Below are positions 1-64,000 of a stretch of DNA of 64,000 nt, piece after piece. Where the stretch lies: assembly GCA_034620365.1 (NCBI GenBank), contig JAQGEQ010000326.1:372001-436000 (forward strand), in the 5' to 3' direction. The notes under the pieces are model-generated. The model was not told the origin of the DNA and searched no databases. It worked only from the letters and a program-made list of their open reading frames with translations. Each line of letters opens with the position of its first letter. Within the stretch, counting starts at the first letter, position 1. Source of the stretch: Pegea sp. RAD2-039 (taxonomy: Eukaryota > Chordata > Thaliacea > Salpida > Salpidae). The position numbers were made by a program, and so were the translations under genes.

Positions 1-1150
1 GGATAAAATCTTATAAGAAAGCTATAAGATAGCAGATTCATTTTCAAAATAACTGAAGATAATTGATTTGAAAACACCTTAAAAAACAGTGTGAAAAAAC
101 TTGCGCTTGTCAATATATATTTTCAACCAGTATCAAATGAGATTGTTTCAACAAATACTGATGACATAATTCAGTTAGTTAGGAGTTATTTAAATGTTAA
201 ATGATTGTAAAAATGAAGGATTATTGAAGGACTTTTATAAACATTTAAAACTATTTAAAAATAATAAACTAAATTTAAATAAAAAAAAGTTAATTGATAT
301 CCACTTAATTGTTAACTGGTTTCAGTGATTATTTTTCTAATAATACTTTTCTAATTCATTAGTAAAGGTCTATTTTATTAGAAAAACATCTTGACTGTTT
401 AAAATTTACTTTAAAATTTCTCCTAAGACATCTCGATTTCAAGTCCACTAATATAATTTCATTTTCAAAGCTTTTAAAATGTAGATTATCATTGAATTAC
501 ATTTATGTAATATGTTAATGACTACAAATTAAAAATAAACAGTTTGTTTATTAAACAATTTGACTACAGAAAACGATAAACCGTCAAAAAAGCTAAAAAA
601 TGCCAAAAAAACAAAATCTTTAATAAATTTAATCGATAGATTATGTCTAGAACGTAATTATATGTAAATTCTAAGCTTTTTTTAGAATTTTAAGGTATCA
701 TTTATTACTCAAAATAAAATCCTAAATTTGTTGTTTTATATTACGTAATCATTTTAATTAAAATGTTTGTTTGAGAAAACTAATTAAAGTGTTAAAGTGT
801 TCTTAATTACAAAAAATCTATCAGTCTAATAGTTTTTTGTCTACAATATTTCAAACCATCTTATATGTTTATATTAATTTAACTTTATTGTATAATTGTA
901 TTAATGTGAAAATTTAGTCTAGAAAATTTCTAGTAATTGACTTCTCTCAGTAGCTAAAGAAAGTTATTGTGAGTCAAAATTTGGTGTAATAAATTGCTAT
1001 TACATTTGTAATAATATATATGATTATTGTTTGCAGTTAAAATGTTTATTTTTATAAACATTATGATTTTTGGCTAAGATATCGTGTGGATAGATGTGTT
1101 AAATCAACTTTTCGTTCATCTAATAAAATTTCCAGTTTTCTAATATTGTA
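1..1150. other. A+T-rich intergenic DNA without a gene
   Basis: No coding region is supported. Positions about 110-225 are repeated almost exactly at about 6702-6817 (see the separate repeat entry). The remainder is stop-dense, A+T-rich sequence. Confidence 0.5.
110..225 (+). repeat. Short direct repeat, copy 1 (exon-like)
   Basis: This stretch, from TTTCAACCAGTATCAAATG onward, is nearly identical to 6702-6817. One frame stays open in both copies through a segment reading NEIVSTNTDDIIQLVR, then stops. It may be a duplicated exon fragment or simply a non-coding repeat. Confidence 0.6.
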
Positions 1151-2353
1151 AATAATAAACTGAAGTATTTGTACAAAATTTTTTTTATGAATTAAATTCT
1201 ACATAATGGTTTTTTACGTCATCCACAAACTTGTGCTGATTATTAAAAAAAATATTTTAAAGATAAACTAAAAGATTTTTTCAAGAAATTCGGTGAATTT
1301 GTAGATTGCATAATTAAAAGACAACGGCAAAGTAAAGTTTCTAGATGTTTTGGTTTTATCTTGTTTGCTGAAAGTAATTCAGTTGAAAAAGTAATTGTGT
1401 TTAGATATACTGAAAGTAATTTAAGAAAAAAAGAATATTATTAAATCTAAATTGACAACTTAAAATATTACTATTATAAAATAGTTTAAACTGAACTTAC
1501 AGGCAAACGTTAAGCAAGTATTTGTTTTTCTGACGTAATAACTGGCTTGCTAACAAAGTTTAAGAAAATTAGATAATTATTTCAATTTTTCATCAACTCA
1601 ATCTTTTAAGTTAGTTTTAACCATTTGGGTAATAAACGTCTAAGTGCTATAGCAGAAGGGATTAATTATGATGCAATATGATTTATCAAAAAGTATTTAT
1701 TTCTAAAATGAAATGATAAACAAAATAGCATTAGGTTTAAAAAAAGAGATTTTATGAATTAAAACTTTATTTTCTTGAAATTATTTTGAGTATCTACTAA
1801 AAACTGAAGTTTCAATTAAAAAAATAAAAACAAATTGCAAAGAGTAATAAGTTGCAGAAATTTAAAAAGTTTTTAACGGATTTCTAAACAAAAACTAAAA
1901 TCGATCAGCAGTTTGCACAGCATTGATTAACTAAGAACTTATAATCTAAATAAAGAAACTTTTTGATAAAAAATAAAGGAAAATAAAAAACTTGTGGGTT
2001 CAACTAAACTTGGACTAATAACGAAATAAGATCGTTCGTTTACAAAAAAAATACAAACCGCCGATCACAAACAATAAAAGAAAAAAATAACTTTTCAAAT
2101 CATTATTATTTACTGTAACATACACCATTTGATCAATAAAACAAATATTAATTAAATAAAAACAACTCAAACTGAAAAAACAATTTTAAAAATTATATTT
2201 TTAAACCCTCTGATCTTCACAAATTCATAATTAAAAATTGCGAGTAAACTTTGACAAGCAAGATGATCTCACTTTTTCTGAGAAACATTCATCATTTCAT
2301 GGCGTAATCAACTTGAATTTCAACTAATTTTTTTTTCACAAAAAAACATATTC
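1150..2353 (-). repeat. Subfamily 2-type 3' flank copy
   Basis: This segment lies 3' of the minus-strand gene at 2354-3481. It matches the downstream flanks at 17078-18430(+), 39310-40334(-) and 49222-50040(+). Shared landmarks are a decayed extra finger just past the stop, a GATCGGCGG-like block near 2060, and the TTTATTACCCAAATGG-type block near 1620. The neighbouring gene has a subfamily 1 N-terminus, so this flank marks it as a hybrid. Confidence 0.75.
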
Positions 2354-3481
2354 CTATGATTTCTCGCCGGTATGAGTCCTTTCATGAGTTACAAGAGTGG
2401 AATTTCGAGCAAATCGTCTTCCACAAACAGCACAATCATATGGCTTCTCACCAGTATGAGTTCTTTCATGAGTTAAAAGATTGGAATTATGAGTAAATTT
2501 TCTTCCACAAGCAATACATTCATATGGCTTCTCGCCAGTATGGGTTCTTTCATGACATAACAAACGGGTTTTTTGACTAAATTTTCTTTCACAAACTATA
2601 CATTCATATGGTTCTCACCAGTATGAGTTCTTTCATGACATAGAAGACTAGATTATGACTAAACTTCTTTTCGCAAACAATACATTCATATGGTTTCTCG
2701 CCAGTATGAGTTCTTTCATGACATAACAAATGGTTTTTTTGACAAATTTTCTTTCACAAACTATACATTCATATGGTTTCTCACCAGTATGAGTTCTTTC
2801 ATGACATAGAAGACTAGTTCTATGACTAAACTTCTTTTCACAAACAATACATACATATGGCTTTTCGCCAGTATGAGTTCTTTCATGACATAACAAATGG
2901 TTTTTTTGACTAAATTTTCTTTCACAAACTATACATTCATATGGTTTCTCACCAGTATGAGTTCTTTCATGACATAAAAGACTAGATCTATGACTAAACT
3001 TCTTTTCACAAACAATACATACATATGGCTGTTCGCCAGTATGAGTTCTTTCATGACATAACAAATGGTTTTTTTGACTAAATTTTCTTTCACAAACTAG
3101 ACATTCATATGGTTTCTCACCAGTATGAGTTCTTTTGTGAATGACAAGCTTAGATTTGAATGCAAAATGTTTGTTACAAACCAAGCATCTATTTTCGTTT
3201 TCCAAAGAAGATTTATCGTTACTTACAAGTTTGGTTATTTTTTCTTGGTCTGCTTTTGCATACTTACCAACTTCTTCATATGAGTAACTTGTACTTGGTG
3301 TATCTCCTTTTAAACTATTTAAACTAGTTTGATCAACGTGTTTTTTATGCTTGCCATAAGCTCCTCTGGAAGGGTTTTGCAAATTTGTCTCTTCTGTATT
3401 TTTCTTTGTAAAACTGTTCTTACTATCATCCAATGAAAGTTTTCTTTTTCGATTTAGTTTTTTGTCGTTCAGCAAATTAAT
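2354..3481 (-). pseudogene. C2H2 zinc-finger pseudogene, hybrid of subfamilies 1 and 2
   Basis: The protein would be a nuclear DNA-binding zinc-finger protein. The 5' part encodes the subfamily 1 N-terminal domain (RKRKLSLDD, HVDQTSLN, STSYSYEEV) followed by about 10 C2H2 fingers joined by TGEKP. It is broken in four places. The ATG used by its relatives reads ATT at 3479-3481. Compared with neighbouring units, single bases are missing near 2742 (GACAAATTTT for GACTAAATTTT), near 2661 (AGATTATG for AGATCTATG) and near 2612 (GGTTCTC for GGTTTCTC). The three deletions together restore the frame, so the last two fingers read correctly to TAG at 2354-2356. Fingers 2-3 and 4-5 are a tandemly duplicated pair (Q-KNH then H-RS/TS helices). 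Its 3' end and flank match subfamily 2 genes, implying recombination. Assembly indels are an alternative for the deletions but not for the lost start. Confidence 0.85.
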
Positions 3482-5000
3482 TATTTACTTAATAATCTGA
3501 ATTTAAAAATTAAATTTTCATTCATTTAAAAACGTCTATTGTTGTTATTAAAACGTTTATTACAAATTTAGAAAAATACTAATGAAACAATACATAGTTA
3601 ATTTAAAGATTTTCATACAGAGTTATATTCCTGATTAATTTATTTCATGTGATAAAGTTTGTATACAAATTTTAGCAGTAAACCATTCACGTTTAAACAA
3701 AAGTTTTCTAGAAGGCTAAAACAGAACTCTATCATGTTTCACATACATAATAGTATTTAGAATGAACTTTGTAAAAACAAAATGTTCTTAGCCTTTTAAA
3801 CTTTTAAAGCTTTAAAATAGTAAAGAAAAGAAATTTTTCATAAAATTAAGCAAGCTAGAAAATATTACAAGACATCGAAAACAATTCAGGATCATGTAAC
3901 ACCAATTGTAATATTTTATCCACATTAAGCCTACAATCAACTAGAAGATGCAAAAGATAATAAAGCACTCCCTTTGAACAATTTATACAACACAGTTGAC
4001 GTTACCCAGCATATTCTGTTTAAGTATATTTAACAAGACATATATATATATATGATTAATTTATAAAAGTGATTTATTGATCTTCAAAAATGTTTGTAGA
4101 AATCATAATTTTGAAAGCAATGTTAGAAACATAAAAATGTTTGCACGCAAATTATGATGACAGAATCAAAGTTCTAGAAGTTTCTGCAGTTTGGATTTTG
4201 TAACTTGTCGATTATTATTTTGATGATTTTACTGTTTTGCTATTAATATTTGTTGTGCATTAAAATTTTTCAGCAATATTGAGTAATTACAAATCTAAAC
4301 TTATTAAGAGAATTTGTTAATGCAGCTTGCATTCCTTTTTTGTTTCTTTTAAAGCAACATAAAAGTATTAATTTTCTAGAAGTTTCTTTTAAATATTAAT
4401 AATTTTAGTATTAATAATGTAAAACACATACAATATTAAGCTGAAAACTCTATCTTACAAAGTTTAATCCAGATTTAGTATGAAAAGAGAAAAAACTTCC
4501 AAAAAAACGATATTATTACAGTTCAATTTTTGCCTGAGGTCGATAATTTTTACTAGAAAGCTCTTAATAAGGTTCTTTAAAACCATTTAACTTTGTGATA
4601 AAAGAAATATTTTATATTATTTCTTTATGATTTGTTTACATTTCATTTATATGTTTAAATACAAACTATTTTAAAAGAGAATGTTTTAGGTATTCATGAC
4701 TTAATTAACTATATTAGTAATTTATAACGAGGCTTATAATTTAAAAGAAACTAATGTATAAATAGATGTTTCTTACTAATGGATCACAATTTAAAAATTA
4801 GTAATTATATTATTACTAAATGTAATATTAATTTATATTTATTAATTATAATATAGTATTTTTATTATGATATCTAAGATTTTTTGTTGTTAATAGTATC
4901 TCTTAGTAGGATTTCATTAGCAGATTAATATAGAGATTAGTAACTACTTGTGATTGTTGTTGCAAGAAACTAAGGTTTCGATCTTAAACTATCTATTTTT
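3482..5000 (-). repeat. Subfamily 1 5' flank copy
   Basis: Upstream DNA of the hybrid gene. It is shared with 51340-52362(+) and 61150-61996(+); the distal part (about 4080-4930) also matches 56950-57800 in the same orientation and 24830-25740 inverted. Landmarks are a short CATATATATA run at about 4036 and the block around GATGACAGAATCAAAGTTC at 4157. No open reading frame is credible. Confidence 0.75.
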
Positions 5001-5039
5001 CAATTTAATGGTTTCTTTATATCATTTCATATTAAAAAT

Positions 5040-5400
5040 AAATGAATCTTAATAATACATTTTATCAACAACTACATCATCATAATTACTCTCCTCTGCT
5101 ACCGCATCGGTCCAATTCTTACCCAAATGTTCAAATTCAAACTTACAAGAATGAGTTGATAAAAAAATTGAGAGACTTTTTAATCTTCTTTAAATTTGCA
5201 AGAACATCAGATGAGCCACTATTTGCCGGTTGTTAAGTAGTCAGTTTATTTTAAACTATTTTATCAATTAAGATATTTTCGAACTGTTTGGTTTTATTAT
5301 ATATACGTCAGATTTGTTGCTAATCTTGTATTGATCATTTTGAGTGCTTGAAAATTTTTGATGATCTTTATTCTCAGATTAAAGATTTGTTTTTTTCTAA
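5040..5400 (+). repeat. Interspersed repeat with TTACCCAAATG and TACGTCAGATTTG blocks
   Basis: Related copies occur near 7095-7360(+), 17840-18060(+), 24500-24790(-), 39560-39680(-), 49890-50040(+) and 53770-53860(+). A 64-codon open frame at 5042-5236 falls inside it, but the frame is interrupted in the other copies, so I treat it as repeat rather than gene. Confidence 0.55.
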
Positions 5401-6700
5401 ACTACTTTAGATAAATCAAACAAACTAATAAATGTGAACTAGTTAAAACTAATTTCAAAAAATTGAAATGATTTATATAACACAAATAGCAAAAAAAAGA
5501 TTATATTTTTATTAGTAAATTATATCTTGGTGCCAACTTTTATTAGCTATAAATGAGATAAATCTGAATTGACTTATTTCTAATGATCAGAAATAAAAAA
5601 AGGTATCAAATATATTAACTAAAAAAATAAATTTAAATAATCATTAAAATATTTTTATCAATTATTGAAATCTTTTTTTCGTTTACTTTAAAATCAATCA
5701 TTCATATTTGTTGATTATTGCTACTTGCATACAAACTACTTCTAATAACTACGTTTTTAATACTGCTATTTAGTGTTAAATGTTCTGGGTTTCAAAAATC
5801 ATGAAAATTACTTTCTGTCAGGCATCTGTAGACGACTACTTTAATTCATGAGGCACATCACTATTAGTAAGCTAGTTGACTTGTGCCAGCTAATATAGGC
5901 TATAAATAAGGTGAAGCCGAATTGGTTTATTTCAAATGATAAAAAATGAAATTGTCTAAACAAACCACTGATGTTGTAACTGATTATAACTATAAATAGA
6001 ATGTTCTTGAGTTGAAATAATCTTATGAAACAACATTTGTCTTAGAACAAAGAATTTACAAATAATTGTAAACTATAAATAATTAAAACAAATGTTTAAA
6101 GGTGCTAATACCAACAAAATACTCAAAGATGACACTTTCCAAAAAGAATTTTTGTTTTTATTTATCCTTTTTATTAATTTAATTTTTAAATTATCCTACT
6201 AAGTTAGTTCTTGGTAACCTGAAAACAATTAAATTATAAGTAATTACTTTTCTCATTGGTTAAGATAAAACCAGGATTCTATTTTGTTTAGAAAACGTAG
6301 ATTACAAAATGTAGTAAACATGTAGAAATTTAATTTCATTTTTATGCGATCCATCGAATCTCTAACAGCCAGATGACCACAAACTTTAAACTGAATACAC
6401 TACAGAAAAGATCCAAATTTTCTTTCAGCACAATTGTCACAATTCGTCCCGATGTAATCTGTACTATATTGTGTTTCTTGCTATAAAGTGCAGATTATAG
6501 CGGGCCAAATATTCATAACATTCAATTGCAAGCTTTACATCTGCTGTTGGTTTGATTCTCTTACAACAAGATGACTAGCAATCATGTGACAACGAAGCAA
6601 GTCGGTGATACCGATTGTGTTGTCAGCTTTTTATGTGGCTAACTCACATTATGAACTTCATGGCAAAGTTGTTATAAAGGGGATGTTTAATTAACAAACC
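5400..6700. other. Gene-free mosaic of repeat fragments
   Basis: No gene seen. Positions about 6090-6180 are a partial copy of the repeat found at 21920-22150 and 54240-54480. Positions about 6510-6670 are an inverted copy of about 18430-18610 (shared block ACCGATTGTGTTGTCAGC). Confidence 0.5.
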
Positions 6701-6701
6701 A

Positions 6702-6817
6702 TCAGTATTCTATTTCAACCATTATCAAATGAGATTGTTTCAACAAATACTGATGACATAATTCAGTTAGTTAGGAAATGTTTAAATGTTGACTGATTGT
6801 AAAGATGCATGATTGTT
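6702..6817 (+). repeat. Short direct repeat, copy 2 (exon-like)
   Basis: Near-identical to 110-225, including the same open segment reading NEIVSTNTDDIIQLVR before the sequences diverge. Confidence 0.6.
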
Positions 6818-7014
6818 GAAGGACTCAATTTATATATATATAAATATAAGAAACTGCATCAAAATTTCAGGATAGAACGTTATATGAAGTCCACTAAATT
6901 GTTTACTGGTTTTAGCAATTTTTTTTCTAATAAAACAGGTTTCTTCTTCTTTAATCTTCTGGTTGAAAAATGAATGCAACTAAATTTTGAGATAATATTC
7001 GTTTGTGATATAAC

Positions 7015-7068
7015 CTGACTCATTGCCCCGAGGCTGTTGTTGTTTTGAAAGGAAGTGATGACGTCATC
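7015..7068 (-). other. 54-nt exon-like block, copy 1
   Basis: On the minus strand this block reads DDVITSFQNNNSLGAMSQ and is followed by GTTATATC. The block at 51225-51278(+) reads DDVITSSQNINSLGEMSQ, is preceded by ATTACACAG and followed by GTTTTATC. The two are clearly homologous and more GC-rich than their surroundings. They could be relics of a coding exon or a repeat core. No host gene could be joined to either. Confidence 0.35.
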
Positions 7069-7094
7069 TTTCAAAATAAATGGTTTTTAAAAAT

Positions 7095-8680
7095 TCATTT
7101 TATCAACAATTCAATCATCATAACTACTCTGATCTGCTACAGTACTGAGTCATTTATTACCCAAATGTTTACATCAAACTTACAATTATAGGTTGATAAA
7201 AAATTAAGTGAATTTTTAATCTTTTTTAAATTTGGAAAAAAATCAGATGAACCATATTTTGCTGGTTGTTTAGCAGTTAGTTTATTTTAAACTTTTTTAT
7301 TAAATAAGATCTTTACGAACTATTTGGTTTTATTGTTTATACATCAGATTTGTTGCTAATCGACAAAACACAATAGTCTAACAATTTGTTTCGCTGTAGT
7401 TAATCTTCCCCCCATTGTCTTACTTCTATAATATTTAAAAGAATTCATCTTTAAATGCCTTTAATGGCTATATGGATTCTCCTAATATAAACGAAGCTAA
7501 CTCTCAAAACAATAAAAGTATATAATTCTCATATCCTCGTCCAACTGCAAAAATATACGTAGTTAACAGTTATCTTTTTAGTTTTTCAATGAAAATTGCT
7601 TCCGAATTCTTACTAATTCAATGATTTCGTTGATTTTAGAGTTAAAACAGAGTTTCAGTAATCAGCAGTTTCAAGATCGATTAAAAACGAATATACTCTC
7701 GAAGATATTCTTCTAGATATCGTTATATGAATATCTAAATATTCTAAATATATTTTAAAAGAAAAGAGTTTTTCAGCAGAACTTTTGTGTAATATATTAA
7801 ATTGGATGAAATCATAAATCAACTGGAGATTAATTAACTAAGATTAACAAAGTCAGTGAAATGTAACATTTGCAACTTAATTTGACTCCAAATTGCTGAT
7901 AAATTATTACTATATAACTTGATTTAATGAATTAATAATAAATAAATATAAGAAAATCTCTTTGATTGGAAAAACTCAGGATAGTGAAACAAAAATAATA
8001 AACTGGGTTAATGATTTAAAATTTTCTGATTTTTTGTCACTGCATCGTGTTGCTATATGAAAGCAAAAGAACTTTTTCGTCATCTGCTTTTTTCCATCAA
8101 CTGATACAACCTTTAAGACTTTCTCAACAAAATAACCTTTTTTAATAGGTGATCCGAATTTTAATGGTTTTTGCAATATTACTTTAAATAAATTGTTAAA
8201 CTTTGTTGTGCTCACATAATATACAATCATTATCAGTTCAATAGATGTTGACTTCGTAGTTTGTACAAAATTATTTTAATTTAACGATTATTCTTTGGAT
8301 TTGAATAAAATCAATTTTTTCATTGAACAATTTTTCGATTGAAATCAGTATGAGTAATTTTAAATATTTTTATTAAATAATTAATTTGCCTTCATCGTTT
8401 TAAACAACGATTTTTTTTTATTAATAACTTCTTATAAAATTTTTCATTAAATCTGTTTTGATGGATGAAACTCATGAAACAAATTTAAAAAAACCTTTAA
8501 AAGATTGAACAGTTAAGAATCGTTGAAAATAATTCAACTTCAAAATATAAAACAATTTCCAAATTTCAGAAAAAATACATTTCAGAAACATTGTTTAATA
8601 ACTTTTATGGTTTTTATAAACTTGCTTCAATTTAGTGTTTGTTGGTTCAATTTTAAGAGAAAAAATTTTTCTTACGAAGA
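7095..8680. repeat. Repeat mosaic; about 7430-7830 inverted at 24041-24500
   Basis: Positions 7095-7360 are a copy of the interspersed repeat at 5040. Positions about 7430-7830 reappear inverted at 24041-24500, immediately upstream of the truncated finger array there (shared blocks AAATCAACTGGAGA and TTCTTCTAGATATCG). A weak 84-codon open frame at 7976-8230(-) has no recognisable content. No gene is supported. Confidence 0.6.
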
Positions 8681-9140
8681 ATATTATTATACTTAACTCA
8701 ATTTCATTTTTTCCCAATTATTTTATTTTACTTTTTATATAATTTTTTAAAATAACTTAACGTTTTTTAAGAACTTTGTTCAGTTAAGTTCTTTAGACAG
8801 ATTTTCTAATTTGATGTTATCAAATAATATAAATAATATATCAATTTCAGTTACATCAAAGTTTTCAAACTGATGACATCATCAGATTAGATTATGATGA
8901 TGACGTAGACTAATTCCATTAGTTTTTAAAGTAAATGCACAAATTTATAAATTATTAATGACGCCCGTGGTGTTATCACCATTTCAATTTTTTTATGAAG
9001 ATAAACTGATGACGTCATTATTAATATCATAATGTCGTAGTCAATTTTTCATCACATCGATGATGATGATGACGTCACTCAATCCTATCCGTTTATCAGT
9101 GTATCAATTGTTGGTTCAAAATTTAATTTTACTTCTTTTC
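8680..9140. repeat. Segment inverted at 57800-58260
   Basis: The block with GACGCCCGTGGTG near 8961 and the TGACGTCA site at 9010 reappear in reverse orientation at about 57860-58250. It forms the left part of the CRE-like patch. Confidence 0.7.
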
Positions 9141-9646
9141 TATCAAAGTTGATGACGTCAAACTTGTTCACAACATAATTTTTTGTTCTGTTAAATTCTT
9201 TCGCCTTCTGTAGCTTGTCTATGCTTCTTCTTAATGACGTCACTACAAGCAACCATACCACAATATAATTATAAGATCTTTCGCCTTCTGTAGCTTTCCT
9301 AAACTTTTACTTGATGACGTCACTACAGGTAACCATACTACGAGATCAAAGGACTTCATCACCATATATGACTTTCTCAGAAAACAACAATCATGTGTAG
9401 TCATGGTAAAACCGATTGTAGTGGCGTCATCAACTCTTGAACTGGCGACATCATCATTGATTTCAGACTTGTTGGAGTGCATGATGCTGATAACGTCATG
9501 ATCAGTTTTCGAGTTTGTTATTGAATCCGATAATGATGATGACGTCACAAGTGGTTTTGTGACGTCATCAAATCACAAACAACTTCATACTCAAATATTT
9601 TGACAAAATATTAAAATGAAGTCGTCATCATCATCTAGTGACGTCA
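9010..9646. promoter_or_regulatory. Cluster of eight TGACGTCA (CRE/ATF-type) palindromes
   Basis: Perfect TGACGTCA octamers start at 9010, 9070, 9153, 9235, 9315, 9540, 9560 and 9639, with near-matches around 8900, 9490 and 9730. Known biology: this octamer is the binding site of CREB/ATF bZIP factors. Such density in A+T-rich DNA is far above chance, but part is explained by an 80-bp tandem repeat. No gene lies within 5 kb, so the target, if any, is unknown. It may instead be a structural feature of a repeat. Confidence 0.5.
9153..9345. repeat. Tandem repeat of about 80 bp carrying TGACGTCA
   Basis: The block TCGCCTTCTGTAGCT occurs at 9201 and 9281, and TGACGTCACTACA at 9235 and 9315, both at an offset of 80 bp. 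A less complete unit precedes from 9153. Each unit carries one CRE octamer. Confidence 0.8.
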
Positions 9647-10009
9647 TCATTACACGTCAAAGTCTATTCTCATAGTTTGGATTAATATTTTTTATTTGCT
9701 TTTCTCATAGCAACATCCAACAAGTAAGAGTGTGATGTCATCACATCAAAATGCTCTCATCATTTATTTGTGCAAGTTAAGGATTGATGAAGAGCAGATT
9801 ATGTCTCCAATCAATTGTTCCTTATTCTTTATACAATTAAAAAACTGATCATTAGCTGTAAAGTATCTTTTGTGATCAGCATCATCATTGTGATTATTCC
9901 TACATCTTTGCTTTATCTTCTTCCTCATTTTATTTTAGCTTTATAACGTCCTATTAGGTTTTGTTGATGTCATTATTAATTACTCATCATTACTAGATTT
10001 CAAAAATTA

Positions 10010-10640
10010 TTTAATAGAAAACAGTTTAAATAACAAAGAAAGTACAAAGGAAAATAAGATAATTCAAATAAAATTATCATTATTAACTAATACTAAAAAT
10101 TAACAAATCAAAATACTACCCAATAATAAATTTATATATATCTACAAATTGTTTATTTCAAAATCTACCTAGTTTCAAAGAAGTAATAATTTTTCATAAT
10201 ATTTCTTTTACTATCATCTCTTTCGATCTAATATTTGTCAAAGCAAAAGTTAATTTTAATAATTATATTCTCCTTTATAATTCAAATGTTGGTATTAATG
10301 GCATGAGTTGAAAATAATGTTTTGCAGAATGTCAAATCTTTTTAAAGTTCATCGACAGATTGTCGATTCCAAAATGTTGAAGGAAAAAAGCTTTCATAGC
10401 TGTGCAATAACTTGATAACTATTTCTCTGCTTTACGAATTTCTTTCAATCTAGTATTTGTCTGGAGGAAAGTATTTTTTTTAACTTTTATTTTTCTCTAA
10501 ATGTTTCATTTATTAAAAATTTTGAGACAAACTTTATTTCTTTGACATTAGTCTTATAGAAGATTATAACTTACTGATAGTTGCATAATACTTTTGTTGT
10601 AAGTTCAAAGTCTGTGAGCTAGAGTATATATCTAACAGAT
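10010..10640 (+). repeat. Direct duplication, copy 1 (partner 11640-12480)
   Basis: Shares the order GATAATTCAAATAAAATTATC, CTATCATCTCTTTCGAT, CGACAGATTGTC and GAGGAAAGTA with 11640-12480. Each copy contains two internal, diverged subunits ending in a TCTTTC-GAT/AAT-CTA-TATTTGTC-like motif (about 10200-10290 and 10430-10500 here). No gene seen. Confidence 0.7.
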
Positions 10641-11189
10641 CTAAGAATACAAAAATTATAATTTTACAAAACATGAAATAAAACTATTATAGAGTCACCT
10701 TTTTTATTTCTTTAAACCTTACACTTAGTTAAAAAACTAATCTGATACTAATTTCTAGGTTTTCTTAGGTTTTTTTAATTCAGTGAATCATTCTATTAGC
10801 TAATTTTGATCAACTTAAATTGTTTATCAGAATTAAAATAACTAAGCAGTGCAATTATCAAAGATATTGATGATGTAATATCTAATATAGAACTTTTACT
10901 TCTGCAAACATCTTAGATACAGAACTCAACTTAATACTTTCTTTTTTAATTTAGTGAATTACTGAGTTGGAAAAACTATACAAGAACATAGCCTGAAGCA
11001 ATGCAAAGTTTTTAAAGTTATTTATCATCAGCGACGTCTAGCGTCAACTTTTACGACTAAAACAATTAAAAATAAAAAATCGTTAAATAAATTGTTCTAA
11101 TTATATAGAAAAGTGGTTTTAGTTGCACAAAATAAACAATTTTAGATTTGAATTAGTTTTTAAAAATTAAACTAAGTTCTTATAACATA

Positions 11190-11300
11190 TATAATAATGA
11201 TAGAACATACAAGAAGAAAGAATAAATACAAGAAGAATACTAATAAGAATAATATTTAGAAGAAAAATAAGAAGAAACAAGAAGAACATTTACTTATGAT
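11190..11300 (+). repeat. Purine-rich AAGAAGA low-complexity tract
   Basis: Repeated AAGAAGA/AATAAGAA-like units on the + strand. Simple low-complexity sequence. Confidence 0.6.
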
Positions 11301-11639
11301 AAGATATACAAACAATTTAAAAAAATTAAATTATGATAAGATTTGTAGGAAAATATAATCAAATACTGATTAATATTAAAGACTAAAAAATATAAATCAA
11401 AATTATCCTTCTCTTTTTATACATTGTAAGTATTTGTAAGTTTTTATCAAACCTAGCAATAAAATTAATAAGCTTAATAAAACATTTAAATTAATTTTAG
11501 CAAAATCATAATATCGAATATATTGACTAAATTCTCAAATAATTTTATAAATAGAAATCAGTGAACCAGAACCTTTGCAGTCTGTGGCGACGATTTGTTT
11601 GATAAAGTAAAAATACTGAAAGAAAGATTAATATTTTGA

Positions 11640-12480
11640 TATAACAGCTAAATAAAGAGATAAGATAATTCAAATAAAATTATCTTTAATAACCAATATT
11701 AAATATTAACAAACTAAAATGATACTTTCATCAAAAGTATTAATCGAAATTAAAAGAATATGAAATTTATTGGCTGGTTAATAAATTTATACATGTCTAC
11801 AAGTTGTCTATTTCAAAATCCTGCTCGTTTTCAACACCTAATACGTCTAATGTTCCATAATAATTCTTTGACTATCATCTCTTTCGATTTAATAATTGTC
11901 AAAACAAAAGTTAATTTTAATAATTACTTTCTCTTTTATAACTTTGATTTATTTAGAACTCTTACAAAATGTTTTCCTTTGAGAACAATTTTTTATTACT
12001 TTTTTTACTTAATTAAATTAATTTTCTACAAAAAGTTTATCGAAGACTAGAAAGAAAAAAACTTTTATAAAAACAACTAAATAATAAATTTATTACAAAT
12101 ATACTAATGGTAGTCTACCAATATTACGATTATTATATTCAAATTTAAAGGTTTTATTAACAACAAGAGTTGAAAATAATATATTTTCAGAAATTCAATT
12201 TTTTATAAAGTTAATCGACAGATTGTCAATTTCAAAATATTGCTAGTGTGGTGGACAACTAGCTGAGCAATTTGTTGAACTAAAAAATAGTTATTTGTTT
12301 TATTAATTTCTTTCGATCTAGTATTTGTCAGGAGGAAAGTACTTTTTCAAACTTTTCTTTTTTTCTATAAGTTTGATTTATTAAAAACTGTTAGACAAAC
12401 TTTATTTCTCTGACATCAATCTTTTAGAAGACTGTATCTTATTTCTAGGTGCAAAATACTTTTGAGTTTAAATTTTTCAA
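11640..12480 (+). repeat. Direct duplication, copy 2 (partner 10010-10640)
   Basis: See the partner entry. A 96-codon open frame at 11760-12050 lies wholly within this repeat. It is not maintained in the first copy, so it is not called a gene. Confidence 0.7.
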
Positions 12481-12539
12481 GTAATTCGTTAAAACTAAAC
12501 ATATTTTTTATATAAAGATATTTGTATTAGTTTGAACAA

Positions 12540-12960
12540 AGTTTTTACAAATATTAAAAAATAAAGTCTTTCAAGTTCAAAGTCTTAGACTATTTATCAA
12601 ACAGATCTAAGGAGAAATTTACAATTTTACAAAATATGAAAATAAAATTATTACAGCGACATGTTGTGGCTGAAAAATAAATATTAAAATCTAATTTTAT
12701 TTGACAATATTTTTTGATTTTATTCTAAACTTTTTTAAGTATTTTAGGAAAACAGTTGATTAAATTTAGTTTTATAGTTATTATATAAAATTATATACTT
12801 AGATAATATTTATATAATTATATACTAGTAGTGATTTATACTTCGCATTATTTGAATATTTTGGAAAATAATATTTTTTTGATTACGTCACACATAATGT
12901 TTTCAAACACAATTTTTTTGTGATGATTTTATGAAACTAGTTCAAGCTTCAAATTTTAGT
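12540..12960. repeat. Segment inverted at 56400-56950
   Basis: Blocks such as AGTTCAAGCTTCAA (near 12940), the ATATAATTATATA-rich stretch near 12800 and GACATGTTGTGGCTG (near 12659) reappear in reverse orientation at 56400-56950. No gene seen. Confidence 0.65.
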
Positions 12961-13690
12961 AACAGAGAATTGTCTTTAAGTATAAATAAAGAAATCAAAA
13001 TATTTTTATCTTATAAGCTATAAGTTGAAATAAAAGAATTCAGTTTAAAATCACTTTAATGTATTCATTATGAGAACATGCAGAAAATATTTTGGAATGT
13101 AAAATTTTTCTTATTTATTTTTGAAATATTTTCATATTGATAAGAATTTTTTCAATCAATCGAGCTGCAATTTATGAGTAAAATATACAATACAAGTTTT
13201 TTTCAATATTACTTGAATGCAATTAAATGAATGTAATTACTTTAAAGATACATTCTTTATTAGACAAAGTAATTTAAATTTTTAAGAAATTAGGCAAATT
13301 TTTCAACAATGAGAAGAATTTATTTAAACTTTGGAATTTTAATTTAGCAGCTTTTAGATTGTTAATTATATAAATTCTTATCATTGATATGCTATCTGTC
13401 AAAAATCAATAAATTGAAATTATTCCAACACCATTTGGAAAACTCATTGCTGTTTCAAATAACTTTTCAATTAATGTTACAGCTTTTTTAGGTTTGTGTG
13501 TATGATTAATAAACTTAGGAACTATCAACGTAAGCCACAAAATTATTTGTTTCAATAAAATGAATAAATTTCATTTTTCTTCTTTCATGAATGCTGTTGA
13601 AAATAATAGGAATACATTTTCTTTAAATCTAATAATTTTTTTTATTGTTTAGCAATAAAACCTTCTTCTAATATATAGTGACCGTTTTGT
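12960..13690. other. A+T-rich DNA with no feature recognised
   Basis: No open frame, RNA or obvious repeat copy recognised on either strand. Confidence 0.4.
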
Positions 13691-14260
13691 AAGACATAAG
13701 TAATTAGATCAAAAAAGTTTTCTTTTTATTTCATCTTGAATTCAGTTTAATATTTGTGGTTATCTGGCTGTTAGAGAATCTATGGATTCCATAAAAATGA
13801 ATTTAAAGATAATTAAAAAAATCCAAATCAAAACTCAAAACATAAAACTTTACAGTTTCGTTTATTTATCACCTTTTGTAAAAGAAATAAGATTGTCAAT
13901 AAATTTTAAATAAATTTTTGTTGATCCTAAATCTGGGACTAAAGAATAAATATTTAAATTGTTTCATTGATCATACTATGTAGTACTGATTGTAAAGATT
14001 AAATAATAACAACAAATATGTATAGTTACTAATACCAATAAAAAGAAAAGACTCCATGATGACACCATTCGGAAAAGTAATCTTTAAACAGTCTTTCATC
14101 GTAGTATCAAGTTTTCAATTTGAATTTGTATATTTAGATTTAACTAATTTAAACAAAAATGATTATTTCAAATTTAAATTAATAATTTAAGTTTTTAAAT
14201 TTCAAAGTTTTTTTTTTCGAAATGCACCTCCAGAATTTCCTATCATTTTTATTAAATTTA
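13690..14260 (-). repeat. Interspersed repeat with CACCTCCAGAATTTCC end
   Basis: One copy of a repeat of about 350-500 bp. Others lie at 18660-18960(+), 37250-37590(+), 38930-39200(-) and 63350-63700(+), with a short end at 50290-50350(+). Diverged relatives lie at 21920-22150 and 54240-54480. Shared blocks are GGAGGTGCATTTCGAAAA and GAATGGTGTCATC. Short open frames in several copies are not mutually conserved. Confidence 0.75.
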
Positions 14261-14399
14261 TTTTTTGTCATTTTTGTAAAATTATTTAAAAAATGCATTG
14301 AAAAACTTTCTAAAACTCTCAACAAGAACTCATCAAAAAATAATAATACCTTTTAGAATAGTTTTTAAAGTTTTAAAATAAAAAACTTTAAATGATTAT

Positions 14400-15889
14400 T
14401 ATCTATAAGTATTTCTTGAAATTTATTGTTTATTTGTAACTTTAAAAATAAAAAATACACAAAATAATAAAAACTGAATGAACAAATTTAGTACTCTTAC
14501 AGAAACAGATTTGCAGTTGCTTTATAATAATAAAAAGATGTATTGTACTAAAATATTGAGAACAAACAGTAAAAGCATCAAAATGTTAATCAGCAAACAA
14601 CAAAATCATAATAGTAAAAGCTTCTATAACTTTGATATTATCATCAGAATTTGCGTGCAATGATGGTTTTCTTTCTAACATTGCTTTCAAAATTATAATT
14701 TCTCTCAACTGTTTTGAAGATTAATAAATCACTTTTATAAATCAAACATATATATATATATTATTATGAAGACTTTGACCAAGAGTTTATATGTTTGGTA
14801 ACGTCATTTGTAAATTTATATATATTATTATAATTTTGTTTAAATTATAAGGTTTTGTTGCTCTCTTTTGTCTCTTATAGTTACTTGTAAACTTAATGCC
14901 AAAAGAGAAAAATGATTGGCGTTAGATGATCATGAATGATTTTTGATGTTTTGTAAACTTATGTAGCTTGCTTAATTTTATAGGACAATTGTTAGTATTG
15001 ATTTTTGGTAAGTATTTGCTGGTATAGCGTTTAAACATGAACTTTTTTAAAATAAAAATTTGTAGTAAATGTTTATAACAGTCAAAATATTAGACTTAAA
15101 GTCAATCTTTGTTCGTTTATGTTGGCTTGTAAGTTATAAATTCAGTATACATTTCCATGATATTTAAATATCTATTTTTTGAGGTTGAGCTTATCGTTTC
15201 TAAATTAAATCTAATGTATATTCAGAAAGTCAATATTAAGTCTTGACTTTTGATTAGAATATTCTCTAACTATAACTAAAATATAATATATATATAAACA
15301 TAACTAAGTATATATGTAATTACAAATAACTAGAAATAGTTTGATATATTTTTTGATTAATCGTTGCTCACTATTAATGTAACATCATACAAGTGAATTT
15401 TATTGAGGACTTTACACTTGAATATGAGATAAATAACTGCAAATTAAAATCTGTAAAATTAATTTTATCTTTTTGTTGATCTATTTTAAACACTGTTAAA
15501 TCTTACATTTATTACATAATTTTAAATTTTATATTTCTGAACTCATGTTATCATTTTCACAAGCAAACGTGTTTTGCCCTCGTAACTGCTATATGTAAAA
15601 CAATATTGCCTTTTCTATAGAATAATTTTTTTCTATTTATTTATTATAGAATTGGATATTTTGTCTTCTAAATATTGAACTATAACCAACAACTTGTGAA
15701 AATACTTGCTAAAGTTTACAAAAATTTATTTTTTAAATTCGTTATAAATAGAAATATGTATTTAGAACATCATAAGTTTCTGGTTAAGACTTTTACAAGA
15801 CTTGATCTAAACTTGATTGTTATCATTAGTAAACAAACTTTGTATATCATACAAAAATAACATATAACTTAAAACTAAAATTATTTTAT
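14400..15889 (+). repeat. Subfamily 2 5' flank copy
   Basis: Shared with 33420-35050(-), 41634-43260(-) and 46840-48090(+), and without an attached gene with 28430-29330(-) and 60560-61150(+). Landmarks are the CATATATATATA run near 14747, GGTAACGTCATTTGT near 14798, and the TGCCCTCGTAACTGC block near 15575. Short open frames here are not conserved among copies. Confidence 0.8.
15558..15600 (+). promoter_or_regulatory. Conserved upstream block with candidate 5' splice site
   Basis: CACAAGCAAACGTGTTTTG followed by CCCTCGTAACTGCTATAT then GTAAAAC. The block is nearly invariant 340-380 bp upstream of all four subfamily 2 coding exons. GT at 15595-15596 is a plausible donor to the acceptor ending at 15931, which would give a 5' UTR intron of about 340 nt. 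This is inference from conservation and splice-site fit. Confidence 0.45.
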
Positions 15890-17077
15890 ATGCAAATTTT
15901 AAAATTAAAAAGAGTTTTATTTCTTCTTCAGCTTATTAAGTTGAAAATAAACTTTTTACAAGGCAGCAACTCTGCACGAAAAAGAAAACTTTCATTAGAT
16001 GATGATAATAAAAGTTTTAATAATAAAACGGCAAAAAAGAAAATTTTGGTAAACACTTCTTGTGGAGTATATAGCTTGTATAAAAGTCATGCTGATCAAA
16101 ATAGTTTAAATAATACTGAAGAAATTCCAACAACTACAAGTTTCCCTTATAAAGAGACTAACAGCGATAAGAAAGCATTCAAAGGGAAAGAAAATAATGA
16201 AGAAACCAAACAATCATTTAATTTCAAAACCAAATATAAATGCTTAGATTGTAACAAGAAATTTAAATGCAAATCTCAGATTGTTTATCATAAAAGAACT
16301 CATACCGGCGAGAAGCCATATGAATGTATTGTTTGTGAAAGAAAATTTGCACATAATTCTAGTCTTTTAACTCATAAAAGAACTCATACTGGTGAGAAGC
16401 CATATGAATGTATAGTTTGTAAAAGAAAATTTGCACGTAATTCCACTCTTTTAATTCATGAAAGAACTCATACTGGTGAGAAGCCATATGAATGCATTGT
16501 TTGTGAAAGAAAATTTGCACATAATTCTAGTCTTTTAACTCATAAAAGAACTCATACTGGTGAGAAGCCATATGAATGTATAGTTTGTAAAAGAAAATTT
16601 GCACGTAATTCCACTCTTTTAATTCATGAAAGAACTCATACTGGTGAGAAGCCATATGAATGCATTGTTTGTGAAAAAAAGTTTAGTCAAAACGCCCATT
16701 TGTTAAGTCATGAAAGAACCCATACTGGTGAGAAGCCTTATGAATGTATTGTTTGTGAAAGAAAATTTGCACATAATTCTAGTCTCTTAAATCATGAAAG
16801 AACTCATACTGGTGAGAAGCCATATGAATGTATTGTTTGTGAAAAGAAGTTTAGTCAAAAGTCTAGTCTTTTATGTCATGAAAGAACCCATACCGGTGAG
16901 AAGCCATCTGAATGCAATGTTTGTGAAAGAAAGTTTGCACATAATTCAAATCTTTTAATTCATGAAAGAACTCATACTGGTGAGAAGCCATATGAATGTG
17001 CTGTTTGTGAAAAGAAGTTTAGTCATAGGTCTAGTCTTTTATGTCATGAAAGAACCCATACTGGCGAGAAGCCATAG
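15890..17077 (+). CDS. C2H2 zinc-finger protein, subfamily 2, 10 fingers, conserved start lost
   Basis: Predicted nuclear DNA-binding protein. The N-terminal domain holds ARKRKLSLDDD (likely nuclear localisation), SLYKSHADQNSLNN and a Thr/Ser-rich stretch, followed by 10 complete C-x2-C-x12-H-x3-H fingers. Finger 1 is the family-typical [17 protein letters not shown]. The ATG that starts relatives, just after the ..TTCTTCTTCAG acceptor (ends 15931), is ATA here (15947-15949). The open frame continues upstream to an ATG at 15890, but that stretch looks intronic and is not conserved as coding in two of three relatives. Translation therefore needs another start, or the gene is dying. A TAT-to-TAG change at 17075-17077 removes the final finger that relatives keep. 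Fingers 2-3 and 4-5 are a nearly exact tandem copy. Confidence 0.7.
   Translation: MQILKLKRVLFLLQLIKLKINFLQGSNSARKRKLSLDDDNKSFNNKTAKKKILVNTSCGVYSLYKSHADQNSLNNTEEIPTTTSFPYKETNSDKKAFKGKENNEETKQSFNFKTKYKCLDCNKKFKCKSQIVYHKRTHTGEKPYECIVCERKFAHNSSLLTHKRTHTGEKPYECIVCKRKFARNSTLLIHERTHTGEKPYECIVCERKFAHNSSLLTHKRTHTGEKPYECIVCKRKFARNSTLLIHERTHTGEKPYECIVCEKKFSQNAHLLSHERTHTGEKPYECIVCERKFAHNSSLLNHERTHTGEKPYECIVCEKKFSQKSSLLCHERTHTGEKPSECNVCERKFAHNSNLLIHERTHTGEKPYECAVCEKKFSHRSSLLCHERTHTGEKP
16319..16654 (+). repeat. Tandem duplication of a two-finger unit (2 x 168 bp)
   Basis: Units 16319-16486 and 16487-16654 encode the same finger pair (AHNSSLLT and ARNSTLLI helices) and are almost identical at the DNA level, with one obvious C/T difference (TGTATT versus TGCATT). 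This is recent unequal crossing-over within the array. Confidence 0.9.
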
Positions 17078-17245
17078 GAATGTGCTGTTTGTGGAAGACG
17101 ATTTGCTCGAAATTCCAGTCTTTTTACTCATGAAAGGACTCATACCGGCGAGAAACCATAGGAATATATATTTTTGTGAAAAAAGTTTTAGCTGAAATTC
17201 AAGTCGGTTACGCCATGAAATGATGCATGTTTCTCAGAAAAAGTT
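17078..17245 (+). pseudogene. Fossil fingers beyond the stop codon
   Basis: In frame after the TAG, one more good finger ([21 protein letters not shown]) ends at a second TAG, near 17159. That second stop is at the position where the related genes at 2354, 40335 and 48091 stop. A decayed finger with internal stops follows, to about 17245. The decayed finger is also recognisable after the stops at 2354, 40335 and 49221. Confidence 0.75.
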
Positions 17246-18430
17246 AGATCATTTTGCTGGTCACAGTTTACTCATCATTATAAGAATGAATAAATAGCTT
17301 TGTTAAGATCAGAGGGTTTAAAAATATAATTTTTAAAATTGATTTTTCAGTTTGAGCTGTTTTCATTTTATTTATATTTGTTTTAATGATCAAATGGTGT
17401 ATGTTACAGTAAATAATAATGATTTGAAAAGTTATTTTTTCTTTTATTGTTTGTGATCGGCGGTTTTTATTTTTTTTTGTAAACGAACTATATCTTATTT
17501 CGTTCTTATTCCAAGTTTTTTTTAAACCCACAAGTTTTTTAATGTCCTTTATTTATTATCAAAAAGCTTCTGTATTTAGATTTTAATTTCTTAGTTAATC
17601 AATGCTGTGCAAACTGCACATAGATTTTAGTTTTTGTTTAGAAATCCGTTTAAAACTTTTTAAATTTCTGCAACTTATTACTTTTTGCAATTTGTTTTTA
17701 TTTTTTTAATTGAAACTTCAGTTTTTAGTAGATACTCAAAATAGTTTCAAGAAAATAAAGTTTTAATTCTTAAAATTTCTTTTTTCAAACTTGTTGCTAT
17801 TTTGTTTATCATTTCATTTTAGAAATAAATACTTTTTAATAAATCATATTTCATCATAATTAATCCCTTCTGTTACAGCATTAAGCTGTTTACTACCCGA
17901 ATGGTTAAAACTAACTTAAAAGATTGAGTTGATGAAAAATTGAAATAATTATCTATTTTTCTTAAACTTTGTTAGCAAGCCAGTTATTACGTCAGAAGAA
18001 GAAATACTTGCTTAATGTTTGCCAGTAAGTTCAGTTTAAACTATTTTATAATAGTAATATTTTAATTTGTCAATTTAGATTTAATAATATTCTTTTATTC
18101 TTAAATTACTTTCAGTATATCTAAACACAATTACATTTTCAACTGAATTACTTTCAGCAAACAAGATAATACCAAACCATCTAGAAACTTTAGTTTGCCG
18201 ATGTCTCTAAATTATGCAATCTACAAATTCACTGATTTTCTTGAAAAAATCTTTTAGTTTATCTTTAAAATATTTTTTTTTGTAATCAGCACAAGTTTGT
18301 GGATGACGTAAAAAAAACATTATGGAAAATTTAATTCATAAAAAAAATTGCAAAAATACTTCAATTTATTGTTTACAATATTAGAAGATAATAGAAAACT
18401 GTTTTGTTAATTAAACAATCTTTATAAACT
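17246..18430 (+). repeat. Subfamily 2 3' flank copy
   Basis: Matches 49250-50040(+), 39310-40300(-) and 1150-2330(-). It contains the GATCGGCGG block near 17456 and the CAAGCCAGTTATTACGTC block near 17974. No gene. Confidence 0.8.
17289..17294 (+). other. Candidate polyadenylation signal AATAAA
   Basis: AATAAA about 210 bp after the 17077 stop, in the shared 3' flank. The equivalent position in the 48091 gene has AATATA, and in the 40335 gene AATAAA. Confidence 0.35.
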
Positions 18431-19300
18431 TTGCCAAGAAATTCATAATATGAGTTAGCCACATAAGAAACTGACAACACAATCGGTATCACAGCTTTGT
18501 TGTCACATGATTGCTGGTCATCAGGCTTTTAGAGAATCAAACTGACAGCAGATGCAATACTTGCAATTGAATGTGATGAATATTTGGCCATTCATACAAG
18601 TGGTTTGATAAGCGCAAGTTTTTTCAAGTAAAAAAAAAATTAATAAAATTATAAGCAAAGTTTAAATTTAAAAAATGTTTGGAAATTCTGGAGGTGCATT
18701 TCGAAAAAAATCTTGAAATTTAAAAACTTAAATTAGTAATTCAAATTTAAAGTAAATACTTTGGTTTAAATGATTTAAACCTAAAAATACAAGCTCAAAT
18801 TGAAAACTTGATAATACAATGAAAAATTGTTTAAAAATTATATTTTCGAATGGTGTCATCCTGGAGTCATTTTGGTTTTTTATTGGTATTAGTAACTTAA
18901 AATATTTGTTTTTATTATTTATTATTTACAATTAGTTTTATTTAACATTATTTGTTGTGCTTAATATGATCATTGAAACAATTTAACTTGTTTTTCTTGT
19001 TTCAAACTCTTTATTCTAAAACAAATGTTATTTCATAAGATTATTCTACCTTTGGAACATATTCCTTATGGTTACTAAATCAGTGCTTTGCTTAAACAAT
19101 TTAATTTTTTATCATTTGAGAAAAATCAATTTCAGTTTACCTCATTGATAATCAATCAAGCATAACTTTATTCTCTGGTTCCATCACAAGTTGGTTACTG
19201 TTATCAAGCAAGGTAGGTATTTTCGACCTCTCCTTAAGGTTTTTACTAATAATTGTATTACATGACATGTTTTAAAAACCATTTTAAACATTGTTGATAG
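18430..19300 (+). repeat. Duplicated segment; 18660-19300 directly repeated at 63350-64000
   Basis: The first part (18430-18610) is the inverse of 6510-6670. From 18660 on, the GGAGGTGCATTTCGAAAA repeat is followed by a long shared stretch (for example GGAACATATTCCTTATGG and CTCTGGTTCCATCACAA) that is also found at 63350-64000. No gene. Confidence 0.75.
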
Positions 19301-19654
19301 ACCAAAAAGTAAAAGTTTTTAAATAATCATCTACTTTACACCAATTGAAGGTTTGTATTCTGCTAATACCATTTGGAAAGATCTCTTAACATCTATTTTA
19401 ACTAAATGAAAATAAATGAATAGTGAAATATTGATTCTGGTGTGATTTGTTTTTTTGGATTATCTTGCTCTGCTATTCTTCTATAAAATAATGCCTAGAA
19501 TTTGCTTGATTGGGGTTTTAAGTACTTTAACTAGGTCATGTTGAAACAAATTTATGTTATCCTCCCAAACAACATTTATTCACTTAAAAATGTATCTGCT
19601 AACAATGATATTACTTAACTAATTCGAAAACAGCTTTAAGTTTTATTACAAATA
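19300..19654. other. Gene-free A+T-rich DNA
   Basis: No feature recognised. The end around 19560-19650 (GTATCTGCTAACAATGATATTAC) reappears inverted near 56340-56390. Confidence 0.4.
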
Positions 19655-19745
19655 TCCTTTGAAGATTTTTTAGTCAAAATTCAAATCACTTACCCAATGA
19701 AAGATTCTGCAAATGTAAAAAAGAATCTGTTTATCTGCAAATGTA
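19655..19745 (+). pseudogene. Relic of the last finger of a subfamily 1 gene
   Basis: AGTCAAAATTCAAATCACTT and the following GAAAGATTCTGCAAATG with an AAGAATCTGTTTATCTGC tail match the 3' end of the 36068 gene (about 36548-36620) almost exactly. The shared 3' flank continues to about 20030. The rest of the gene is gone. Confidence 0.7.
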
Positions 19746-20040
19746 AAATCTTTTGGAAAATCCGTATTTTATGTCGCTATTGTGCTTTATTAATTGAATA
19801 AGTTTATTAATTTAAGTTTACTATGTTGCATTGTCGCTATCGTGTTTAAAATATGAAGAAGTGAATGTGTTAAGATCTATGGTTTTAAAAATTAAATAAA
19901 TAGTTTAATTACTTATTAAAACTATTTGGTTTTCACTCTCAAATTTTAAAGTTTGAAACAATCTATTTTGTTAAACTATTTTTTTTCTTACAATAAGCTA
20001 CGTAAAACTTAAATTCTTACTTAATAAATGCTATGCAAAC
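19746..20040 (+). repeat. Subfamily 1 3' flank copy
   Basis: Near-identical to about 36620-36920, downstream of the 36068 pseudogene (block TTTATGTCGCTATTGTGC). No gene. Confidence 0.75.
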
Positions 20041-20049
20041 TAATGGTGG

Positions 20050-22190
20050 TTTTTATTACATATTATATACAGATATCCTTTGAAGCTGGCTAATAATGGT
20101 AGTAACTCTAAAAAGCCCTTTTTATTTCACTTTTTTGAAAATAATTCACAAAAATTTTTATGTTTTAAGAGGATTGCAAAAACCGCTGCTGATTTTGATT
20201 AAAAGCTAATTTTTAATTTTATTATCTAAAATAAATTTTATTGATAGACATTGTTACGATGATATTCAGCTTTTTTTTAGAAACTTTTTTTATACTGCTT
20301 TTATTCATTTGCTGATAAAACGTTTAAGTATCCGTAGTAAACAAATCATTGAAAAAGTTGTTTCTAAATTTTAATATCAATTCTTTTTCATCTATACTTT
20401 TAACTTTTTACTACAATTTTGTAATTCATTTTCTCTCTTTCAATTTTAAAAACTTTCAGTCAACCCGTGAATCTCAGATCACAGTTTCTGATATAACTTT
20501 TGTCAGAAATTTCAAACGACGATATAAAGGCGACTCATCTAACTTCTTTTTGAAATGTATATTATTTTGTTGTATTTGTAACACGTTTTAATTGTACAAA
20601 TACAAATAAAGTAGAGCTTGTTTTTCTATCAAGTAGCAAAAATAATTTTACTTAAATGAAATATAACTCAAAAATGAAGGCTATTAGCTAAGTGTATCAA
20701 GCAGCAAAAATTTATATAAAAAGTTGCTCTGCTTTAACTTAACCTATTAATGAAACTAAAACTGATCTATACAGTTTAAGTTATTAGATAAAACAAACAA
20801 AAAATTGACAAAATTATATATTTCTTTTTAAGAACATCAAAATATTTGATAACATAATTTTGTAAACTTTAATTGTCATAAGAGTAAATTATTATTCTTT
20901 ATAGTTTATTTAAAAAAATTAACTTAAAACGCCTGTGATAAACCTTGAAGCAATTCTTTCTAACTTGAAGGAAACTTATATACAGTTTTATCTAAAAATC
21001 AATTAAGATAATTTGATCTTTAGCTAATCATTTTTTGCTGGCTTGTAACTTTACTGCTTATGCAGTTTTTCCGAACATTCTTTTAGTCACGGTGGGATTT
21101 TGCAACTTTAGTTTCTTAGTAATCTTGATTTTTTTTTTTATTGACATTACTTTTTTGAAATTAAATTTTAGAAATTGGTTGTAGATTTCTGGTTTTATTA
21201 AATGTAGATTTTTTTTGAAAAACCATATAAAAAAACTGGTTGATATTCTAAAACTATTATATATAATATACTATATGAAATAAAATCATCTCCAAAAGTA
21301 CTAGTCCATAACTTACCAGATTGGTCTTTTGAAATTAACATCTTCAGAATTAACATATTGATTTGCTAAGACAGTTTGAATTATTTTCCTTATTTTGTAA
21401 CTTTATACGTAAAACAGGAGAACTAATAAATGCTAATTTGTTACCAGTCCATTTTAATCTAATCAATGAAATTGCTTTAAATTGCTAGAATATTTTTGAA
21501 CCGTTTTTTTTTTCATTACTTATACGTCAGATTTGTTTGTATTTTTAGTTCTTATTTCTTCAGACATATATTTTTTCACAAAATAATAGAGGATTTGTAC
21601 ATTTTAATGTCAGATTTTTATATTTCTGTAGATCCTTTTGAGCGCTTGTGACTTTTGATGGTTTTTGATCTTTAAATCTCGAACAACGGAATAAGTTTGT
21701 AAATGAGATAGAATGATTTTCCTTTTTATATTATTTCTTATATTCTAGGTTTTCTTAATCTAATTTCAATACATCAAACGTACTGATAAATGTTGATTTG
21801 TTACATTGATGGTTTTAAGAATGATTTTAAAGTAATAATTAAGAATTGATAAATCTTCACAAAAAAAAATTCAAAAAACAACGGTACAAAATGTGCGATG
21901 TGTATCTCAAAAAACTATAAAATATTATAACTTATAAGAGTATTTCAAATTTGAGACAAATACTTTTATTTAAATTTTTTCACTTAAAAATACTAACTCA
22001 TATTGTAAAGCTTTATACCAAGAATGAAAGTTGTTTAAAATTCACTTTTTGGAAGTTATCATCCTTAAGACATTTTGGCTGTTTTGTTGGTAATAGCAAC
22101 TTTAAATACTTATTTTTATTATTTATTAGTTCACATTTAGTGGTAAATTCTTCATTCCAAACAAATTTTATATCATAAGATTTTTTCATA
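20050..22190 (+). repeat. Segment of about 2.1 kb, inverted at 54240-56340
   Basis: Ordered blocks (GGCGACTCATCTAACTTC near 20530, AGTTACAAGCCAGC-like near 21040, TACGTCAGATTTG near 21525 and GTCAGATTTTTATATTTCTG near 21610) recur in reverse order and orientation at 54240-56340. Positions 21200-21960 also recur directly at 25745-26510. Short open frames at 20349-20591 and 21951-22178 lie inside and are not preserved in the partners. Confidence 0.75.
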
Positions 22191-23310
22191 AGATTATTTC
22201 TAATACGGAATAATCTCTTTATAGTTATAATCAGTTACTGCATCGATGGTTTGGTTTGTTGTGGTTTCTTTGGATAATTAGAGTTCCATTTAAAATAGCA
22301 ACTTAATATTTGGTTTGAAGATTAGAATTAACAGGAGCTGAAATAGATACAGTTATATATCTGATGTAAAAGTATTAAACAGAACAGTTTAAAACACTCT
22401 AGCAACTTGCTTACAAGAATATTAATCGTAAAGTTTTAAAAATGTTGGAGTAGTAACCGATAAGAAAATATTAGTTTTTCTGCCGTTCCTCTGAGGTTAC
22501 AAAATTATAAAGTAATTTAAACTATTTAAAAAACTCAATTTGTTAATTTTGATCTAACTATTTGGGTAAGAAATAGTCAAGTGCTATAGAAGATGATTTA
22601 TTTATGATGATGTAATTGTCGATAAAATGAAATGTTAAAAAACTTCTTTTTCTAAATTTATAGTATGAAGAGGATAATAACGATTATTGTTTTTATCTCC
22701 AACAAGCATTTTAAGAAAGGAAATAAATTTTAAGATTTCAAACATAAGTTTTCTCATAAAAATTGCAATAATTACTAAAAACTGTAGTTTTACTTTCATA
22801 ATAAATACAAAACACAAAAATAATCAGTTTTACAAACATATAAGGATTTAACGAATCTTTAGAGAGTAACTAAAAAGTAACCACAATTTCGACTGCCTTT
22901 ATCAACTAAAAAATTACAATTACTTTCAAAAACTTGTTGAAAAATAACAGAAGATGTTAACAAATACTTAATATACAAACTTCGAAAATTAAGGAATACA
23001 CAATTTTTCAATAGTTTACAAAAAAGCTGTACGAAAATAACAACATAAGAATATCAACTTTAGTTTAAAGTAAAAAATTAAATATAAAACCATTATTATT
23101 TATAGTAGACTTACACACAATTTCAATAATAGAGCAATCATTAAATTAGTAAATTAAAGCATAAATTGCAACAACCTGCCAAACAGAACATTATTATTTT
23201 GTTTTCTTTAAACTCAAAGATCTCTTTATAGTTAAGTTACTTTTTAGTTTAAAAATGTTTTCATCTTTCCATACTTGAATTGTGAGTAAACGTTTACCAG
23301 CAAGATGATT
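22190..23310 (-). repeat. Type 3 3' flank copy
   Basis: Downstream DNA of the finger array at 23311-24040. It matches 29480-30526(-) and 53073-54100(+), and in part 37620-38160(-). It contains the small conserved open frame at 22635-22799. Confidence 0.8.
22635..22799 (-). CDS. Conserved small ORF in type 3 3' flank, copy 1
   Basis: An ATG-initiated 54-codon frame beginning MKVKLQFLVIIAIF, with a hydrophobic N-terminus resembling a short signal or membrane segment. The same frame is open, with identical length, in the two other complete copies of this flank (29849-30013 and 53592-53756), always on the same strand and about 500 bp downstream of the finger stop. Differences between copies include many amino-acid replacements, so recent duplication explains the shared length at least as well as selection. 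No function recognised. Confidence 0.25.
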   Translation of the reverse strand: MKVKLQFLVIIAIFMRKLMFEILKFISFLKMLVGDKNNNRYYPLHTINLEKEVF

Positions 23311-24040
23311 TTAACTTTTATGAATATTATGAGTTCTTTCATGACATACAAGATTAGATTTTTGTGCAAATTTTCTCTTACAAAAAGTACATTCATATGG
23401 TTTCTCACCAGTATGAGTTCTTTCATGACTTAAAAGACTGGATTTTTGTGTAAATTTTTTTCCACAAGCAATACATTCATATGGCTTCTCACCAGTATGA
23501 GTTCTTTCATGAATTAAAAGACTGGAATTACGTGCAAATTTTCTTCCACAAGCAATACATTCATATGGCTTCTCACCAGTATGAGTTCTTTCATGACATA
23601 ACAAATAAGCGTTTTGACTAAACTTTCTTTCACAAACAATACATTCATAAGGCTTCTCACCAGTATGAGTTCTTTCATGACATAACAAATGGTGTTTTCG
23701 ACGAAATTTTCTTTCACAAGCAATACATTCATATGGTTTCTCACCAGTATGAGTTCTTTCATGACTTAAAAGACTAGATCTATCACTAAATTTTCTTTGA
23801 CAAACAATACATTCATATGGTTTCTCACCAGTATGAGTTTTTTCATGACTTAAAAGACTGGAATTATGTGCAAATTTTCTTCCACAAGCAATACATTCAT
23901 ATGGCTTCTCACCAGTATGAGTTCTTTTATGACTTAAAAGACTGGAGTTAAGTGCAAATTTTCTTTCACAAACAACACATTCATATGGCTTCTCGCCATT
24001 ATGAGTTCTCTCATGATCTAACAAATGGTGTTTTTTGACT
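23311..24040 (-). pseudogene. 5'-truncated C2H2 zinc-finger array, 8 full fingers
   Basis: The open frame encodes half of one finger plus eight complete C2H2 fingers with TGEKP linkers, ending THNIHKS-stop. The N-terminal domain and start codon are missing. At about 24041 the homology to zinc-finger genes ends abruptly and continues as an inverted copy of 7430-7830. No ATG precedes the first finger in frame (a TTG is the nearest start-like codon). The array itself has no frameshift or nonsense codon, and several units have the variant IACGRKF or IACERKF knuckle. It is likely a rearrangement-truncated pseudogene, unless an upstream exon is spliced on. Confidence 0.8.
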
Positions 24041-24825
24041 CTCCAGTTGATTTATGAATTCATCAAATTTAATATATTACACAAAAGTTCTGCTGAAAAA
24101 CTTTTTTCTTCTAGAATATATTTAGAATATCTAGATATTCATATAACGATATCTAGAAGAATATCTTCTAGAGTATATTCGTTTTTAATCGATCTTGTAA
24201 CTGCTGATACTGAAACTATGTTTTAACTCTAAAATCAACGAAATCATTGAATTAGTAAGAATTCGGAAGCAATTTTCATTGAAAAACTAAAAAGATAACT
24301 GTTAACTACGTATATTTTTGCAGTTGGACGAGGATATGAGAATTATATACTTTTATTATTTTGAGAGTTGGCTTCGTTTATATTAGGAGAATCCACATAG
24401 CCATAAAAGGCATTTAAAGATGAATTCTTTTAAATATTATAGAAGTAAGACAATGGGGGGAAGATTAACTACAGCGAAACAAATTGTTAGACGATTGTGT
24501 TTTGTTGATTAGCAACAAATCTGACGTATAAATAATAAAACCAAATAGTTTGTAAAGATCTTATCTAATAAAAAAGTTTAAAATAAACTAACTGCTAAAC
24601 AACCAGCAAAATATGGTTCATCTGATTTTTTTCCAAATTTAAAAAAGATTAAAAAGTCGCTTAATTTTTTATCAACCTATAATTGTAAGTTTGATGTAAA
24701 CATTTGGGTAATAAATGACTCAGTACTGTAGCAGATGAGAGTAATTATGATGATTGAATTGTTGATAAAATGTATTATTAAGATGCATTTATTTTTAATA
24801 TGAAATGATAAAAAGAATTCATTAA
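24041..24825 (-). repeat. Inverted copy of 7000-7830 material
   Basis: Positions 24041-24500 mirror about 7430-7830. Positions 24500-24790 mirror the interspersed repeat at 7095-7360. The junction with the finger array is at about 24041. A 63-codon open frame at 24035-24226 is part of this copy and has no recognisable content. Confidence 0.75.
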
Positions 24826-24829
24826 ATTG

Positions 24830-25740
24830 AAAAATAGATAGTTTAAGATCGAAACTTTAGTTTCTTGCCACTACACTCAAAAGTAGTTACTAATCTCTAT
24901 ATTAATCTGCTAATGAAATTCTACTAAGAGATAATATTAACAACAAAAAATCTTAGATATCATAATAAAAATACTATAATATGATTAATAATTATATATT
25001 AATATTATATTTAGTAATACTATAATTACTAATCTTTAAATTGTGATCCATTAGTAAGAAACATCTATTTATACATTAGTTTCATTTAAATTATAAGCCT
25101 CGTTATAAATTACTAATATAGTTAATTAGGTTATGAATACCTAAGACATTCTCTTTTAAAATAATTTGTATTTAAACATATAAAAGAAGTGTACACAAAT
25201 CATAAAGAAATAATATAAAATATTTCTTTTATCACAAAGTTAAATGGTTTTAAAAAACCTTATTAAGAGCTTTCTAAAAAAATTATCGACCTCAGGCAAA
25301 AATTGAACTGTAATAATATCGTTTTTTTGGAAGTTTTTTCTCTTTTCAAACTAAATCGGGATTAAACTTTTTAAGATAGAGTTTTCAGCTTAATTTTATA
25401 TATTTTTTACATTTTTTTGAAAAAATAAGTTTAAATAATTAAAATTTAAAAGAAACTTCTAGAAAATTAATACTTTTATGTTGCTTTAAAAGAAACAAAA
25501 AAGGAATGCAAGCTGCATTAACAAATTCTCTTAATAAGTTTAGATTTGTAGTTACTCGATATTGCTGAAAAATTTTAATGCACAACAAATATTAATAGCA
25601 AAACAGTAAAATCATCAAAATAATAATCGACAAGTTACAAAATCCAAACTGCAGAAGCTTCTAGAACTTTGATTCTGTCATCATAATTTGCGTGCAAACA
25701 TTTTTATGTTTCTAACATTGCTTTCAAAATTATGTGCAAT
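24830..25740 (+). repeat. Subfamily 1 5' flank copy without a gene
   Basis: Inverse of about 4080-4930 and parallel to 51340-51780 and 61150-61400. The match stops at about 25740, where 21200-type sequence begins, giving a sharp rearrangement junction. Confidence 0.75.
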
Positions 25741-25744
25741 AAAA

Positions 25745-26510
25745 ATGTAGATTTTATATAAAAAACCATATGAAAAGATTGGTTGATATTCTAAAATTAT
25801 TATATATAATATGCTATATGAAATAAAATCATTTCTAAAAGTACTAGTCCATAACTTACCCGATTGGTCTTTTGAAATTAACATCCTTAGAATTAACATA
25901 TTGAGTTGCTAAGACAGTTTGAATTGCTTTCCTTATTTTGTAACTTTATACGTAAAAAAGGAGAACTAATAAATGCTAATTTGTTACCAGTCCATTTTAA
26001 TCTAATCGATGAAATTGCTTTAAATTGCTAGAATGTTTTTGAACCATTTTGTTTCATTACTTATACGTCAGATTTGTTTGTATTTTAGTTCCTATTTCTT
26101 CACACATATATTTCTTCACAAATTAAAACAGGATTTGTACATTATATTGTCAGATTTTTTTTTCTGTTGATCCTTTTGAGCGCCTGTGACTTTTGATGGT
26201 TTTTCATCTTTAAATCTCGAACAACGGAATAAGTTGCTAAATGAGATAGAATGTTTTTCCTTTTTTATATTCTTTGTTATATTGTAGTTTTCTTAATTTA
26301 ATTCCAATACATCAGACGTACTGAGAAATGTTGATTTGTTACATTGATGGTTTTATGAATGATTTTAAAGTAATAATTAATAATTGATAAATCTTCAAAA
26401 AAAGAATTACAAAAATCAACGGTACAAAAAGTGCGATGTGTATCTCAAAAAACTATAAAATAATAAAACTTAAAAGAGTATTTCAAGTTTGAGGCAAATA
26501 TAAATGACTA
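25745..26510 (+). repeat. Direct copy of 21200-21960
   Basis: Shared blocks include CCATAACTTACC-GATTGGTC, TTACCAGTCCATTTTAATC and TGTGCGATGTGTATCTC-like sequence. An inverted copy lies at 54470-55240. Confidence 0.75.
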
Positions 26511-26858
26511 CTTAAAAACTCAATAAATCATTGGAAAAATCACCAGAAATTAGAAGTAGTTTAAAAGCAATTGATCTTTACAGTAGTTGTTTTTAAGCCC
26601 ACCTCTAACAATCCTATTTAATTAGCAAAAATAATAAATTATCCAATTTAGATATCTTTTATAAAATATTACCCTAAATATACTTGTAAATGAAACTTCT
26701 TGTAATTGTTATAATAAATATTCATATCTCAATCTATTTCATTTAATGACTTTAATTTGTAAATAAGAATAACAGAAAATTGTTTCAAATGCATTAAAAA
26801 GAAGTTAAGTAATAAATCCACAATTTTCGTTTGATGAGGAGGGCTCTGCTGGTATTGA
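26511..26858. other. Intergenic DNA 3' of the PAH gene
   Basis: Low-GC sequence up to about 26820. From about 26820 the composition changes to a more GC-balanced one, continuous with the PAH gene. No duplicated partner was recognised. Confidence 0.4.
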
Positions 26859-27510
26859 CTACTTCCTGCGCGATTGTTTCTTGTTGGTGCTTCTCCCATT
26901 TTTTCTCTTTTTTGCTCGCTTTTTTTCGTCTGCTGCCATCTGGTGGTTTGTGTTACAATTAATGACATTATCAAATAGAGTAAGCCTGATGTTACTGACC
27001 ACTGATATTTGCGTACTAGCTACAGAGGAGTTAGAAGAAAGTGCACAACTTTCGTCAGTGAGAACAGGAGCAAAAAATCTTAATTCACGCAAGAGGTCAT
27101 CATTTCCTTTTAAAAGTTGGGACAGCTGTCCGCCAATTAGTGTTTAGCAAGTTATCTTACTTTTTGATTAACTGTTGCTCACCTGACTGTATACTTCAGA
27201 TTCGGACAAAATCGGGGTAAAAGTATATTTCGAGATTTTGAGATCATCCTGTTCTTTCATATATTTGTTCAAAATTGCCAAAAACGAGTGAAAGATATCC
27301 GGTTGTGATTTAAAACGATTCTAAGCGACCAAAAATTGTAATACCAAGCTATAAGGTTCATCAGAATCTTACTTTGATCTTGTTAACGAACTTGATAGCA
27401 TACTCATATGTTATGGGATCATTTTGGTCATTCGATACAGAAACAGAATCTGTAAATTCACAGTTAGTCGCAAGGATCAATTTTTCATCAGGTGTGTGTC
27501 GATTGTCCAT
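26859..27510 (-). CDS. Single-PAH-domain protein related to Sin3 PAH2 (three exons)
   Basis: Exons 27510-27373, 27320-27183 and 27125-26859 join to 180 codons. Introns of 52 nt (GTAAGA...TTAG) and 57 nt (GTGAGC...ACAG) both fall in phase 0. ATG context is AAAATGG. Residues about 34-115 match the paired amphipathic helix domain 2 of Sin3 in order. They contain a helix with AIKFVNKIK, then NRFKSQPDIF and FLAILNKYMKEQ, a TFTPILSESEVYSQ turn, and LLKGNDDLLRELRFFAP. The intron positions fall exactly at KIK/NRF and VYSQ/LSQ, which makes the model compelling. The C-terminus is Ser-rich and then strongly basic (DEKKRAKKRKNGR), probably a nuclear signal. Sin3 itself is far longer, with several PAHs and an HDAC-interaction domain, none of which is seen here. 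Known role of PAH2: binding short helical repression motifs of DNA-binding factors. Inferred role: a decoy or adaptor for Sin3-binding repressors. Codon use is less A+T-rich than that of its neighbours. Confidence 0.82.
27126..27182 (-). other. Intron 2 of the PAH gene (57 nt)
   Basis: Donor GTGAGC follows codon CAG at 27183-27185, and acceptor ACAG ends at 27126. It contains in-frame stops, so it must be removed for the domain to be completed. Confidence 0.8.
27321..27372 (-). other. Intron 1 of the PAH gene (52 nt)
   Basis: Donor GTAAGA follows codon AAA at 27373-27375, and acceptor TTAG ends at 27321. Removing it joins KIK to NRF exactly as in Sin3 PAH2 domains. Confidence 0.8.
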
Positions 27511-28430
27511 TTTTGTTAAACTTCAGCAGATTAAAAAATATGCAAAATTTTCTGTCTGAAAGCAGCATAAGTATAATTTACTTTTCAAAAATTAGAGTTT
27601 TCGAGCTTACAGATTAAAAAACAACTAACCTAAGTAGAAATTACAGATTCAAATGCTTAATTCTAGAATAAAATATATTGCAAAAAGATGTTGACTAAAA
27701 CAGTATAAAATATTAATTAAGACTCAATGGAAGGATTAAATTTAAAATGAAAATATTGCTATTATTCCAGCTTTTTCAGTTTTAAAATAATAATAATAAT
27801 TTAGACTTTTTAAAAACACTAAATGCATAGAAGTATTCATGATGTATATATGCTAGTAGTCTATTTGCATCATCCAAAATAAGATTTATTATGAAATACA
27901 GAAAAACATTGAAAATGATACTTCAACAAAAATTATAGAAAGTTTTCGATTTTAAATCAGTTTAAATAACTAATGTATCTAAGAAAATACGAAAAGAATA
28001 AAAGAATTAAACATTGCTTTTTGCAGAAAAAGCTAGTAAGTAAACTGTTAATTTGGATTTGAGTTTTAGACATTTACCTTTGAGAAATAAATATAGTTAA
28101 CATTTTTAGTAAAAAATAAATTATTTTGAAGCTTTTGTTGATCAATCTGAAATATTTACTTATTTTCATAACATTTTCTATATTCAAAAAAAATATGATT
28201 ACTATCTAAAAATAGATATACTGAAGCTATAACTAACACTTAAGGAGAGAAACGATAAAAAAGTCAATAACACGAGATACAGTGAAGACTAAACAAAACA
28301 TTATTTAGTGATCAAAAGAATGAACAAAATAGGATCATTACAGAACCGAATTATAGCATAAAAATAACAATCCTAGATGTAGAAGATTAAAAAAGAATGA
28401 AACATCGCCCTTCTAACTATATATGTTACA
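27511..28430. other. Upstream region of the PAH gene, no further exon recognised
   Basis: Unique A+T-rich sequence without recognised partners elsewhere in the window. A promoter or 5' UTR exon of the PAH gene would be expected here, but no motif is convincing. Confidence 0.4.
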
Positions 28431-29330
28431 AAAATTTTTATCTAGTAATAAAAAACTCTCACATAGATGATAATACATATTTAAGTTTCATGGAAATGTA
28501 CAAGGAATTTATAACTTACAAACCAAGATAATCTAACAAAAATTAACTTAAAGTCTAATACTCTGACAGTGTTAAGCATTCACTTCAAATTTTTAATTTC
28601 AAATGTTTGAAAAGTTGATGTCTAAACTCTATACCTGCAATAACTTCACAAAAATCAATACTAGCAAATGTCTTATAAAATTAAGCAAGCTACATAAGTT
28701 TACAAAAAATCGAAAATCTTTCATGATCATCTAACAATGATCATTTTTTCGTTATTGGCATTAAGTTTACAAGTAACTAAAAGAGGCAAAAAAGAGCAAC
28801 AAAACCTAATAATTTAATATAATTATAATAATATATATAACACAAATGACGTTACCAAACATTTAAACTGTTGGTCAAAGTCTTCTTAAGAATATATATA
28901 TATGTTTGATTTATAAAAAAGTATTATTAATCTTCAAAACAGTTTGGAGAAATTATAATTCTGAAAGTAATGTTAGAAACAAAACAATCTTTGCAAGCAA
29001 ATTTTGATTAGAATATCAAAGTTATATAAGCTTTTGCTATTTTGATTTTGTTGGTTGCTGATTAACATTTGGATACTTTTGCTGTTTAATATTATAAAGC
29101 GACTTTTTGGTACATTACATTTCTATATTATTAAAAAGTAACTGCAAAATCCAAACTTTGTAAGAGTATTTGTTCATTCAGTTTTTATTATTTTTTATTT
29201 TTTAAAGTTACAAATAAACAATAAATTTCAAGAAATACTTATAGATATTAATCATTTAAAGTTTTTGTTTTTAAAAAACCTCTAAAAAACTATTCTAAAA
29301 TCTATTATTATTTTTGGATGAGTCTGTGGG
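28430..29330 (-). repeat. Subfamily 2 5' flank copy without a gene
   Basis: Parallel to 34180-35050 and 42400-43260 (blocks AAATTAAGCAAGCTACATAAG and AATGACGTTACC). The coding end of the flank is missing. At about 29470 it switches to type 3 3' flank sequence. Confidence 0.75.
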
Positions 29331-29479
29331 TATGTTTGGCTGAATACAGTAATTAAGTACTAGAAAAACGTTTTTTCACAAAAATGAATATTAAAGCGAT
29401 ATAACAAATATGTACCATCTACAAAAAAATGATTATGTAAAGTGTTAAGGTAGAATTTCAAGAAGAACAGTAAAAGGTT

Positions 29480-30526
29480 TGCTTTGATAATTAGAGTTCC
29501 ATTTAAATTAGCAACTTAATGGTTGGTTCGATAATTAGAATTACCAAGAGCTGAAATGGATCTACAGTTATATATCTAGCGTAGAAGTAGTAAACCCAAT
29601 AGTTTAAAACACTCTAGCAACTTGCTTACAAGAATATTAATCGTAAAGTTTAAAAATGATGGAGTAGTAACCGATAAGAAAATATTAGTTTTTCTGCCGT
29701 TCCTCCGAGGTTACAAAATTATAAAGTAATTTAAACTATTTAAAAAACTCAATCTGTTAATTTTGATCTAACTATTTGGGTAAGAAACAATCAAGTGCTA
29801 TAGAAGATGATTTATTTATGATGATGTAATTGTCGATAATATGAAATGTTAAAAAACTTCTTTTTCTAAATTTATAGTATGAAGAGGATAACAACATTTA
29901 TTGTTTTTATCTCCAACAAGCATTTTAAGAAAGGAAATAGATTTTAAGATTTCAAAAATTAGTTTTCTCGTAAAAATTGCAATAATTACTAAAAACTGTA
30001 GTTTTACTTTCATAATAAAAACAAAACACAAAAATAATCAGTTATGTAAACATATAAGGATTTAACGAATCTTTTGATGGTAACTAAAAAGTAACCGTGA
30101 TTTCAATTGCCTTTGTCAACTATAAAAATTTAATTACTTTCAAAAACTTGTTGAAATATAATAGAAGATGTTATCAAATACATAAAATACAAACTTTGAA
30201 AATTAAGGAATACAAGCAAATTTTTTAATAGTTTATAAAAACGATTTACGAAAATAACAACATAAGAATACTAACTTTAGTTTAAAGTAAAAAATTAAAT
30301 GAATAACCTTTATGATTTATTGCAGATTTACACACTATTTCAATAATAGAGCAATCATTAAAATAGTTAATTAAAGCATAAATTGCAACAACCTGCCAAA
30401 CAAAAAATCATTATTTGGTTTCCTTTAAACTCCAAGATCTTTATATAGTTAAGTTACTCATCAGTTTAAACACATTTTCATTTATCCATACTTGAATTGT
30501 GAGTAAACGTTTACTGCAAGATGATT
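29480..30526 (-). repeat. Type 3 3' flank copy
   Basis: Downstream DNA of the 30.5-33.4 kb gene, paralogous to 22190-23310(-) and 53073-54100(+). Confidence 0.8.
29849..30013 (-). CDS. Conserved small ORF in type 3 3' flank, copy 2
   Basis: 54 codons from ATG, begins MKVKLQFLVIIAIF. Homologous to 22635-22799 and 53592-53756. See the first copy for interpretation. Confidence 0.25.
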   Translation of the reverse strand: MKVKLQFLVIIAIFTRKLIFEILKSISFLKMLVGDKNNKCCYPLHTINLEKEVF

Positions 30527-30890
30527 TTACTTTTTATGATTAAAATGAGTTCTTTTGTGGTATGACAGACTGGAATTTTGACTAAATTTTCTTCCACAAA
30601 CCAGACATTCATATGGTTTCTCACCAGTATGAGTTCTTTCATGACATAACAAAGTAGTTTTTCGACTAAAATTTCTTTCACAAACAATACATTCATATGG
30701 CTTCCCACCAGTATGAGTTCTTTCATGGCATAACAAATGGGTTTTTTGACTAAACTTTCTTTCTCAAACAATACATTCATATGGCTTCTCGCCAGTATGA
30801 GTTCTTTCATGGCATAAGAAATGGGTTTTTTGACTAAACTTTCTTTCTCAAACAATACATTCATATGGCTTCTCGCCAGTATGAGTTCTT

Positions 30891-31678
30891 TCATGGCGTA
30901 ACAAATTGTTTTTTTGACTAAACTTTCTTTCACAAACTGTACATTCAAATGGCTTCTCACCAGTATGAGTTTTTTCATGGCATAAGAAATGGGTTTTTTG
31001 ACTAAACTTTCTTTCACAAACAATACATTCATATGGCTTCCCACCAGTATGAGTTCTTTCATGGCATAAGAAATGGGTTTTTTGACTAAACTTTCTTTCT
31101 CAAACAATACATTCATATGGCTTCTCGCCAGTATGAGTTTTTTCATGGCGTAACAAATTGTTTTTTTGACTAAACTTTCTTTCACAAACTGTACATTCAA
31201 ATGGCTTTTCACCAGTATGAGTTCTTTCATGACATAACAAATGGGTTTTTCGACTAAATTTTCTTTCACAAACTGTACATTCAAATGGCTTCCCACCAGT
31301 ATGAGTTCTTTCATGGCATAAGAAATGGGTTTTTTGACTAAACTTTCTTTCTCAAACAATACATTCATATGGCTTCTCGCCAGTATGAGTTCTTTCATGG
31401 CATAAGAAATGGGTTTTTTGACTAAACTTTCTTTCTCAAACAATACATTCATATGGCTTCTCGCCAGTATGAGTTTTTTCATGGCGTAACAAATTGTTTT
31501 TTTGACTAAACTTTCTTTCACAAACTGTACATTCAAATGGCTTCTCACCAGTATGAGTTTTTTCATGGCATAAGAAATGGGTTTTTTGACTAAACTTTCT
31601 TTCACAAACAATACATTCATATGGCTTCCCACCAGTATGAGTTCTTTCATGGCATAAGAAATGGGTTTTTTGACTAAA
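30891..31678 (-). repeat. Copy 1 of an identical segment of about 790 bp
   Basis: Read side by side, positions about 30891-31678 and 32151-32938 are identical, at an offset of 1260 bp (15 units of 84 bp). Confidence 0.85.
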
Positions 31679-31858
31679 TGTTCTTTCACAAACAATACAT
31701 TCATATGGCTTCTCGCCAGTATGAGTTTTTTCATGGCGTAACAAATTGTTTTTTTGACTAAACTTTCTTTCACAAACTGTACATTCAAATGGCTTCTCAC
31801 CAGTATGAGTTTTTTCATGGCATAAGAAATGGGTTTTTTGACTAAACTTTCTTTCTCA

Positions 31859-32023
<165 letters not shown>

Positions 32024-32150
32024 TCAAACAATACATTCATATGGCTTCTCGCCAGTATGAGTTCTTTCATGGCATAAGAAATGGGTTTTTTGACTAAATG
32101 TTCTTTCACAAACAATACATTCATTTGGCTTCTCGCCAGTATGAGTTTTT

Positions 32151-32938
32151 TCATGGCGTAACAAATTGTTTTTTTGACTAAACTTTCTTTCACAAACTGT
32201 ACATTCAAATGGCTTCTCACCAGTATGAGTTTTTTCATGGCATAAGAAATGGGTTTTTTGACTAAACTTTCTTTCACAAACAATACATTCATATGGCTTC
32301 CCACCAGTATGAGTTCTTTCATGGCATAAGAAATGGGTTTTTTGACTAAACTTTCTTTCTCAAACAATACATTCATATGGCTTCTCGCCAGTATGAGTTT
32401 TTTCATGGCGTAACAAATTGTTTTTTTGACTAAACTTTCTTTCACAAACTGTACATTCAAATGGCTTTTCACCAGTATGAGTTCTTTCATGACATAACAA
32501 ATGGGTTTTTCGACTAAATTTTCTTTCACAAACTGTACATTCAAATGGCTTCCCACCAGTATGAGTTCTTTCATGGCATAAGAAATGGGTTTTTTGACTA
32601 AACTTTCTTTCTCAAACAATACATTCATATGGCTTCTCGCCAGTATGAGTTCTTTCATGGCATAAGAAATGGGTTTTTTGACTAAACTTTCTTTCTCAAA
32701 CAATACATTCATATGGCTTCTCGCCAGTATGAGTTTTTTCATGGCGTAACAAATTGTTTTTTTGACTAAACTTTCTTTCACAAACTGTACATTCAAATGG
32801 CTTCTCACCAGTATGAGTTTTTTCATGGCATAAGAAATGGGTTTTTTGACTAAACTTTCTTTCACAAACAATACATTCATATGGCTTCCCACCAGTATGA
32901 GTTCTTTCATGGCATAAGAAATGGGTTTTTTGACTAAA
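32151..32938 (-). repeat. Copy 2 of an identical segment of about 790 bp
   Basis: Partner of 30891-31678. It implies very recent duplication or gene conversion. Confidence 0.85.
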
Positions 32939-33419
32939 CTTTCTTTCTCAAACAATACATTCATATGGCTTCTTGCCAGTATGAGTTCTTTCATGACATA
33001 ACAAAGTGTTTTCGACTAAACTTTCTTTCACAAACTATACATTCATATGGCTTCTCACCAGTATGAGTTCTTTCATGATAAACAAGCTGAGATTTGAATT
33101 TAAATTTCTTGTTACAGTCTAAGCATTCATATTTGATTTTGAAATTAGATGATTGTTTGTTTTCTTCATTATTTTCTTTCCCTTTGAATGCTGTTGTATC
33201 GCTGTTAGTCTCTTTATAAGGGAAACTTGTATTTGTTGGAATTTCTTTAGTATTATTTAAACTAGTTTGATCAGCATGACGTTTATACAAGCTATATACT
33301 CCACCAGAAGTGTTTACCAAAATTTTCTTTTCTGCAATTTCATTATTAAAAGTTTTCTCATCATCATCTGATGACAGTTTTCTTTTTCGTGCAAATTTGC
33401 TTCTTTGTATAAAGTTCAT

Positions 33420-35580
33420 TTTCAAGTTAATAGGCTGAAGAAAAAAAAACGTTTTTTATTTAAAAATATGTATATAAAATAATTTTAGTATTAAATGATA
33501 TAATATTTTTATATGATATATAAAGTTTGTTTACTAATGAAAACAGTCAAGTTTAGATCAAGTTTAGTAAAAGTCTTAACCATAAATCGTTGATGTTCTA
33601 TATACATATTTTTATTTAAAACGAATTTGAATAACAGTTTTTTGTAAACTTTTGCAAGTATTTTCACAAATTGTTGTTTATAGTTCTATAAGTTCTAATA
33701 AGTAAATAGAAAAAAATTCTTCTATAGAAAAGGAAATTTTTTTTTTACATATAGAAGTTACGAGGGCAAAACACGTTTGCTTGTGAAAATGATAACATGA
33801 GTTCAGAAACTAAAAATAAAAAAGTATGTAATTAATGTAAGATTTAACAGTGTTTAAAATAGATCAACAAGATGTTAAACCTTAATTTTACAGATTTTAA
33901 TCTGCAGTTATTTATCTCATATTCAAGTGTAAAGTCCTCAATAGGATTAATTTGTATGATGTTACATTAATAGTGAGCAACGATTAATCAAAAAATAAAT
34001 CACACTATTTCTAGTTATTTTAATTACAAAAATAATTAGTTATATTTATATATATATTATATTTTAGTTATAGTTAGAGAATATTCTAATCAAAAGTCAA
34101 GACTTATTATTGACTTATTGAATATACATTAGATTTAATTTAGAAACGATAAGCTCAACCTCAAAAAATACATATTTAAATATCATGGAAATGTATACTG
34201 AATTTATAACTTACAAGCCAACATAAACAAACAGAAACTGACTTAAAGTCTAATATTTTGACAATTATAAACATTTACTAATCATTTTTATTTTAAAAAG
34301 TTTGAAAATTTAATGTATAAACGGAATACCAGCAAAAACTTAACAAAAATCAATACTAGCAATTGTCTTCTAAAATTAAGCAAGCTACATAAGTTTACAA
34401 AACATCAAAAATCATTCATGATCATCTAACAACAATCATTTTTCTATTGGCATTAAGTTTACGCGCAACTAAAAGAGGCAAAAGAGACCAACAAAACCTT
34501 ATAATTAAACATAATCATAAAATAAATTCTAAAAATATATATAAATATACAAATGACGTTACCAAACATAATAACTTTTGGTCAAAGTCTTCTTAAGAAC
34601 ATATATATATATGTTTGATTTATAAAAGTGATTTATTAATCTTCAAAATAGTTTGGAGAAATTATAATTTTGAAAGTGATGTTAGAAACAAAACAATCTT
34701 TGTATGCAAATTCTGATGAAAATATCAAAGTTATAGAAGCTTTTACTATTATGATTTTGTTGAATGTTGATTATTATTTTAATGATTTTTCTGCTTTGTT
34801 CTCAATATTTTAGTACTTTTAAATTTTTTATTATTATAAAGTAACTGCAAAATCCAACTTCGAAAGAATATTTTTTCATTCACTTTGTTTTATTTTTAAT
34901 ATTTTATATTTTAAAGTTACAAACAACGAATAAATTTCAAGAAACACTTATAAATATTATTCATTTCAATTTTTTTTACAACCTCTGAAAGACTATTCTA
35001 AAAGGTATTATTATTTGTGGATGAGTTTGTGGGTATGTATGACTGAATACAGTAATTAAGTACTAGAAAAACTTTTTTTCGCAAAAAATAATATTAATGC
35101 GATATAACAATTTTGTACCATCTACAAAGCAATGATTTATTGAAGTTTTAACATAGAATTTCAAAAGGACAGTAAGAGGTACATTTTAATTCACAAAGCT
35201 ATAAACAATAAGTGGAAAAGTAGTGTTGTTATTGTTAGTAGTGATAGTAGAATATTTTACCATTTACGTAAGTGTTTCATCCCCTATTACTCTGTATAGA
35301 TAGTTCATTCTGTAGTTGACAGTGGTTTTTTGGTAGTGTTTTGTTAGTTATCTTCGCTATTAGTTTCCTTTTACCAATTCAATAAAGCTAAAGATGAAAG
35401 TTTTCAGATATGGAGTTTTAATATCAGATTTTCAAAACTGTTCAAAATAATAGTCTTAGCTAAATGCTCTTGGCTGTCAAATTATTAGAATTGAATTAAA
35501 TTTTTTTAGTTTATATTGCCCTATCTGTATGTACCTACAACTTTTATATATATTAATGGTAAATAAATTGTTAATTTTCT
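33420..35580 (-). repeat. Subfamily 2 5' flank copy, long form
   Basis: Matches 41634-44130(-). The distal part (35100-35560, block CATCCCCTATTACTCT) also recurs inverted at 60060-60540. It separates two divergent genes, 33419(-) and 36068(+). Confidence 0.8.
33743..33787 (-). promoter_or_regulatory. Conserved upstream block with candidate 5' splice site
   Basis: Minus-strand AAGCAAACGTGTTTTGCCC then TCGTAACTTCTATAT and GTAAAA. About 330 bp upstream of the ATG at 33419. See 15558-15600. Confidence 0.45.
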
Positions 35581-36067
35581 TTAGTTGAGTTTTTTTTAAC
35601 TTTCTTCTGTATTTTATTTTGTTTTTAAAGTTTCAGTTTTCATTTCCATTTATTTTCTGCATTTTAAGTAAATCAAAATCAACACTTAAATTTGAATTTC
35701 ATGAGTATATTGAAAATATTGAGTTAATTATATTTATCATTAAGACTTAATCACTGATATTTTTTAAAAGTTTAAAATGTTAAAAGAACCTTTTGTTTTT
35801 ACAAAGTTAATTTTAAATACTATTATGTATGTGAAACATGATAAATTTATGTTTTAGCCTTCCAGAAAATTTTTGTTTAAGTGTGAATGGTTTACTGTTA
35901 CAATTGGTTTACAAACTATATCACATGAAATAAATTAATAAGGAATATAACTCTGTAAGAAAATCTTTAAATTAACTATTTATTGTTTCATTATTATTTT
36001 TTTAAATTTGTAATAGATGTTTTAATAACAACAATTTTTTCTTTAAATTTAGAATATTAAGTAAATA
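35580..36067 (+). repeat. Subfamily 1 5' flank copy, proximal part
   Basis: Shares GTATGTGAAACATGATAAA and the TCACATGAAATAAATTAATA block with 52100-52300 and 61750-61900, and with 3600-3750 inverted. A candidate acceptor TTTAAATTTAG ends at 36052, 15 bp before the ATG at 36068. Confidence 0.75.
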
Positions 36068-36508
36068 ATGAATTTGATGAACGACAAAATACTAGACCGA
36101 AAAAGAAACCTTTCATTGGATGATAGTAAGAACAATTTTACAAAGAAAACTACAGAAGAGACAAAATTCCAAAACTCGTTTAGTGGAACTAATAGCAACT
36201 ATGAAATACACGTTGATCAAACTAGTTTAAACAGTATAAAAGGAGATACACCAAGTACGAGTTACTCTTATGAAGAAATAACTAAGGTTGCAAAAGAAAA
36301 AAAAGAAAAAGGTACCTGACTTGAAAACAATAATATGACTTTAAAAAACAAGAATGAATATTTGGTTTGCAAAAAATATTTTAAATACAAATCTAAGCTT
36401 ATCATTCACGAAAGAACTCATATTGGTGAGAAACCTTATGAATGTACTGTTTGTAGAAGAAAGTTTATTGAAAAATCTTACTTTTTAATTCATAGAAAGT
36501 CATGTTGA
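36068..36508 (+). pseudogene. Subfamily 1 zinc-finger pseudogene, two fingers
   Basis: ATG at 36068 opens the subfamily 1 N-terminal domain (DRKRNLSLDDSKNNF, HVDQTSLNS, PSTSYSYEEI). At 36317-36319 TGA replaces the Arg codon that relatives have in a TRLENNN context, so the frame stops before the fingers. Beyond it the same frame continues through a degraded finger 1 (YLVCKKYFKYKSKLIIH) and finger 2 (ECTVCRRKFIEKSYFLIH), which ends RKSC and a second TGA at 36506-36508. Finger 2 resembles the last finger of the 61997 gene. A truncated 83-residue N-terminal-domain product is still possible. Confidence 0.8.
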
Positions 36509-37250
36509 TGGGTAGCCATATAAATGTAATTCTTGTGAAAGAGTTTTTACTCAATTCAAATTGCTTACGCCATGAAAGATTCTGCAAATGTAAAAAAGAA
36601 TCTGTTTATCTGCAAATGTAAAATCTTTTGGAAAATCCGTATTTTATGTCGCTATTGTGCTTTATTAATTGAATAAGTTTATTAATTTAAGTTTACTATG
36701 TTGCATTGTCGCTATCGTGTTTAAAATATGAAGAAGTGATTGTGTTAAGATCTAAAGTTTTAAAAATTAAATAAATAGTTTATTTACTTATTAAAACTAT
36801 TTGGTTTTCATTGTCAAATTTTAAAGTTTGATACAATCTATTTTGTTAAACTATTTTTTTTCTTACAATAAGCTACGTAAAACTTAAATTCTTACTTAAT
36901 AAATGCTGTGCAAACTGATGGTGATTTTTAATATTTGGTTAAAAATGGATTGAAAATGTTTAAATATTTAGTTTTAAATCTAACAATTAATCAGACCACA
37001 TGTAGTCCATAATCTTCTACTGCTAAATTGTGATGAAATGTATTTCTAATAAGTTTGTTAATAAAAATCCTTGATAAGTTTGAATAATAAGTAACAAAAC
37101 TTTACAAAAATAAATTGGTCGATTACTTTTAGGTAGAACCAAGAGATTTGATAAGCGCAAGTTTTTTCACACTATTTTTTAAGGTGTTTTCAAATTATTT
37201 TACAAAAACTTTTGTAAAAATAATAAAGGGAAAAATTTCAAAACAAAAAA
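36509..37250 (+). repeat. Subfamily 1 3' flank with fossil finger
   Basis: Positions 36510-36620 hold a decayed last finger (ending GATTCTGCAAATG and an AAGAATCTGTTTATCTGC tail) also seen at 19655-19745. The rest matches 19746-20040, and further downstream matches 62990-63350. No gene. Confidence 0.75.
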
Positions 37251-37600
37251 TGATAGGAAATTCTGGAGGTACATTTCGAGAAAAAAAACGTTGAAATATC
37301 AAAACTTAAATTAGTAATTCAAATTTGAAGTAAATATTTTTTGTTTAATTGATTTAAACCTAAATATACAAACTCAAATTGAAAACTTGATACTACGATG
37401 AAAAGTTGTTTAAAAATTATGTTTTCGAATGGTGTCATCCTGGAAATATTTTGTTTTTTTGTTGGTATTACCAACTTTACATATTTTAATTTATCTTTCA
37501 TTATTTACAATTAGTTATATTTAACATTATTTGTTGTGCTTAGTATGATCATTGAAATAATTCAACTTCTTTCGCTTGTTTCAAATTCTTTATTCTAAAA
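37250..37600 (+). repeat. Copy of the GGAGGT-CATTTCGA repeat
   Basis: Close to 63350-63700(+), 18660-18960(+) and, inverted, 38930-39200 and 13690-14260. The 60-codon minus-strand frame here is a by-product. Confidence 0.75.
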
Positions 37601-37619
37601 CAAATGTTATTTAATAATA

Positions 37620-38160
37620 AATAAATCTAAATGTTATTTAATTTTCTCATAAAAATTGCAATAATTACTAAAAACTGTAGTTTTACTTTCATAATAAAAA
37701 AAAAACACAAAAATAATCAGTTATGCAAACATATAAGGATTTAACAAAACTTTATAGGGTAACTAAAAAGTAACCACAATTTCGATTGCCTTTATCAACT
37801 AAAAAAATATAATTACTTTCAAAAACTTGTCGAAAAATAATAGAAGATTTTAACAAATACTTAATATACAAGCTTTGAAAATTAAGGAATACAAATAATT
37901 TTGTAATAGTTTACATAAAAGATGTACGAAAATTACAACATAAAAATACCACCTTTATTTTAAAGTAAAAAATTAAATGTAAAACCATTATTATTTAATG
38001 TAGACCTACACTACTTCAATAATAGAGCAATCATTAAAATAATCTATAAAAAGCATAAATTGCAACAACCTGCCAAACAAAAAATTATTATTTTGTTTCC
38101 TTTAAACTCAAAGATGTTTATATAGTTATGTTACTTTTTAGTTTAAACAAATTTTCATCT
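37620..38160 (-). repeat. Type 3 3' flank fragment
   Basis: Matches 22740-23290 and 29960-30500. It carries only the start of the small ORF (ATG at 37692, cut off near 37640). It is joined directly to a zinc-finger N-terminal exon at about 38165. Confidence 0.75.
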
Positions 38161-38329
38161 TTCCATACTTGAATTTGTGAATGACAAGCTTAGATTCGGA
38201 TGTAAAATGTTTGTTACAAACTAAACATTCATTTTTGTTTTTGATGGAAGTCATATTGTTATTTTCAATTCTGGTATCTTTTTCTTGGTCTGCTTTTGCA
38301 GCCTTGGTAAATTCAACGAAACACCACAT
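38138..38329 (-). pseudogene. Zinc-finger gene remnant: domain tail plus one finger, array deleted
   Basis: On the minus strand it reads FTKAAKADQEK, then one finger, [17 protein letters not shown]. It then runs straight into the 3' flank sequence that follows finger arrays elsewhere (FKYGKMKICLN-stop). The whole downstream finger array has been deleted by a join between finger 1 and the 3' flank. On the 5' side, the N-terminal domain is cut at about 38315 by the retrotransposon fragment. An unequal exchange between short shared motifs would explain the internal join. Confidence 0.8.
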
Positions 38330-38770
38330 TTGCCCAAAAACTTAACGAATTTTCAACATTTAAGAAATCTCTTATACAAACAAACTAAAACAGAACCTTC
38401 TATCAAATCTCTGTACAAAGATCTTTGTTTAGTTTACAAGAAATCTACTTCTAATTTCTAATTGGGAAGAGAAAGTGCAGTTTTATCTTCACCTTGCAAG
38501 AAAACGTTTTTTGGTTTCATAAATCGCAAGCTTAAGGCGAGATCTCAAATACCTCCTCTAATTGATAAAAGCGACCAGCTTGTGATGGAACCAGAAAATA
38601 AATCTGAGTTGCTAAATAACCAATTTAATAGCATTTTTATAGCCAATGAAGGCAATACTCCTTCTCTCTCCTACTCCCACATTCTTACAAATGTCTCTGA
38701 GATGTTAGATCTTGACATCACAGTCAATATGGTATCTAAGGCAATTTATCCTTTAGAATTTTCGGAGATC
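38316..38770 (+). mobile_element. Non-LTR retrotransposon fragment (CR1/Jockey-like linker region)
   Basis: A + strand frame (with one in-frame TAA at 38459-38461) reads like the region between endonuclease and reverse transcriptase of CR1/Jockey-type elements. It has SLYKDLCLVYKK, then KTFFGFINRKLK, IPPLIDKSDQLV and ELLNNQFNSIF. The reverse transcriptase core is not present. It is a dead internal fragment, 5' and 3' truncated, sitting against the broken zinc-finger exon. No target-site duplication was identified. Class confidence is moderate because only this less conserved region remains. Confidence 0.7.
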
Positions 38771-39310
38771 CTAATTCTCAAAACAAAGATTAATTTATCA
38801 GTTTATTATTTTATAATTTATACGTCAGATTTTTTGCTAATCCTGTATTGATCATTTTGAGCGCTTGAAAACTTTCGAACATCCTAATTCTTGGACCAAA
38901 GATTAAAGAGTTAAATCGATTCATTGATCATACTAAGTAGTACTGATTGTAAAGAATAAATAATAAAAACAAGTATTTAAAGTTACTAATACCAACAAGA
39001 AACCCAAAATGACTCCAGGATGACACCATTCGAAATAGTAATTTTTAAACAATTTTTCATCGTAGTATCAAGTTTTCAATTTGAGTTTGTATATTTAGGT
39101 TTAAATCATTTAAACAAAAATATTTACTTCAAATTTGAATTACTAATTTAAGTTTTTAAATTTCAAAGTTGTTTTTTCTGAATACACCTCCAGAGTTTCC
39201 AATCATTTTCTTAAATATATTTGTTTTTTTTTAAATTATTTGAAAAATGCTTCGCAAAATATTGAAAAAAATTGTGAAAAAACGTTACAAAAACGTTAAA
39301 AAATTGCTAC
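38771..39310. repeat. Repeat mosaic
   Basis: Positions 38815-38880 contain the TACGTCAGATTTTTTGCTAA block of the 5040-type repeat. Positions 38930-39200 are an inverted copy of the GGAGGTGCATTTCGA-type repeat. Confidence 0.65.
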
Positions 39311-40334
39311 TAAATTTGTAATAATATATATGATTATTCTTTGCAGTTAAAATGTTAATTATTATATACATAATTTATAATGTTTATTATAAACATTATG
39401 ATTTTTGGCTAAGATATCGTGTGGATAGATGTGTTAAATCAACTTTTCGTTTATCTAATAAAATTTCCAGTTTTATAATATTGTAAACAATAAACTGAAT
39501 TATTTCTTAAACACTTTTTTTTATGAATTAAGTAATAAGAAAATTATTTCAATTTTTCATCAACTTAATCTTTTAAATTTAGACGTTTATTACCCAAATG
39601 GTTAAAACTAACTTAAGTGCTATAGCAGAAGGGATTAATTATGATGCAATATGATTTATTAAAAAGTATTTATTTCTAAAATGAAATGATAAACAAAATA
39701 GCATTGGGTTTGAAAAAAAAGACTTTATGAGTTTGAAAAACATTATTTTCTTGAAATTATTTTGAGTATTTACTAAAAACTGAAGTTTCAACTAAAAAAT
39801 AAAAACAGATTGTAAAAAGTAATAAGTTGCAGAAATTTAAAAAGTTTTAAACGGATTTCTAAACAAAAACTAAAATCTATGTGCAGTTTGCACAGCATTG
39901 ATTAACTAAGAAATTAAAATCTAAATACAGAAGCTTTTTGATAATAAATAAAGGACATTAAAAAACTTGTGGGTTTAAAAAAAGTTGGAATAAAAACGAA
40001 ATAAGATATAGTTCGTTTACAAATAAAAAATACAAATCGCCGATCACAAACAGTAAAAAATAACTTTTCAAATCAGCATCATTTACTGTAACATACACCA
40101 TTTGATCAATAAAACAAATATTAATTAAATAAAAACAACTCAAACTGAAAAAATAATTTTAAAAATTATATTTTTAATCCCTTTGATTTTCACAAAGCTA
40201 TTTATTTCTTCTTATAAATTGCGAGTAAACTTTGACAAGCAAAATGATCTCACTTTTTCTGAGAAACATGCATCATTTCATGGCGTAATCGACTTGAATT
40301 TAAACTAAATTTTTTTTCACAAAAAAATATATTC
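39310..40334 (-). repeat. Subfamily 2 3' flank copy
   Basis: Parallel to 1000-2353(-) over its whole length and inverse to 17078-18430 and 49222-50040. It includes a decayed finger just after the stop codon at 40335. Confidence 0.8.
40201..40206 (-). other. Candidate polyadenylation signal AATAAA
   Basis: Minus-strand AATAAA about 130 bp after the stop of the 40335-41633 gene. Confidence 0.35.
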
Positions 40335-41633
40335 CTATGGTTTCTGACCGGTATGAGTCCTTTCATGAGTTACAAGAGTGGAATTTCGGGCAAATCGTCT
40401 TCCACAAACACCACATTCTAATGGCTTCTCGTCAGTATGAGTTCTTTCATGAGTTAAAAGATTGGAATTATGAGTAAATTTTTTTCCGCAAACAATGCAT
40501 TCATATGGCTTCTCACCAGTATGAGTTCTTTCATGACATAGAAGACTAAACCTATGAGTAAATTTTTTTCCGCAAACAATACATTCATATGGTTTCTCAC
40601 CAGTATGAGTTCTTTCATGACATAGAAGACTAGACCTCTGACTAAATTTTCTTTCACAAACAATGCATTCATATGGCTTCTCACCAGTATGAGTTCTTTC
40701 ATGACATAGAAGACTAAACCTATGACTAAACTTCTTTTCACAAACAATACATTCATATGGTTTCTCGCCAGTATGAGTCCTTTCATGAATTACAAGATTT
40801 GAATTTCGAGCAAATCGTCTTCCACAAACAGCACATTCATATGGCTTCTCACCAGTATGAGTTCTTTCATGACATAGAAGACTAGACTTATGACTAAATT
40901 TTCTTTCACAAACAATGCATTCAAATGGCTTCTCACCAGTATGAGTTCTTTCATGACATAACAAATGGGTTTTTTGACTAAACTTTCTTTCACAAACAAT
41001 ACATTCATATGGTTTCTCGCCAGTATGAGTTCTTTCATGTGCTAAAAGATTGGAATTATAAGTAAATTTTTTTCCACAAACACTGCATTCATATGGTTTC
41101 TCACCAGTATGAGTTCTTTCATGACCTAGAAGATTAGATCTTTGACTAAATTTTCTTTCACAAACAATACATTCATATGGCTTCTCGCCAGTATGAGTTC
41201 TTTCATGAATTAAAAGACTGGAATTATTTGCAAACTTTCTTTCACAAACTATACATTCATATGGCTTCTCACCAGTATGAGTTCTTTCATGATAAATAAG
41301 TTGAGATTTGTATTTAAATTTCTTGTTACAGTCTACGCATTCATATTTGATTGTGAAATCAGATGATTGTTTGTTTTCTTCATTACTTTCTTTCCCTTTG
41401 AATGCTTTTGTATCGCTGTTAGTCTCTTTATAAGGGAAACTTGTAGTGGTTGGAAGTTCTTTAGTATTATGTAAACTAGTTTGATCAGCATGACTTTTAT
41501 ACAAGCTATATACTCCACCAGAAGTGTTTACCAAAATTTTAGTTTCTGCAGTTTTCTTATTATAAGTTTTCTCATCATCATCTGATGACAGTTTTCTTTT
41601 TCGTGCAAAGTTGCTGCCTTGTATCAAGTTCAT
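40335..41633 (-). CDS. Intact C2H2 zinc-finger protein, subfamily 2, 12 fingers
   Basis: The best-preserved member: 432 codons in one exon, from ATG at 41633 to TAG at 40335. The start is chosen because it follows the conserved CTTGAAA spacer after a pyrimidine-rich acceptor and is shared by paralogues; an in-frame ATG at 41687 probably lies in the intron. Residues 1-100 form the N-terminal domain: [33 protein letters not shown], a Thr-rich stretch and [14 protein letters not shown]. Twelve C-x2-C-x12-H-x3-H fingers follow, all with complete zinc ligands and TGEKP-type linkers (the last two are TDEKP and TGQKP). No KRAB, SCAN, ZAD or BTB module is visible. It is probably a sequence-specific nuclear DNA-binding protein. 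Target and direction of regulation are unknown. A decayed 13th finger follows the stop. Confidence 0.88.
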   Translation of the reverse strand: MNLIQGSNFARKRKLSSDDDEKTYNKKTAETKILVNTSGGVYSLYKSHADQTSLHNTKELPTTTSFPYKETNSDTKAFKGKESNEENKQSSDFTIKYECVDCNKKFKYKSQLIYHERTHTGEKPYECIVCERKFANNSSLLIHERTHTGEKPYECIVCERKFSQRSNLLGHERTHTGEKPYECSVCGKKFTYNSNLLAHERTHTGEKPYECIVCERKFSQKTHLLCHERTHTGEKPFECIVCERKFSHKSSLLCHERTHTGEKPYECAVCGRRFARNSNLVIHERTHTGEKPYECIVCEKKFSHRFSLLCHERTHTGEKPYECIVCERKFSQRSSLLCHERTHTGEKPYECIVCGKKFTHRFSLLCHERTHTGEKPYECIVCGKKFTHNSNLLTHERTHTDEKPLECGVCGRRFARNSTLVTHERTHTGQKP

Positions 41634-44130
41634 TTTCAAGTTAAAAGGCTGAAGAAAATAAAACTTTTTTAATTTTAAAATGTGCATATAAAATAATTTT
41701 AGTTTTAAGTGATATATTATTTTTATGTGATGAACAAAGTTTGTTTACTAATGATAACAATCAAGTTTATATCATGTTTTGAAAAAGTCTTAGCCAGAAA
41801 CTTATGATGTTCTTTATACATATTTTTATTAAAAACCAATTTGAAGAACAATTTTTTGTAAACTTTAGCAAGTATTTTCACAAATTGTTGCTTATATTTC
41901 AATATTTAGACAACAAAATATCCAATTCTATAATAAATAAGTAGATAAAAATTCTTCTATAGAAAAGGCATTATTGTTTTACATATAGCAGTTACGAGGG
42001 CAACACACCTTTGCTTGTGAAAATAATAACATGAGTTCAGAAAATAAAAATTAAAAAGTATTTAATAAATGTAAGATTTAACAGTCTTTAAAATAGATCA
42101 ACAAGATGTTAAACCTTAATTTTACAGATTTTAATCTGCAGTTATTTATCTCATATTCAAGTGTAAAGTCCTTAATAGAATTAACTTGTATGATGTTATA
42201 TAAATATTCAGCATAGATTAATCAAAAAATATAAACAATTTCTAGTTATTTTTAATTACAAATATACTTAGTTTAATTTTTATATTTTTATATATTTCAG
42301 TTATAGTTAAAAATATTTTAATGAAAATTCAAGAGTTGATATTGACTTATTGAATTAATTTAAAAATGATAAGCTCAACTAGAAACAAATACATATTTAT
42401 ATATCAAGTTCTACTTAAAAAAAATACATATTTAAGTATCATAAAAATGTAAAGAATTTATAGCTTACAAGCCAACATAAACGAACAAAAATTAAAGTAA
42501 AGTCTAATATTTTGACAGTTATAAACATTTACTACAAATTTTTATTTTAAAAAGGTTTGTAAATTTAATGTCTAAACGCAATACCTGCAAAAACTTCAAT
42601 AAAATCAAAACTAGCAATTGTTTTATAAAATTAAGCAAGCTACATAAGTTTGCTAAACATCAAAAATCATTCATGATCATCTAACAACAATCATTTTTCT
42701 CTATTGGCATTAAGTTTACGCGTAACTAAAATAGGCAAAAGAGAGCAAAAAAACCTTATTATTTAAAAATAATTATGATAATATATATAACACAAAGGAC
42801 GTTACCAAACATATAAACTTTTGGTCAAAGTCTTCTTAAGAATATATATATATATGTTTGATTTATAAAAGTGATTTATTAATCTTCAAAACAGTTGAGA
42901 GAAATTATAATTTTGAAAGCAATGTTAGAAACAAAACCATCTTTGCACGCAAATTCTGATGATAATATCAAAGTTATAGAAGCTTTTACTATTATGATTT
43001 TGTTGAATGTTGATTATTATTTAAATGATTTTTCTGCTTTGTTCTCAATATTTTAGTACTTTTCAAATTTTTATTATTATAAAGTAAAAAATACTACTTC
43101 GTAAGAATATTGTTTATTCACTTTGTATTATTTTTAATATTTTATATTTTTTAAAGTTAGAAACAACGAATAAATCTCAAGAGACACTTATAAATATTAT
43201 TCATTTCAATTTTTTTTTATACAACCTCTGAAAAACTATTCTAAAAGATATTATTATTTTTGGATGATTCCGTAGTTTTGTTTGGCTGATACAGTATTTA
43301 ATTGCTAGAAAAACTTGATTTCACAAAAATGAGTATTACAGTGATATACTTGCAGATATTAATCATTTAAAGTTTTTTTTTTAAAAACCTCTGAAAAACT
43401 ATTCTAAAAGGTATTATTATTTTTGGATGAGTTTGTCGGTATGTTTGATTGAATACAGTATTAATCGCTAGAAAAACCTAATATAACTTGCTTTCACAAA
43501 AAAGAATATTAAAACGATATAACAATTATGTACCACCTATAAAGCAATGATTAGATGAAGTGTTAAGATAGAATTTCAAGAAGAGCAGTAAGAGGTACAT
43601 TTTGGTTCACAAAGCTACAAACAATAAGGTTGAAAAGTAGTGTTGTTATTGTTAGAAGTGACAGTAGAATATTTTACCATTTACGTAAATGTTTCATCCC
43701 CTATTACTCTATATACATAGTTCATTCTGTAGTTGACACTGGTTTGTTAGTAGTGTTTTGTTAGTTATCCTCGTTGGTAGTTTCCTTTTACAAATTGAAT
43801 AAAGTTAAATATGAAAGTTTTCAGATATGGAGTTCTAATATCAGATATTCAAAACTATTCAAATTAAAATTTCTAGCTAAAAACTCTTGGCTGTCAAATT
43901 ATTAGAATTGAATTAAATTTTATTAGTTTATATTGCCTTATCTGTTATACAATTCTTATAAATTACAGGGGTAGTAAATTATTGATTTTTTTAATTGAGC
44001 TTTTAATGTTTAACTTTGTTTTATTTTGTTTTTAAAGTTTCAATTTTATTTTCCATTTATTTTCTGCATATTAGGTAAATCAAAATCAACACTTAAATTT
44101 GAATATATTCAGTTTATTGAAAATATTGAC
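41634..44130 (-). repeat. Subfamily 2 5' flank copy, long form
   Basis: Paralogous to 33420-35580(-). A short internal stretch around 43330-43480 is repeated relative to that copy (a second TATTCTAAAAGGTATTATTA-like block), so it carries a local tandem duplication. No gene. Confidence 0.8.
41977..42021 (-). promoter_or_regulatory. Conserved upstream block with candidate 5' splice site
   Basis: Minus-strand CCCTCGTAACTGCTATAT followed by GTAAAACAAT, about 350 bp upstream of the ATG at 41633. See 15558-15600. Confidence 0.45.
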
Positions 44131-44769
44131 TCTATTTTATTTATCATTAAAACTTAAAAAAACACTTTTAATAAGTTTTTTGAATTAATTGTTGATCTCA
44201 ATGTATGTTACATCATAAATATATATTTTATTGAAAAACTAACAATTAGATATTGGATAAAACTATTTAAAATTGTTTTCTTAAAATCTTTAAAAGTAGG
44301 TTCTACTTTGTTTTCATCTGTTTGAACCGTTTCAACCTTTTTCTTTCTTGCATACATTATAATATTTATTTGCAGCTCCTTTTAATATTTCCACAAGCAA
44401 ATGATGTTTTGTTCTCATAAGTGTTACATGTAAAACAACAATGTCTTTCTAATATAAGAAGCTTTTTTGTTACAATATAAACCTCAATATTTTACTATTT
44501 CAATATTGAAATATAAGTAACAATTGTTTTTTGTTTATTGCAAAAAATTATCAAGATTTTGTGTTTTAAAAATTCATTTTAAATACAATCTGTTTATAAA
44601 ACCTGATAAGTTTCTGTTTCAGAGTTCTAGAAAAGTTTTCTTTTAACGTGATTGATTTACAGTTACAATTAGCATAAAAACCTTTAAATATATCACCTTA
44701 AGAAAATGAAAAAAATCATCCATCAAAATTTAATAAACTATTTATTGTTTTATTAACATTTTATTTAAA
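44130..44769 (+). repeat. Upstream flank of a subfamily 1 relic
   Basis: Inverse of about 59160-59760, which lies upstream of the 58680-59150 gene (blocks with TTACATGTAAAACAA near 44424 and 59546). A candidate donor occurs at 44430. Confidence 0.65.
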
Positions 44770-44882
44770 TGTTTAATGAAAAGTCATATGAAAATATTGT
44801 TTGTGAAAGAAAGTTTATTCGAAATTCAAATCGTTGCCATGAAAGAATCTGCAAATGTGAAATAGAATATGTTGATCTGTAA
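44770..44882 (+). pseudogene. Last-finger relic of a subfamily 1 gene
   Basis: The open stretch reads EKSYENIVCERKFIRNSN, then RCHERICKCEIEYVDL-stop. This matches the end of the 58680-59150 gene (ERKFSRNSN, RICKCEKEYVDL). The flanks on both sides also match that locus inverted, so the N-terminal domain and first finger were deleted here after duplication. Confidence 0.75.
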
Positions 44883-45600
44883 ATGTAAGATCTTCTGGAA
44901 AACCCGCATATTATGTTGCTATTGTATAAAAAAAGAAGAAGAAGTGACTGGATTAAGATCTAAAGTCTTAAAATTAAATAAATATTTGATTTACTTTTTA
45001 AAAACTATTTGGCCTTCATTCTCAAATTAATAAATTTAATCAAAAATTATAATAAATATAATTACATGATAAATCATTATATAATCGTTAATAGCTAATA
45101 AATAGTGAGAATATAGCAGCCATAATAACTGGAATACAAAATCTCAATAAAAAGATATATAAATTAATTTTGCTCTATCAATGTCTAGTGTCTAATAAAT
45201 AACTTTAGTCAATTCTCTAAACACAGATTACAGTTTCTGATACAATTCATTTCATTGGATTGATTCAGTAAGAAAAAGACTTCATTTAACTCTTTCTAAG
45301 CGTTGATCAAGGCTATCAGACAAAGATCTTTTTTAAATGTTTAAATTGATGTTGCAAATGGGGCCACAGCGACCTTCTCCCTGGCTGCAGTAACCGCTTT
45401 GCATAGTATATTCACGTTATTTGGGGGCTTTTAGGGGTTATTTTAAGTTTTGAGTTTGTGGTTTACAAAAAGATTGAATAAAAATAAATAAATTAATTTT
45501 GGTAAAATAAGTTTTATTGATTGTTTATTTTTACATCATTTCAGGTCAATTTATTTTTAGATTTTGCTTTCTAAGGTTCTTAATTTCTAAACAAATTGTT
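44883..45600 (+). repeat. 3' flank of the relic plus a GC-richer element, copy 1
   Basis: Positions 44883-45270 are the inverse of about 58280-58680. Positions 45190-45600 contain an element whose core, CTGGCTGCAGTAACCGC near 45386, is much more GC-rich than its surroundings. It recurs in opposite orientation at 50750-51120. The order TTTCTGATACAA, GGATTGATTCA, GCAAATGG, CTGGCTGCAGTA and GTTTTGA-TTTG is conserved in both. Confidence 0.65.
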
Positions 45601-46560
45601 TAATTGAAATTTTAAAATTTAAAAAATTTAAATTTTAAAACAGCTATACGTTTTGAACAGTTGTTTGATTTTTAAGCAAATCTAAAAAATAACAAGGTAA
45701 GTATTTAAAAATCACCAATTATTTAGTAACAGCATTATTTAATAAATTGAAGAAAATGAAAAACAAAAACATTTCAAAAATAATCGTCTAACAACTAACA
45801 GCTCGTAATCATTTATCTTTTTTAGTTTACCAGAAAATTCGACAGCTCGTAACAGCAAAAAGAACAAAACTCCATAACAATTTTGACTTGGACTCAAGTA
45901 ATGAAATGTTTTTATTATCTAATGATACTAAATAAAAGATGCATTAATCATAATTTTTCCATATTTAATGCAATAAACAAAAAGGAGGGTGCCCGAAAAG
46001 AGCACCTCTTGCTAAACCACATTCTCACAAACAACACATTTTGTACTTAATTAAGTTGGAAATTAAGAAAAAAAAGATTTAACATTTGGCATATCAGTAG
46101 ACTTCAAAATGATTCTTATAATTCCAATTTCATCTATTCTTTTTAGCTTATTTTATCTGTTTATTTACATTCTTGCTTAACCAAATCGTAAATACAATAT
46201 ATTAATCACACTTAAGCATATGACAACGTATAATAGTAAACTAAAAATTCTAGGTTCGTAGGATTGAATTATGTGAAATAATATATAGCCGTGTGTTGAC
46301 AACAAGTACACGTAAACTTTCTGCTTTATACCAAAATTAATAGATAATTATTTTTAATATTGAATCACTATGAGTAATCTCAAAGTTATGGATTAATATT
46401 TATTTTGTAATGCAAATCCTTTTATATTTTGGTTTATTTATAGAATATTTTTTAGTTATTTTTTTTTATCTGGATTAAGTTTTTGTAGGATAAAAAATTT
46501 CAGCTGGATTTGATGTTTTTCTTTAGTTTCTACAAAAATAGTTTAAATGATTAATGTTTA
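45600..46560. other. Gene-free A+T-rich DNA
   Basis: No gene or clear duplicated partner. A small GC-richer patch at 45984-46012 (GGAGGGTGCCC then GAGCACCTC) could fold into a short imperfect hairpin. Confidence 0.4.
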
Positions 46561-48090
46561 AAAGAAACTTCTAGAAAATTAAAACTTTTATGTAGCTTTA
46601 TAATAAACAAAAAAAGAATGCAAGCTGCACTAACATAGCTTCTTAAGAAGTTTAGATTTGCAGTTATTCAATATTGCTGAAAAATTTTAATGCACAACAA
46701 ATATTGATAGCAAAGCAGTAAAAGCATCAAAATAATAATAAACAAGCTACAAAACCCAAACAGCAGAAGCTTCTAGAACTTTGTTTCTGTCATCATAATT
46801 TACGTACAAACAAATTTCTATTTCTAACATTGCTTTCAAAATTATAATTTCTCTCAACTGTTTTGAAGATTAATAAATCACTTTTATAAATCAAACATAT
46901 ATATATATATTCTTAAGAAGACTTTGACCAAAAGTTTATATGTTTGGTAACGTCATTTGTGTTATATATATTATCATAATTTTTTTTTAAATTATAAGGT
47001 TTTGTTGCTCTTTTTTGCCTCTTTTGCTACTTGTAAACTTAATGCCAATATAGAAAAATGATTGGTGTTAGATGATTCTGAATGATTTTTGATATTTTGT
47101 AAACTTATGTAGCTTGCTTAATTTTATAAGACAATTGCTAGTATTGATTTTTGTGAAGTTTTTGCAGGTATTGCGTTTAGACATTAAATTTTCAAACCTT
47201 TTTAAAATAAAAATGATTAGTAAATGTTTATAACTGTCAAAATATTAGACTTTAAGTCAATTTTTGTTCGTTTATATTGGCTTGTAAGCTATATATTTTG
47301 TATACACTTCCATGATATTAAAGTATTTATTTTTTTTAGTTGAGCTTATCATTTTTAAATTAATTCAATAAGTCAGTATCAACTCTTGAATTTTCATTTA
47401 AATATTCTCTAACTATAACTAAAATATACTATATATATATAAATATAACTAAGTATTCTTTTAATTAAAAATAACTAGAAATAGATTGATTTATATTTTG
47501 ATTAATTGTTGCTCACTATGAATATAACATCATACAAGTTAATTCTATTGAGGACTATACACTTGAATATGAGATAAATAACTGCAGATAAAAATCTGTA
47601 AAATAAAGGTTTGACTTCTTGTTGTTCTACTTTAAACACTGTTAAATCTTACACTAATTACATACTTTTTAATTTTTAGTTTCTGAACTCATGTTATCAT
47701 TTTCACAAGCAAACGTGTTTTGCCCTCGTAACTGCTATATGTAAAACAATAATGATTTTTCTATAGAAGAACTTTTTTCTATTTATTTATTATAGAATTG
47801 GATATTTTGTTTTCTAAATAATGAACTGTAACCAACAATTTGTCAAAATACTAGCTAAAGTTTACAAAAAATTGTTCTTCAAATTCGTTTTAAATAAAAA
47901 TAAGTATATAGAAAACCATAAGTTTCTGGTTAAGACTTTTAAAAAACTTGTTCTAAACTTGATTGTTATCATTAGTAAACAAACTTTGTATATCATATAA
48001 AAACAATATATCACTTAAAACTAAAACGATTTCATATGGACATTTTAAAACTAAAAACGTATTTTTTTTCTTCAGCCTATTAACTTGAAA
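46560..48090 (+). repeat. 5' flank copy: subfamily 1-type then subfamily 2-type
   Basis: Positions 46560-46840 match the distal subfamily 1 flank (near 51480-51780), and from 46840 the subfamily 2 flank (14690-15889). The switch shows recombination between the two flank types upstream of an intact gene. Confidence 0.75.
47704..47746 (+). promoter_or_regulatory. Conserved upstream block with candidate 5' splice site
   Basis: CACAAGCAAACGTGTTTTGC then CCTCGTAACTGCTATAT and GTAAAAC. Donor GT at 47741. The acceptor TTTCTTCAG ends at 48075, predicting a 335-nt 5' UTR intron. Confidence 0.45.
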
Positions 48091-49221
48091 ATGAACTTGA
48101 TACAAGGCAGCAACTTTGCACGAAAAAGAAAACTGTCATCAGATGATGATGAGAAAAGTTTTAATAATAAAACTGCACAAAAGAAAATTTTGGTAAACAC
48201 TTCTAGTGGAGTATATAGCTTGTATAAAAGTCATGCTGATCAAACTAGTTTAAATAATACTAAAGAAAATCCAACAACTACAAGTCTCCCTTATAAAGAG
48301 ACTAACAGCGATAAGAAAGCATTCAAAGGGAAAGAAAATAATGAAGAAAACAAACAATCATCTAATTTCAAAATAAAATATGAATCCTTAGATTGTAACA
48401 AGAAATTTAAATGCAAATCTCAGCTTGTTTATCATGAAAGAACTCATACTGGTGAGAAACCATATGAATGTCTTGTTTGTGAAAGAAAATTTGCACATAA
48501 TTCCAGTCTTTTAATTCATGAAAGAACTCATACTGGTGAGAAGCCACATGAATGTGTTGTTTGTGAAAAGAAGTTTAGTCAAAATTCCAATCTTTTAACT
48601 CATGAAAAAACTCATACTGGTGAGAAGCCATATGAATGCATTGTTTGTGAAAGAAAATTTAGTCAAAAAACCCATTTGTTATGCCATGAAAGAACTCATA
48701 CTGGTGAGAAACCATATGAATGTCTTGTTTGTGAAAGAAAATTTAGTCAAAAACATCATTTGTTAGGTCATGAAAGAACTCATACTGGTGAGAAACCATA
48801 TGAATGTGTTGTTTGTGAAAAGAAGTTTAGTCATAATTCCAATCTTTTAACTCATGAAAGAACTCATACTGGTGAGAAGCCATATGAATGCATTGTTTGT
48901 GAAAGAAAATTTAGTCAAAAAACCCATTTGTTATGCCATGAAAAAACTCATACTGGTGAGAAACCAAATGAATGTCTTGTTTGTGAAAGAAAGTTTAGTC
49001 GAAAATCTAGTCTTTTAAGTCATGAAAGAACTCATACTGGTGAGAAACCATTTAAATGCATTGTTTGTGAAAGAAAATTTAGTCATAGGTCTAGTCTTCT
49101 ATGTCATGAAAGAACCCATACTGGTGAGAAGCCATATGAATGTGCTGTTTGTGGAAGAAGATTTGCCCGAAATTCCAATCTTGTAATTCATGAAAGGACT
49201 CATACTGGCGAGAAACCATAG
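48091..49221 (+). CDS. Intact C2H2 zinc-finger protein, subfamily 2, 10 fingers (first one damaged)
   Basis: 376 codons in one exon, ATG 48091 to TAG 49219-49221. The start follows the TTTTTTCTTCAG acceptor and the conserved CTTGAAA spacer. The N-terminal domain has [28 protein letters not shown] and [15 protein letters not shown]. Finger 1 reads ESLDCNKKF where relatives have ECLDCNKKF, so its first zinc-binding Cys is Ser and it probably does not fold; the following nine fingers have all ligands. Helices recur from a small set (QKTH-C three units apart, HNSN-T, HRSS-C, RNSN-I). Like its relatives it ends [10 protein letters not shown]-stop and is followed by a decayed finger. Presumed nuclear DNA-binding regulator; target unknown. 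Confidence 0.86.
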   Translation: MNLIQGSNFARKRKLSSDDDEKSFNNKTAQKKILVNTSSGVYSLYKSHADQTSLNNTKENPTTTSLPYKETNSDKKAFKGKENNEENKQSSNFKIKYESLDCNKKFKCKSQLVYHERTHTGEKPYECLVCERKFAHNSSLLIHERTHTGEKPHECVVCEKKFSQNSNLLTHEKTHTGEKPYECIVCERKFSQKTHLLCHERTHTGEKPYECLVCERKFSQKHHLLGHERTHTGEKPYECVVCEKKFSHNSNLLTHERTHTGEKPYECIVCERKFSQKTHLLCHEKTHTGEKPNECLVCERKFSRKSSLLSHERTHTGEKPFKCIVCERKFSHRSSLLCHERTHTGEKPYECAVCGRRFARNSNLVIHERTHTGEKP

Positions 49222-50040
49222 GAATAGGTTTTTTTTTGAAAAAAAAAATTAGTTGAAATTCAAGTTGATTACGCTATGAAATGATGCATGTTTCTCAGAA
49301 AAAGTGAGATCATTTTGCTGGTCAAAGTTTACTCACAATTTATAAGAATGAATATATAGCTTTGTGAAGATCAGAGGGTTTAAAAATATAATTTTCAAAA
49401 TTTTTTTTTCATTTTGAGTTGTTTTGATATAATTTATTTTTATTTTATTGATCAAATGGTGTATGTTACAGTAAATAATAATGATTTGAAAAGTTATTCT
49501 TTCTTTTATTGTTTATGATCGGCGGCTTTTATTATTTTTGTAAACGAACTATATCTTATTTCGTTCTTATTCCAAGTTTTTTAAACCTACAAGTATTTTA
49601 TTGTCCCTTATTTATTATCAAAATCTTCTGTATTTAGATTTTAATTTCTTAGTTAATCAATGCTGTGCAAACTGCTGATAGATTTTAGTTTTTGTTTAGA
49701 AATCCGTTTAAAACCTTAAATTTCTGCAACTTATTACTCTTTACAATTTTCTGTTATTTTTTTAATTGAAACTTCAGTTTTTAGTAGATACTCAAAATAA
49801 TTTCAAGAAAATAAAGTTTTAATTCTTAAAATCTCTTTTTTCAAACCTAATGCTGTTTTGTTTATCATTTCATTTTAGAAATAAATACTTTTTAATAAAT
49901 CATTGCATCTTAATAAATCCCTTCTGTTATAGAACTAAGCAGTTTATTACCCGAATGGTTAAAACTAACTTGAAAGATTAAGTTGATGAAAAATTGAAAT
50001 AATTATTTAATTTTCTTAAACTTAGTTAGCAAGCCAGTTA
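49222..50040 (+). repeat. Subfamily 2 3' flank copy
   Basis: Parallel to 17165-18010(+). It begins with the fossil finger (TTGATTACGCTATGAAATG, then ATGCATGTTTCTCAG) and continues with the GATCGGCGGC block near 49518. The would-be AATAAA is AATATA here. Confidence 0.8.
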
Positions 50041-50362
50041 TTACATCTTTACAGTTAAAATTTTTATTACAGTTTAAAAGGTTTGTTGGCTGTTAGAGAA
50101 ACAAACCGACAGCAGATGCAAAGCTTGTAAATGAATTTTATTAATATTCGACCATTCATACAAGAGATTTGATAAGCGCAAGATTTTATTCAAGTAACGT
50201 TTTTTCGCAATTTGTTTCAATATTTTTTTTTATTTTTTTCAAAGCGTTTTTCAAATAATTAAAAAAAAATTAACAAAAAATAAATTTAAAAAAAAAATGA
50301 TAGGAAATTATGGAGGTGCATTTCGAAAAAAAAATCTTTGAATTTTAAAAACTTAAATTATT
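50040..50362 (+). repeat. Repeat fragments
   Basis: The GACAGCAGATGCAA block near 50110 is shared with 18545. Positions 50290-50350 are the left end of the GGAGGTGCATTTCGAAAA repeat, after which a TA microsatellite replaces the rest. Confidence 0.6.
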
Positions 50363-50430
50363 AATTATATATATATATATATATATTATATATAAATATA
50401 TATATATATTATATATATATATATATATTT
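50363..50430. repeat. (TA)n microsatellite
   Basis: Almost uninterrupted alternating A and T of about 68 bp. It could extrude a cruciform or hairpin, and it interrupts the interspersed repeat. Confidence 0.9.
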
Positions 50431-50750
50431 TTTATTATTTTTATTATTTATTATTTACAATCAAATTTTTTTCAACAATATTTGTTGTACTTAGTACGAT
50501 CAATGAAATAGTTTTACTGGTTTTTCTTACTTCAAATTCTTTATTTAAAAACAGATGTTATTCCAACTCATTATTCCAACTCAGAAACAATCTTTTTATA
50601 GTTATAATCCGTTACTACGTCAGTGGTTTGCTTAATTAGTTTTATTTTTTTTTCATTTGAAATAAATCAATTCCCGTTTACCTCAAAATTTGTTAAACTT
50701 TATATAATCATCGATACTATATCTTTTTTAAAATTTCATTTAAATAGTTT
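50431..50750. other. Gene-free repeat remnants
   Basis: Positions 50440-50700 resemble a diverged form of 18900-19140 (TTTATTATTTACAAT, then a TCAATGAAATA-like block). No gene. Confidence 0.45.
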
Positions 50751-51120
50751 TTTTTAACTAAAACTTCAGAAAGCAAAGTCTAAAAATAAACTACTAACAA
50801 TTATTATGAAGAAAACAATGAGCAAAACTCATATTATCAAAATAAATTTATTTATTTTTAAACAAATGGTTCAGTAAACCGCAAATTCAAAACTTAACAT
50901 AATTCATATAAGTCCCTTAATAACCTGCAAGAAACTGTGCGAGGCGGCTACTGCAGCCAGTGCCAAGGTCACATCCATTTGCATCATCAAATTAAACAAT
51001 TAAAAACATACTCAGTCAGTTAGTCTCACTTAAAGCTTAAAAGGAAATAAATAAAGTCTCTCTCTGGTTGAATCAATCCACTGACATCTGTTGTATCAGA
51101 AACTATTATCTCTAATTAAG
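50750..51120 (-). repeat. GC-richer element, copy 2 (inverse of 45190-45600)
   Basis: The core GGCGGCTACTGCAGCCAGTG near 50942 is the counterpart of the core near 45386. A related partial piece (GAATCAATCCATTGACAT, then ATATCAGAAACTGTAATC) lies at 58305-58355. Confidence 0.65.
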
Positions 51121-51224
51121 GATTTGATTTTACCAAAAATCAAATGAAAAAAAGTAAAGAAAAAATAATTTTTGCTGAATGTTTACTTTAACAATATAAA
51201 TTTAGCGCAGTTGATATTACACAG

Positions 51225-51278
51225 GATGATGTCATCACTTCCTCTCAAAACATCAACAGCCTCGGGGAAATGAGTCAG
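51225..51278 (+). other. 54-nt exon-like block, copy 2
   Basis: Reads DDVITSSQNINSLGEMSQ, flanked by ATTACACAG (acceptor-like) and GTTTTATC (weak donor-like). Homologous to 7015-7068(-). Confidence 0.35.
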
Positions 51279-51339
51279 GTTTTATCACAATCGAATATAC
51301 TCAAAATTTAGTTTTATTCATTTTTCTATTAGAAGATTA

Positions 51340-52362
51340 AAGATCTCAAAAAAAATTGAACTGTACAAATATCGTTTCTTGGGAGTTTTTTTTTTTTAAA
51401 ACTAAATCTGGATTAAAAATTTCAGCTTAATTTTATATGTTTTTTATAGGTTTTGACAAAATAAGTTTAAATTATTAATATTTAAAAGAAACTTCTAGAA
51501 AATTAATACTTTTATATTGCTTTAAAAGAAACAAAACAGGAATGCAAGCTGCATTAACAAATTCTCTTAATAAGTCTAGATTTGTAGTTACTCAATATTG
51601 CTGAAAAATTTTAATGCACAACAAATATTAATAGCAAAGCAGTAAAATCATCAAAATAATAATCGACAAGTTACAAAATCCAAACTGCAGAAACTTCTAG
51701 AACTTTGATTCTGTCATCATAAATCACGTGCAAATATTTTTATGTTTCTAACAATGCTTTCAGAATTATGATTTCTACAAACTTTTTTGAAGATCAATAA
51801 ATCACTTTTATGAATTAAACATATATATATCTTGTTAAATATACTTAAACAGAATATGCTTGGTAACGTCAACTGTGTTGTATAAATTGCTCAAAGGGAG
51901 TGCTTTATTATCTTTTGCATCTTCTAGTTGATTGCAGGCTTAATGTTGATAAAATATTACAATTGGTGTTACATGATCCGGAATTGTTTTCGACGTCTTG
52001 TAATAATTTCTAGCTTGCTTAATTTTATGAAAAATTGCTTTTCTTTACTATTTTAAAGTTTTAAAGGTTTAAAAGGCTAAGAACATTTTGTTTTAATAAA
52101 GTTCATTCTAAATACTATTATGTATGTGAAACATGATAAATTTATGGTTTAGCCTTCTAGAAAACTTTTGTTTAAACGTGAATGGTTTACTGTTACAATT
52201 TGTATACAAACTATATCACATGAAATAAATTAATAAGGAATATAACTCTGTATGAAAATTTTTAAATTAACTATGTATTGTTTCATTAGTATTTTTTTAA
52301 ATTTGTAATAAACGTTTTAATTATGAAAATTTAATTTTTAAATTCAGATTATTAAGTAAACA
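51340..52362 (+). repeat. Subfamily 1 5' flank copy
   Basis: Parallel to 61150-61996(+) and inverse to 3482-4560. Contains CATATATATAT near 51820 and GTAACGTCAACTGTG near 51861. Ends in the acceptor-like TTTTTAAATTCAG before the lost start at 52363. Confidence 0.8.
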
Positions 52363-53072
52363 ACGAATTTGCTGAACGACAAAAAACTAAATCGAAAAAG
52401 AAAACTTTCATTGGATTATAGTAAGAACAGTTTTATAAAAAAAAACTGCAGAAGATACAATTTTAAAAAACTCTTCCAGTGGAGCTTATAGCAAGTATAA
52501 GAATCACGTTGATCAAACTAGTTTAAACAGTTTAAAAGAAGATACACCAAGTACAAGTTACTCATATGAAGAAGTTGGTAAGAATGCAAAAGCAGACCAA
52601 GAAAAAATAACCAAACTTGTAAGTAACCATAAATCTTCTTTGGAAAACAAGAATAAATGCTTGGTTTGTAACAAACATTTTGCATCCAAATCTAAGCTTG
52701 TCATTCACAAAAGAACTCACTGGTGAGAAGCCATTTGAATGTATTGCTTGTGGACAAAAATTTAGTCATAGATCTAGTCTTCTACGTCATGAAAGAACTC
52801 ATACTGGTGAGAAACCATCTGAATGTATAGTTTGTGAAAGAAGATTTAGTCAAAAAACCCATTTGTTATGTCATGAAAGAACTCATACTGGTGAGAAACC
52901 ATATGAATGCATTGTTTGTGAAAGAAAATTTAGTCATAGGTCTAGTCTTTTAAGTCATGAAAGAACTCATACTGGCGAGAAGCCATATGAATGTGCTGTT
53001 TGTGGAAGAAAATTTAGTCAAAATTCCAGTCTTTCATACCACAAAAGAACTCATTTTAATCGTAAGAAGTAA
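52363..53072 (+). pseudogene. Subfamily 1 zinc-finger pseudogene, five fingers
   Basis: The homologous start codon is ACG (52363-52365). The N-terminal domain (NRKRKLSLDYSKNSF, HVDQTSLNS, STSYSYEEV) has one extra base in an A-run near 52435-52445. Finger 1 ([17 protein letters not shown]) is followed by a 2-bp deletion near 52718 (AACTCACTGGT for AACTCATACTGGT). After it, four complete fingers read cleanly: [21 protein letters not shown] and QNSSLSY helices, the last ending KRTHFNRKK-stop. It carries a type 3 3' flank like the 30.5 kb gene, whereas its N-terminus is subfamily 1, so modules have been exchanged here too. Confidence 0.85.
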
Positions 53073-53117
53073 AATCATTTTGCTGGTAAACGTTTACTCA
53101 CAATTCAAGTATGGATA

Positions 53118-53123
53118 AATAAA
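53118..53123 (+). other. Candidate polyadenylation signal AATAAA
   Basis: 46 bp after the 53072 stop. The paralogous positions near 30485 and 23275 (minus strand) have lost the hexamer. Confidence 0.4.
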
Positions 53124-53591
53124 AATATTTTTAAACTAAAAAGTAACTTAACTATATAAAGATCTTGGAGTTTAAACGAAATGAAATAATAATTTTTTGT
53201 TTGGCTGGTTGTTGCAATTTATGCTGTAATTAACTATTTTAATGATTGCTCTATTATTGAAATAGTGTGTAAATCTGCAATAAATAATACAGGTTATTCA
53301 TTTAATTTTTTACTTTAAACTAAAGTTAGTATTCTTATGTTGTTATTTTCGTAAATCGTTTTTATAAACTATTAAAAAATTTGCTTGTATTCATTAATTT
53401 TCAAAGTTTGTATTTTATGTATTTGATAACATCTTCTATTATATTTCAACAAGTTTTTGGAAGTAATTAAATTTTTATAGTTGACAAAGGCAATTGAAAT
53501 CGCGGTTACTTTTTAGTTACCCTCAAAAGATTCGTTAAATCTTTATATGTTTGTAAAACATAACTGATTATTTTTGTGTTTTTTTTTTATT

Positions 53592-53756
53592 ATGAAAGTA
53601 AAACTACAGTTTTTAGTAATTATTGCAATTTTTACGAGAAAACTAATGTTTGAAATCTTAAAATCTTTTTCCTTTCTTAAAATGCTTGTTGGAGATAAAA
53701 ACAATAAACGTTATTATCCTTTTAATACTATAAATTTTGATAATGAAGTTTTTTAA
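53592..53756 (+). CDS. Conserved small ORF in type 3 3' flank, copy 3
   Basis: 54 codons from ATG, begins MKVKLQFLVIIAIF. Counterpart of 22635-22799 and 29849-30013. See the first copy for interpretation. Confidence 0.25.
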   Translation: MKVKLQFLVIIAIFTRKLMFEILKSFSFLKMLVGDKNNKRYYPFNTINFDNEVF

Positions 53757-54479
53757 CATTTTATAGTATCGACAATTACATCATCCTAAATAAATCATCT
53801 TCTATAAAACTTGACTATTTTTTACCCAAATAGTTAGATCAAAATTAACAGATTGAGGTTTTAAAATAGCTTAAAATACTTTATAATTTTGTAACACCAG
53901 AAATACGGCAGAAAAACTAATATTTTCTTATCGGTTACTACTCCATCATTTTTAAACTTTACGATTAATATTCTTGTAAGCAAGTCGCTAGAGTGTTTTA
54001 AACTGTTCGGTTTACTACTTCTACGTTAGATATATAACTGTAGATCCATTTCAGCTCTTGGTAATTCTAATTATCGAACCAACCATTAAGTTGTTTATTT
54101 AAATGGAACTCTAATTATCCAAACAAACCACAACAAACCAAAACACCTAACCAAATCATCGGTGCAGTAACTGATTGTAACTATAAACAGATTATTCCTT
54201 AGTTGAAATAATCTTATGAAAAAGTCTTATGAAATAACATTTTTTTGGAATCAAGAATTTACCACTAAATGTAAACTAATAAATAATAAAAATAAGTATT
54301 TAAAGTTGCTAATACCAACAAAACAGCTAAAATATCTTAAGGATGATACCTTCCAAAGAGTGAATTTTAAACAATTTTTAATCTTGGTATAAAGTCTTAC
54401 AATATGAGTTAGTATTTTTAAGTTAAAAAAATTAAATAAAAATATTTGCCTCAAATTTGAAATACTCTTATAAGTTATA

Positions 54480-56400
54480 TTATTTTATAGATTTTTGAGA
54501 TACACATCGCACATTTTGTACCGTTGTTTTTTGAATTTTTTTTTTGTGAAGATTTAACAATTCTTAATTAATACTTTAAAATCATTCATAAAACCATCAA
54601 TGTAACAAATCAACATTTACCATTACGTCTGATGTATTGGCATTACATTAAGAAAACTACAATATAACAAAGAATATAAAAAAGGAAAAACATTCTATCT
54701 CATTTAGCAACTTATTCCGTTGTTCGAGATTTAAAGATGAAAAACCATCAAAAGTCACAGGCGCTCAAAAGGATCTACAGAAAAAGAAATCTGACAATAA
54801 AATGTACAAATCTTGTATTAATTTGTGAAGAAATATATGTGTGAAGAAATAGGAACTAAAATACAAACAAATCTGATGTTTAAGTAATGAAACAAAACGG
54901 TTCACAAACATTCTAGCAAATTAAAGCAATTTCATCGATTAGATTAAAATAGACTGGTAACAAATTAGCATTTATTAGTTCTCCTGTTTTACGTATAAAG
55001 TTACAAAATAAGGAAAGTAATTCAAACTGTTTTAGCAACTCAATATGTTAATTTTGAAGATGTTAATTTCAAAAGACCAATCGGGTAATTTATGGACTAG
55101 TAATTTTGGAGATGATTTTATTTCATATAGTATATTATATATAATAGTTTTAGAATATCAACCAATTTTTTTATATGGTTTTTCAAAAAAAATCTACATT
55201 TAATAAAACCAGAAATCTACAACCGATTTCTAAAATTTAATTGCAAAAAAGTAATGTCCATAAAAAAAAATTCAAGATTACTAAGAAACTAAAGTTGCAA
55301 AATCTAACCGTGACTAAAAGAATGTTCGAAAAAACTGCATAAGCAGTAAAGTTACAAGCCAGCAAAAAATGATTAGGTAAAGATCAAATTATCTTAATTG
55401 ATTTTTAGATAAAATTGTATATAAGCTTCCTTCAACTTATAAAGAATTACTTCAAGGTTTATCACAGGCGTTTTAAGTTAATTTTTTTAAATAAACTACA
55501 AAGAATAATAATTTACTCTTATGACAATTAAAGTTTACAAAATTATGTTATCAAATATTTTGATGTTCTTAAAAAGAAATATATAATTTTGTCAATTTTA
55601 GTTTGTTTTATCTAATAACTTAAACTGTATAGATCATTTTTAGTTTCACAAATAGGTAAAGTTAAAGCAGAGCAACTTTTTTTATAAATTTTTGCTGTTT
55701 GATACACTTAGCTAATAGCCTTCATTTTTGAGTTATATTTCATTTAAGTAAAATTACTTTTGCTATTTGATAGAAAAACAAGTTCTACTATATTTGTATA
55801 TGTACAAATAAAACGTGTTAAAAATACAACTAAATAATATACATTTCAAAAAGAAGTTAGATGAGTCGCCTTTATATCGTCGTTTGAAATTTCTGACAAA
55901 ATTTATATCAGAAACTGTGATCTGAGAATCATTGGTTGACTGAAAGTTTTCATAATTGAAAGAGAAAAATTGAATTACAAAATCGTAGTAAAAAGTTAAA
56001 AGTAGAGATGAAAAAAATTGATATTAAAATTTAAAAGCAACTTTTTCATTGATTTGTTTACCTCGGATATTTAAACCTTTTATCATCAAATGAATAAAAG
56101 CAGTATAAAAAAAGTTTCTAAAAAAAAGCTGAATATCATCTTATCAGTTTCCATCAATAAAATTTATTTTAGATAATAAAATTAAAAATTAGCTTTTGTT
56201 CAAAATCAGCAGCGGTATATGCAATCCTCTTAAGACGTAAATAATATTGTGAATTGTTTCCAAAAAAGTGAAATAAAAGGCTTTTTAGAGTTACTAACCA
56301 TTATTAACCAGTTTCAAAGGATATTTGTAATAAAACTGGAAGCAGTTTTCGAATTAGTAATGTAATATCATTGTTAGCAGATACATTTTTAAGAGAATAG
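54480..56400 (-). repeat. Inverse of 20050-21960
   Basis: Long inverted duplication partner. It includes the block with TCGTCGTTTGAAATTTCTG near 55877, whose counterpart is near 20505. No gene. Confidence 0.75.
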
Positions 56401-56950
56401 TTAGCTTGAACTAGTTTCAAAAATTCATCACAAAAAAATTGTGTTTGAAAATGTTATGTGTGACATAATCAAAAAAACATTATTTTCCAATATTTTCAAA
56501 TAATGCGAAGTATAATTCACTTCTAGTATATAATTATATAAATATTATCTAAGTATATAATATTATATAATAACTATAAAACTAAATTTAATCAACTGTT
56601 TTCCTAAAATACTTAAATAAGTTTAGAATAACATTAGTAAGATCAAAGAAAAATATTATCTAACAAATTCTACCATGTCAATTAATTAAGAGTCATAGAA
56701 AAACTGACCTTAACAATTTATTTGCAGTTTGTCTCACTTTTATTGGAAATTCTTTTATTAGACTGTAAATCAAAAAATATTGTCAAATAAAAATAGATTT
56801 TAATATTTATTTTTCAGCTACAACATGTCGCTGTAATAATTTTATTTTCATATTTTGTAAAATTGTAAATTTCTCCTTAGATCTGTTTGATAAATAGTCT
56901 AAGACTTTGAACTTGAAAGACTTTATTTTTTAATATTTGTAAAAATTTTA
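56400..56950 (-). repeat. Inverse of 12540-12960
   Basis: Contains ACATGTCGCTGTAATAAT near 56824, counterpart of 12645-12665. Includes about 100 bp (near 56660-56760) absent from the other copy. Confidence 0.65.
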
Positions 56951-57800
56951 TTCAATTTTATTCGATTTATTAATCTTCAAAAAAGTTTGTAGAAATCATA
57001 ATTTTGAAAGCAATGTTAGAAACATAATAATATTTGCACGTAAATTATGATGACAGAATAAAAGTTCTAGAATCTTCTGCTGTTTGGATTTTGTAACTTG
57101 TCGATTATTATTTTGATGCTTTTACTGTATTGCTATTAATATTTGTTGTGCATTAAAATTTTTTTCTAATTTTGAGTAACTGCAAATCTAAACTTATTAA
57201 GAGAATTTGTTAATGCAACTTGCATTCATTTTTTGTTTCTTTTAGAGCTACATAAAAGTATTAATTTTCTAAATAAATTTTGTCAAAACAATGTAAAAAA
57301 CATATAATATTGAGCTGAAAACTCTATCTTAAAAAGTTTAATTCAGATTTAGTTTGAAAAGAAAAAAAAACTTTCAAAAAAACGATATTTGTACAGTTCA
57401 TTTTTTGTTTGAGGTCTATAAATTTTATTAGAAAGCTCTTATTAAGGTTATTGATAAAAACATTTAACTTTGTGATAAAAGAATAACTTTCTAATATTGC
57501 TTTGTGATTTGGTTACATTTCTTTTATATGTTTAAATACAAACTATTTTAAATGAGAATGTTTTAGGTATTCATAACCTAATTAACTACATTAGTAATTT
57601 ATAACGAGGCTTATAATTTAAAAGAAACTAATGTATAAATAGATGTTTCTTACTAATTGATCACAATTTAAAGATTAGTAATTATAGTATTACTAATTAT
57701 AATATTAATATATAATTATTAATCATATTATAGTATTTTTATTATGATATCTAAGATTTTTTGTTGTTAATAGTATCTCTCAGTAGGATTTCATCAGCTT
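56950..57800 (-). repeat. Subfamily 1 5' flank copy without a gene
   Basis: Runs parallel to 4070-4930. Sharp junctions at about 56950 and 57797 join it to unrelated duplicated segments. Confidence 0.75.
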
Positions 57801-58260
57801 TGATAGAAAAGAAGTAAAATTAAATTTTGAACAAACAACTGATACATTGATAAACGGGTAGGATTGAGTGACGTCATCATCATCAATGTGATGAAAAATT
57901 TGATTACGATATTATGATATTAATAATGACGTCATCAGTTTATCTTCATAAAACAATTGAAATGGTGATAGCACCACGGGCGTCATTAATAATTTATAAA
58001 TTTATGCATTTACTTTAAAAACTAATCGAATTAGTCTATGTCATCATCATAATCTAATATGATGACGTCATCCGTTTGAACACTTTGTTGTGAGTGAAAC
58101 GATAAATTGATTTCAAATTAGAAAATCTGTTTAAAGAACTTACTGAACAAAGTTCATTCAAAATATTACATAAAAAGTAAAATAAAATAATTGGGAAAAA
58201 ATGAAATTGAGTCAAGTATAATAATATTCTTCGTAAGAAAAATTCATTCTCTTAAAATTG
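57800..58260 (-). repeat. Inverse of 8680-9140, with three TGACGTCA sites
   Basis: Perfect octamers start at 57869, 57927 and 58063. The GGGCGTCATTAATAATTTAT block near 57978 mirrors 8944-8970. Confidence 0.75.
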
Positions 58261-58679
58261 AACCAACAAACACTGAATTGAAGCAAGTTTATAAATCTTA
58301 CTCTGACTGAATCAATCCATTGACATAAATTATATCAGAAACTGTAATCAGTGTTTAGAGAATTGACTAAAAGTATTTTTGAGTAGACATTGTTGAAGCA
58401 AAATTAATTTATATATCTGTTTATTGAGATGTTGTATTCCAGTTACTATGGCTGTTATATTCTCACTATTTATTACCTATTAACGGTTATGTAATTATTT
58501 ATCTTGTAATTATATTTATTATAATTTTTGATAAAATTTATCAATTTGAGAATGAAGGCCAAATAGTTTTTAAAAAGTAAATCAAATATTTTAAGACTTT
58601 AGATCTTAAACCAGTCACTTCTTCATGTTTTTAAACACAATAGCAACATAATATACGGGGTTTCCAAAAGATCTTACAT
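58260..58679 (-). repeat. 3' flank of the 58680 gene
   Basis: Inverse of 44883-45280. No gene. Confidence 0.7.
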
Positions 58680-59150
58680 TTACAGATCAACATATTCTTT
58701 TTCACATTTGCATATTCTATCATGAATTAAACGATTTGAATTTCGACTAAACTTTCTTTCACAAACGATATATTCATATGGCTTCTCACCAGTATGAGTT
58801 CTTTCGTGAATTATAGCTTTAAATTTGAATTTTAAATGTCTGATAAAATCTAAGCATTCATTCTTGTTCCTGAAAGAAGATTTATTTTTATTTTCAAGTC
58901 TGGTACCTTTTTCTTTGTGTGCTTTTGCAGCCTTGGTAATTTCTTCATAAGAGTAACTAGTACTTGGTGTATCTCCTTTAATACTGCTTAAATTAGCTTC
59001 ACCAACGTGTATTTCATACTTGCTATTATTTCCACTAGAAGAGTTTTGCAAATTTGTCTCTTCTGCAGTTTTCCTCGTAAAACTGTTCTTACTATCATCC
59101 AATGAAAGTTTTCTTTTACGGTCTAGTATTTTGTCGTTCATCAAATTCAT
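58680..59150 (-). CDS. N-terminal-domain protein of the zinc-finger family with eroded fingers
   Basis: An uninterrupted 156-codon frame from a genuine ATG (59150) to TAA. Residues 1-100 are a well-kept subfamily 1 domain: DRKRKLSLDDSKNSF, the SSSG-NSKYEIHV block, PSTSYSYEEITKAAKA and a charged KEKGTRLENKNK stretch. Only two finger-like units follow and both lack zinc ligands. Finger 1 reads CLDFIRHL, with the second Cys replaced; finger 2 begins YEYIVC, with the first Cys replaced by Tyr, and its final His position is Cys (HDRIC). The reading frame has survived while DNA-binding residues were lost, so either the domain works alone (for example as a competitor of full-length paralogues) or the gene is at an early stage of decay. 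The duplicated locus at 44770 is far more degraded. Confidence 0.6.
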   Translation of the reverse strand: MNLMNDKILDRKRKLSLDDSKNSFTRKTAEETNLQNSSSGNNSKYEIHVGEANLSSIKGDTPSTSYSYEEITKAAKAHKEKGTRLENKNKSSFRNKNECLDFIRHLKFKFKAIIHERTHTGEKPYEYIVCERKFSRNSNRLIHDRICKCEKEYVDL

Positions 59151-60060
59151 TGTTTCCTTAATATTCTAAATTTAAAGAAAAAATTCTAATTAATAAAACG
59201 TCTATTACAAATTTAAAAAATGTTAATGAAAAAATACATATTTAATCAAAAACTTTCATGGATGATTTTTGTCAATACTTTTAATAATAAATTATTTATG
59301 ATAAATTCATAAAGTTTATTACCAATTGTAGCATTAAAACCATTTAAAGAAAAGTTTTTTAAAAAGCTAAAATATAAATTTATCAAGTTTCACAAACATG
59401 ATGGTGTTTAAAATGAACTTTGTTAAAGCAATATTTTGATAACTTTGGCTATTAAAAAATGCTTGCTTATATTTCAATATCGAGATAACAATTATTGAAT
59501 TATATATTCTAATAAAAAGCAATATCTATAATAAAGACCTTATTGTCTTACATGTAGCATTTGTGAGCAAAAGATCGTTTCTTTGTGGAAATTATAAAGC
59601 AAGTTTAACAACTAAATATTATAATGTATGCAAGAAATATATGTTATAACAGTTTAAACAAAGAAGAAAAAATAAACCTTTTCTCTAAAGAATTAAAGAA
59701 CAATGTTTTAAACACTTTTTCCAACATTTAAGTGTTAGGTTTTCAATAAAATTTAATTTTATGACGTAACATAGATAGAGAGAAATAATTAATTCAGGAA
59801 ATGTACTAAAAATCTATAAGAACTTATAAGACTAAATTTAATACTTGTTAAAAGTTTTATTCAAAATTTAGGAGTTGATTTGGGCTTAGAAAATAAGCAG
59901 AAAAGAAAAATAATTAAATTGGCAACTTCAAGAACATAATACAAAAAATAAAAAAAAGCTATACGTCGAAAGCTCAACTATTGGAAATTAATTATTTAAA
60001 TACTATTTAATTTTCTAGGAGATATGCATAACAGATAAGCCAATATAAAGTAAAAAAATT
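59151..60060 (-). repeat. 5' flank of the 58680 gene
   Basis: The proximal part is shared with all subfamily 1 flanks. From about 59400 it mirrors 44130-44700. No other gene. Confidence 0.7.
59546..59590 (-). promoter_or_regulatory. Conserved upstream block with candidate 5' splice site GTAAGA
   Basis: On the minus strand CACAAATGCTACAT is followed by GTAAGACAAT, about 400 bp upstream of the ATG. It is the subfamily 1 counterpart of the TCGTAACTGCTATAT / GTAAAAC block of subfamily 2 genes and an even better donor consensus. Confidence 0.4.
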
Positions 60061-61150
60061 TAATCTAAAATCTAATAATTTGACAGCCAAGAGCATTTAG
60101 ACAAAACTTTTATTTTGAATAGTTTTGAATATCTGTTGTCAAAACTCCAAATCTAAAAAAAGTTTTATCTTTAGCTTAACTAATTTTCGGTTTCATAATT
60201 CGAATAAATTACTTTTTCCCAACTCTAATGATAAAAGCTCTTTAGAAGAACTTTATTCATTTTGTAAAAGGAAACTAATAACAAAGATAACTAACAAAAC
60301 ACTACTAACAAACCACTGTCGACTACAGAATGAACTACGTATATAGAGTAATAGGGGATGAAATATTTACGTAGATGGTAAAATATTCTACTGTCACTAC
60401 TAACAATAGCAACACTACTTTTCAACCTAGTGTTTGTAGCTTTGTGAATTAAAATGTACCTCTTACTGCTCTTCTTGAAATTCTATCTTAACACTTCACT
60501 TAATCATTGCTTTGTAGGTGGTACATAGTTGATATATCGCTTTAATATTCATTTTTGTGAAACAAGGTTTTTCAAGTATTTAATTACTGTATTCAGTCAA
60601 ACATACCCACAGAGTCATCTAAAAATAATAATACCTTATAGATTAGTTTTTCAGAGGTTGTATAAAAAAAATTGAAATGAATAGTATTTATAAGTGTTTC
60701 TTGAGATTTATTCGTTGTTTATAACTTTAAAAAATATAAAATATTAAAAAGAATAAAAAGTGAATGAACAAATACTCTTACAAAGTTTGGATTTTGCAGT
60801 TATTTAATAATATTAAAACAGCGAAAGCATTCAAATAATAATCAACAACCAACAAAATCAAAATAGTAAAAGCTTCTATAACTTTGATATTATCATCAGA
60901 GTTTGCGTGCAAAGATTGTTTTGTTTCTAACATTACTTTAAAAATAATAATTTCTCCAAACTGTTTTGAAGATTAATAAATCACTTTTATAAATCAAACA
61001 TATATATATATTCTTAAGAAGACTTTGACCAACAGTTTAAATGTTTGGTAACGTCATTTGTGCTATATATATTATCATAATTTTTTTTTAAATTTATAAG
61101 GTTTTGTTGCTCTCGTTTGCCTCCTTTAGTTAATTGTAAACTTAATGCCA
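60060..61150 (+). repeat. Subfamily 2-type 5' flank without its gene
   Basis: Inverse of about 34450-35560 and parallel to 14400-14900. At about 61155 (AATGCCAATAG then AAAAAAAAGGAATGCAAGC) it jumps to the subfamily 1 flank. A 73-codon open frame at 60125-60346 lies in this repeat and is not preserved in the other copies. Confidence 0.75.
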
Positions 61151-61996
61151 ATAGAAAAAAAAGGAATGCAAGCTGCATTAACAAATTCTCTTAATAAGTT
61201 TAGATTTGCAGCTACTCAATATTGCTGAAAAATTTTAATGCACAACAAATATTAACAGCAAAGCAGTAAAATCATCAAAATAATAATCGACAAGTTACAA
61301 AATCCATACAGCAGAAGCTTCTAAAACTTTGATTCTGTCATCATAATTTACGTGCAAATATTTTTATGTTTCTAACATTGCTTTCAAAATTATGATTTCT
61401 ACAAACATTTTTGAAGATCAATAAATCACTTTTATGAATTAAACATATATATATATATATATGTCTTGTTAAATATACTTAAACAGAATATGCTTGGTAA
61501 CGTCAACTGTGTTGTATAAATTTCTCAAAGGGAGTGCTTTATTATCTTTTGCATCTTATAGTTGATTGTAGGCTTAATGTGGATAAAATATTACATTTGG
61601 TGTTACATAATCCTGAATTGTTTTCGATATCATGTAATATTTTCTAGCTTGCTTAATTTTATGAAAAATTGCTTTTCTTTACTATTTTAAAGTTTTAAAA
61701 GTTTAAAAGGCTAAGAACATTTTGTTTTTGTAAAGTTCATTTTAAATACTATTAAGTATGTGAAACATGATAAACTTATGGTTTAGCCTTCTAGAAAACG
61801 TTTGTTTAAACGTGAATGGTTTACTGCTACAATTTGTATACAAACTATATCACATGAAATAAATTAATAAGGAATAAAACTCTGTATGAAAATCTTTAAA
61901 TTAACTATGTATTGTTTCATTAGTATTTTTTTAAATTTGTAATAGACGTTTTTAATTATAAAAATTTTTATTTAAATTTAGATTATTAAGTAAATA
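61150..61996 (+). repeat. Subfamily 1 5' flank copy
   Basis: Parallel to 51520-52362(+). Ends with TTTATTTAAATTTAG, a candidate acceptor, 15 bp before the ATG at 61997. Confidence 0.8.
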
Positions 61997-62700
61997 ATGA
62001 ATTTGTTGAACGACAAAAAACTAAATCGAAAAAGAAAACTTTCATTGGATGATAGTAAGAACAGTTTTGAAAAGAAAACTGCAGAAGAGACAAATTTGCA
62101 AAACTCTTCCAGTGGAGCTTATAGCAAGCATAAGAATCACGTTGACCAAACTAGTTTAAATAGTTTAAAAGGAGATACACAGAGTACAAGTTACACTTAT
62201 GAAGAAGTTAGTAAGGCTGCAAAAGCAGACCAAGAAAAAGAAACCACACTTGAAAATAACAATAAATCTTCTTTGAAAACAAGAATGAATGCTTGGTTTG
62301 TAACAAACATTTTACATCCAAATCTAAGCTTGTCATCCACAGAAGAACTCATACTGGTGTAAAGCCATATAAATGTCTTGAATATGGAAAAAGTTTTATT
62401 AAAAAATCAATTCTTTTAACTCATCAAAAAATTCATACCGATAAGAAGTCATATGATTGTACTGTTTGTGGGAAACAATTTAGTCAAAAATCTAGTCTTT
62501 CAACTCATGAAAAAACTCATAGTGATAAGAAGCAATCTGCTGGTATGGTTTGTGGAAAACAATTTAGTCAAAAATCTACTATTTTAACTCATGAAAAAAC
62601 TCATACAGGTGAAAAGTCATATGAATGTTTTGTTTGTGGAAAAAAATTTAATGAAAAATCTTACTTTTTAACTCATGCAGAAAATCATGTCTATGAGTAG
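61997..62700 (+). pseudogene. Subfamily 1 zinc-finger gene with one frameshift and divergent fingers
   Basis: ATG 61997 opens a complete N-terminal domain (NRKRKLSLDDSKNSF, HVDQTSLNS, STSYTYEEV, AAKADQEKE). In TCTTTGAAAACAAG (62269-62282) one A is missing relative to relatives, so the frame runs to a false end at 62362. The true frame continues from about 62290 through five fingers to TAG at 62700. These fingers differ from all others in the window: knuckles GKSF, GKQF and GKKF, and linkers TDKKS, SDKKQ and TGEKS. Finger 2 has CLEY (second Cys lost) and finger 4 starts SAGMVC (first Cys lost). It may be an older branch, or a real gene with a single assembly indel. A decayed further finger follows (62701-62765). 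Confidence 0.8.
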
Positions 62701-62765
62701 TCATATAAATGTAATTTTTGTGGAAAAGTTTTTAGTGAAATTTCCAATCTTTTGACGCCATGAAA
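62701..62765 (+). pseudogene. Fossil finger after the stop
   Basis: Reads YKCNFCGKVFSEISNLL and then degenerates, directly after the TAG at 62700. It parallels the fossil finger after the 36508 stop. Confidence 0.6.
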
Positions 62766-63350
62766 GATTCTTCTAATGTGAGAAAGAATCTGTTAATCTG
62801 CAAATGTAAGATCTTTGGAAAACCCGTATAATGATGATTTTTATGATTATTTCGTTTTCATTCTCAGTTCTTAAAGTTTGAAACTATCTATTTTGTTAAA
62901 ATTGTATTTTCTTACAATAAGTTATTGTAAACTCTTCTATTTTTGCGCTAATCTACGTAAATTGTAATTTCTTACTTAATTAATAAATGCTATGCAAACT
63001 GACGCTGGTTTTTATTATTTGGTTAAAAATTCATTGAAAATGTTCTAATGTTTAGATTTAAATTTAAAATTTAAACAGACCACATATAGTCCATAATCTT
63101 CTACTGCTAAAGTGTGATGATCTGTAATCCTAATAAGTTTGATAATAAAAATCCTTGATAAGTTTGAATAATAAGTAACAAAACTTTACAAAAATAAATT
63201 GGTCGATTACTTTTACGTAGAACCAAGAGATTTGATAAGCGCAAGTTTTTCACACAATTTTTTAAGGTGTTTTCAAATCAATTATCTTCAGTTATTGTGA
63301 ATATTTTATAAAAACTTTTGTAAAAATAATAAAGGGAAAAATTTCAAAAA
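62766..63350 (+). repeat. Subfamily 1 3' flank copy
   Basis: Shares CACATATAGTCCATAATCTT and GATTTGATAAGCGCAAGTTT with 36990-37170, and a diverged end-of-gene segment with 36600-36930. No gene. Confidence 0.7.
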
Positions 63351-64000
63351 AAAAATGATAAGAAATTCTGGAGGTGCATTTCGAAAAAAAAAACTTTGAA
63401 ATATCAAAACTTAAATTAGTAATTCAAATTTGAAGTAAATATTTTTGTTTAAATGATTTAAACCTAAATATACAAACTCAAATTGAAAACTTGATACTAC
63501 GATGAAAAATTGTTTAAAAATTATGTTTTCGAATGGTGTCATCCTGGAGTCATTTTGGGTTTTTTTGTTGGTGTTACCAACTTTACATATTTTTATCTTT
63601 ATAAAATATTTATCTTTCATTATTTACAATTAGTTATATTTAACATTATTTGTTGTGCTTAGTATGATCATTGAAATAATTTAGCTCCTTTTTCTTGTTT
63701 CAAATTCTTTATTCTAAAACAAATGTTATTTCATAAGATTATTCCACCTTTGGAACATATTCCTTATGGTTACTAAATCAGTGCTTTGCTTAAACAATTT
63801 AATTTTTTATCATTTGAGAAAAATCAATTTCAGTTTACCTCATTGATAATCAATCAAGGATAACTTTATTCTCTGGTTCCATCACAATTTGGTTACTGTT
63901 ATCAAGCAAAGTAGGTAATTTAGACCTTGCCTTAATCTTTTAACTAATAATTGTATTACATGACATGTTTTAAAAAATCATTTTAAATATTCTTGCAATA
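63350..64000 (+). repeat. Direct duplicate of 18660-19300
   Basis: GGAGGTGCATTTCGAAAA repeat plus the following unique-looking segment. It continues to the end of the window. The 69-codon minus-strand frame here is not conserved in all copies. Confidence 0.75.

Follow-up and report, generated by a model that had tools for sequence, protein, structure and literature searches.

A multi-copy partial duplicate of Sin3 with an intact PAH2 domain in a zinc-finger gene cluster of Pegea

The 64,000-nucleotide stretch of Pegea sp. RAD2-039 DNA analysed here (contig JAQGEQ010000326.1, positions 372,001 to 436,000; hereafter the window) carries a real, multi-copy partial duplicate of Sin3 with an intact PAH2 domain, which we call mini-Sin3. 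From the sequence evidence, its origin is firm, the end of the gene is revised relative to an earlier note on this DNA, its use as a gene appears plausible, and a decoy role makes a fair hypothesis. The best explanation we can offer, a tentative one whose chance falls a little short of even, is that the window gene is one of four mini-Sin3 copies and that its nuclear, PAH2-only product would compete with Sin3. Sin3 serves as a hub in gene silencing. If this explanation is true, an amplified PAH2-only family would be a natural tool of dominant interference, and a clear example of a corepressor as the source of its own competitor. Silent or not, the copies show a duplicating zinc-finger cluster picking up and multiplying a piece of an unrelated regulator, introns and upstream sequence included.

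Descent from Sin3 and structure of the gene

The three minus-strand exons and two phase-0 GT-AG introns described in the earlier note hold up on our reading of the sequence (Table 1), and both introns match introns of Sin3. The PAH2-like domain claimed there is also recovered: against Pfam PAH (PF02671; gathering cut-off 21.3 bits), a check that the note had proposed, the spliced 180-aa reading scores 34.1 bits (2.2e-8) and the 160-aa reading preferred below scores 34.5. Among solved structures, Sin3A and Sin3B PAH2 entries are the top matches (E 2.6e-22 to the Sin3A PAH2 of PDB 2l9s, over query residues 26-112), and entry 2rmr, which we take to be the Sin3A PAH1, reaches 0.00031. The domain shares with the Sin3A and Sin3B PAH2 (PF02671; PDB 2l9s, 1g1e, 1e91) its fold family and a length of about 80 residues, and is identical at 39 of 78 residues to the Sin3A domain and at 46 of 78 to that of the genome's own Sin3.

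The genome searched comprises 105.7 Mb in 387 contigs, labelled here with C-numbers, the window lying on C255. It holds one long Sin3, on C15 at about 455-460 kb. In exon-by-exon searches of the genome, PAH, Sin3_corepress and Sin3a_C pass the Pfam cut-offs on C15 and nowhere else; such searches give lower bounds, and the PAH search missed the window copy, whose PAH an intron interrupts. The sole match in the genome to Sin3_corepress (PF08295, the HDAC interaction domain) lies at C15:456616-456855, and genome searches found neither Sin3a_C (PF16879) nor, with the Sin3 PAH1 as query, PAH1 outside C15. Sin3_corepress was also absent from a Pfam scan of the 180- and 160-aa readings, in agreement with the earlier claim that the gene lacks HDAC-binding parts. 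The note had named as grounds for refutation that these exons might be the middle of an intact long Sin3 gene. This is ruled out: Sin3_corepress and Sin3a_C match only on C15, and the long Sin3 lies there, away from the window.

The first ten exons of Sin3 were modelled from sequence, and the Sin3 intron sites given here rest on that model. A blastn comparison of mini-Sin3 with Sin3 returned two blocks, one covering the start exon (80/115 nt) and one beginning at the PAH2 exon and taking in the introns and exons after it (335/459 nt). A short match lies further upstream, where 27687-27651 shares 31 of 37 nt with the DNA found 128-164 nt before the Sin3 start codon. In its make-up, mini-Sin3 is a Sin3 start exon fused to PAH2 exons, with PAH1 and everything downstream of the copied part missing; its exon 1 ends in 12 codons homologous to the beginning of Sin3 PAH2 (exon 7). 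The Sin3 derivation of the start of exon 1 had been missed before. Since two introns sit at Sin3 sites with Sin3 lengths (52 and 57 nt), mini-Sin3 was copied as DNA, and a retrocopy is ruled out. What the two genes have in common is the start exon, the two introns, the PAH2 exons and a portion of the exon after them; they differ in that Sin3 has two Pfam PAH stretches in its modelled part, together with Sin3_corepress and Sin3a_C, whereas mini-Sin3 has one PAH. Mini-Sin3 is almost certainly a partial Sin3 duplication. A fragment of a duplicated Sin3 gene had been the note's fallback reading, and the homology of start exon, introns and PAH2 exons bears it out.

Table 1. Features of the window gene and blocks shared with its sister copies (window coordinates; intron 3 and exon 4 belong to the preferred four-exon reading)
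Feature	Position	Strand	Description
Whole gene	27510-26859	-	ATG at the 27510 end
Upstream part of core unit, presumed promoter and leader	27511-28140	-	14 segregating sites in 630 nt across four copies
Exon 1	27373-27510	-	138 nt, 46 codons; 5′ portion homologous to Sin3 exon 1
Intron 1	27321-27372	-	52 nt, GT-AG, phase 0; site and length as in Sin3; 36/52 nt identical to Sin3 intron
Exon 2	27183-27320	-	138 nt, 46 codons, PAH2 middle; 100/138 nt identical to Sin3; zero segregating sites across four copies
Intron 2	27126-27182	-	57 nt, GT-AG, phase 0; site and length as in Sin3; 41/57 nt identical to Sin3 intron
Exon 3	27000-27125	-	42 codons, PAH2 end and linker; 87/126 nt identical to Sin3
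Intron 3 (proposed)	26940-26999	-	60 nt in window copy, 62 nt in other three; GTCAGTAA...ACCACCAG
Exon 4	26859-26939	-	26-residue basic tail (MAADEKKRAKKRKNGRSTNKKQSRRK) and stop; one frame common to all four copies once intron 3 is removed
Two ATTAAA words, possible poly(A) signals	26742-26756	-	~100-115 nt past stop
Largest block shared with C60 copy	24045-29473		5.5 kb, 96.0%
Block shared with C89 copy	24381-28836		4.5 kb, 96.4%
Blocks shared with second C255 copy	26496-28141		1.65 kb, 98.1%
	28336-29476		1.15 kb, 93.8%

The end of the gene is where our reading departs from the earlier one, which had two introns and 180 codons ending in a basic tail. Part of the 180-codon reading corresponds to an intron of the Sin3 model (52 nt long, in phase 0, with GTCAGT at its start), and a 2-nt deletion at about 26948, within the proposed intron 3, is found in the window copy only. 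With the third intron left in, the other three copies reach a stop at VINCNT. GTCAGT is kept in the copies, and with splicing to a downstream AG a phase-0 intron of 62 nt (60 in the window) drops out and the basic tail of 26 residues is brought into the product; so spliced, all four copies give 160 aa and an identical basic tail, one copy carrying an M-to-I change. The proposed acceptor differs from the Sin3 acceptor and is pyrimidine-poor, and by our reading the tail frame of exon 4 differs from the Sin3 frame. We prefer a predicted gene of four exons and 160 aa, because the 180-codon frame hangs on the window-only deletion and the intron of the Sin3 model starts at the same place. For the same two reasons the exact two-intron, 180-codon gene, which would be peculiar to the window copy, is improbable, although its frame is open there. 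The basic tail of the earlier note stands, being present in four copies and rich in Lys/Arg in all of them (with no Pfam match), whereas the total of 180 codons is doubtful, as are the 19 residues that precede the tail. The two ATTAAA words past the stop may be poly(A) signals, ATTAAA being a variant of that signal.

Copies in a zinc-finger cluster and scattered pieces of Sin3

A protein search of the genome recovered mini-Sin3 at C255:399k (the window), C255:236k, C60:439k and C89:83k, plus Sin3 itself and a weak match on C198. The earlier note had suggested looking for a full-length Sin3 and for other single-PAH copies; there is one Sin3, on C15, but the window gene is not single, having three near-identical sisters (98-99% identical to it over a 1641-nt core). 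The blocks shared between the window and each sister differ in extent, from which we take the four copies to occupy separate places and not to be alleles. Four alleles of one locus are likewise not supported by the 10-kb loci, whose homology ends at differing places, or by the second C255 copy, which lies on the same contig as the first.

All four copies, on C255, C60 and C89, lie between C2H2 zinc-finger genes of one family. A search for this family, in which 150 of 1258 candidates were scored and counts are therefore minima, gave at least 167 matches; among the matches listed, they fall on C255, C254, C60 and C89, with one each on C93 and C95. Many zinc-finger genes on C254 are among the matches listed, and protein and core DNA searches gave no mini-Sin3 match there. 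The four copies seem to have multiplied together with the cluster DNA, which would explain the location of mini-Sin3 without a partnership.

Such a partnership had been proposed in the earlier note, with mini-Sin3 as a specific partner or antagonist of the cluster's zinc-finger proteins. The idea draws on the shared location of all four copies and finds no support beyond it. None of eight zinc-finger ORFs in the window matches, in its leader, any of three coarse patterns for the SID, the short amphipathic helix through which repressors would contact PAH2. The one zinc-finger protein scanned with Pfam has a leader free of effector domains save for weak, low-complexity-like hits, and C254 is rich in zinc-finger genes yet has no mini-Sin3. 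We regard this relationship as very unlikely.

The zinc-finger family (on C255, C254, C60 and C89) numbers at least 100 genes, in which a conserved leader (RKRKLS...) precedes the fingers, and falls into at least two sub-types, about 80% versus about 50% identical to the query. At 30511-33015 of the window, minus strand, an 834-codon open frame lies on the same strand as the zinc-finger array and is apparently the array in another frame; it may be a zinc-finger gene whose frame has been lost, or the repeat may have given rise to a long open frame that overlaps the array.

Pieces of Sin3, some of them decayed, are also scattered elsewhere in the genome, as a C198 copy and 15 start-exon relics indicate. 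On C198 (L022:4075-4900) lies a second, separate partial Sin3 copy in which the start exon, the PAH2 introns and the next exon are recognisable. Its frame is broken, with a PAH2 reading that jumps frames within one exon-equivalent and comes to a stop, and its third intron is better preserved than the PAH2 coding part. Fifteen of 20 DNA matches to the core are relics, 71-73% identical, of the upstream part and start exon only (window 27425-27683); they are spread over six contigs (C275, C286, C267, C261, C273 and C274), and the five that were aligned (L028-L032) all lack the ATG.

These decayed pieces on other contigs are consistent with the main rival to our explanation, as is the mosaic of cluster DNA that the copies share, whose blocks end at different points. 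According to this rival, mini-Sin3 is a functionless partial Sin3 duplicate multiplied as a passenger of often-duplicating zinc-finger cluster DNA, its frames intact because the copies are young relative to one another and their ancestor was spared by chance. The evidence on selection, given in the next section, bears on it from both sides.

The relics lie within a longer repeat holding words of the palindrome TGACGTCA. This palindrome is overrepresented at the C15 Sin3 locus (L003; 10 in 9901 nt, 0.10 expected from composition), where it occurs in two of the nine introns of the modelled part of Sin3. It is likewise overrepresented in the window (12 versus 0.31 expected; sites at 7058, 9009-9638 and 57868-58062) and in each of the five 3.3-kb relic loci L028-L032 (5-7 versus about 0.02 expected). 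It occurs at L020 and at the C198 locus L022 as well, and its count is 0 in loci L019 and L021. By eye, an ORF at window 9243-9572 resembles an ORF of relic locus L028.

Constraint on the coding sequence

With the third intron removed, the frames are open in all four copies, in contrast to the C198 partial copy, a comparison case that has lost its frame, and an alignment of the copies has no gap columns in 483 coding positions and 16 in 1158 non-coding positions. Three of the four encoded proteins are at most one residue apart, and the fourth, from the second C255 copy, differs by 2. Segregating sites number 0 in the 255 PAH2-coding nt versus 29 in the other 1386 nt (p 0.016, for a comparison picked after the data were seen). 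Variable sites among the copies do not differ significantly between coding (6/483) and non-coding (23/1158) positions (p 0.41), and half of the six coding differences are replacements. Low divergence of the gene was rejected as proof of selection, as the unusually low zone (about 26250-28000) extends beyond the gene, and the flanking DNA has other repeats in the cluster.

Sin3A and the genome's own Sin3 have 27 conserved hydrophobic positions in common; mini-Sin3 stays hydrophobic at 26 of them, and just 18 are identical. We compared this with neutral simulations that started from present-day Sin3 (75% A+T, two-fold transition bias, 4000 runs per setting). Runs without a stop made up 1.3, 2.1, 4.2 and 6.8% at 65, 55, 45 and 35 substitutions on the copy's side, respectively, and runs that in addition matched mini-Sin3 in hydrophobic retention and similarity to Sin3A made up 0, 0, 0.05 and 1.1%. 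With 35 substitutions, chance does as well as mini-Sin3 in similarity to Sin3A (0.55).

Divergence from Sin3 tells in favour of a functionless duplicate. The dN/dS between mini-Sin3 and Sin3 is 0.51 in PAH2 (95% bootstrap 0.28-0.98) and 0.58 over 100 codons, and a value of about 0.5 is about as expected for a neutral copy beside a constrained Sin3. Identity to Sin3 is 72% and 69% for exons versus 69% and 72% for introns, an equal divergence. Changes are not significantly rarer at positions conserved with Sin3A (22/60) than at others (10/18; p 0.18). Against a functionless duplicate stand the simulations, which seldom keep frame and hydrophobic core together, the coding parts of the four copies, which lack indels, and the PAH2 span, which varies less than any other part of the core. 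Constraint is suggested and not proven; what these comparisons show may be a loosely constrained fold or luck. A duplicate with no function is possible without being likely; mini-Sin3 is probably still a used protein-coding gene.

The PAH2 pocket and a possible competitor of Sin3

The cleft between the first two helices of Sin3 PAH2 takes up short amphipathic helices, according to PMC8657803, which also supplied our list of 19 pocket residues (9 pocket-floor and 10 pocket-edge). On that list, the genome's own Sin3 keeps 19 of 19 and mini-Sin3 keeps 11, with identical residues at six of nine floor and five of ten edge positions. Four of the eight changes are mild (Y310F, F376L, F304Y, Y325F), and four are non-conservative (L380A, K326H, H333N, Q336M) and may weaken SID binding. 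By the same list, changes are not rarer at contact residues (8/19) than elsewhere (24/59). Beyond these eight contact residues, the domain differs from the Sin3A and Sin3B PAH2 in having no PAH1, PAH3, HID or Sin3a_C alongside.

The sequence shows that a stretch of Sin3 was copied at the DNA level, introns and some upstream DNA included. Everything between a point inside the start exon and PAH2 was lost, PAH1 with it, and the copy ends soon after PAH2; the unit now lies in the zinc-finger cluster, at four distinct places there. We propose that its product is most likely still a PAH2 of some 80 residues followed by a tail rich in lysine and arginine. This tail could take the product into the nucleus, where it would bind the SIDs of DNA-binding repressors. 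Because it combines PAH2 and a basic, probably nuclear tail with no HDAC-interaction domain, it would most simply compete with full-length Sin3 for some of its helices and so weaken repression. Provided that the gene is used, we consider such competitor or decoy action reasonably likely.

The same product could instead serve as an adaptor, its PAH2 holding a SID-bearing protein and its basic tail binding DNA, RNA or another nuclear protein. The many Lys and Arg residues in the tail of all four copies fit this role; however, the tail has no Pfam match and a frame that is not that of Sin3, and a role in nuclear localisation is enough. An adaptor is unlikely. More ambitiously, the copies could form a family of natural anti-Sin3 proteins specific to this lineage. 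Such PAH2-only genes would have arisen from Sin3 within the zinc-finger cluster and multiplied along with it; they would have been retained because they tune Sin3-dependent repression or allow escape from it, and their remodelled pocket would prefer other helices than Sin3 does. We hold this fuller version to be doubtful.

A short splice form of mammalian Sin3B reportedly lacks the HDAC-binding part and carries PAH1 and PAH2. It resembles mini-Sin3 as a PAH-bearing product without the HDAC-interaction domain and differs in being a splice form with PAH1 and PAH2, whereas mini-Sin3 is a separate amplified gene. In our literature search, which took in few subscription papers, no report turned up of a PAH2 gene standing alone within a zinc-finger cluster; such a report may nevertheless exist in print. 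A free-standing PAH outside the full Sin3 architecture has precedent in the available text of PMC7948954, a text that does not describe amplified PAH2-only copies in a zinc-finger cluster. SIN-3 of C. elegans likewise has a single PAH domain; according to PMC9217932, that PAH is closest to PAH1, and HID and SIN3A_C are kept, unlike in mini-Sin3. In PMC5687616, SID decoy peptides interfere with the PAH2-SID contact, which mini-Sin3 would likewise disturb; the peptide occupies PAH2, whereas the PAH2 of mini-Sin3 would occupy the SID.
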